The position numbers were made by a program, and so were the translations under genes. Shown piece after piece: positions 1 through 30,758 of a DNA stretch of 30,758 nucleotides. The notes under the pieces were generated by a model, which was given only the letters and a program-made list of their open reading frames with translations, ran no database searches and was not told where the DNA came from. Source of the stretch: Candidatus Hodarchaeota archaeon (GTDB taxonomy: Archaea > Asgardarchaeota > Heimdallarchaeia > Hodarchaeales > Hodarchaeaceae); assembly GCA_016840305.1 (NCBI GenBank), contig JAEOSP010000636.1, forward strand, positions 1 to 30,758. Reading direction: 5' to 3'. The stretch's first letter is position 1, and every line of letters starts with the position of its first letter.

Positions 1-43
1 AGTTTCCTCCGAGAGGACCCGGGTTCAAATCCCGGTCGGAGCA
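1..43 (+). tRNA. tRNA-Leu, 3' part only (cut by left edge)
   Basis: This is the 3' part of a class II tRNA. A long variable arm is visible: TCCTC at 5-9 pairs with GAGGA at 13-17. The T stem CCGGG (19-23) pairs with CCCGG (31-35) around the loop TTCAAAT, followed by acceptor strand TCGGAGC (36-42) and discriminator A at 43. No CCA is encoded. A long variable arm means Leu or Ser. Archaeal tRNA-Leu carries A73 and tRNA-Ser carries G73, so Leu is inferred. The anticodon lies outside the window. Confidence 0.85.
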
Positions 44-86
44 TTATTTCCATAACTATGTTTATTTCCTAAATGAGTGATTAAAA

Positions 87-326
87 ATGAGCCGACCTTT
101 AGATGTCTTGTCAAATGCTCTGAATCAAACAGTTATCCTGAAAGTGAGAGGAAGACGTGAAATTCGTGGAACTTTGCGAAGTTACGACCCACATCTCAAC
201 CTGTATCTGGAAAATGCTGAAATGATTCATCCAGCCAATAATGAAACAGGCGAAGAATCGCAAGTAGAAGAACTTGGTAATATCATACTTCGAGGAGATA
301 ATGTTATCCTTATCTCACCTCCTTAA
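87..326 (+). CDS. Sm-like RNA-binding protein (archaeal LSm/SmAP)
   Basis: This 79-residue protein is a single Sm fold. It should form a heptameric or hexameric ring that binds U-rich RNA. The Sm1 region includes the segment LNLYLENA, and the Sm2 signature ILRGDNVILI lies near the C-terminus. Length and composition match archaeal SmAP1 proteins. It starts 43 bases after the tRNA-Leu end and is followed 47 bases downstream by rpl37e. The LSm-L37e pairing is a common archaeal arrangement and supports the assignment. Identification is firm, but which LSm paralogue it represents is not determined. Confidence 0.95.
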   Translation: MSRPLDVLSNALNQTVILKVRGRREIRGTLRSYDPHLNLYLENAEMIHPANNETGEESQVEELGNIILRGDNVILISPP

Positions 327-373
327 GCAAGAACCAACGACAATAAAATACCTATATACAGAGTTGGAACAAA

Positions 374-562
374 ATGACAAAAGGAACAACTGCAAGAGGA
401 AAACATACAGCTAAACGTACACACATGCAATGTAGGCGATGTGGGAATCGTAGTTTTCACAAACGAAAAGGTCGTTGCGCGTACTGTGGATACCCAAGTC
501 CAAAATTGCGACGATATGCTTGGCAACGAAAGAATTTTAATCGTCGTCGACGAATTGTGTAA
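374..562 (+). CDS. rpl37e: Large ribosomal subunit protein eL37 (L37e)
   Basis: A 62-residue, very basic protein with a C2C2 zinc finger (Cys20, Cys23, Cys35, Cys38) and an Arg-rich tail. It belongs to the archaeal/eukaryotic large ribosomal subunit and has no bacterial counterpart. The N-terminus MTKGTTARGKHTAKRTHMQC and the full length fit the family. It lies directly after LSm on the same strand and is followed 7 bases later by the tRNA-Phe gene, so a common transcript is possible. Confidence 0.97.
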   Translation: MTKGTTARGKHTAKRTHMQCRRCGNRSFHKRKGRCAYCGYPSPKLRRYAWQRKNFNRRRRIV

Positions 563-584
563 ACACATTGCCCAGGTAGCTTAG

Positions 585-611
585 AGTTTATTCATTTGAA
601 TAAACGAGTAA
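585..611 (+). other. tRNA-Phe intron 1 (27 nt, position 15/16, D loop)
   Basis: The intron core is a strong hairpin, GTTTATTC (586-593) with GAATAAAC (598-605). The putative central helix GCTT (579-582) with GAGT (606-609) contains two G-U pairs. The bulges are AGA (583-585) and AAC (610-612). No outer exon helix is seen, so this is a relaxed BHB form. Cutting after the second base of each bulge joins AG to CCCGGG and restores G15, which matches C48 for the Levitt pair. Boundaries could shift by one base. Confidence 0.8.
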
Positions 612-619
612 CCCGGGAG

Positions 620-651
620 GATTAGCACCTAATTGGGTGATAAATCCCGTA
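620..651 (+). other. tRNA-Phe intron 2 (32 nt, position 22/23, D stem)
   Basis: The central helix is CGGG (614-617) with CCCG (646-649). The bulges are AGG (618-620) and TAA (650-652). The intron helix ATT/AAT continues into the hairpin CACCT-AATT-GGGTG. Excision gives D-arm 3' strand GAGC with a U13-G22 wobble. A one-base shift would give AAGC with a Watson-Crick U13-A22 pair, so the exact boundary is uncertain by one nucleotide. Confidence 0.8.
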
Positions 652-666
652 AGCGCTGGACTGAAG

Positions 667-692
667 TCAATCTGTTGAAATGATTGATAGAA
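667..692 (+). other. tRNA-Phe intron 3 (26 nt, canonical position 37/38)
   Basis: It lies between G37 (666) and A38 (693). The intron hairpin is TCAATC (667-672) with GATTGA (682-687). The central helix pairs CTG (661-663) with TAG (688-690), including one G-U pair, followed by an A-A mismatch, so it is a slightly relaxed BHB. The 3' bulge is AAA (691-693). Excision yields the seven-base anticodon loop CTGAAGA. Confidence 0.88.
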
Positions 693-714
693 ATCCAGTT
701 GCCGTGCGTTCAAA

Positions 715-750
715 AGAAAATCAAAGGGAACAGGTTTCCCGTTCTGAAAA
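715..750 (+). other. tRNA-Phe intron 4 (36 nt, position 59/60, T loop)
   Basis: This is a textbook BHB. The exon T stem GTGCG/CGCAC is followed by a 3' bulge AAT (749-751). A 4-bp central helix pairs TTCA (709-712) with TGAA (745-748). The 5' bulge is AAA (713-715), and the intron helix GAA/TTC leads to an inner hairpin GGGAA/TTCCC. Splicing restores the T loop TTCAAAT. Confidence 0.92.
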
Positions 751-891
751 TCGCACCCTGGGCATCATCTTCTTTTCTAATATAATAAATTTGGAGTCTT
801 TGAGTAATCCTTTCAATATTTCATTAACTGAAAAGGACAAATCTTAAAGAATCATAGTTGGCTGAAGTAAGGTAGATAGGTGAAAAACAGC

Positions 892-1572
892 ATGAAACCG
901 ATGATTACACTTTCTTTAGGTGGATCGATTATTAATCCAGGAGAAATTGATGTAGCATTTTTGGAACAATTCTCCAATATATTGAAAAAACTAATTTCGA
1001 AATATAAATTCATAATAGTCTGTGGAGGAGGGAAAGTAGCTCGTGAGTATATTAAAGCCCTTCCCCATGGACTGACTGAAGGTGAACGTGATTTCATGGG
1101 TATTGCGGCCACTTGGTTAAATGCAAAATTATTATCCTTTTATTTCAAAGGGAATTGTGCTCCGATACTCCCCCAGACAATAGAAGAATTAATACAGCAG
1201 CTTGAAAACAATGATATTGGACTTTCAGGTGGTTTTCTTCCAGCAGTGAAGACGGATGAAGATGCAGCAATAGTAGCTGATCTGTTTGGCTCTCCTATTC
1301 TAATTAATGTCACCAATGTCGATGGAATCTATAATAAAGATCCTCGAACTTATCCTGATGCTGAAAAATTCTCAACATTAACTTATAAAGAGTTTTATGA
1401 AATAATAAATCCTCTTTCATTAGATGCTGGTTCAAATGCTCCTTTTACACTTATTGCAGCAAAAATTTGTGAACGTACAAATATGAGAATAATTATTTGT
1501 CCAAAAGATATCAGCAAAATAGAAGCAGCTATTAATGGCAAAAATGCTGGAACTACAATTCAAAATCCATGA
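892..1572 (+). CDS. pyrH: Uridylate kinase (UMP kinase), archaeal type
   Basis: It phosphorylates UMP to UDP in pyrimidine nucleotide synthesis, in the cytoplasm. The amino-acid-kinase fold shows GGSI near the N-terminus, then GGGKVAREY, and TNVDGIYNKDPR in the nucleotide-binding half. About 226 residues is typical of the archaeal subfamily. I chose ATG 892 because a strong AGGTGA site at 878-883 sits 8 bases upstream; GTG 880 and ATG 901 are alternatives. The stop codon abuts the ATG of the next gene, so the two are almost certainly cotranscribed. Isopentenyl phosphate kinase is related, but the length and the TNVDGIYNKDPR region fit UMP kinase better. Confidence 0.92.
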   Translation: MKPMITLSLGGSIINPGEIDVAFLEQFSNILKKLISKYKFIIVCGGGKVAREYIKALPHGLTEGERDFMGIAATWLNAKLLSFYFKGNCAPILPQTIEELIQQLENNDIGLSGGFLPAVKTDEDAAIVADLFGSPILINVTNVDGIYNKDPRTYPDAEKFSTLTYKEFYEIINPLSLDAGSNAPFTLIAAKICERTNMRIIICPKDISKIEAAINGKNAGTTIQNP

Positions 1573-2571
1573 ATGCCATTGTACCCAAACCCACAAAACG
1601 CAATAATAGCCTATCCTGATTGTATTTCTACCTCAACTTATGGTATCACTCAATTTTGGGCAGAAGAGTATTGGGCTTGGTTGAAAATACAAGAATTAAA
1701 GCTTCTATATCCTCAGATTGATTTAACGGGATTAATCAATCCAATATTTGAAATTCAATTACCAAATCTAACAAAAATCAGACCTCATAAGAAAATTAAT
1801 GAAACGAGAGATTATAATGATATAAAAGTAAATTCCTGGGAAATTAATTATAAAAAACTTAACATTGCAACATCACATGCTCCTTCACGTTTTAAGGCAC
1901 AAAATTATCTAAAACAATTTACCAATGATTTCAGGATAATTACTCTGGATGCTCATTTAGATATAGGAAAATCTGACTTGATACATTCTACTTGGTTAAC
2001 TCCAGATCTAGCCAAAAAGACCACTCTTATAGGAGGTTGGAGTGAATCCTCAAAAGATGTAAAATATGCCCAAGGTCTATTTCCTTTCATAAGTTCTCAA
2101 ATGAATGATTTACTTGAGAAAAAACTCTTTAAAAAATGGATTGAAGGGAAAAAAGTATATATTACCATTGATCTTGACTTCTTTCCCTATAAGGATAATT
2201 ATATGGGGTTATCAAGTTTCTGGCACCGTAACCTATTTATTGGTCATGCCATGAACCTTAAACAAAGAATTGAGTTACTTGATGACTTTGAAGTCGGATT
2301 AAACAATACTTTAGCAGGTGTTAAACTTCAATTTTTCGATAATATTAGTTCATTCATGAAACAAAAAAGGGACAGTATCCAGCAACAGATCTATCAAAGT
2401 AATGATATATTAAAGAACCTAATTGACTTTTTTCAAGAAACATCAGCATTTTTGTTAGGGTTAGATATAGTTGAATACTCTCCTATCTGTGATTGGCAAA
2501 ATTTGACCATAGAAGGATTTGAAAAGAATTTTCACTTTCTCAATAACCTAATTAATACGATTAACGAATAA
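1573..2571 (+). CDS. Arginase-fold (ureohydrolase-like) protein, divergent
   Basis: A 332-residue protein with motifs that resemble the metal-binding strands of the arginase/agmatinase fold. LDAHLDIG (about residue 125) resembles the DAHxD strand. ITIDLDFFP (about 200) resembles the SxDxDxxDP strand. LLGLDIVEYSP followed by D and T (about 295) resembles the C-terminal GlDivEvnP segment. The usual N-terminal GGDH loop is replaced by SHAPS, so the second metal site or the substrate differs. The substrate cannot be named. It begins on the base after the UMP kinase stop, implying cotranscription and perhaps translational coupling. An alternative is a UPF0489-like arginase-fold family of unknown function. 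Confidence 0.7.
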   Translation: MPLYPNPQNAIIAYPDCISTSTYGITQFWAEEYWAWLKIQELKLLYPQIDLTGLINPIFEIQLPNLTKIRPHKKINETRDYNDIKVNSWEINYKKLNIATSHAPSRFKAQNYLKQFTNDFRIITLDAHLDIGKSDLIHSTWLTPDLAKKTTLIGGWSESSKDVKYAQGLFPFISSQMNDLLEKKLFKKWIEGKKVYITIDLDFFPYKDNYMGLSSFWHRNLFIGHAMNLKQRIELLDDFEVGLNNTLAGVKLQFFDNISSFMKQKRDSIQQQIYQSNDILKNLIDFFQETSAFLLGLDIVEYSPICDWQNLTIEGFEKNFHFLNNLINTINE

Positions 2572-2605
2572 AATGTACATTCTACTTGAATTTTCATTGA
2601 GAATC

Positions 2606-2617
2606 TTTTTATAAATC
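2606..2617 (+). promoter_or_regulatory. Probable TATA box upstream of aRF1
   Basis: The T-run followed by TATAAATC lies about 57-68 bases before the aRF1 ATG, in the only spacer between the UMP kinase pair and aRF1. It matches an archaeal TATA element. The transcription start is not known. Confidence 0.4.
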
Positions 2618-2673
2618 GATAAAAACCATAAAAAATGAAGCGAATAGGTTCTAGATTAGCTAAATACTAACAT

Positions 2674-3930
2674 ATGGAGGCCATTACTATTTCTTACAAA
2701 GCGTATAAATTTGAGAAAGAATTAACCGAATTAAGGGATAAAGAGTCTCCAGATGGAAGTACTTGTCTAATTTCTTTATATGTCCCTCCGAATCGTGCAA
2801 TTTCTGATTTTGTTCAAGAGTTATCTGATGAAATAGGTACAGCTACCAATATTCGTAGCAAATTTACTCAAAAGAATGTAGTTTCTGCGTTAAGAAATGT
2901 GATTGGAAAGTTAAGATTATATGGTCATAAAGCACCTCCATCAGGATTGGCAATCTTTGCAGGTGTAACATCAGATTCGGGTTACAAAGATTTTAAACTT
3001 GAATCGTATATTTTTGAGCCAAAAGAACCAATTTCTCGTAAAATGTATGTATGTGATAATCGGTTTCATGTCGAACATTTAATCGAGAAACTAATGGAAA
3101 AAGATGTCTTTGCACTGCTAGCAATAGATAGTGCAAAAGCCACTATTGCTACTCTAAAAGGTGATTCAATTCAGATTTTAAAAAGCACTCGAAGTGGTGC
3201 AGCCAAAAAACACCGAAAAGGCGGTCAAAGTAGTGTTCGATATGCAAGATTGAGAGTAGAAGCAATTGAACGGTATCTTAAACGTGTTTCTGATGAAATG
3301 AAGCAATTTTTCATTGAAGACGCCAAACAAGAGTTAAAAGGAGTAATAATTGGGGGACCAGGACAAATTAAGGATAAAGTTGTAGATTATTTCGACAACC
3401 GATTGAGAGAAAAAGTTGTAGGTATAAAAGATCTAGGCTATGGTGGTGATGAAGGTGGAGTGAATGAACTGGTGGCCAATTCGGAGGATATCCTTGAAGG
3501 TATCGCCATTATGGAGGAAAAACAGCTTGTTAAGAAGTTTAAAGATGCTCTCCTCGAGGGCAAAGCGAATTATGGAGAGCAACAGGTTCGTGAGAATCTT
3601 CTGATGGGAGCTGTCGAGATTTTACTATTATCCGAAGACATAAAACAGAAACGAGTTATTCTCAGTTGTGGAAACTGTGGAAATACTATTGAAAAAACCG
3701 TAAAACAGGATGAGGTTGAGGATTTCACCTCAAATAACCAAAAAAATCAATGTTCAGAATGTAAAGCTACAAATTGGAGTATTAAGGTCATTGATTTAAT
3801 TTTAGACCTCGGAAACCTCGCTGAAGAGTCAAACACTCGAGTAGAGATAATAAGTTCTAAAACTGAAGAAGGACGCCAGATACAGAGTTTCGGGGGAATA
3901 TGCGTTATATTAAGATACAGGTTAACTTGA
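2674..3930 (+). CDS. prf1: Peptide chain release factor aRF1
   Basis: It recognises all three stop codons and triggers peptide release in archaea. Domain 1 carries TNIRS at residues 58-62, the position of the eukaryotic NIKS stop-codon loop. Domain 2 carries the catalytic GGQ at 183-185 within a basic stretch, RKGGQSS. The C-terminal domain has CGNCG and CSEC zinc-type pairs in the minidomain. The length of 418 residues is normal for the family. The gene stands alone with its own TATA-like element and is convergent with tRNA-Gly. The only oddity is Arg in place of the usual Lys in NIKS. Confidence 0.97.
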   Translation: MEAITISYKAYKFEKELTELRDKESPDGSTCLISLYVPPNRAISDFVQELSDEIGTATNIRSKFTQKNVVSALRNVIGKLRLYGHKAPPSGLAIFAGVTSDSGYKDFKLESYIFEPKEPISRKMYVCDNRFHVEHLIEKLMEKDVFALLAIDSAKATIATLKGDSIQILKSTRSGAAKKHRKGGQSSVRYARLRVEAIERYLKRVSDEMKQFFIEDAKQELKGVIIGGPGQIKDKVVDYFDNRLREKVVGIKDLGYGGDEGGVNELVANSEDILEGIAIMEEKQLVKKFKDALLEGKANYGEQQVRENLLMGAVEILLLSEDIKQKRVILSCGNCGNTIEKTVKQDEVEDFTSNNQKNQCSECKATNWSIKVIDLILDLGNLAEESNTRVEIISSKTEEGRQIQSFGGICVILRYRLT

Positions 3931-3947
3931 TATAGACAAAATAAGGA

Positions 3948-4039
3948 TGCGCCGACCGGGATTTGAACCCGGGCAGCCAGCTTTCTCCTCTCAATCGTGA
4001 ATGGAAGGCTGGAGTCCTACCAGACTAGACTATCAGCGC
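3948..4039 (-). tRNA. tRNA-Gly(TCC) with a 19-nt intron
   Basis: On the minus strand the acceptor stem pairs GCGCTGA (4039-4033) with TCGGCGC (3955-3949), with discriminator A at 3948. The D arm is GTCTAGTCTGGTAGGAC. The anticodon stem CCAGC/GCTGG encloses CTTCCA, an intron, and A, giving anticodon TCC. The T arm is CCGGG-TTCAAAT-CCCGG. No CCA is encoded. The gene is convergent with aRF1, about 18 bases beyond its stop. Confidence 0.96.
3983..4001 (-). other. tRNA-Gly intron (19 nt, position 37/38)
   Basis: The central helix pairs C32-T33-T34-C35 with GGAG (3988-3985), including one G-U pair. The bulges are C36-A37-T and AAA (3984-3982). Excision gives the normal loop CTTCCAA. It is at the shorter end of archaeal tRNA introns. 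Confidence 0.92.
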
Positions 4040-4394
4040 CTAGGTTAAGTAAAATATAGAGAAATGCTCTATAATGGCAAGTTCGGTACTTTCCAGATTT
4101 TTCTTTAATTGTTTCCCTCAATTCTCAAAGATGTCTAATTATGTTGTACGATTCTACTAGGGAAAGAAACTCTATCAAATCATATGAAGGGGAGCTAAAA
4201 TGTACTTATGCTAATTTAATTGAATAAATCGCTGAATTAGCTTTTTTTAAAAAAAATAAGGAAATTTCTTTTCCTGATCAAATTTTTCTGAAGATCATGA
4301 AAAGTGGGATTGTGAACTGACACCTCATTTTCGTTTTCGGCGATCTCTCTCTGGTACAAAGTTATATACTTGAAAAACCAGATATAATGTAGGA
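4040..4394. other. Intergenic stretch upstream of the tnpB relic
   Basis: I see no gene here. It holds a hairpin, GCTAATT (4210-4216) with AATTAGC (4235-4241), followed by seven T, which could be a terminator or an element end. A TATA-like TTATATA at about 4361 precedes the tnpB relic. The minus-strand open frame across 4237-4560 is the complement of the relic and is not a gene. Confidence 0.5.
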
Positions 4395-4835
4395 ATGCGA
4401 GCGAAAAAACAAACAAATCCTCAATTAACCATAAGAATTCAAATGAAATCACGACCGATTTTTGTGGATTTGTGTACACGAGCCAAAAATTTGTATAATT
4501 ATACCACATACTAGGTACGAAAAGAATTCTTTGCAACGGGGAAATAGTTACAATATACAACCCTTTATCATAAGCTTAAACATGAGCCAGTTTATCTATC
4601 ATTGAAAGAGATTTCAGATAGCTATCTCCCTCAACAGGTTCGTCGATCTCGCGGTTTATCTCTCTGTTATTCCTGTGGTCTTCGTCTTAATGCCGATCAT
4701 AATGCTGCCATCAATATCCTTCAGCGTTTACCTGTAGATAAAAAAGTAGTCTCTAAGCTCAGTTCAAGCTTGTCTTGCTTTGATCAGCTGGATAGGGGAT
4801 GTGTGACTCATCCCGTCGTGACTCAAAAACCTTAG
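4395..4835 (+). pseudogene. TnpB (IS200/IS605-type OrfB) relic, internally deleted
   Basis: From ATG 4395 the frame reads a TnpB N-terminal segment (including VDLCTRAKNLYNYTTY and RKEFFATGK). It is interrupted by two in-frame TAG codons at positions usually Leu/Val- and Trp-like. About 200 bases later the same frame jumps into the TnpB C-terminal zinc and RuvC-III region, CGLRLNADHNAAINIL, whose Asp is the last RuvC catalytic residue. The middle of roughly 250 residues is missing, so this is a deletion derivative without nuclease activity. The 3' end carries a subterminal hairpin at 4796-4814. The same 38-base end recurs inverted at 10894-10931. Confidence 0.85.
4787..4824 (+). repeat. tnpB element right end, copy A (hairpin)
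   Basis: GGGATG (4796-4801) pairs with CATCCC (4809-4814) around a 7-base loop, overlapping the 3' end of the relic reading frame. The 38 bases match the reverse complement of 10894-10931 with one difference. A hairpin at this place is the usual right-end (and guide-RNA scaffold) signature of IS200/IS605-like elements. Confidence 0.8.
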
Positions 4836-4963
4836 TCCGTTTTTCATTATCCAACATATATAGTCATGCTCTCCTAAGTAAGTTTTTTTAAACATCAATT
4901 TTTAAGCAAGATTCGACGAAAAGGGCTAGATTTTCAGCCCGATTCTTGGAGTAAAGAAAAACA

Positions 4964-5395
4964 ATGACCTCTAAGGGTATCCGACATTTCACTTTATGTC
5001 TCTTTGCAGTAGCTCTACTCGCCAGTTTTATTTCGGTCTCACTATCGGTTAGTCAGCAAGAAATCCCCCTTGATGCAGCTCAAACAATCGAGGAAGGAAG
5101 CGGTTTTCAATTCGAAAATATAGATTTTAGAATTCTACAAGAAGACACCTCTACAACTGAGGAAAACGACTACCCTGCATGGAAACCTGCGATTGGAGAA
5201 GACATGTATTATCCTTTAGCATTATTATTTTCGATACTGGGTATTTCAGGCATTATTTGGCTAATTTTCTTTGTTGAAACAAGTAAGGAAAGAACTATTC
5301 GAGAGAGGATTATCGGAACGACAATCCGACTCATTGTTATGAGTATATTCGTTGCTCTCGCTGTCCATTTTTGGATTCTATTCCAACCTGTATAA
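4964..5395 (+). CDS. Small membrane protein, unknown function
   Basis: I do not recognise this 143-residue protein. It has a basic N-terminus and a hydrophobic stretch at about residues 8-28 (signal peptide or anchor). A polar, acidic loop of about 50 residues follows. Two more hydrophobic segments lie at about 82-103 and 118-139, separated by a charged stretch (ETSKERTIRERI). The acidic loop would face outside if the first segment is an anchor. It stands alone between the tnpB relic and the next gene. Confidence 0.65.
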   Translation: MTSKGIRHFTLCLFAVALLASFISVSLSVSQQEIPLDAAQTIEEGSGFQFENIDFRILQEDTSTTEENDYPAWKPAIGEDMYYPLALLFSILGISGIIWLIFFVETSKERTIRERIIGTTIRLIVMSIFVALAVHFWILFQPV

Positions 5396-5677
5396 GTGCG
5401 TTTTTTATCAAAGAACATCAGTTTTCTTTGAGATAACAATATATTATAGGTTCAGTTTTTACTATACAGTATTTCTCATACATGTTGTATGATTAATATT
5501 TGATTCTCTAATACACATCGTTTTGTTCAATGAAAGAAAGAGCTTCGATTATTAATATAACAAACTTTCTCTTTTCGATGATTTTGTTTACCATAAATCT
5601 TTTTAACCTCAAAAATTCAGAGTAACCTGAATTTTCTTTGATGGCTAAGATCACTTCACTAAATAGGAAGATAATCT

Positions 5678-6004
5678 TTGACGTTGCTTGATCACTTTCT
5701 TGCAGAAGAAGCTTCTTACTGGAGTATGCAAGCCCTTTTACGAAAAGCCATCTGTAAGGGGAAGTGGGTACTTATTTATGGAAGCCGAGTAATTGCTGTA
5801 TCCGAAACAAGGGATGAAATTGTAAAATTCTTCAATCAATTCAAAAACAAACTCGATTCCAAACCTGATTTTCCAGGTGCAATTTGCGTACAAGTAGGAA
5901 ATGAAAATAAATTTTACAGAATTCCTATTGATCAAGAAGAAAATACAAACCATCAAACAATGGAAAAACCAAACGAAAATGTTGAAAGAGTTATTTATAG
6001 GTGA
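5678..6004 (+). CDS. DUF5678-like small protein
   Basis: A 108-residue cytoplasmic protein. The core, GKWVLIYGSRVIAVSETRDE followed by a helix and then GAICVQVG, resembles the small archaeal DUF5678 fold, often seen in antitoxin-like or regulatory settings. The role is unknown. The start is TTG 5678, with GGAAG about 8 bases upstream; the next in-frame ATG (residue 17) is an alternative. It ends 13 bases before the convergent glmS stop. The domain resemblance is from memory and only moderately sure. Confidence 0.6.
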   Translation: MTLLDHFLAEEASYWSMQALLRKAICKGKWVLIYGSRVIAVSETRDEIVKFFNQFKNKLDSKPDFPGAICVQVGNENKFYRIPIDQEENTNHQTMEKPNENVERVIYR

Positions 6005-6017
6005 ATATTTTCGTTCC

Positions 6018-7847
6018 TCACTCAACCGTAACAGTTTTTGCTAGATTCTTTGGTTTATCAGGATTAAAACCTCGTTGAACTGAGGCGTAGTATGCGATCA
6101 TTTGTAACGGAATTACATATGAAACAGGATTTATCAACGGTGAAACAGCTTTAGGTATTGTGAAATTATAATCAGATCTATCTACAATCTCTTGATTTTT
6201 TTCTGTTAGTGAAATGATATAGGCTCCCCGAGCTTTCATTTCTTCTGTATTATTGAGCATTTTTTTTGCGGTATAATCGTTTGGTGATATTATAAAAACA
6301 GGAAAATTTGATTCAACTATTGCTATAGGACCATGCTTACTTTCACCTGCTGGAAAAGCTTCTGCATGTATATAAGAAATTTCTTTGAGTTTTAAAGCTC
6401 CTTCTGCGGCAATAGGCAAGTTGGATCCTCTTGCGAGGAAATATGCATGATTTCGATTAGCAATTTTCTCTGCTAGTTGTTTTGCTTTTAACTCGTTTTG
6501 ATTTATGACAGTTCTTGCTACATTTGGCATATTTTCGACTAAATCGGTTACTTTAGTCTGAAATTCAGTTTTATTCAGAAGATTTAAAGAATATTCCAAT
6601 TCTAAAGTTAACCGGGCTAATAAGGCGACCTGAGTTGTATGTGTTTTTGTTGCAGCCACACCAATTTCTGGTCCTGCTTTTGTGTATAATGAAGTTTGGC
6701 TTAATCTAGGAATGGATGCATCAATCACGTTTGCAACTGATATTATTTTTCCTCCATCTTTTCTTGCATTTGCTACTCCCTTCATAACATCTAGCGTCTC
6801 CCCTGATTGGCTAATCGCAAGAATAACTGTATCTTCATCGACTAAATGCCCATAAGTATCATATTCTGAGGCGATTACTGGATATATCTGTGTATTCTTT
6901 AGTAAGCGTTGAAATTGGTAGTAGCCTGATAATCCAGCGTAATAGCTTGTACCACAAGCAAGGAAAAGTACTTTTTTTGCCTTAAGAATTTGAGCTGCTG
7001 CTTCTTCTATTGATCTTTGATCGATATTGAGAGTATTTTTTAGTGCGATAGGCTGTTCGTGTATCTCTTTTAGCATAAAATGAGGATATCCACTCTTTTG
7101 TGCACTTTCAGTTGTCCAAGAAACAATAAATGGCTTTGGTTGAACTCGAAATCCATTTTTTTCAATGTAAACGGCCTCAGGAGTTAAAGTAGCAATTTCA
7201 CCATCCTTTAATACAATAGCTTTCTTTGTGTATTCTAAAAAAGCCGGGATATCACTAGCGGCAAATTTTGTGTCTTCCTGTACCCCTATTACTAATGGAC
7301 TGTCTTTTCGAGTAAGAAATATTTTATCAGGTTCTGAAGTATGAATAAGAGTTATCGCGTATGTTCCCTCAATTCTCTTCAAGGCGTTCTTAAACGCATT
7401 TATCACCGCTCTTGGCTCTTCTTCCGTTTTCAACTCTTCCTCAATAAGATGAGCAAGCACTTCAGTATCAGTTTCTGATTTGAAGATATGTCCTTTTTCC
7501 TTCAGTTCCAATTTCAACGGAAGATAATTGTCAATAATTCCATTGTGTACAACCATTAAAGATCCAGTACAGTCTGAATGAGGATGAGCATTCTCATTAC
7601 TCGGTGGTCCGTGGGTGGCCCATCGTGTATGCCCAATTCCAGTTTGTCCCTCTAAATTTTCAATGGAATTTTGTTTCTTGAAGTTATCAATTGTTCCACT
7701 ACCCTTCAGTATTTGGATCTCTCCATTATTTATCATAGCAATGCCTACACTGTCATAACCTCGATATTCTAATCGTTTCAAGCCAGAGCTTATCATTTTC
7801 GAGACATTAATTTTTTTACGTGTAGTGATAGCAATGATTCCGCACAT
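6018..7847 (-). CDS. glmS: Glutamine-fructose-6-phosphate aminotransferase
   Basis: It makes glucosamine-6-phosphate from fructose-6-phosphate and glutamine, the first step to UDP-GlcNAc. The N-terminal glutaminase domain begins MCGIIA, and Cys2 becomes the N-terminal nucleophile after Met removal. GHTRWATHG lies downstream in this domain. Two SIS isomerase domains follow (CGTSYYAG, SQSGETLDV; later ARGSNLPIAAEGALKLKE), and the protein ends with the family-typical KTVTVE. At 609 residues it is full length. The frame is open 41 codons upstream, but the start must be the Met before Cys2, which has a GGTGG site about 12 bases upstream. It is divergent from the HTH regulator. Confidence 0.97.
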   Translation of the reverse strand: MCGIIAITTRKKINVSKMISSGLKRLEYRGYDSVGIAMINNGEIQILKGSGTIDNFKKQNSIENLEGQTGIGHTRWATHGPPSNENAHPHSDCTGSLMVVHNGIIDNYLPLKLELKEKGHIFKSETDTEVLAHLIEEELKTEEEPRAVINAFKNALKRIEGTYAITLIHTSEPDKIFLTRKDSPLVIGVQEDTKFAASDIPAFLEYTKKAIVLKDGEIATLTPEAVYIEKNGFRVQPKPFIVSWTTESAQKSGYPHFMLKEIHEQPIALKNTLNIDQRSIEEAAAQILKAKKVLFLACGTSYYAGLSGYYQFQRLLKNTQIYPVIASEYDTYGHLVDEDTVILAISQSGETLDVMKGVANARKDGGKIISVANVIDASIPRLSQTSLYTKAGPEIGVAATKTHTTQVALLARLTLELEYSLNLLNKTEFQTKVTDLVENMPNVARTVINQNELKAKQLAEKIANRNHAYFLARGSNLPIAAEGALKLKEISYIHAEAFPAGESKHGPIAIVESNFPVFIISPNDYTAKKMLNNTEEMKARGAYIISLTEKNQEIVDRSDYNFTIPKAVSPLINPVSYVIPLQMIAYYASVQRGFNPDKPKNLAKTVTVE

Positions 7848-8176
7848 AGATTGCACTTCCACCCTGAAATACTGATATTGGAGGGAATAAGAGAAATTCA
7901 GTGTAATAATCCTGATATTTTCAAAATATAAATGTATTATCTTAAGCTTTACTTGAAGTAGATTATTCATTCATAGTCTTTAATAGAATTGTTTAGTCCA
8001 TTATGAGCAAATTAATCCTTGTTCTTCTGAAGGTAAGTTCATCATCTTTTATGGGTATCCTCGAGCAATAAAAGAAGAAAAAAATTTAACTATTCTAGAT
8101 AGAACTGAGTCAGTTTTTATAGGAATTGATAATAGTGGTAAAATTAGATTCAAATCCCCATTCTGGAGCTGAATAT
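7848..8176. other. Divergent intergenic region glmS / HTH gene
   Basis: An AT-rich spacer of about 330 bases that should hold promoters for both directions. I see no RNA gene and no clear inverted repeat operator. The HTH gene frame is open from TTG 8126. Confidence 0.4.
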
Positions 8177-9082
8177 ATGCGTTCTTCTCTCTATTTTATT
8201 GACAATACCCAAGCATTGGTTCTTGCACATGATTTACGCTGGAAAATAATGCAAATGCTAATTAAGAAACAGCCAATATATGCAAAGCAACTTGCAGAGG
8301 AACTAAAATTATCAGAATCGAAGATCCACTATCATTTAACCCAATTACGAGAAGCAGGATTAATAGAGTTAGAAGGAATTCGTTCTATAAAGCAGGGTCA
8401 TGCAAAATTGCTTAAACCTGTTGCTTCACAATTTATACTCTCTTTGCTGGAAAAACCCCTTTCTATGAAAGAAACTTTTTTTTCAAGGTTTATTTCCCCT
8501 TATTTCTATAAACAGAACGCTTTTAATGCATATATCATTGTTGGAAGTTCGATACCACATGGTAAATATGATGCAACCTCTCGTGATGGTCATTTAGCAG
8601 GAGAGCTATGTTGGTATCTGGGTTCAAACGCTTTCACAGGAACAGCTAGAAATATTTCAAATTTGGTGCTGACAGATTTGGAATATCTATTATTAAAGAA
8701 AAATTTTGCTAATAATAAAAATTTGATACTCATAGGCGGACATATTACTAATGAAATAACAGCCTTATACAATGAGAAGTTAAAAGAAAAATTTAATGTT
8801 TTTTTTAGTGAAAACAAAATAGTAGCAGATGGAAAGAGCTTCAAGGATCCTGAAGATGGACTAATAGCACTTTTCAGAAATCCTAGATATCAAAAATCCT
8901 GGATATTAGTACTAGCAGGTGTTGGAAGTCTAGGTACACGAGCTACAATTTTTTCAATAATTAATGAATGTCCAGAAGTACTTAAGAACGAAAATGAATT
9001 TGTCACTATCTTGAAGGGTGAGTTTAGTAAAAAAAATCAAATATCTGGAGTAATAGGTCTACTGACAAAAGGTTTAAAGTAA
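8177..9082 (+). CDS. ArsR-type winged-helix regulator with C-terminal sensor-like domain
   Basis: It carries an N-terminal winged HTH (LRWKIMQMLI, KQLAEELKLSESKIHYHLTQ, LREAGLIELEG), as in ArsR/MarR-type DNA-binding proteins. About 190 further residues follow without a DNA-binding signature. Segments ILIGGHITNEI and WILVLAGVGSLGTRATIFSI resemble a domain I associate with archaeal envelope/S-layer-type proteins. No membrane segment is seen, so it may be a ligand or assembly domain. ATG 8177 is preceded by GGAG with 8-base spacing; GTG 8135 or TTG 8126 are possible. Its neighbours, glmS and acdB, do not reveal the target. Confidence 0.7.
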   Translation: MRSSLYFIDNTQALVLAHDLRWKIMQMLIKKQPIYAKQLAEELKLSESKIHYHLTQLREAGLIELEGIRSIKQGHAKLLKPVASQFILSLLEKPLSMKETFFSRFISPYFYKQNAFNAYIIVGSSIPHGKYDATSRDGHLAGELCWYLGSNAFTGTARNISNLVLTDLEYLLLKKNFANNKNLILIGGHITNEITALYNEKLKEKFNVFFSENKIVADGKSFKDPEDGLIALFRNPRYQKSWILVLAGVGSLGTRATIFSIINECPEVLKNENEFVTILKGEFSKKNQISGVIGLLTKGLK

Positions 9083-9193
9083 CCTTCTTCACAATCTTTT
9101 TTAATTACGATTCCAATTATCTCTCGAAAATTCAAACCTAGGAATGAATCATTGTACAGAGAATTATTAAAACAACAAAAAGAAGGATCAAGT

Positions 9194-9895
9194 ATGTCTG
9201 ATACTCAACAAATTCTTACCAAAGCTATTCAGCAAAAAAGAAAGGTGCTTACTGTTCAAGAGGCAAAGGGAATATTGGAAAATGAAGGATTTCCAATAAA
9301 TCCAACTGGATTTGGACAAACACTTGAGGAGATTACATCAGAAGCAGAGAAAATTGGTTTTCCAATTGTATTAAAGGTAAGTTCTGAGGACATTATTCAT
9401 AAATCTGATGTTGGAGGGGTAATTACAGGAATTCGTAGTAAAATTGATCTCCAAGAACAATATGAATTCATGAAAAAGAAAATATCAGACACATATCCTG
9501 ATGCGAAAATTGAGGGCTATATTGTTGAAAAAATGGAATCTGGAATCGAACTTCTTATTGGATCAACACACGATCCGATGTTCGGTCCAATTCTTGCTTT
9601 TGGTTTAGGGGGTATATATGTCGAAATATTGAAGGATGTGGTATTTCGATTGATACCTATTGAACATGAAGATGCTACGGAAATGATATCCGAAATTAAG
9701 GCAGCTAAAATATTGGATGGGATTCGTGGCCAACAGCCTGTTGATAAAAAATCTTTAGTGGATTTACTGTTGAAAACGTCAGATTTTATAAACAGATATC
9801 CCGAGATAGAGGAACTTGACCTTAATCCAATATTTGCTACTGATAAAGGTATATCTGTCGTCGACGCTCGTATTATTCTGAAAGCTCCTGAGTAG
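9194..9895 (+). CDS. acdB: ADP-forming acyl-CoA synthetase (acetyl-CoA synthetase), beta subunit
   Basis: This is the ATP-grasp subunit of the enzyme that converts acyl-CoA, ADP and phosphate to acid, CoA and ATP in archaeal fermentation. Segments IVLKVSSEDIIHKSDVGGVI, GIELLIGSTHDPMFGPILAF and ELDLNPIFATDKGISVVDAR are the conserved blocks. About 233 residues fits the separate beta subunit. I chose ATG 9194 because GAAGGATC lies just upstream; an in-frame TTG at 9152 would add 14 poorly conserved residues. The alpha subunit is not in this window. Its 3' end overlaps the convergent next gene by 23 bases. Confidence 0.92.
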   Translation: MSDTQQILTKAIQQKRKVLTVQEAKGILENEGFPINPTGFGQTLEEITSEAEKIGFPIVLKVSSEDIIHKSDVGGVITGIRSKIDLQEQYEFMKKKISDTYPDAKIEGYIVEKMESGIELLIGSTHDPMFGPILAFGLGGIYVEILKDVVFRLIPIEHEDATEMISEIKAAKILDGIRGQQPVDKKSLVDLLLKTSDFINRYPEIEELDLNPIFATDKGISVVDARIILKAPE

Positions 9896-10304
9896 GAAAA
9901 GTCTTCATCAAGAATATTATACATAAAATCGTCATTATATCACCGATAACTGATATAATCAGTGTTTGTAATGAAAATATAACATAATCTGTGTTAGTAA
10001 GAACTATCTGAATCAAAATCACGAAAATAATTGCAATCCCTCCAAGAATAACCAATATTCGAAAAATTATTTCTAACTGTCGAAATTCTATTATTTTAAA
10101 ATTATACTGGATTAATATTGAAGAAATTACTGACAAAATAGCCCCTAAAAGCATGGGTGTTCCCATTATAATCCACATATCTTTACCTAAGATAGATAAA
10201 CCAAATAATAAGATTAAGACCTGACTGAAGATAAAGATTGAAGGGATTAAAATTAGTTCTATTTTTTGAAAAGTAGTGACATAAGTCAATAAAGTACCAT
10301 CCAC
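9873..10304 (-). CDS. Four-helix membrane protein, unknown function
   Basis: I do not recognise this 143-residue protein. It is highly hydrophobic, with four predicted membrane segments (about residues 17-37, 45-67, 82-105 and 112-135) and a short polar tail. No catalytic motif is seen. It overlaps the end of acdB tail to tail. The start has only a weak GTGG site upstream. Confidence 0.55.
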   Translation of the reverse strand: MDGTLLTYVTTFQKIELILIPSIFIFSQVLILLFGLSILGKDMWIIMGTPMLLGAILSVISSILIQYNFKIIEFRQLEIIFRILVILGGIAIIFVILIQIVLTNTDYVIFSLQTLIISVIGDIMTILCIIFLMKTFPTQELSE

Positions 10305-10392
10305 AAACTCATTTTCTCATAATTTTCATTAATTCAAATTTCTTATGAATACAATATTTATTATCTTCAAATAAAAATACATTTATGGATTA

Positions 10393-10761
10393 GTGATGTC
10401 AAATAAGTCGTCATTTTCGATTGCTTCCATTCAAGAAGAGCTCCAATTAAAAGCTTTGATACATTTCAGTGAAAATAAGGTAGCTATTAACCATATTGGA
10501 GATGAAAATTTCATAAAAGCTCTTTTAGAGTCTAATGCACTAGTAGTTCTGGAATCAGATATAGCAATGCCAATTAGACTATCTAATGATGAAATTTATG
10601 AAATGGTACTGAAGAACAACAGAGGAATAGTTGCAAAAGAAGGAAGAGCTAATCGATATTTAGTCGTTCTTCGATTAGATACTAATGATACTTTAGCTGC
10701 AATAGGAGACGACTTAGATCCTGGTATGGTACTTTTTGAACTACTCCAGTATCAAAGATAA
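10393..10761 (+). CDS. Small cytoplasmic protein, unknown function
   Basis: About 122 residues, acidic and soluble, with no membrane segment and no zinc motif. Helical N-terminal half, then a likely beta-rich part (NRYLVVLRLDTNDTLAAIG). I cannot assign a family. The start is GTG 10393 or the adjacent ATG 10396. It is divergent from the four-helix membrane protein, sharing an AT-rich 88-base spacer. Confidence 0.6.
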   Translation: MMSNKSSFSIASIQEELQLKALIHFSENKVAINHIGDENFIKALLESNALVVLESDIAMPIRLSNDEIYEMVLKNNRGIVAKEGRANRYLVVLRLDTNDTLAAIGDDLDPGMVLFELLQYQR

Positions 10762-11208
10762 TTAACCGAGTAATATAAGATCGTATACAAAAAAACAAAT
10801 CTAAGTGAATTTTCATGGAAAAATCCTCCTCCCAACCGTATTAAGACTCTACCATCATGACTAAATTTGTCGGACAAAAAAAATTGCTTTTTAGAGTCAC
10901 GACGGGATGAGTCACGCATCCCCTATCCAGCAGGACAGAACAAGTAAAACTGAACCGACCTTTAGAACTACTTGAAACAGTTTTTCACCTGATATCGCCA
11001 ATACCAATACCTCTCACTTCTTAGGGGTCTTTTTTCTCTTGCTTTTGACGGGTAACTCGTCTAACGTAGTTACAAGTGAATCAGACCCATGCAATGTGGA
11101 AATATTTTTCTCATCACCTTGCTTTGAGATGAATAGCAAGGGAGACTATTTAAGGTTATAACAGAGAGAGGTCGGTGAATACGAGATAAGACCCTTTGTT
11201 GGACAAAA
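10762..11208. other. Intergenic region holding a tnpB element end
   Basis: A gene-poor stretch. Its left part (10894 to about 10980) is the inverted relic of a tnpB-type element end. On the minus strand, 11021 to about 11140 keeps a short open frame of about 45 codons with a Lys/Arg-rich tail that may be further transposase debris; I cannot assign it. Confidence 0.5.
10894..10931 (-). repeat. tnpB element right end, copy B (hairpin)
   Basis: Inverted copy of 4787-4824, identical at 37 of 38 positions. The hairpin arms are GGGATG (10904-10909) and CATCCC (10917-10922). In minus orientation the upstream bases still encode a tail similar to the 4395-4835 relic (LDRGCVTHPVVT). Only the 3' end of the element is recognisable. 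Confidence 0.8.
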
Positions 11209-12189
11209 ATGATCATGGATCGATTTCACACAATACTTGTACTGTTTCGTCCTCATCAATACTACAAAAATCTTTTAGTTTTTTTTGGGCTATTCTTTTC
11301 TCAAAATTTATTTCGATTGGATCTATGGATCCCCATTATTCTTGCATTTGTTTCCCTTTGCTTAGTTTCTTCTCTAAATTACATTCTCAATGATTTTCGT
11401 GATCGGGAGAAGGACAAATTTCATCCAGAAAAATCTCACAGGCCTTTTCCATCTGGTAAGATATCTACATCATTCGCAGCTGTACTCATGCTGGTTCTAA
11501 TTATGGTTGTAGTGTTCATTATAATTATCATTCCTACTTCATCTGAAGGGATGGATCCACAAGAAGCAATTGTAACAATTCCCTCCAAAACCGCTTTTAT
11601 CTTAGTGTTAATTGGTCTATTTGTAACCAGTCAGCTTTACTCTTTATTAGTAAAACAAATAGTGTTTGCAGACATTGTTACTATCTCGGTTAACTATGTT
11701 TGGAGAGCAATTGCAGGAGCTGTTCTTATATCCGTATCAGTTTCTCCTTGGTTGATAATATTGTGTTTTGTTACCGCAATGATGCTATCACTTGCAAAAA
11801 GAAAGGGAGATTTGTCCATATTAGGAACAGATGCAGCAAAACACAAAAAAGTATTCGAGTCTTATACGATTGAACTTCTGGATCAAAGCCTTGCCACGAT
11901 TACAGCCATTGAAATCCTCGCTATTTTTATTTATCTAATTGAGAAACACCCAAAAGAAACAGTGTTTATTGTAGTTGCGCTTCCTGTTATTACGTTCAGT
12001 GTTTTTAGATTTCTTTATTTAGTATCTATGAATAGTATAGAAGGTAGAAAAGCAGAAAAACTTTTTTTTGATAAACAAATCTTAATAGCAGGTGCCTTGA
12101 TTGTTTTCTTATTTTTTATAGCAATTTATTTCCCAAATTTACTTGATAATTTTATCGGTATTCCTGATCCCACCCAAGTACATTGGTAA
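11209..12189 (+). CDS. UbiA-family polyprenyl transferase, DPPR-synthase-like
   Basis: This is an integral membrane prenyltransferase of about 326 residues with eight or nine hydrophobic segments. The first Asp-rich motif is NDFRDREKDKFHPEKSHRP (about residues 62-80). The second region, SLAKRKGDLSILGTDAAKHK followed by ELLDQ, resembles decaprenyl-phosphate phosphoribosyltransferase more than the menaquinone or archaeol (DGGGP) synthases. It may therefore move a phosphoribosyl group onto a polyprenyl phosphate for glycan synthesis. The substrate is inferred only from motif resemblance. An ATG at 11215 is an alternative start. Confidence 0.85.
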   Translation: MIMDRFHTILVLFRPHQYYKNLLVFFGLFFSQNLFRLDLWIPIILAFVSLCLVSSLNYILNDFRDREKDKFHPEKSHRPFPSGKISTSFAAVLMLVLIMVVVFIIIIIPTSSEGMDPQEAIVTIPSKTAFILVLIGLFVTSQLYSLLVKQIVFADIVTISVNYVWRAIAGAVLISVSVSPWLIILCFVTAMMLSLAKRKGDLSILGTDAAKHKKVFESYTIELLDQSLATITAIEILAIFIYLIEKHPKETVFIVVALPVITFSVFRFLYLVSMNSIEGRKAEKLFFDKQILIAGALIVFLFFIAIYFPNLLDNFIGIPDPTQVHW

Positions 12190-12291
12190 AACTGTTTGTA
12201 GAAATGAATATTTCAAGGTAATGGGAATTTTAAGGATAAAGTTAGTGTATAAAAGAAAAATGGGTGAAAATAATCTCATTATAGAGAGTAA

Positions 12292-12591
12292 TCAATCGTC
12301 TTTATCATCATCAAGATCTTCATCATCAAGATTAAGATCATCTAAGTCGATAGGTTCTGGGGGAGGAGTAGTAGCCATAGTAATACCAATCCACGCGATA
12401 ATAAATCCGATCATCAAGGTAGCCAAGTAAACAGGCCATAAAATAGCGTCAAAGGGTGTCATAAGAAGGTTAGTAAAACCCGCGACTATTTCAGGGAAGA
12501 AATGCTGTACGGGCAAAGATAGAGTGTAGAAAATTAGTAATATTATAGTAATGAAAAAAATTCCGTATCCATATAATTTGTCTTTAGCCAT
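12292..12591 (-). CDS. Small membrane protein with acidic tail
   Basis: This protein of 99 residues has two hydrophobic segments (about 9-29 and 50-72) joined by a short loop. A Pro-rich linker (TTPPPEP) follows, then a strongly acidic C-terminal tail (LDDLNLDDEDLDDDKDD). I do not recognise a family. The acidic tail may be a docking or metal-binding peptide, but this is speculation. It is convergent with the UbiA gene and lies just downstream of the transglutaminase-like gene on the same strand, so the two may share a transcript. Confidence 0.65.
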   Translation of the reverse strand: MAKDKLYGYGIFFITIILLIFYTLSLPVQHFFPEIVAGFTNLLMTPFDAILWPVYLATLMIGFIIAWIGITMATTPPPEPIDLDDLNLDDEDLDDDKDD

Positions 12592-12789
12592 GATTATTCA
12601 TACTCGATTAATGTTCCTAGATAATTCCATGTATTATTATTTTATGTAAAGAAATGGGACAATATCTATAAAACAAGTTAAAATTGCCTTATATTTATAT
12701 GTATTGATGTTCTGATAGGTAACTTCGTCTGTGTTCAACACATCATTAGCAAAAATTAATCCTAATCTTAACAAGTAAATATGGAATAA

Positions 12790-15108
12790 TCAGAAAGTTA
12801 TGATATAAGTGAGCGATATTGATGCTCTTCTTATTTCTCCTGATGTTCCAAGCCGTACAACGGCATAAAAATTTACTGTTCGGATACCAAAGTATGCAAT
12901 ATCAATATCAAAGGATATTGTTGCTACTCCTCTAGAATTTGTCATAGTAGAATCGATATAAGTCCCGTTCTGTTCAATATACCCCAATGTTGTATTTTCA
13001 TCCAAAGTTCCAACATAGAAGCTTATATTAGTATCTTGATAAGGCAACCAAGTAGCTGCTGAAGGTATTGCAATTAATCGTGTCGAGAGGTTCACATGAT
13101 TTCCATGATGTAAAGTATAGGGAGAAGGGGTTAATCCACTGTAGTTGATTGTAGCACGTTCAAAAATCCAATCGCTTGGCTGAAGAGCATGTTCGATGTA
13201 TGCTAGAGCCAAACCTTTTCCTTCTAAATCATAATCAGGACGAATAAAACTCGTTTGTTGAGCACTAGAAGATGGAATGATATCTGAAGGCAATTCAAAA
13301 CCATATTGATCAGCTAAGTAGCTTAAAAGGGGATCAAAACTCATCCATTCAACGTACTCATCCCCAGGAAGTATTGGGTTCGGATCAATCGGGACAAGAA
13401 CTTCAGCCCAAGCGTGTAAAAATCGTGAAGAAATCATTCGTTTTGGTGCAAATTCAATCGAATCATTACCAGCAATATAACCGATAACAACTCTAGTAGG
13501 TATCTTTTGAAGGCGATTTATTAATGCATATGTTGAAGCAAAGTGTAATGAAACTCCTTTTCCTCTTGTCATAAACCATTCATTATAATCTTCATTTTCG
13601 GCTGGACGTTCCATCTCCACTCCTGGTGCAAGTTGATTACTAATCCACATTTCATTATCAAAAGTAAAATTCTCAAACTTTAGCATATTGGCATATGCTT
13701 GACCAAATACTGTTTGAAAAGAATCGTTCCAGAGAGTTGCATTACCAGCAACATTAGGTGCCCAATTTTCGTAATCCGTATATGGATCAGGAACCACCGT
13801 GGGTATTTGCAAATATAATGTTTTCAAATCTGACCATGTATTGGCAGAGAGAATTCCTTCATATACACTATCATCTCTTGTTAATGAGAAAGCAGCAGCT
13901 GTTTGAATATCAGGAGCTTTGTAATCCATCTTGTATTCAAAAACCCCTGCTTCTGTTGATGTTTCAGCTGTTTGGATATCAGCATAAATTCCATTAAGAC
14001 CGATAGTTCCAATAGTAGTTGGAAAAACTTCCTTTGCTTGAGTTGTTACAGGGATTAACGGAAATTCTTTCCCACTAGAATATAAATTAAACGAGTTGGA
14101 GCTGATATATGAACCATCCCTACCATTCCAAGTGGTAGGTAACATATTAATAAAATTAGGATGAACACTTACATCAGAAGTAGTACTATTATAATTTAAA
14201 GGCATTTCAACAGTATAGCTGGCTGTTTGTTCACTACTGGGAATTATATGGGAATATGTGCTATTAGGTGTTGAAGGTACTGCTGATAGTATAATTTTCG
14301 ATTGATCACTTGGATTCCAATCAGTTGAATAAGGGGGTTTATTCGTATATTCATAAGTCGCAAGATTGGATAAACGCCAGTATGTAGGCGGATCTTGACC
14401 ATCTGTTGCCTCTGGGTGAGTATTAGTTACATTGAAAAGTGGTGTGTCAGGTGCACTTAATCCAGCAGTGAATTGATCAAGTAAATTTTCTAAGAGGTAA
14501 GTTGCATCCCAGGTTGGTGAATTGAACATCGACCAATCTATATCTTTATCGGTATAAGGATCAAAATTCTGGCGTTGCCTAGGAGTTCCTAACCCAGCAA
14601 TTTCTGTAATATATGTCCCTAAGAATAGGAGTAATACCAAAATAGTTGGTAACAGATTAAGTGCGTGGCGGCTGATATCTTTTTTAGCATATTCCTCAAT
14701 TCTTGAACGAAGAAATTTAGTCAATCCAAGCATAACGATAATCCCAATGTTGGCATACAAGAGAAGTGAGAAATCTCCAGAGGATGCTCCATCAACACTA
14801 CGTACATATACCTGAGTACCAATATAAAGAGCAAATGTTTTAAATACCTCTGAAACTAATGCAAACCCATAAGGCCCTTTCAGTTTTCGAGAACGTCCTA
14901 GAAGAAACCATTCTACTACTGAAAGTAAACTAAAAAAACCAAATATTGGAACAGCGGTTTGATAAAATCCTAATTCTGATGTACTTGCGCCAGCCACTTT
15001 TGGAAGAAACGATAGGGCGATTAATCCTGATGTTAAGGCACTAAGGAGTAATAAATATCGGATTGCTGATGGGGCGGGATCTTTACCAAAGGATTTACTA
15101 GAACTCAT
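12790..15108 (-). CDS. Membrane-anchored transglutaminase-like protein with Ser at the nucleophile position
   Basis: A 772-residue protein. The N-terminal third has about five membrane segments (roughly residues 15-35, 48-68, 80-100, 112-132 and 150-170). A long, Asn/Thr/Ser-rich extracellular part with many N-glycosylation-type sequons follows. Then comes a transglutaminase/protease core (about 505-600): RGKGVSLHFAS, RVVIGYIAG, LHAWAEV and MSFDPLL. His565 and Asp592 are present, but the usual Cys is Ser520. A C-terminal beta-rich domain of about 130 residues closes the protein. The layout resembles TgpA-type membrane transglutaminase-like proteins. The Cys-to-Ser change argues for a non-catalytic or altered role. 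GGTG lies six bases before the ATG. Confidence 0.85.
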   Translation of the reverse strand: MSSSKSFGKDPAPSAIRYLLLLSALTSGLIALSFLPKVAGASTSELGFYQTAVPIFGFFSLLSVVEWFLLGRSRKLKGPYGFALVSEVFKTFALYIGTQVYVRSVDGASSGDFSLLLYANIGIIVMLGLTKFLRSRIEEYAKKDISRHALNLLPTILVLLLFLGTYITEIAGLGTPRQRQNFDPYTDKDIDWSMFNSPTWDATYLLENLLDQFTAGLSAPDTPLFNVTNTHPEATDGQDPPTYWRLSNLATYEYTNKPPYSTDWNPSDQSKIILSAVPSTPNSTYSHIIPSSEQTASYTVEMPLNYNSTTSDVSVHPNFINMLPTTWNGRDGSYISSNSFNLYSSGKEFPLIPVTTQAKEVFPTTIGTIGLNGIYADIQTAETSTEAGVFEYKMDYKAPDIQTAAAFSLTRDDSVYEGILSANTWSDLKTLYLQIPTVVPDPYTDYENWAPNVAGNATLWNDSFQTVFGQAYANMLKFENFTFDNEMWISNQLAPGVEMERPAENEDYNEWFMTRGKGVSLHFASTYALINRLQKIPTRVVIGYIAGNDSIEFAPKRMISSRFLHAWAEVLVPIDPNPILPGDEYVEWMSFDPLLSYLADQYGFELPSDIIPSSSAQQTSFIRPDYDLEGKGLALAYIEHALQPSDWIFERATINYSGLTPSPYTLHHGNHVNLSTRLIAIPSAATWLPYQDTNISFYVGTLDENTTLGYIEQNGTYIDSTMTNSRGVATISFDIDIAYFGIRTVNFYAVVRLGTSGEIRRASISLTYIITF

Positions 15109-15243
15109 TTATTGCACCGAGAAAGTAACATGAAATCATAGCTACTTATTCAAATATAGCTGAATGTTATAAATAACATGCAGTATTTTAGGTTTTTAAA
15201 ATTGCTGAAAATATAGTCAATTTTATTCACAAGAGGTCATAAA

Positions 15244-16464
15244 CTAGCTCGTTGCCGAACCTAGTCTCCATCGTGTCGGATGTAACCCTACATCCTCTAT
15301 CCTGTCAGCGGTAATGGCGTTCAGGAATGCTTTTTTAAGGATATTATAGCCACCATTAACATCAGCATTAATAATAACGCCTTTTTTAGATTTAAATAGT
15401 CCTCTACTAATCCTTTTTCCTTGATATTTGCTATGGTGTCTTATGGGTTCATTATCCAAGAAAGAACACTTGCTAGAATGGCTTTCTTCTTGTTTAATGA
15501 TCGTTATTCCCTGTGCTTCAGCTTTATAGTCTAATTGTTGAATTAACCTGTAAAAAGGAATGGTGATAAAATTCTGGTTATTCCTTTTCCCAAGGTGACA
15601 GCTTTGTTTCCAATCCGGGTTATAACCAATAACAATTGTTCCAATGTCATTTAATACACAATAATCAATAATTTTTCGACTGTTTTTATGAAAAAAGTCA
15701 TTAATTTTCTTATTGCGCTTATTGGTTAATCTGTGCATGTTTTTACCTGCTTTTATCCCTTGACGGTCATAAATCGATTGAATTCTAGCTTTCTCTTTGT
15801 TATAATATTGATTAATGGATTTAACAATCCCACCTTTAATAACAAACGGTTTTAAACCATTATTATTAACAGTAGTTATGAGGTTACGTACCCCTAAATC
15901 AATGGCAATGATATTATCTTTATTCAAAGAATTAGGACTAACAATTTTCTGGAAGACAATTTCTACCACATAACCTGCCCCTTTAGGAATTATTCGCACT
16001 TCTCTTATGTCTGTTATGTCAGGTAATCTTGTTCTTAATTTCAAACCTACTTTTTAAGGAAAAAATACGTTATTATTTACTAATTTCACCTGTTGGTTGG
16101 TAAAAACCAGTAAGGTCTCTCCATTCTTTGGTTTGTATTTAGGTATTCTTGGTACAGCCTTGAATTTTGATTCATCCTTTTCCCACTCTTTGAAAGCATT
16201 AAAATAACTAGTCCAATTTCTATCAAGGATTTTCAATATCTGTTGGGCTGTTTGGGCTGGTAGTTCTTGATAATTCTTTGAGGTTTTTAATGAATGATAA
16301 AGAGCATTATAACGGATTCTTTTACTAGTTTTAAAGAACTCCTGACGGATTTGATAATTACTCTCATTGTAGAGGTTCTTTGATAGATGACATAGCTGTC
16401 GGAGTGGCTTTGTTGGTTTTAACCAAATCCGCTCTGTTCTGAATACTCTCTTCAGGTTATTCAA
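15244..16464 (-). pseudogene. TnpB-type RNA-guided nuclease gene with one in-frame stop
   Basis: About 400 codons of TnpB on the minus strand, read in one frame except for a TAA at 16056-16054. The N-terminal part includes RQLCHLSKNLYNES and ELPAQTAQQILKIL. After the stop, the RuvC region has IAIDLGVRNLIT (first Asp), the segment VIGYNPDWKQ where RuvC-II usually has Glu, then QEESHSSKCSFLD and finally NADVNGGYNIL (last Asp). The zinc Cys pairs are lost, as in a known TnpB branch. The RuvC-II Glu is not in its usual place; a Glu of QEES may replace it. It is likely inactivated by the stop unless read through. The start is probably TTG 16464. Confidence 0.85.
15278..15295 (-). repeat. Hairpin at the 3' end of tnpB
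   Basis: GGATGTA and TACATCC form a 7-bp stem with a 4-base loop, inside the last codons of tnpB. Its position and GGATG core match the hairpins at the ends of the two relics, as expected for an element end and guide-RNA scaffold. Confidence 0.55.
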
Positions 16465-16885
16465 GTGCCATCACTTTAGATATGAGTGATATGAAATAAG
16501 GTTTGAACCAGCTTCTATTCAAGAGGGTCTCTATGAGATTTGTCTTAGAAATTCAGGAAGTAGACATGAAAAGAATCATTTTTTCCCTTATAACCACCTA
16601 AGAAAAATATTTTGAATCAATCAAGCTAGATTGTACCCCTTTGATGCTGTTGTTGATTTCAAGGATTTTTTCAATCTGATTCACAACATTGACAATTCTG
16701 TTTTTGTTCTATCAACTAGAATCTGGGGTGAGTTTAATTTCTAAGGTTCCTTTTGCGCCTTTTACTATATAGTTTCATTGAATAACAATGCAAGAGTGAA
16801 ACAATCTCCTCAAATACCTCCCCAGCATCGAGTTTAGGGCTCCCTGGCTTTTTTATAATTATTAGGTTCCATGAGTTCATAAATT
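16465..16885. other. Intergenic region between tnpB and the topoisomerase
   Basis: I see no full gene. A plus-strand stretch of about 43 codons around 16621-16745 stays open (NQARLYPFDAVVDFKDF) and may be debris of another transposase, but I cannot place it. The tnpB element's left end must lie here if it survives. No terminal repeat is obvious. Confidence 0.4.
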
Positions 16886-19372
16886 TCAATTATCTTGATA
16901 ATCGAAGTAAAATAGTGAACAAAATACACAAAGTCGATAAGGCTTTTTTCCTGGTTTAATTACGGAAAGAGTTTTTCTTGAACAAGTACTACACTCTTTT
17001 CCGAGGGTAATTGACATTTTTTGGCGTAGTTTAGGGGTTTTCCAAGTATTTTCACAAGAATCACAAATGATTTTGGGCTTATTGTCTGTGATTGAAAGAA
17101 AAACGTTTCCTTCACATTCGGGGCAGGGCCCCATTGGTTCATCACTTGAAACAGCTTTCCATGAGCCAGAAAGTGGACAATCCTCCCGATTACATTCACT
17201 ACAGAACCAAGGGCGCTTTTTACTGGCCTCACGTGTCCAGCACACTGGACACATATTCCAACTATGATATTTGGTTGAGATAATCAAAGGAACGGAATTA
17301 CAGATTCTACAGTGTTCATTCTCAATTTTTGTTAATGATCCTTTTTTTGGCAAAGGAAAACTTGATTCACACAAAGGATTTGAACATTTCAGAAATCGGG
17401 CATCGATTTTTCCTTGGAAAAGAATAAGATCGCCTTTACAATCTGGACAAGTACCTAAAATATCTCCTACACCTGTCATTTCTTTTATACTGGTTGCAAG
17501 AGTTGAGAATATTTCCTCATGATTTGTTTTCATCTTCATTAAACCTTGAGTAGTCAGATCAATAACTAACTTGTCCACTTCCTCAGAAGTTTTTTCTTGA
17601 TCCCTTATTTGCTGGGTCCAAGTTTCAATCTTACCCCGTATTTCTGGGAGGATTAAATCTTGAGCATTTGATGTAAAAATTTCATAGATCGCGCTACCAA
17701 GAGCTGTAGGTATTAAAATTCGATGAGCTCCAGTAGGTATTGTATACCGACGTTTTTGTACCGTATCAATATGACTCGATCGTGTTGCATCAGTACCAAG
17801 ATTTAATTCTGCCATTTTACGTATTAGTTGAGATTCACTCCACAAAGGAGGCGGAGTTGTGAAACCTATGTGTTTTATTGCTTCAAATGGGTATTCTTCA
17901 TTTGATTTCATCGTAGGAAGCTCAGAAGAAGCAATATGTCGATATTGATAGAATTTTAAAAAGCCTAAATCAGTAATAACTCTTCCTTCGCCAGTAAATT
18001 TTTCTTCACCAGCTGTTAGAATGATATATTGATTAATAACCTTTGCATCCACATGTATTGTAGCTAAAAATCTCCACACAACATATGAATAAATAATCCA
18101 AGCTAGATTTATTATTGATGGCGTTTTAGCGAATATTTTCTCTATCTCTTTCTTTTCAATTGCTTTTACAGGTTTTATTGGTTCATGATCCTTTGTAAAT
18201 CGACCTTTGGAAGGATTCGTGACACCTTCAAGATCAATACATTCTTGTGCTATTTCTCCAAATTCAGGATGTGATGTAAATTTTTCTGTTAGTTTTGTTA
18301 AATCCTTTTCATGGTAATACGAACTTTCTGTACGAGGATATGTGATAAATCCATTATTATATAACCGTTCTGCGATATCAGAAACTGTTTTTGGACTCAC
18401 TTTCAAGAAATTAGAGCACTCTGCTTCAAGCGTATCTGTATCAAGCGGTAAAGGACGCCTTAGAGCTGATATCTCTTCATTGTAATCACTGATTATTGCG
18501 TTTTTTTCCTTGCTAATGGTTGCTATCACTGTATCTACGTATGTTTCATCCAAGGAGGGATTTCCTTGCCAATTCAGAAATAGTGGTTCATCATTTACCA
18601 TAATTTTCAATGAAATCTTCCAGAACTTTTCAGGAACAAATGCTTTATTCTCTAAATATCGATTAGTAATAAGATATAAAACACTTGTCTGACATGGGCC
18701 ATAAGATATGACTTGATTATGAATCCCTTTATCCTGAACTCCTATAGTTAGAAATCGAGTAATTGATGATCCCATTCGAAGATCCTGCTTTCTTAAGGAG
18801 TCAACCTGACGAATCCAATCGAAATCTAATCCTGTTTGAGATTCAAAGGCTCTCTGTAGAGAATGAGGATTGGTACTTGTGAAACGCATACGGCCATGTC
18901 GAATTTTCTTATTTTGTTTACTGGCAACATCCAAAATTTCCCTTCCAATTGCTTCACCATGACCATCCCAATCAGTAGCAATAATTAGCACATCAGTAAT
19001 TTTTCCTACTTCCGAAATATGATCTACCATGTTCTGATTTATCGGCTTTTCAATGGGTTCGATATCAACAATTTCGATAGGATCAGAATTATGCCAATTT
19101 GTTTCTTTATCATAGGGAGGAGGATAATCAAAATTTAAAATATGTCCCGTGACACTAGTAATCAGAAAGGTATCCCCTCTTTTTAGCCTAAATTCAGTTG
19201 TTTCAAGCTTGAAAACAATTTTTTCTTCTTCAATTGTGGATTCAAAGATGTAATTATAGCGAGTTTTTCCTTTTCTCCCTTTAAATTTGGTTTTGTACAC
19301 AATAGAAAAAGCTCTAACCAATGCTCTAGCAATTGATGGTTTTTCTGCAACTATTGATATCGTTGAGCCCAA
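16886..19372 (-). CDS. Type IA DNA topoisomerase (topo I/III class) with altered TOPRIM motif
   Basis: It changes DNA supercoiling by single-strand passage. The TOPRIM domain begins with IVAEKPSIARAL (Glu of the acidic set). The second acidic block is ATDWDGHGEAIGREI, with D134, D136 and E140, but residue 138 is His where the family has Glu in DxDREGE. The active-site Tyr345 sits in FITYPRTESSYYH. The C-terminal third has about five Cys-rich zinc-ribbon repeats (CPDC, CRIC, CSEC, CPEC and CSTC with partner pairs). No helicase domain is present, so it is not a reverse gyrase. The start is TTG 19372, with AAGGG about 8 bases upstream. It is divergent from the AK6-like gene. Confidence 0.9.
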   Translation of the reverse strand: MGSTISIVAEKPSIARALVRAFSIVYKTKFKGRKGKTRYNYIFESTIEEEKIVFKLETTEFRLKRGDTFLITSVTGHILNFDYPPPYDKETNWHNSDPIEIVDIEPIEKPINQNMVDHISEVGKITDVLIIATDWDGHGEAIGREILDVASKQNKKIRHGRMRFTSTNPHSLQRAFESQTGLDFDWIRQVDSLRKQDLRMGSSITRFLTIGVQDKGIHNQVISYGPCQTSVLYLITNRYLENKAFVPEKFWKISLKIMVNDEPLFLNWQGNPSLDETYVDTVIATISKEKNAIISDYNEEISALRRPLPLDTDTLEAECSNFLKVSPKTVSDIAERLYNNGFITYPRTESSYYHEKDLTKLTEKFTSHPEFGEIAQECIDLEGVTNPSKGRFTKDHEPIKPVKAIEKKEIEKIFAKTPSIINLAWIIYSYVVWRFLATIHVDAKVINQYIILTAGEEKFTGEGRVITDLGFLKFYQYRHIASSELPTMKSNEEYPFEAIKHIGFTTPPPLWSESQLIRKMAELNLGTDATRSSHIDTVQKRRYTIPTGAHRILIPTALGSAIYEIFTSNAQDLILPEIRGKIETWTQQIRDQEKTSEEVDKLVIDLTTQGLMKMKTNHEEIFSTLATSIKEMTGVGDILGTCPDCKGDLILFQGKIDARFLKCSNPLCESSFPLPKKGSLTKIENEHCRICNSVPLIISTKYHSWNMCPVCWTREASKKRPWFCSECNREDCPLSGSWKAVSSDEPMGPCPECEGNVFLSITDNKPKIICDSCENTWKTPKLRQKMSITLGKECSTCSRKTLSVIKPGKKPYRLCVFCSLFYFDYQDN

Positions 19373-19478
19373 TTTAGAATCCCTTTCGTGTGCGATATTT
19401 CCTCTCTTCTCTAAAACTACATTATTAAGTTATCAATTTAAACATAAAGAAAGAAGAAATACTTGGTGTTACAGGGCT

Positions 19479-20012
19479 ATGAGTGAAAAGAACCCGCTAA
19501 CTGTTTATATCACAGGTGTACCAGGAACAGGAAAAACCTCAATTGCAAAACATTTGTCACAGGAACTGAATTTGAAATATCTAGAAGTTAACGATTTAGT
19601 AATGCAACACGATCTATATTTTGGATACGATATCAATCGGGATACTTTAATAGTTGATGATGAACTATTAATTAAGAGAGTAAAACAAGAGATAAATTTG
19701 AACGACAGAATATGTATCACTGGTGGGATAATTTTTGAAGATGTATTATTTGATCTAATAATCGTAGTACATTCATCTATTCCAACTTTGAAAAAGAGAC
19801 TTCAAGCACGAAATTATCATGAAGATAAAATTGATTCAAATCTTGAAGCAGAAATTATGAATGTCCTTTATTATGAACTATTGGAATTAAATTCATCAGA
19901 TGTTATTCACGAAGTAATGAATGATGATCGAACTGTAAAAGAAACCTGCGATGAAATTCTCTCAATAATTGAACAACATGGCTTGGGCATTACGGAAAGA
20001 ACTCATAGCTGA
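19479..20012 (+). CDS. Fap7/AK6-like nucleotide kinase
   Basis: In archaea and eukaryotes, Fap7/AK6 acts as an adenylate kinase/ATPase linked to small ribosomal subunit maturation. The P-loop GVPGTGKT is at residues 13-20. KRLQARNYHEDKIDSNLEAE (about 105-125) matches the RL..RgY...KI.eN..aE block that separates Fap7 from other kinases. The Walker B DxH motif, usually DGH, reads TGG at 81-83. ATG 19479 is chosen over the open frame upstream because it begins at the P-loop domain. Length about 177 is typical. Its end overlaps the convergent MBL gene by 51 bases. Confidence 0.88.
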   Translation: MSEKNPLTVYITGVPGTGKTSIAKHLSQELNLKYLEVNDLVMQHDLYFGYDINRDTLIVDDELLIKRVKQEINLNDRICITGGIIFEDVLFDLIIVVHSSIPTLKKRLQARNYHEDKIDSNLEAEIMNVLYYELLELNSSDVIHEVMNDDRTVKETCDEILSIIEQHGLGITERTHS

Positions 20013-20660
20013 ATTAATTGGTGTTGCAGAAATCACTGGAGGCATATGGCCAGGCAGAAGAACACGTATTTCAAGATCGGTTATTCGATTCAAGGAATTT
20101 AACATTTCTTTTGATGATCCAGTAGGTAGATCAGTTCTCCCAAATGAACCCTGAGGAAACAGTGTATCTCCGCTAATTAGAATCTTTTTTTTCTTTTCAT
20201 ATAGAATGATAGACCCTCTGGTGTGACCAGGAGTTATCATAACTTCAAATGAAAATTTACCAACCCTTATCTTATCTCCTTCGTTGAGCAATGATTTTAC
20301 CTCTAAAGGTGAACAGACCGAGTTTAAAATTGGATCGAGGTAAGCGCTATTTCCAGATGTCAATTGTTCAGCTTCAAATACCGAAGCAGAAATTTCCCAA
20401 TTACTCTCAAGTTGGAGACTGAGAAGACCTCCAATATGATCAATATGACCATGTGTAAGGCAAAATTTCGCAATACCCTTCTTTTCTATTACTTTCTGTA
20501 GTTGTTCCACACTTTGTGAACTTGGTTGAAATCGCTGATTAATCAATTTCCCAGCACCAGAGTCAATCATTAATTTATCCTGATCCGATTCAACTATGTA
20601 GACATTTGAATCGTAACCTTGCCCTAGAAGCCAGGTTATACCTGGAATGACTTCTTTCAT
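19962..20660 (-). CDS. MBL-fold metallo-hydrolase (glyoxalase II-like)
   Basis: A 232-residue hydrolase with the metallo-beta-lactamase signature: THGHIDH at 69-75 (His70, His72, Asp74, His75), His146 in PGHT, Asp165 in GDT and His205 in PGHM. These bind two metal ions. GDTLFPQGSFGRTDLPTGS is typical of glyoxalase-II-like and rhodanese-associated members, so the substrate may be a thioester or persulfide. A strong AGGTGA lies five bases before the ATG. It overlaps the end of the AK6-like gene tail to tail. Confidence 0.92.
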   Translation of the reverse strand: MKEVIPGITWLLGQGYDSNVYIVESDQDKLMIDSGAGKLINQRFQPSSQSVEQLQKVIEKKGIAKFCLTHGHIDHIGGLLSLQLESNWEISASVFEAEQLTSGNSAYLDPILNSVCSPLEVKSLLNEGDKIRVGKFSFEVMITPGHTRGSIILYEKKKKILISGDTLFPQGSFGRTDLPTGSSKEMLNSLNRITDLEIRVLLPGHMPPVISATPINSAMSSFRNAQAMLFNY

Positions 20661-20829
20661 TTTTTCACCTAATTTCTTACTTCTATAGAAAATCTCAGGT
20701 TTCTATAAATCAGTTAATCATCTCTCTTACTAAAGCTATTTAACAATGAAAAAGGAATAGGAATGAAGGACTGAACTCAAGCTTAAAAATAAATAAGAAG
20801 TGTTCAGTCTAAAAATTAAATTCCTTCAA

Positions 20830-21072
20830 TTATTGATTAGGTGCCTCAACAACAATCATTGTCAAGGTAGAACGAACATTCTCAAGGCCCCGAATGTTGG
20901 TTGTGATAATTTCCTTGAGTTTATCCATAGTATCTGCTTCAATTTTCGCAACGATGTCATAAACACCGTAAACAATCCAAGCACCTATTACACCTTTGGT
21001 GCCTTTTAATTCTTCTAAAACTTCATCTTCTGAACCAATTTCAGCATTAACTAATACAAACGCAGCGGGCAT
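20830..21072 (-). CDS. Stand-alone RAM (Lrp/AsnC ligand-binding) domain protein
   Basis: An 80-residue protein that is only the C-terminal, amino-acid-sensing RAM domain of Lrp/AsnC regulators; there is no HTH. The core AAFVLVNAEIGSEDEVLEEL, then GVYDIVAKIEADTMDKLKEI, ending in TLTMIVVE, matches the alpha-beta sandwich. Such proteins form oligomers that bind effectors. The partner is unknown. GAGGTG lies just upstream of the ATG. Confidence 0.93.
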   Translation of the reverse strand: MPAAFVLVNAEIGSEDEVLEELKGTKGVIGAWIVYGVYDIVAKIEADTMDKLKEIITTNIRGLENVRSTLTMIVVEAPNQ

Positions 21073-21488
21073 ATTTACACCTCAACTTCAAAAGAAGTAT
21101 CTTTTTCGTTACTACTAGTTGTTTTCGATTATTCCTTTAATAAATTATTCATTATGAAAAGTGTTTATCTTCAATTATGGAGGGAAAATAAAACATAGTT
21201 AAGGAAAAAAAATAGTAAAAAATCTTGCATTACTTCCTGTTATCCATATCTAATCAAGAAATCATGAAAAGTTATTTTTACACTAATTTTGTAACTATTT
21301 GCGTAATTTAATATATTCTTATAATCAAGAAGACCATTTATGAATTCATCAAGATTCAGTGTTAGTTCATTGATAAGTTATGCCTTGTTCTCCAATTTTG
21401 AGGTGATTTAGAATGGTTCTATAATACGTGGATATTATTTTTTCTTATTATCATCTTGCTATCATTTGTATAATGAGGACTCCATCGT
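21073..21488. other. Divergent intergenic region, no gene seen
   Basis: About 416 AT-rich bases between divergent genes. A strong AGGTGAT site (21401-21407) precedes an ATG that is followed after two codons by TAA. I see no RNA gene or clear repeats. Confidence 0.45.
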
Positions 21489-22013
21489 ATGAATCAACCT
21501 CTCGATCAAGTTTCAGGTAACCTTCTCATTCGTGGACGAGCTTATTCTGCGAAGGAAGTTATTCGAGGCTTATTAGAGCAAGGTATTACGATAAATGAAA
21601 AACCTGAAGGTTTACGGATTGGATTCAAATTAATAAGCCCAAAATCACATTCTTCGGATCCATCAATGAGCTTACCAGGATATGAAGGCTGTCCATTCAT
21701 TCCTATCATGTCTCAAATAACAGAAAAACTTAATAGCCTTTCTAATCAAATTAATTTGGTTGATCGCGTACCTAATCCACCTAGGAATGATGATTCAATT
21801 TTTAACATGCGAAATAATGATCCACCAGAGTCAGCTTTTTCTCCTTTCAGCACAAATCCATTCCAATCAGAGAATGAGAAAGAAAAAGAAACTGATTTTT
21901 CTTCTAGCGGTTCTTATATGGATAATAAACGTAAATGCTCTTCTTGCGGTTCAACTCTTCCAGTAAATGCTTTCTTTTGCAATAAATGTGGAAAACATGC
22001 TCGATCGGGTTAG
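21489..22013 (+). CDS. Zinc-ribbon protein, unknown function
   Basis: A 174-residue soluble protein. The N-terminal 55 residues look folded (RGRAYSAKEVIRGLLEQGI). The middle is polar, low-complexity linker rich in Asn, Ser and Pro. The C-terminus ends in a zinc ribbon, CSSCGSTLPVNAFFCNKCGK, a double-Cys pair often seen in archaeal zinc-ribbon adaptor proteins. No enzyme motif is present. AGGA lies upstream of the ATG. Confidence 0.75.
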   Translation: MNQPLDQVSGNLLIRGRAYSAKEVIRGLLEQGITINEKPEGLRIGFKLISPKSHSSDPSMSLPGYEGCPFIPIMSQITEKLNSLSNQINLVDRVPNPPRNDDSIFNMRNNDPPESAFSPFSTNPFQSENEKEKETDFSSSGSYMDNKRKCSSCGSTLPVNAFFCNKCGKHARSG

Positions 22014-22058
22014 ATAGAAGAATTCATAAATACAAATGAATGAAGATAAGCGTTTTAC

Positions 22059-22580
22059 TCATGATAATCGAGCTTTCCAATCCATTAACTTCTCAATTAA
22101 CGCCTCTCTTTCTTCATCTTCTACTCTTTTAAGATTCTTTAAACGGTTTGCGTATTTTCCCATTTCATGGAAAGCTGGATGGAAACCCACTTCTGCACTC
22201 TGCATTACCTGATCTCTGAGGTTTGAAAGAGCTTCAGCAATATCTTTTCCCGAATTAAGACTTTGTATTTGACTTAAAAAAGATTCCAAAAAACGAGCAA
22301 CTTTAGTATTTGTTCCATCAAAAGCAACAGTTTTACTCTCCCGTTCTGGAGTAGATTTTGGTGATTCAACAGTTTTTATAGGTGCTTGTGGCGCCAAGGT
22401 TGGTTGTGGAGTAGCCTTACTAGTGGTTGTTTTTGATTGTCCTGGTACAAGATCTAAAGAGGACAACATTGTCTCTACCCTTTGTGATATTTTTTCTAAC
22501 TTGATAGCTAGTACTTTAGCTGTTTTAGTTACAAGTTCAAGATCTGTTTTGATAAGCTCCACTTCTTCAGCATCAACCAT
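22059..22580 (-). CDS. Coiled-coil protein, unknown function
   Basis: 173 residues. An N-terminal helix (about 5-45) is likely coiled coil. A Pro/Thr/Ser/Lys-rich linker follows (about 48-90). The C-terminal helical domain includes GFHPAFHEMGKYANRLKNL. No family is recognised. GAGGA lies upstream of the ATG. The end is 45 bases from the convergent zinc-ribbon gene. Confidence 0.6.
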   Translation of the reverse strand: MVDAEEVELIKTDLELVTKTAKVLAIKLEKISQRVETMLSSLDLVPGQSKTTTSKATPQPTLAPQAPIKTVESPKSTPERESKTVAFDGTNTKVARFLESFLSQIQSLNSGKDIAEALSNLRDQVMQSAEVGFHPAFHEMGKYANRLKNLKRVEDEEREALIEKLMDWKARLS

Positions 22581-22790
22581 TGATAAATCCTCATTATGCG
22601 TAATTTATGTCTCAGTAGATTTTTTACGTTTTTATTTCTTCCGATATTAGGAGAATACACCATTTATGTGATGAAAATCAAAAACCAAAGTGTTAGTGAA
22701 TCTTATGTTCAAAGTTGCGTATACTATGTTCAATTAATCAAAAAATTTTTCTTGAATTGAAATTTCAATAGTTTTTACAAGAAAAATAGC

Positions 22791-24011
22791 CTAATTTTTC
22801 AATTTAAAATTATTTGCATTTATTTCTAGGGCTTCAATAGCAGGAAGAGTTTTACCCATCAAAAATTCAATCATAGCTCCTCCAGCAGTGCTGACATAAG
22901 ACAACTCAATATTCTCTCTTTCCAAGATCGCGATACTATGTCCACCACCTGCTAAAGAGAAACCTGTTGAACTTGCCATTGATTCAAAGATTTCCACGGT
23001 TCCTTTTTTAAACTCTGGTTCCTCAAATTTACCCATTGGACCATTAAACACACAAGTCGAAGAGTTTTCAATTAACCTAGTGTATTCTTTTATCGTCTCA
23101 TCCCCAATATCTAAAATTGCATATGAAAGAGGAAGATCCTCAATTTTATAATTTGTACGCCCGTTTTCATTAACAGCAAAATCGATTTGAGCCTTGATAC
23201 GCTCCTTAAAATTCTGAATAAGTTTTTTTGCTGGATCAACGAATTTTAATAGATTTTTGTTTTCAAGAAATTTCATTGTAGGATTACCTAGTTTGTATCC
23301 AAGAGCTAACAGCAAAACTTCTGATATAACTCCTCCTGTTAATACAATGTCAGCAATATTGTTACTTAATACATAATCTGCTACTTTAAATGAATCTTCA
23401 GGTTTAATTCCCCCTAGTATAAATGTACATGGTTTTTTAGGATTATCAACAACGCGTTGAAGATTTGTGATTTCTCTATTCATTATCAACCCTGCAGCTG
23501 AAGGAATGACCCAAGTAAAACCAACTAGGCTCATGTGCGATCGGTGTGCAGCTGAAAAAGCATCGTTAATGAAAATATCACTTACTTTTGATAAGCTCTT
23601 AATATAGTCACTTTTCGCATGTTCCTGAGGAGATTTGTTTTGAATTTCCTCTTCTAATTCGCGAACATTTTCAAGAACAAGAATTTCTCCTTTTTTCAGT
23701 TCACCTATTCTTTGCTCTGCTTTTATTCCATGTGTGATGGGTAAAAAATTAATTTTATAATCAAGAGAAAGAATGGTTTGTAATTTCTCCGCATGCTCGG
23801 CTAAACTACTGAAATCAGAGCTACCAGGTCTTCCTTGATGGGCAATAACCACAACTTTTGCATCGTTGTCTGCAAGGAATTTTATTGTTTCTGCGTGAGC
23901 TTTAATCCTAGTATAATCCATTATCTCCTTAGATTCATTAAGTGGACAATTAAAATCCACTCGAGTAAGGCATACTTTGTCTGAAACGGGGATATCAAGT
24001 ACAGTTCTCAT
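22791..24011 (-). CDS. pgk: Phosphoglycerate kinase
   Basis: It interconverts 1,3-bisphosphoglycerate and 3-phosphoglycerate with ADP/ATP in glycolysis and gluconeogenesis. RVDFNCPL (about 18-25), AHQGRPG (substrate Arg), NDAFSAAHRSH and SLAGGGHS are the family blocks. FNGPMGKFE and the Gly-rich C-terminal loop (STAGGAMIEFLMGKTLPAIE) bind nucleotide. 406 residues is normal for archaea. It is divergent from mevalonate kinase with a 156-base spacer. The SD is weak. Confidence 0.97.
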   Translation of the reverse strand: MRTVLDIPVSDKVCLTRVDFNCPLNESKEIMDYTRIKAHAETIKFLADNDAKVVVIAHQGRPGSSDFSSLAEHAEKLQTILSLDYKINFLPITHGIKAEQRIGELKKGEILVLENVRELEEEIQNKSPQEHAKSDYIKSLSKVSDIFINDAFSAAHRSHMSLVGFTWVIPSAAGLIMNREITNLQRVVDNPKKPCTFILGGIKPEDSFKVADYVLSNNIADIVLTGGVISEVLLLALGYKLGNPTMKFLENKNLLKFVDPAKKLIQNFKERIKAQIDFAVNENGRTNYKIEDLPLSYAILDIGDETIKEYTRLIENSSTCVFNGPMGKFEEPEFKKGTVEIFESMASSTGFSLAGGGHSIAILERENIELSYVSTAGGAMIEFLMGKTLPAIEALEINANNFKLKN

Positions 24012-24124
24012 AATTATCGGGGATGTATCATGAATTTTTCAATTTTTCTACGTTGGATATGTAAAAAAAGGTATACAATGAGAAGTTTTCGTCTGAAAGA
24101 ATTAAAAAAAGATAGTTAAAGAAT

Positions 24125-24134
24125 CTTATAAATT
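24125..24134 (+). promoter_or_regulatory. Probable TATA box of the mevalonate kinase operon
   Basis: CTTATAAATT lies about 35-45 bases before the mevalonate kinase ATG, which would give a short leader. AGGTGG at 24159-24164 precedes both candidate start codons (24168 and 24174). Confidence 0.5.
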
Positions 24135-24167
24135 TTAAGATGGAAGAAATTAACTCTCAGGTGGCAA

Positions 24168-25112
24168 ATGAAAATGGGTAAAGGATCTGGATTTGGAAAA
24201 ACAATTTTGTTTGGCGAACATTTTGTTGTTTACGGATTACCTGCTTTAGCATCAGCAATTGGTGACTATACAGAAGCATTTGTAGAAGTTAAGGAAGGTA
24301 AAGGGTATGAACTGGTTGATAATAGACCAGAAGTTCCTGGATATAAAGAAAAGAAGTTTGATGAACAAAAAATATCCATTCAAAATGTGTTAAATTTTAT
24401 GGGAATTGATGTTGAGAAACAAGCCCTTAAGATCACGCTTGCTGGAAATTTAACATGTGCAAGTGGTGTAGGTGCATCTGCAGCAAGTTGTGTTGCATTA
24501 GCTCGAGCTATTAACGATGAATTTGATATGGGATGGGATGATACCCGTATAAATGAAGCAGCTTATGAAGGAGAAAAAGGATATCATGGAACACCAAGTG
24601 GAATCGATAATACAGCTTCCACATTTGGAGGTATGGTATACTTCGTTAAAAATCTTCATGGAGGTCCAAACACAATGGAAACCATAAAAATAAATAAACC
24701 AATTGAGATGGTAATTGCTAGCTCAGGCATGACAGCTAATACTAGTGTAGTCGTTGCTGATGTTCGTGAAAAGAAAGAAGATAATCCTAAATGGTTTAAT
24801 GGAATAGTAACAGAATATAAAGCACTGATAAAGGATGGACGTAAGGCCCTTGAACTTCGTGAACTCGAGGAAGTAGGGAGGCTTATGAGTAAGAATCATC
24901 AATTGCTTAAAGAAATAACTGTTTCAAATGATGTGTTAGATAAAATGGTTGAAATTGCAAGGGATGCAGGCGCACTGGGATCAAAAGTCACTGGTACTGG
25001 TCGTGGAGGGAACATTAATGCTTTAACACCTGAAATTGAGCTACAAGAAAAGGTTTACAAAGCATTAACAGATGCAGGATATGCAGCTTGGAAAACTAAG
25101 ATTGGAGTATAA
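24168..25112 (+). CDS. mvk: Mevalonate kinase
   Basis: It phosphorylates mevalonate to mevalonate 5-phosphate. This GHMP kinase has FGKTILFGEHFVVYG at the N-terminus and the phosphate-binding motif CASGVGASAAS at about residues 97-107. HGTPSGIDN carries catalytic Asp147, and a Gly-rich C-terminal loop reads TGTGRGGNINALT. The length of 314 residues is usual. Start choice: ATG 24168 has AGGTGG only three bases upstream, while ATG 24174 has nine-base spacing. It is followed 24 bases later by the UbiD gene, so they form an operon. Confidence 0.93.
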   Translation: MKMGKGSGFGKTILFGEHFVVYGLPALASAIGDYTEAFVEVKEGKGYELVDNRPEVPGYKEKKFDEQKISIQNVLNFMGIDVEKQALKITLAGNLTCASGVGASAASCVALARAINDEFDMGWDDTRINEAAYEGEKGYHGTPSGIDNTASTFGGMVYFVKNLHGGPNTMETIKINKPIEMVIASSGMTANTSVVVADVREKKEDNPKWFNGIVTEYKALIKDGRKALELRELEEVGRLMSKNHQLLKEITVSNDVLDKMVEIARDAGALGSKVTGTGRGGNINALTPEIELQEKVYKALTDAGYAAWKTKIGV

Positions 25113-25136
25113 GATGAAAAAGGTGGTAACTAGAAA

Positions 25137-26447
25137 ATGGATTTTCGTGAATATATGAATCAATTAGAAAAAAAAGGCGCTATAACTAAGATTGAAAAAG
25201 AAGTAAGTATAGATATAGAAACCGCTGCTGTGTTGAAAACGGCTGAACCCACCCCTTTACTATTTGAAAATGTAAAAGGGTATCCAAACTACCGTGTTGC
25301 GGGAAATATTTTTAGTACCAAAACTAGTATTGCCGATTATTTTGGAATAACTACAGATCAGTTAATCCCAAGATTAACAGAGGCTATTGATAAAAGAAGC
25401 CTACCTGAAGTAATAGATAATGCTCCTTGTCAAGAAATAATTATGGATAAGGTAGATTTAGATGAATTACCAATTCTCAAACATAATGAGAGAGACGGAG
25501 GACGTTATATTTCTTCAGCAGTTGTTGTAACAAAAGACCCAGAATATGGGCAGAATTTAGACTTTCATCGTGCGATGCAATACACAAAAAATCGGATGAG
25601 TACACGAATCATAAAGGGACGTGACTTCTACAAATTCTTGGAAAGAACAGGGGAAGTAGACGCGGTTTATTGTGTAGGTAATACTCCAAACATACTAGTT
25701 GCAGCTGCTACTTCAGTAAAAACAGGTATTAATGAATTGGAGATTGCAAATGCTCTTGCTCCTACTCAAGTAACAAAAGCAAAAACGAAAGATGTTCTAA
25801 TTCCAGCTGGATGTGAAGTGGTTCTGGAAGGAAGGGTTTTTATGAAAAACAGAGCAGAAGAAGGTCCTTTCATCGATTTGACTGAGACATACGATATTAT
25901 TCGTGATGAACCAGTATTTGAGGTGGGAAAAATCACCCATCGTAAGAATCCTATTTGGCAAGCATTAATACCAGGAGCTTTAGAGCATAAAGTTTTGATG
26001 GGAATGCCAAGGGAACCAACCATCTTTAAGACAGTTAATGAAGCAGGAGTTACGTGTATTGATGTAAATGTTAATCCAGGCGGCTCATCGTGGTTGCACG
26101 CAATTGTGAAAATAGATAAAAAGGAAGAGGAAGACGGAAAAAAGGCTATTCATGCAGCATTCCAAGGACATCGTAGTTGTAAACATGTATTTGTTGTAGA
26201 TAAAGATATCAATATTTATGACCCTCTCGATGTAGAATGGTCAATGGCGACTCGTTTTCAAGCTGAAAGAGACTTGGTGGATATAGGTAAAGAACCAGGA
26301 TCAAGTTTAGATCCGAGTGCAGAACCCGGGACAAAAATTACTAATAAAATTGGATTTGATTTAACTGCTCCTCTTCAAACAAAAGGTAAGAGTTTTGCAA
26401 GAGCAGAGTTTCCTGAAGTCGATTTGAAAGAATATATTGACGAATAA
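25137..26447 (+). CDS. UbiD-family decarboxylase, probable anhydromevalonate phosphate decarboxylase
   Basis: UbiD-type, prenylated-FMN-dependent decarboxylase of 436 residues. In the archaeal mevalonate pathway this enzyme converts trans-anhydromevalonate 5-phosphate to isopentenyl phosphate. The family fold is seen in AEEGPFIDLTETYD, PIWQALIPGALEHKVLMGMP and VNVNPGGSSWLHAIVKI. The assignment to this substrate rests on context: mevalonate kinase directly upstream and phosphomevalonate dehydratase nearby. AGGTGG lies about 10 bases before the ATG. A prenyl-FMN synthase (UbiX) is not in the window. Confidence 0.88.
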   Translation: MDFREYMNQLEKKGAITKIEKEVSIDIETAAVLKTAEPTPLLFENVKGYPNYRVAGNIFSTKTSIADYFGITTDQLIPRLTEAIDKRSLPEVIDNAPCQEIIMDKVDLDELPILKHNERDGGRYISSAVVVTKDPEYGQNLDFHRAMQYTKNRMSTRIIKGRDFYKFLERTGEVDAVYCVGNTPNILVAAATSVKTGINELEIANALAPTQVTKAKTKDVLIPAGCEVVLEGRVFMKNRAEEGPFIDLTETYDIIRDEPVFEVGKITHRKNPIWQALIPGALEHKVLMGMPREPTIFKTVNEAGVTCIDVNVNPGGSSWLHAIVKIDKKEEEDGKKAIHAAFQGHRSCKHVFVVDKDINIYDPLDVEWSMATRFQAERDLVDIGKEPGSSLDPSAEPGTKITNKIGFDLTAPLQTKGKSFARAEFPEVDLKEYIDE

Positions 26448-26600
26448 ACTAAATCCGTATATTCTAGCAGATCTCCCATTAAGAAAATCAAAGATCGCTC
26501 ATCCATTCCTCCTCTTTCTTAACCATAAAATAAGCACAACTTAGGATATAAATAAAGTCTTAAAAATTGATTTCATGCATTTAATACAAAAGGAATTCTT

Positions 26601-27941
26601 ATGATTGATGAACTAATGATAGGAGGCATTCCCCTTTGGTATCTAGGTGTAATATTACCAACAATGTTAGTCCTAGTACTTGGAGGAAAAGTCTTGAAAA
26701 TAAAGGATTTGAAAAATTCGCATTTCACTATCCTGATGGTCGTTGGATATGTTATTACACGATTCCTATCAATATTTGTTTTGTTTGTTATCTTGGACTG
26801 GGGAGGGAAATGGGATTTAACAAAAGTGTTCTATCCACAAGCACAAGAGGTATTAAAGGGGAATACGATCTATATTGATTTTGAAAGCAGTTATTCTCCA
26901 TTCTTCCCATTTTTACTTAGCTTACCCTTACTTATTATAGATAAACCAATTTCTATAGTATTTCTGTTTCTTGGATTTGATTTAATCGTACTATTTGTGG
27001 GAATGCGGTACGTAGAGAGCTTTTTTGAAAAAGAATATGTCAGAATATTCATCTGGCAATATATATTTAATCCTCTAAGTTGGTTATTTTTGACCTTTTG
27101 GAATCAAGATGAAATTGTTTTAGCTGCATTCTTGATTCTAGCGTTTTTTCTGATTAGAAATCAGAAAGAAATTGAAGCCTCACTACTTTTAGGTATCGGA
27201 TTTTTGGTAACTAAATTTCTAATTGTAATATTTTTCTTACCATTGTTTCTAATATTTTCCAGACCGATTCGAGCATTGATTGTGACTACAGTGGTAATAA
27301 TAATCGGTTACATTCCATTTATTTTAATGGGTGCGAATATTTTACTACCAATCACTACTCAGGTGGGTTATAACGCTGTCGGAGCAAATCCATGGGTAAT
27401 TTTAGAAGCAATTGGAATAAGGTTTTTAGGTATTGAAAATCTAATTTCCTTAGTAGTTTTAGGAACAATATTCTGTTTGTTCTTCATAAGTTATCATCGT
27501 TCTAACTATCGTATTCTAAATCTTCTAAAAGGTAAAATCGTTCTTTTATTTGAAAAAATTCCAAAACTGGACCCAGAAGCATTAGTCGTCTTATTTTTGT
27601 TAATTTTCATGCTTTCTTCAAAAAAATCCTTTTCTTTTTATGCACAAATTTGTTTTGTTTTTCTTATCCTCTTGTATGTTCACAGAATGGTTTTAAAGAA
27701 GGATAATAGAATTAGTAATAAGATTCTTAGTTTTTCTTCGCTTTATTATGCGTATACATTTATTTTGTCGATTTTATATTATGCTAGTTTTTATCTTACA
27801 GCTAGAGGAGATGAATCTTATCCAGTTTTATCTGCTTACTGGATTGTTGGGATATTGGTAGTTCTTACTGCAATTCTTTGTGAGATCTTTATGATCTCCA
27901 TAATACTAAGAAATTCAAACGAAACACCTACAAGTATGTAA
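26601..27941 (+). CDS. Multi-spanning GT-C-like glycosyltransferase (probable)
   Basis: A 446-residue protein with about ten to twelve membrane segments. The first large loop, YPQAQEVLKGNTIYIDFES, then YSPFFPFLL, resembles GT-C/GT87-type polyprenyl-phosphate-sugar glycosyltransferases, which carry acidic residues in this loop. The sugar and acceptor are unknown. It has its own TATA-like GATATAAATA at about 26545 and AAGGAA before the ATG. Confidence 0.65.
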   Translation: MIDELMIGGIPLWYLGVILPTMLVLVLGGKVLKIKDLKNSHFTILMVVGYVITRFLSIFVLFVILDWGGKWDLTKVFYPQAQEVLKGNTIYIDFESSYSPFFPFLLSLPLLIIDKPISIVFLFLGFDLIVLFVGMRYVESFFEKEYVRIFIWQYIFNPLSWLFLTFWNQDEIVLAAFLILAFFLIRNQKEIEASLLLGIGFLVTKFLIVIFFLPLFLIFSRPIRALIVTTVVIIIGYIPFILMGANILLPITTQVGYNAVGANPWVILEAIGIRFLGIENLISLVVLGTIFCLFFISYHRSNYRILNLLKGKIVLLFEKIPKLDPEALVVLFLLIFMLSSKKSFSFYAQICFVFLILLYVHRMVLKKDNRISNKILSFSSLYYAYTFILSILYYASFYLTARGDESYPVLSAYWIVGILVVLTAILCEIFMISIILRNSNETPTSM

Positions 27942-28121
27942 ATTTTGGATCACAAATTTCTCTCTCACCTGTTTCGGATCCCAACATATTCAAACCTGAG
28001 TTTCACTTCCTTGCCCAATGTCAATCCCTTCCTCATGTTGATGTCGGGGCATGTTTAACATATATATGACAAAATAAAGGCCAATCCACTTTCATTTGAC
28101 ATATCAAGTGAGTTTAATAAT

Positions 28122-28337
28122 TTGAAGAAGATTATTCTAAGATCAGAGAAAAATTTCTACCAATTTATTGGTCTTGAGGAGGAGAATAGTATTACAGAGG
28201 AAATAGTTCAGAATTACTTGAATACTTTACAGGATAACCTCCAAATTGTAGTTAAGAAGGTAGGAAAAACAGATGGAATCGACTCTAGTACAAAATTTAG
28301 GTATTATTGCGCTAAAGAAGTAGTTATGGACTACTAA
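28122..28337 (+). CDS. Small hypothetical protein
   Basis: 71 codons from a TTG, charged and soluble, with no motif I recognise. A mid-length, non-conserved-looking frame between two good genes; it may not be real. No clear ribosome binding site precedes the TTG. Confidence 0.35.
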   Translation: MKKIILRSEKNFYQFIGLEEENSITEEIVQNYLNTLQDNLQIVVKKVGKTDGIDSSTKFRYYCAKEVVMDY

Positions 28338-28444
28338 GAAAAAATCAAAGAGCATTTAGGACATTCCAAAGCAATAGATAAATAAATTAAGTAATCCTCC
28401 GAGAACTGTTTGTACTAAAAATTCGATATCGCAGGTGAAAATAA

Positions 28445-29662
28445 ATGGAATTAACTCCTGAAGAACAAGAAATGGCTGAAGGGAAATACGGAAAAGCAGC
28501 CCAAACAGCCATGGAAATTTTAATAGCATTAGGTGAGATTTATGGCGCTAAAAGACTGATAGATGTTACCTCAGTTCAAATAGCTGGTGTTAGTTACGCG
28601 AATTTGAACGAACCGGGGCTAGCATGGCTAGAAGAGATGGCAAAGGATGGAAAAGTTAAGGTTTTCACTACCCTCAATCCTGCTGGAAAATCCCTTAGCT
28701 AAGAAATTGCTAATGGATCTAGAATGGATCTTGAGGAATGGCGTAAACTTTCCATCAGTGAGAACTTTGCTAAGAACCAGATTCGAGTAGTAGACGCTTT
28801 TCGGGAATTGAATGTAATCACGACATGCAGTTGTACCCCTTATCTTTATGGTAATTTACCTCACTTTGGTCAGCATATTGCTTGGTCTGAAAGTAGTGCT
28901 GTAGCCTATGCAAATTCTGTATTAGGTGCTCGTACTAATCGTGAAGGTGGACCGAGTGCTTTAAGTGCAGCTCTTGTTGGTAAAACCCCTGAGTATGGTT
29001 TTCATCTTGATGAAAATCGTCAACCTGAACTCACAGTGGAGGTAAAAACACCAATTACGGAAACGTTTAATTTTGGGGCATTAGGGAAGGTTTTGGGTGA
29101 TCGTTTCGGTAAAAAAATAACTTATATCAAAGGAATCCCTAAAGCAACAGTGGAAGAGTTGAAATCTTTTTGTGCTTCGTACGCCACATATGGAGGAATT
29201 GCTTTATTCCATATGGAAGGAATTACACCTGATAAAGTTAAATCAATTCCTATAGAGTCGGAAACTATAACAGAGGAAGATATTAAGAAAGCAATTGCCG
29301 ATCTTACTGACGATGTGGAAATAGATTTTATTAGTTTAGGTTGTCCTCATGCTTCACTAGCTGAACTTGAATATATTGCTGATAAACTGAAAGATAAGAA
29401 AATTAATCCTAAAAAAGAAGTTTGGATTACTACTGCTCGTCCTACTAAACAAATCGCCGATCGAATGGGTTTTACGAAAATGATTGAAGATTCTGGGGCT
29501 AAGATTGCAGCAGATACCTGTTGTGTTGTAGCTCCAATAAAAGGTCGTTTTCATGGTTTAGCATCTGATTCTGCGAAAATGTGTTATTATGGATCTGGGA
29601 GAAATAAATTCTCGGTAAAATTAATGTCAATGGATGAATGTTTAGAGGAGGCGTTGAAATAA
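28445..29662 (+). CDS. Phosphomevalonate dehydratase large subunit (AcnX type), interrupted by a BHB intron
   Basis: It dehydrates mevalonate 5-phosphate to trans-anhydromevalonate 5-phosphate with a 4Fe-4S cluster. Exon 1 (28445-28688) encodes residues 1-81 plus one base, and exon 2 (28725-29662) the rest. The spliced protein is 393 residues, normal for the family. In the unspliced frame a TAA occurs at 28700-28702. Joining at the BHB restores TLNPAGMDLEEW across the junction. Later blocks are ITTCSCTPYLYGNLP (Fe-S Cys), IAWSESSAVAYANSVLGART and DTCCVVAPIKGRFHG. AGGTGA precedes ATG 28445, and the stop overlaps the small-subunit ATG by one base. A split two-gene version is the alternative reading. 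Confidence 0.85.
28689..28724 (+). other. BHB intron (36 nt) inside a protein-coding gene
   Basis: The central helix pairs CTGG (28683-28686) with CTAG (28719-28722), with one G-U pair. The 5' bulge is AAA (28687-28689) and the 3' bulge AAT (28723-28725). The intron stem ATCC (28690-28693) with GGAT (28715-28718) continues into TTAGC/GCTAA with a 9-base loop that contains the TAA stop. Outer exon helices CCTCAA/TTGAGG and TCC/GGA close the structure, with two unpaired bases. Cutting after the second bulge base joins GGA-A to TG-GAT. The intron is in frame (36 nt). Confidence 0.85.
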
Positions 29663-30051
29663 TGAAGTTAACAGGTAGAAAAATCTTCAAAGGAAAGATA
29701 TCTGGTGAGGCATTGGTTACAAAAGATAGTATATCTTTTTATGGTGGAGTTGATCCAGATAATGGGGTAGTTGTTGAAAAAGGTCACGAATTAGAAAATG
29801 AAAGTATTTCAGGAAAAATACTTGTTTTTCCCTCTGGAAAAGGATCCACAGTTGGTTCTTATGTTATTTACCAGATGGCCAAAACAGGAAAAGGGCCTAA
29901 AGCCCTTGTTCTTCACGATTGTGAGGCCATAGTTGCTGTAGGAGCAATAATTTCGGAACTTCCTTGCGTTGATCAAATAGATGTCACTAAAATCGAAACT
30001 GGTATGCATTTAGAAGTCGATGGTGATTCTGGTACGGTAGAGATAAAATAA
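29662..30051 (+). CDS. Phosphomevalonate dehydratase small subunit (AcnX type, DUF126)
   Basis: A 129-residue partner of the large subunit. The core VFPSGKGSTVGSYVIYQMAK (about residues 53-72) carries the catalytic Ser motif of this swivelling domain. ATG 29662 overlaps the large-subunit TAA (TAATG), and GAGGAGG lies about 10 bases upstream. An upstream frame at 29638 would overlap the large subunit by 8 codons and is not needed. Confidence 0.93.
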   Translation: MKLTGRKIFKGKISGEALVTKDSISFYGGVDPDNGVVVEKGHELENESISGKILVFPSGKGSTVGSYVIYQMAKTGKGPKALVLHDCEAIVAVGAIISELPCVDQIDVTKIETGMHLEVDGDSGTVEIK

Positions 30052-30066
30052 TCCTTCTTCCGTCCT

Positions 30067-30758
30067 CTATTCTCTTTTTCTTTCTTCCTTTCTGACCCCA
30101 TCTGATGAGAATTTGATATCAATCGGCATGATACCATTTCGTTCCCATTCTTTTACAATTAAACTAGCCGTACTTTCACTAAAACAGATTCCAATGCTGC
30201 AGTCTCCTCCTCCAGCTCCAGAGAATTTTGCTACAGCTCCATATTTCGACGCAGTATGACTCATTATTTGGTGTTCAGTAATTTCTAAATGACAAGAACA
30301 AGCAAGACTCAGCTCTTCTAGCAGTAAACGATTTTGATCCAGTAACTTCAAAACAGTTACGTTTTCTCTTTTACGAATGGCTTCGATGAGCTGATCAGTA
30401 ACATCAGAAATACGTGAAATTATCATGAAATAACTATCAGGATCTTCCTCCTTGAAAAGTTTCATTTGAGACACTAATTTCTTTGTAGACGCACTTGTGC
30501 CAGTAAAACCAACTATCATAAATAAATCATTAGGTAATTCTAATTTTTCATATTTTAACAATGGCCAATCCATATTTACTACTTCTAGCAATGTATGAGA
30601 TTGAAGGTTCTTATGTAACCACTCAGGGTCAAATCTTTTGTACACCAACACTCCTCCAAAAGTAGAAGCGGCAACGTCAAATCCAGATCCGATTTTACCT
30701 TGTCCAAAATAGTGTGAAATTATACTCAACTTGAATACAACTTCTTTTTCACTCATTC
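30067..30758 (-). CDS. Phosphomevalonate kinase (ERG8-like GHMP kinase), N-terminus cut by right edge
   Basis: It phosphorylates mevalonate 5-phosphate to the diphosphate, the classical pathway. GQGKIGSGFDVAASTFGG lies only 18 residues from the first visible Met, whereas complete proteins have about 100 residues before this motif. The gene therefore probably continues beyond the edge and the visible Met is internal. Further signatures are FTGTSASTKKLV and the C-terminal KFSGAGGGDCSIGICF. It is convergent with the dehydratase operon, 15 bases apart. Confidence 0.88.
   Translation of the reverse strand, partial: MSEKEVVFKLSIISHYFGQGKIGSGFDVAASTFGGVLVYKRFDPEWLHKNLQSHTLLEVVNMDWPLLKYEKLELPNDLFMIVGFTGTSASTKKLVSQMKLFKEEDPDSYFMIISRISDVTDQLIEAIRKRENVTVLKLLDQNRLLLEELSLACSCHLEITEHQIMSHTASKYGAVAKFSGAGGGDCSIGICFSESTASLIVKEWERNGIMPIDIKFSSDGVRKEERKRE

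Follow-up and report, generated by a model that had tools for sequence, protein, structure and literature searches.

A short relaxed BHB pre-mRNA intron predicted in the phosphomevalonate dehydratase large-subunit gene of a Hodarchaeales archaeon

The gene for an AcnX large subunit, a predicted phosphomevalonate dehydratase, extends over positions 28445-29662 (+) of the window (the whole stretch of DNA analysed in this work, 30,758 nucleotides) and is broken by an insert of 36 nt, 28689-28724, at the point NPAG^MDL. We consider this insert to be, with a probability of about 0.93, a short relaxed BHB pre-mRNA intron. It is by far the best reading because the insert is absent in close relatives, ranges in length from 29 to 36 nt, carries compensatory changes in its stem and upon removal restores the family sequence (the frame was restored in four of five copies); the original prediction of a BHB-type intron in this gene is supported by the same facts.

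The interrupted gene and its predicted fold

The original prediction of 36 extra bases with an in-frame TAA at NPAGMDL was confirmed. The insert is flanked by GGAA on the 5′ side and by TGGATC on the 3′ side, it encodes no protein, and reading in frame through its beginning gives GGA AAA TCC CTT AGC TAA, the stop codon lying at 28700-28702. The resulting ORFs of 85 and 312 amino acids correspond to Pfam AcnX profile positions 1-82 and 83-400, respectively, so the insert falls between adjacent positions of the family. Excision of 28689-28724 produces TLNPAGMDLEEW, and the ATG at 28724 chosen by gene callers takes its A from the intron. The elements of the interrupted gene are as follows:

28445..28688, + strand, exon 1: AcnX codons 1-81 (M..TLNPAG) and the first base of the Met82 codon (Pfam AcnX 1-82; alignment with residues 1-82 of PDB 7cnr_A; low dN with high or saturated dS)
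28672..28680, + strand, outer exon helix, 5′ strand CCTCAATCC, pairing with 28726-28729 and 28732-28736
28683..28686, + strand, exon-1 strand CTGG of the central 4-bp helix, pairing with intron CTAG 28719-28722 (one G-U pair)
28687..28689, + strand, 5′ bulge AAA, predicted cut after 28688
28689..28724, + strand, predicted BHB intron of 36 nt (same-site inserts in relatives; fold z -3.60; covariation)
28690..28718, + strand, intron stem-loop, 28690-28699 pairing with 28709-28718 (mismatch 28694/28714 in the window)
28719..28722, + strand, intron strand CTAG of the central helix (CCAG in L005, L011 and L012; ACAG in L009)
28723..28725, + strand, 3′ bulge AAT facing T28681-G28682, predicted cut after 28724
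28725..29662, + strand, exon 2, the remainder of the AcnX large subunit (Pfam AcnX 83-400; match to PDB 7cnr_A)

Both exons are under purifying selection alike in the five intron-bearing copies. For exon 1 the ten pairwise comparisons among them gave dN of 0.049-0.089 with dS from 0.72 to saturation, and because low dN accompanies high or saturated dS this part of the gene is very likely translated and needed.

The 65-nt segment of the window folds with -21.9 kcal/mol (z -3.60), and none of 200 shuffled sequences folded as well. Since the fold surpasses all 200 shuffles and inserts at the same position are found in four other genomic copies, the insert is more than a product of chance. The corresponding z values were -3.67 for L005, -3.44 for L011, -6.74 for L012 and -1.79 for L009, the last being equalled by 10 of 200 shuffles. 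In all five copies the minimum-energy fold comprises the outer exon helix, the TG/AAT internal loop, a helix starting from exon CTG, a 3-nt bulge and the intron stem. The CTGG/CTAG central helix, the AAA bulge, the inner stem and the outer CCTCAA/TTGAGG helix proposed previously were thus recovered, and it is the AAT on the 3′ side that departs from the proposal, as it does not form a clean bulge: TCC and GGA pair too, so AAT stands opposite two unpaired bases (TG) in a 2x3 internal loop. This loop is present in five of five copies, and the helix with the 5′ bulge in four of five. As modelled, the BHB is a relaxed one, with the 3′ bulge placed inside a 2x3 internal loop and not a strict bulge.

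On the 5′ side the fold lets either A28687 or A28690 pair with U28718; of the two possible registers of the bulge, 28687-28689 was chosen because it restores the reading frame. When the cut is placed by hand after the second base of each bulge, GGAA is joined to TGG, and the exact frame and the family sequence NPAGMDL are obtained in the window, L005, L011 and L012 (4/5). The claim that cutting at the standard positions restores the family sequence therefore holds for the window copy. In L009 the central helix contains a G-A mismatch, the strict rule applied to the minimum-free-energy fold leads to the wrong frame, and the restoration is ambiguous; either its relaxed site would be cut elsewhere or this copy would be spliced poorly.

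Covariation was analysed in an alignment of five sequences, A2 (the window, L005, L009, L011 and L012), in which 91.2% of 113 cells pair, as compared with 26.5-46.0% when the structure is slid along the alignment. Two-sided changes that keep the pairing occur in 6 of 23 pairs, all of them among the 10 pairs of the intron stem, versus 0-2 with slid structures. Shuffles matched A2 in 2-3 cases out of 500 for four of the five measures and in 47 of 500 for the number of pair types. The central helix is nearly invariant across the five copies, with one pair broken in L009, and the outer exon helix, which is coding sequence, has 88.9% of its cells paired and no double changes. The exon codons at the 5′ site read AATCCTGCTGGA in all five intron-bearing copies and in one of the eight copies of the order that lack the intron (Fisher p 0.0047, uncorrected for relatedness). 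The intronless exception is L003 (around 7989-8001), which belongs to a supported clade with three intron-bearing copies and one other intronless copy; its codons may be left over from a precise loss of the intron that took place recently. A thorarchaeal intronless copy, L018, has AATCCTGCTGGA as well.

In the proposed mechanism CTGG of exon 1 would pair in the transcript with CTAG or CCAG of the intron, the archaeal tRNA-splicing endonuclease would cut the AAA and AAT bulges after their second base, and RtcB would then probably join the exons. The ligated mRNA would read CCT GCT GGA ATG GAT (P A G M D), and the RNA left unspliced would be translated into an inactive N-terminal stub.

Three further genes of the window are relevant to the function of the host gene:

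24168..25112, + strand, mevalonate kinase (TIGR00549, 231.3 bits, cut-off 163.05)
25137..26447, + strand, UbiD-family decarboxylase, candidate anhydromevalonate phosphate decarboxylase (Pfam UbiD, TIGR00148)
29662..30051, + strand, AcnX small (swivel) subunit (Pfam PF01989; start chosen by eye)

The ATG of the small subunit overlaps the stop codon of the large one. Together with both AcnX genes, the mevalonate kinase and UbiD-family genes make up a predicted modified-mevalonate cluster, the latter presumably acting in this pathway as anhydromevalonate phosphate decarboxylase. No NCBIfam equivalog scored above its cut-off for the AcnX large subunit, and its prediction as phosphomevalonate dehydratase is based on the AcnX type, the separate small subunit and the neighbouring genes. 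The AcnX pair is adjoined by a GHMP-kinase-like gene (30067-30756, -) that reaches the end of the window. A TnpB-like (IS605 OrfB) gene at 15244-16464 (-) consists of two ORFs split by one in-frame TAA with no visible insert; its C-terminal piece matches OrfB_IS605 and Cas12f1-like TNB, and its N-terminal piece matches no Pfam family.

The structure PDB 7cnr is taken here to be that of the T. kodakarensis enzyme. In the consulted part of PMC10040528, the substrate phosphate is described as held in the T. kodakarensis enzyme by Gly48, Val49, Ser50, Asn53, Asn79 and Pro80, and the iron-sulphur cysteines of A. pernix PMDh are numbered 122, 297 and 356. These three cysteine positions would map to exon 2. 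The intron would then separate the phosphate pocket (exon 1) from the metal site (exon 2), and neither half should work alone because the phosphate-binding residues are encoded by the first and the Fe-S cysteines by the second.

Distribution of the insert among relatives

Scanning of one genome per species yielded 51 AcnX loci, and the junction was read in the 21 nearest. Loci L001-L012 come from eleven genomes of a single order, which we infer to be Hodarchaeales, and AcnX was matched in 13 of the 14 genomes of that order. The insert is located exactly at NPAG^MDL in 5 of the 13 gene copies of the order (window included). Alignment of AcnX homologues was suggested with the original prediction as a way to see whether the insert is absent, and the other 8 of the 13 read NPAGMDL unbroken. 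The insert is 36 nt long in the window, L005, L011 and L012 and 34 nt, hence frame-shifting, in L009. The four copies from outside the window sit in three genomes; L009 and L011, with introns of 34 and 36 nt, share the metagenome bin G002 and are either paralogues or a sign of a mixed bin.

The protein databases contain the same pattern. The search with the exon-2 protein retrieved 312-aa proteins beginning with MDL alongside full-length ones of 393-394 aa. The exon-1 protein retrieved 83 proteins, 30 of which (that of the window and 29 clusters, including P0123, the N-half cluster of L011) stop at NPAG followed by an insert-coded tail. The tails open with K or I (KSLS, KSFS, KLNS, ISLAI, KPLAN etc). 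The 85-residue product expected from the unspliced message is correct for the window copy; elsewhere the tails are different, and in six protein clusters they cross the 3′ junction in the wrong frame into exon 2 (e.g. ...GTEWILRNG). Counted back to NPAG by hand, the inserts have 29 nt in P0131, P0137, P0143 and P0146, 34 nt in P0139 and 35 nt in P0148. Such variation in length, in and out of frame, argues against a peptide insert tolerated in the protein and against simple read-through of the stop codon. Eight pairs of N-half and C-half clusters have longest contigs of equal size (the contigs being matched through their length and not through their names).

The covariance model R1, built from alignment A3, was run against 227 Asgard genomes with stricter filters, so that weak true copies could escape. 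It gave 32 matches with E <= 1, of which four were below 1e-12, all of them AcnX introns, and the next best had E of 0.036. Six of the 28 weak matches were inspected and put down to chance as candidates for further introns: five lie in open frames of at least 142 codons, the sixth in a stop-to-stop frame of 73 codons. In-frame stops in AcnX were found, among the matches listed for the 227 genomes, in G001, G002 and G003, which carry the intron, and in G147. The G147 copy (L095) has TAA near codon 15 and an unbroken junction, unrelated to the intron site. Searching again 21 genomes, mostly those with weak or split matches, revealed no further introns at the loci with a readable junction motif; many divergent loci yielded no such motif. 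P0072, a C-half-like AcnX protein of 310 aa that groups with Njordarchaeum-type proteins, starts at the same MDL; it could represent an intron outside the order or a contig-edge call.

The exon-2 protein tree was built for 74 of the 120 listed proteins and the window. With every row of the 312-aa type counted as intron-bearing (22/75), 16 changes were required, 10 of them forced by well-supported branches, and 29 of 500 label shuffles gave a number as low. Since a 312-aa entry could be a contig-edge artefact, the count was repeated with the 10 rows backed by an N-half with an equal longest contig, by DNA (P0059 = L012) or by being the window itself, and the 12 unbacked rows were dropped. Against 53 full-length rows these required 9 changes, and a single intron clade was rejected with AU p of 7.35e-5, a test that presumes a group named before the tree, which is not quite the case for this clade. 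On the DNA tree, which has 19 rows and excludes L017, L019 and L021, 4 changes were needed, 2 of them forced; with 195 of 500 shuffles as low and the bootstrap unsettled, no clustering of intron copies was demonstrated on this tree. The inserts of the DNA copies are alignable and have common ends, and for this reason a single origin followed by numerous precise losses, or by recombinational replacement, appears likelier than many independent gains at the same site. We infer that the intron is old within the order and that it was precisely lost on many occasions or removed by recombinational exchange. Its patchy presence argues for its being dispensable to the function of the enzyme across the order.

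Splicing enzymes and known archaeal introns

All 14 genomes of the order have one or more EndA-family matches above the cut-off, and in 11 of them both of the two types distinguished by score exceed it (the types of G014 by score alone). One type only was found in G006 and G013 (alpha) and in G011 (beta, with a weak stop-containing fragment); these genomes may have another endonuclease make-up or the genes may have been missed. In G006 an E1-like (ThiF/UBA-type) ORF adjoins a UBC-like ORF (L173, 1032-2824; both named by eye). The closest structures to alpha EndA are 3p1z, 3ajv and 2cv8, presumably of the Aeropyrum/Sulfolobus type. The Tyr, His and Lys motifs, which we take to be the catalytic residues, are retained in the alpha protein of G001, G002 and G003, and the beta protein lacks the His in G002, G003, G004 and G010 (that of G001 was only matched). 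All three intron-bearing genomes, relatives of the organism that owns the window, encode two EndA-family genes and RtcB. The relevant enzyme would be EndA of the two-paralogue (heteromeric) type, tolerant of relaxed motifs. A hetero-oligomeric endonuclease is described, in the part of PMC2738675 consulted, as cutting the cbf5 introns, which have mostly unconventional BHB motifs, and the consulted part of PMC12397907 states that some endonucleases accept relaxed BHB forms.

The window also contains one tRNA gene:

3948..4039, - strand, tRNA gene with ~19 extra bases in the anticodon loop (Rfam RF00005, 55 bits)

It would be Gly-UCC with an intron at 37/38, intron length and anticodon being worked out by hand. 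ARAGORN found no tRNA in the window and missed this one, which was found by Rfam; its extra bases look BHB-type. Because of these ~19 bases in the anticodon loop the owner of the window probably splices tRNA. In three wetland Asgard genomes introns occur in 92-95% of tRNA genes, according to the consulted part of PMC11291895.

The AcnX insert resembles archaeal tRNA introns with relaxed BHB in size, in the BHB-like fold and in the expected enzyme, EndA, and differs from them in that the host RNA is an mRNA and removal must restore the codon frame. Group I and II introns also interrupt genes and are far longer and self-splicing; a member of these groups, with its conserved catalytic core, was rejected for the AcnX site in view of the 36-nt length and of the Rfam results, which gave only the tRNA in the window and nothing at this locus. 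The closest parallel is the intron in cbf5 of Desulfurococcales and Sulfolobales. As presented in PMC2738675, it also interrupts a conserved protein-coding gene, has predicted cuts between the second and third bulge residues, is mostly of the unconventional BHB form with a variable internal region and has undergone lineage-specific loss. The host genes differ, as cbf5 codes for an RNA pseudouridine synthase and AcnX for a predicted isoprenoid enzyme in the Asgard phylum, and we claim no homology between the introns. Splicing of cbf5 has cDNA evidence, whereas the AcnX intron is predicted from DNA and protein sequences. Within the order, the Cbf5 (TruB_N) stretches matched in 13 of 14 genomes show no in-frame stop; G008 gave no match. 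The Haloferax HVO_1309 mRNA contains, according to the consulted part of PMC7714728, a BHB site cut by EndA, but this site is placed in the 5′UTR and not within the reading frame.

Alternative readings and implications

The patchy distribution on the gene tree would fit a small mobile DNA insert, tolerated since its ends form a BHB and spread by its own mobility. Such an origin is nevertheless improbable: the insert encodes no protein, the covariance model reached E < 1e-12 in the 227 Asgard genomes only for the four AcnX introns (next E 0.036), and the six weak matches inspected all lie in the open frames described above. We give somewhat less credence to a truly split gene, with the 85-aa and 312-aa ORFs translated separately (by reinitiation at ATG 28724) and the pieces assembling into the enzyme. 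All five DNA copies have ATG at the junction, the databases contain 312-aa proteins that start there, and both halves are conserved. The junction Met is, however, conserved in uninterrupted homologues too and so is not a new start, P0038 has Val and not Met there, and the A of the ATG is a base of the insert. Moreover, the tails of the N-halves are unconserved, six being out of frame into exon 2, the covariation of the stem and the fixed exon codons require a reason at the RNA level, and a nearly identical full-length sister exists (P0002 versus P0003, with P0002 known from protein alone).

Programmed translational bypassing is known from phage T4 gene 60 and yeast mitochondrial byps, and ribosomes hopping over the 29-36-nt hairpin insert of an uncut RNA would be another way to express the gene. 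The GGA before the insert, the stop soon after it and the hairpin bear a superficial likeness to gene 60. To our knowledge, the landing codon of such hops matches the take-off codon, but here the take-off GGA faces AGA before the landing ATG in all five DNA copies, and the two codons are unmatched; the six read-through proteins are uninformative on the landing codon, whose first base is mostly hidden at the protein level. The 4-bp exon-intron helix and the bulge geometry fit a BHB instead, and bypassing is accordingly very unlikely. Least credible is an assembly error or a decaying pseudogene. An isolated in-frame stop in a metagenomic contig often reflects an error, but this reading is already contradicted: independent assemblies have the insert with differing sequences and lengths, both exons are under purifying selection, and the AcnX large and small genes form an intact pair inside the mevalonate cluster.

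The naming of cbf5 in the original prediction as the best example of an archaeal mRNA intron is matched by the literature. The parts consulted describe cbf5 of some crenarchaeons as the gene to which pre-mRNA introns of archaea are 'confined' (PMC4810243, 2016) and cbf5 as the 'only one example' of a further BHB intron reported (PMC7714728, 2020); a report of another gene later than these statements could exist. In a search that left subscription papers and bioRxiv largely outside, no literature was found on an intron in phosphomevalonate dehydratase or in archaeal aconitase X. If the predicted BHB intron is spliced, AcnX would be only the second protein gene of archaea with reported splicing by the tRNA machinery, and its intron is likely the first such in the archaeal group closest to eukaryotes.

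A broader picture is tentative and on balance doubtful, namely that Hodarchaeales splice mRNA with the tRNA enzyme, maintain an intron polymorphism (repeatedly lost, and regained by exchange) in a membrane-lipid pathway and have in the unspliced message an off state; splicing as a gate of the pathway, as first suggested for this gene, is a guess. Should this picture be true, other spliced genes would be hidden among the 'truncated' annotations of these archaea. As for the AcnX intron itself, a second gene, a second phylum and about thirty variants at the protein level would mean that such splicing is no peculiarity of cbf5, and would put splicing of a metabolic mRNA in the archaea nearest to eukaryotes. 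The intron would make the 'truncated' aconitase X entries (C-halves of ~312 aa and N-halves of 83-112 aa) gene-calling artefacts, and the intron-bearing and intron-free sisters would constitute a natural series for the study of gain and loss of an archaeal mRNA intron.
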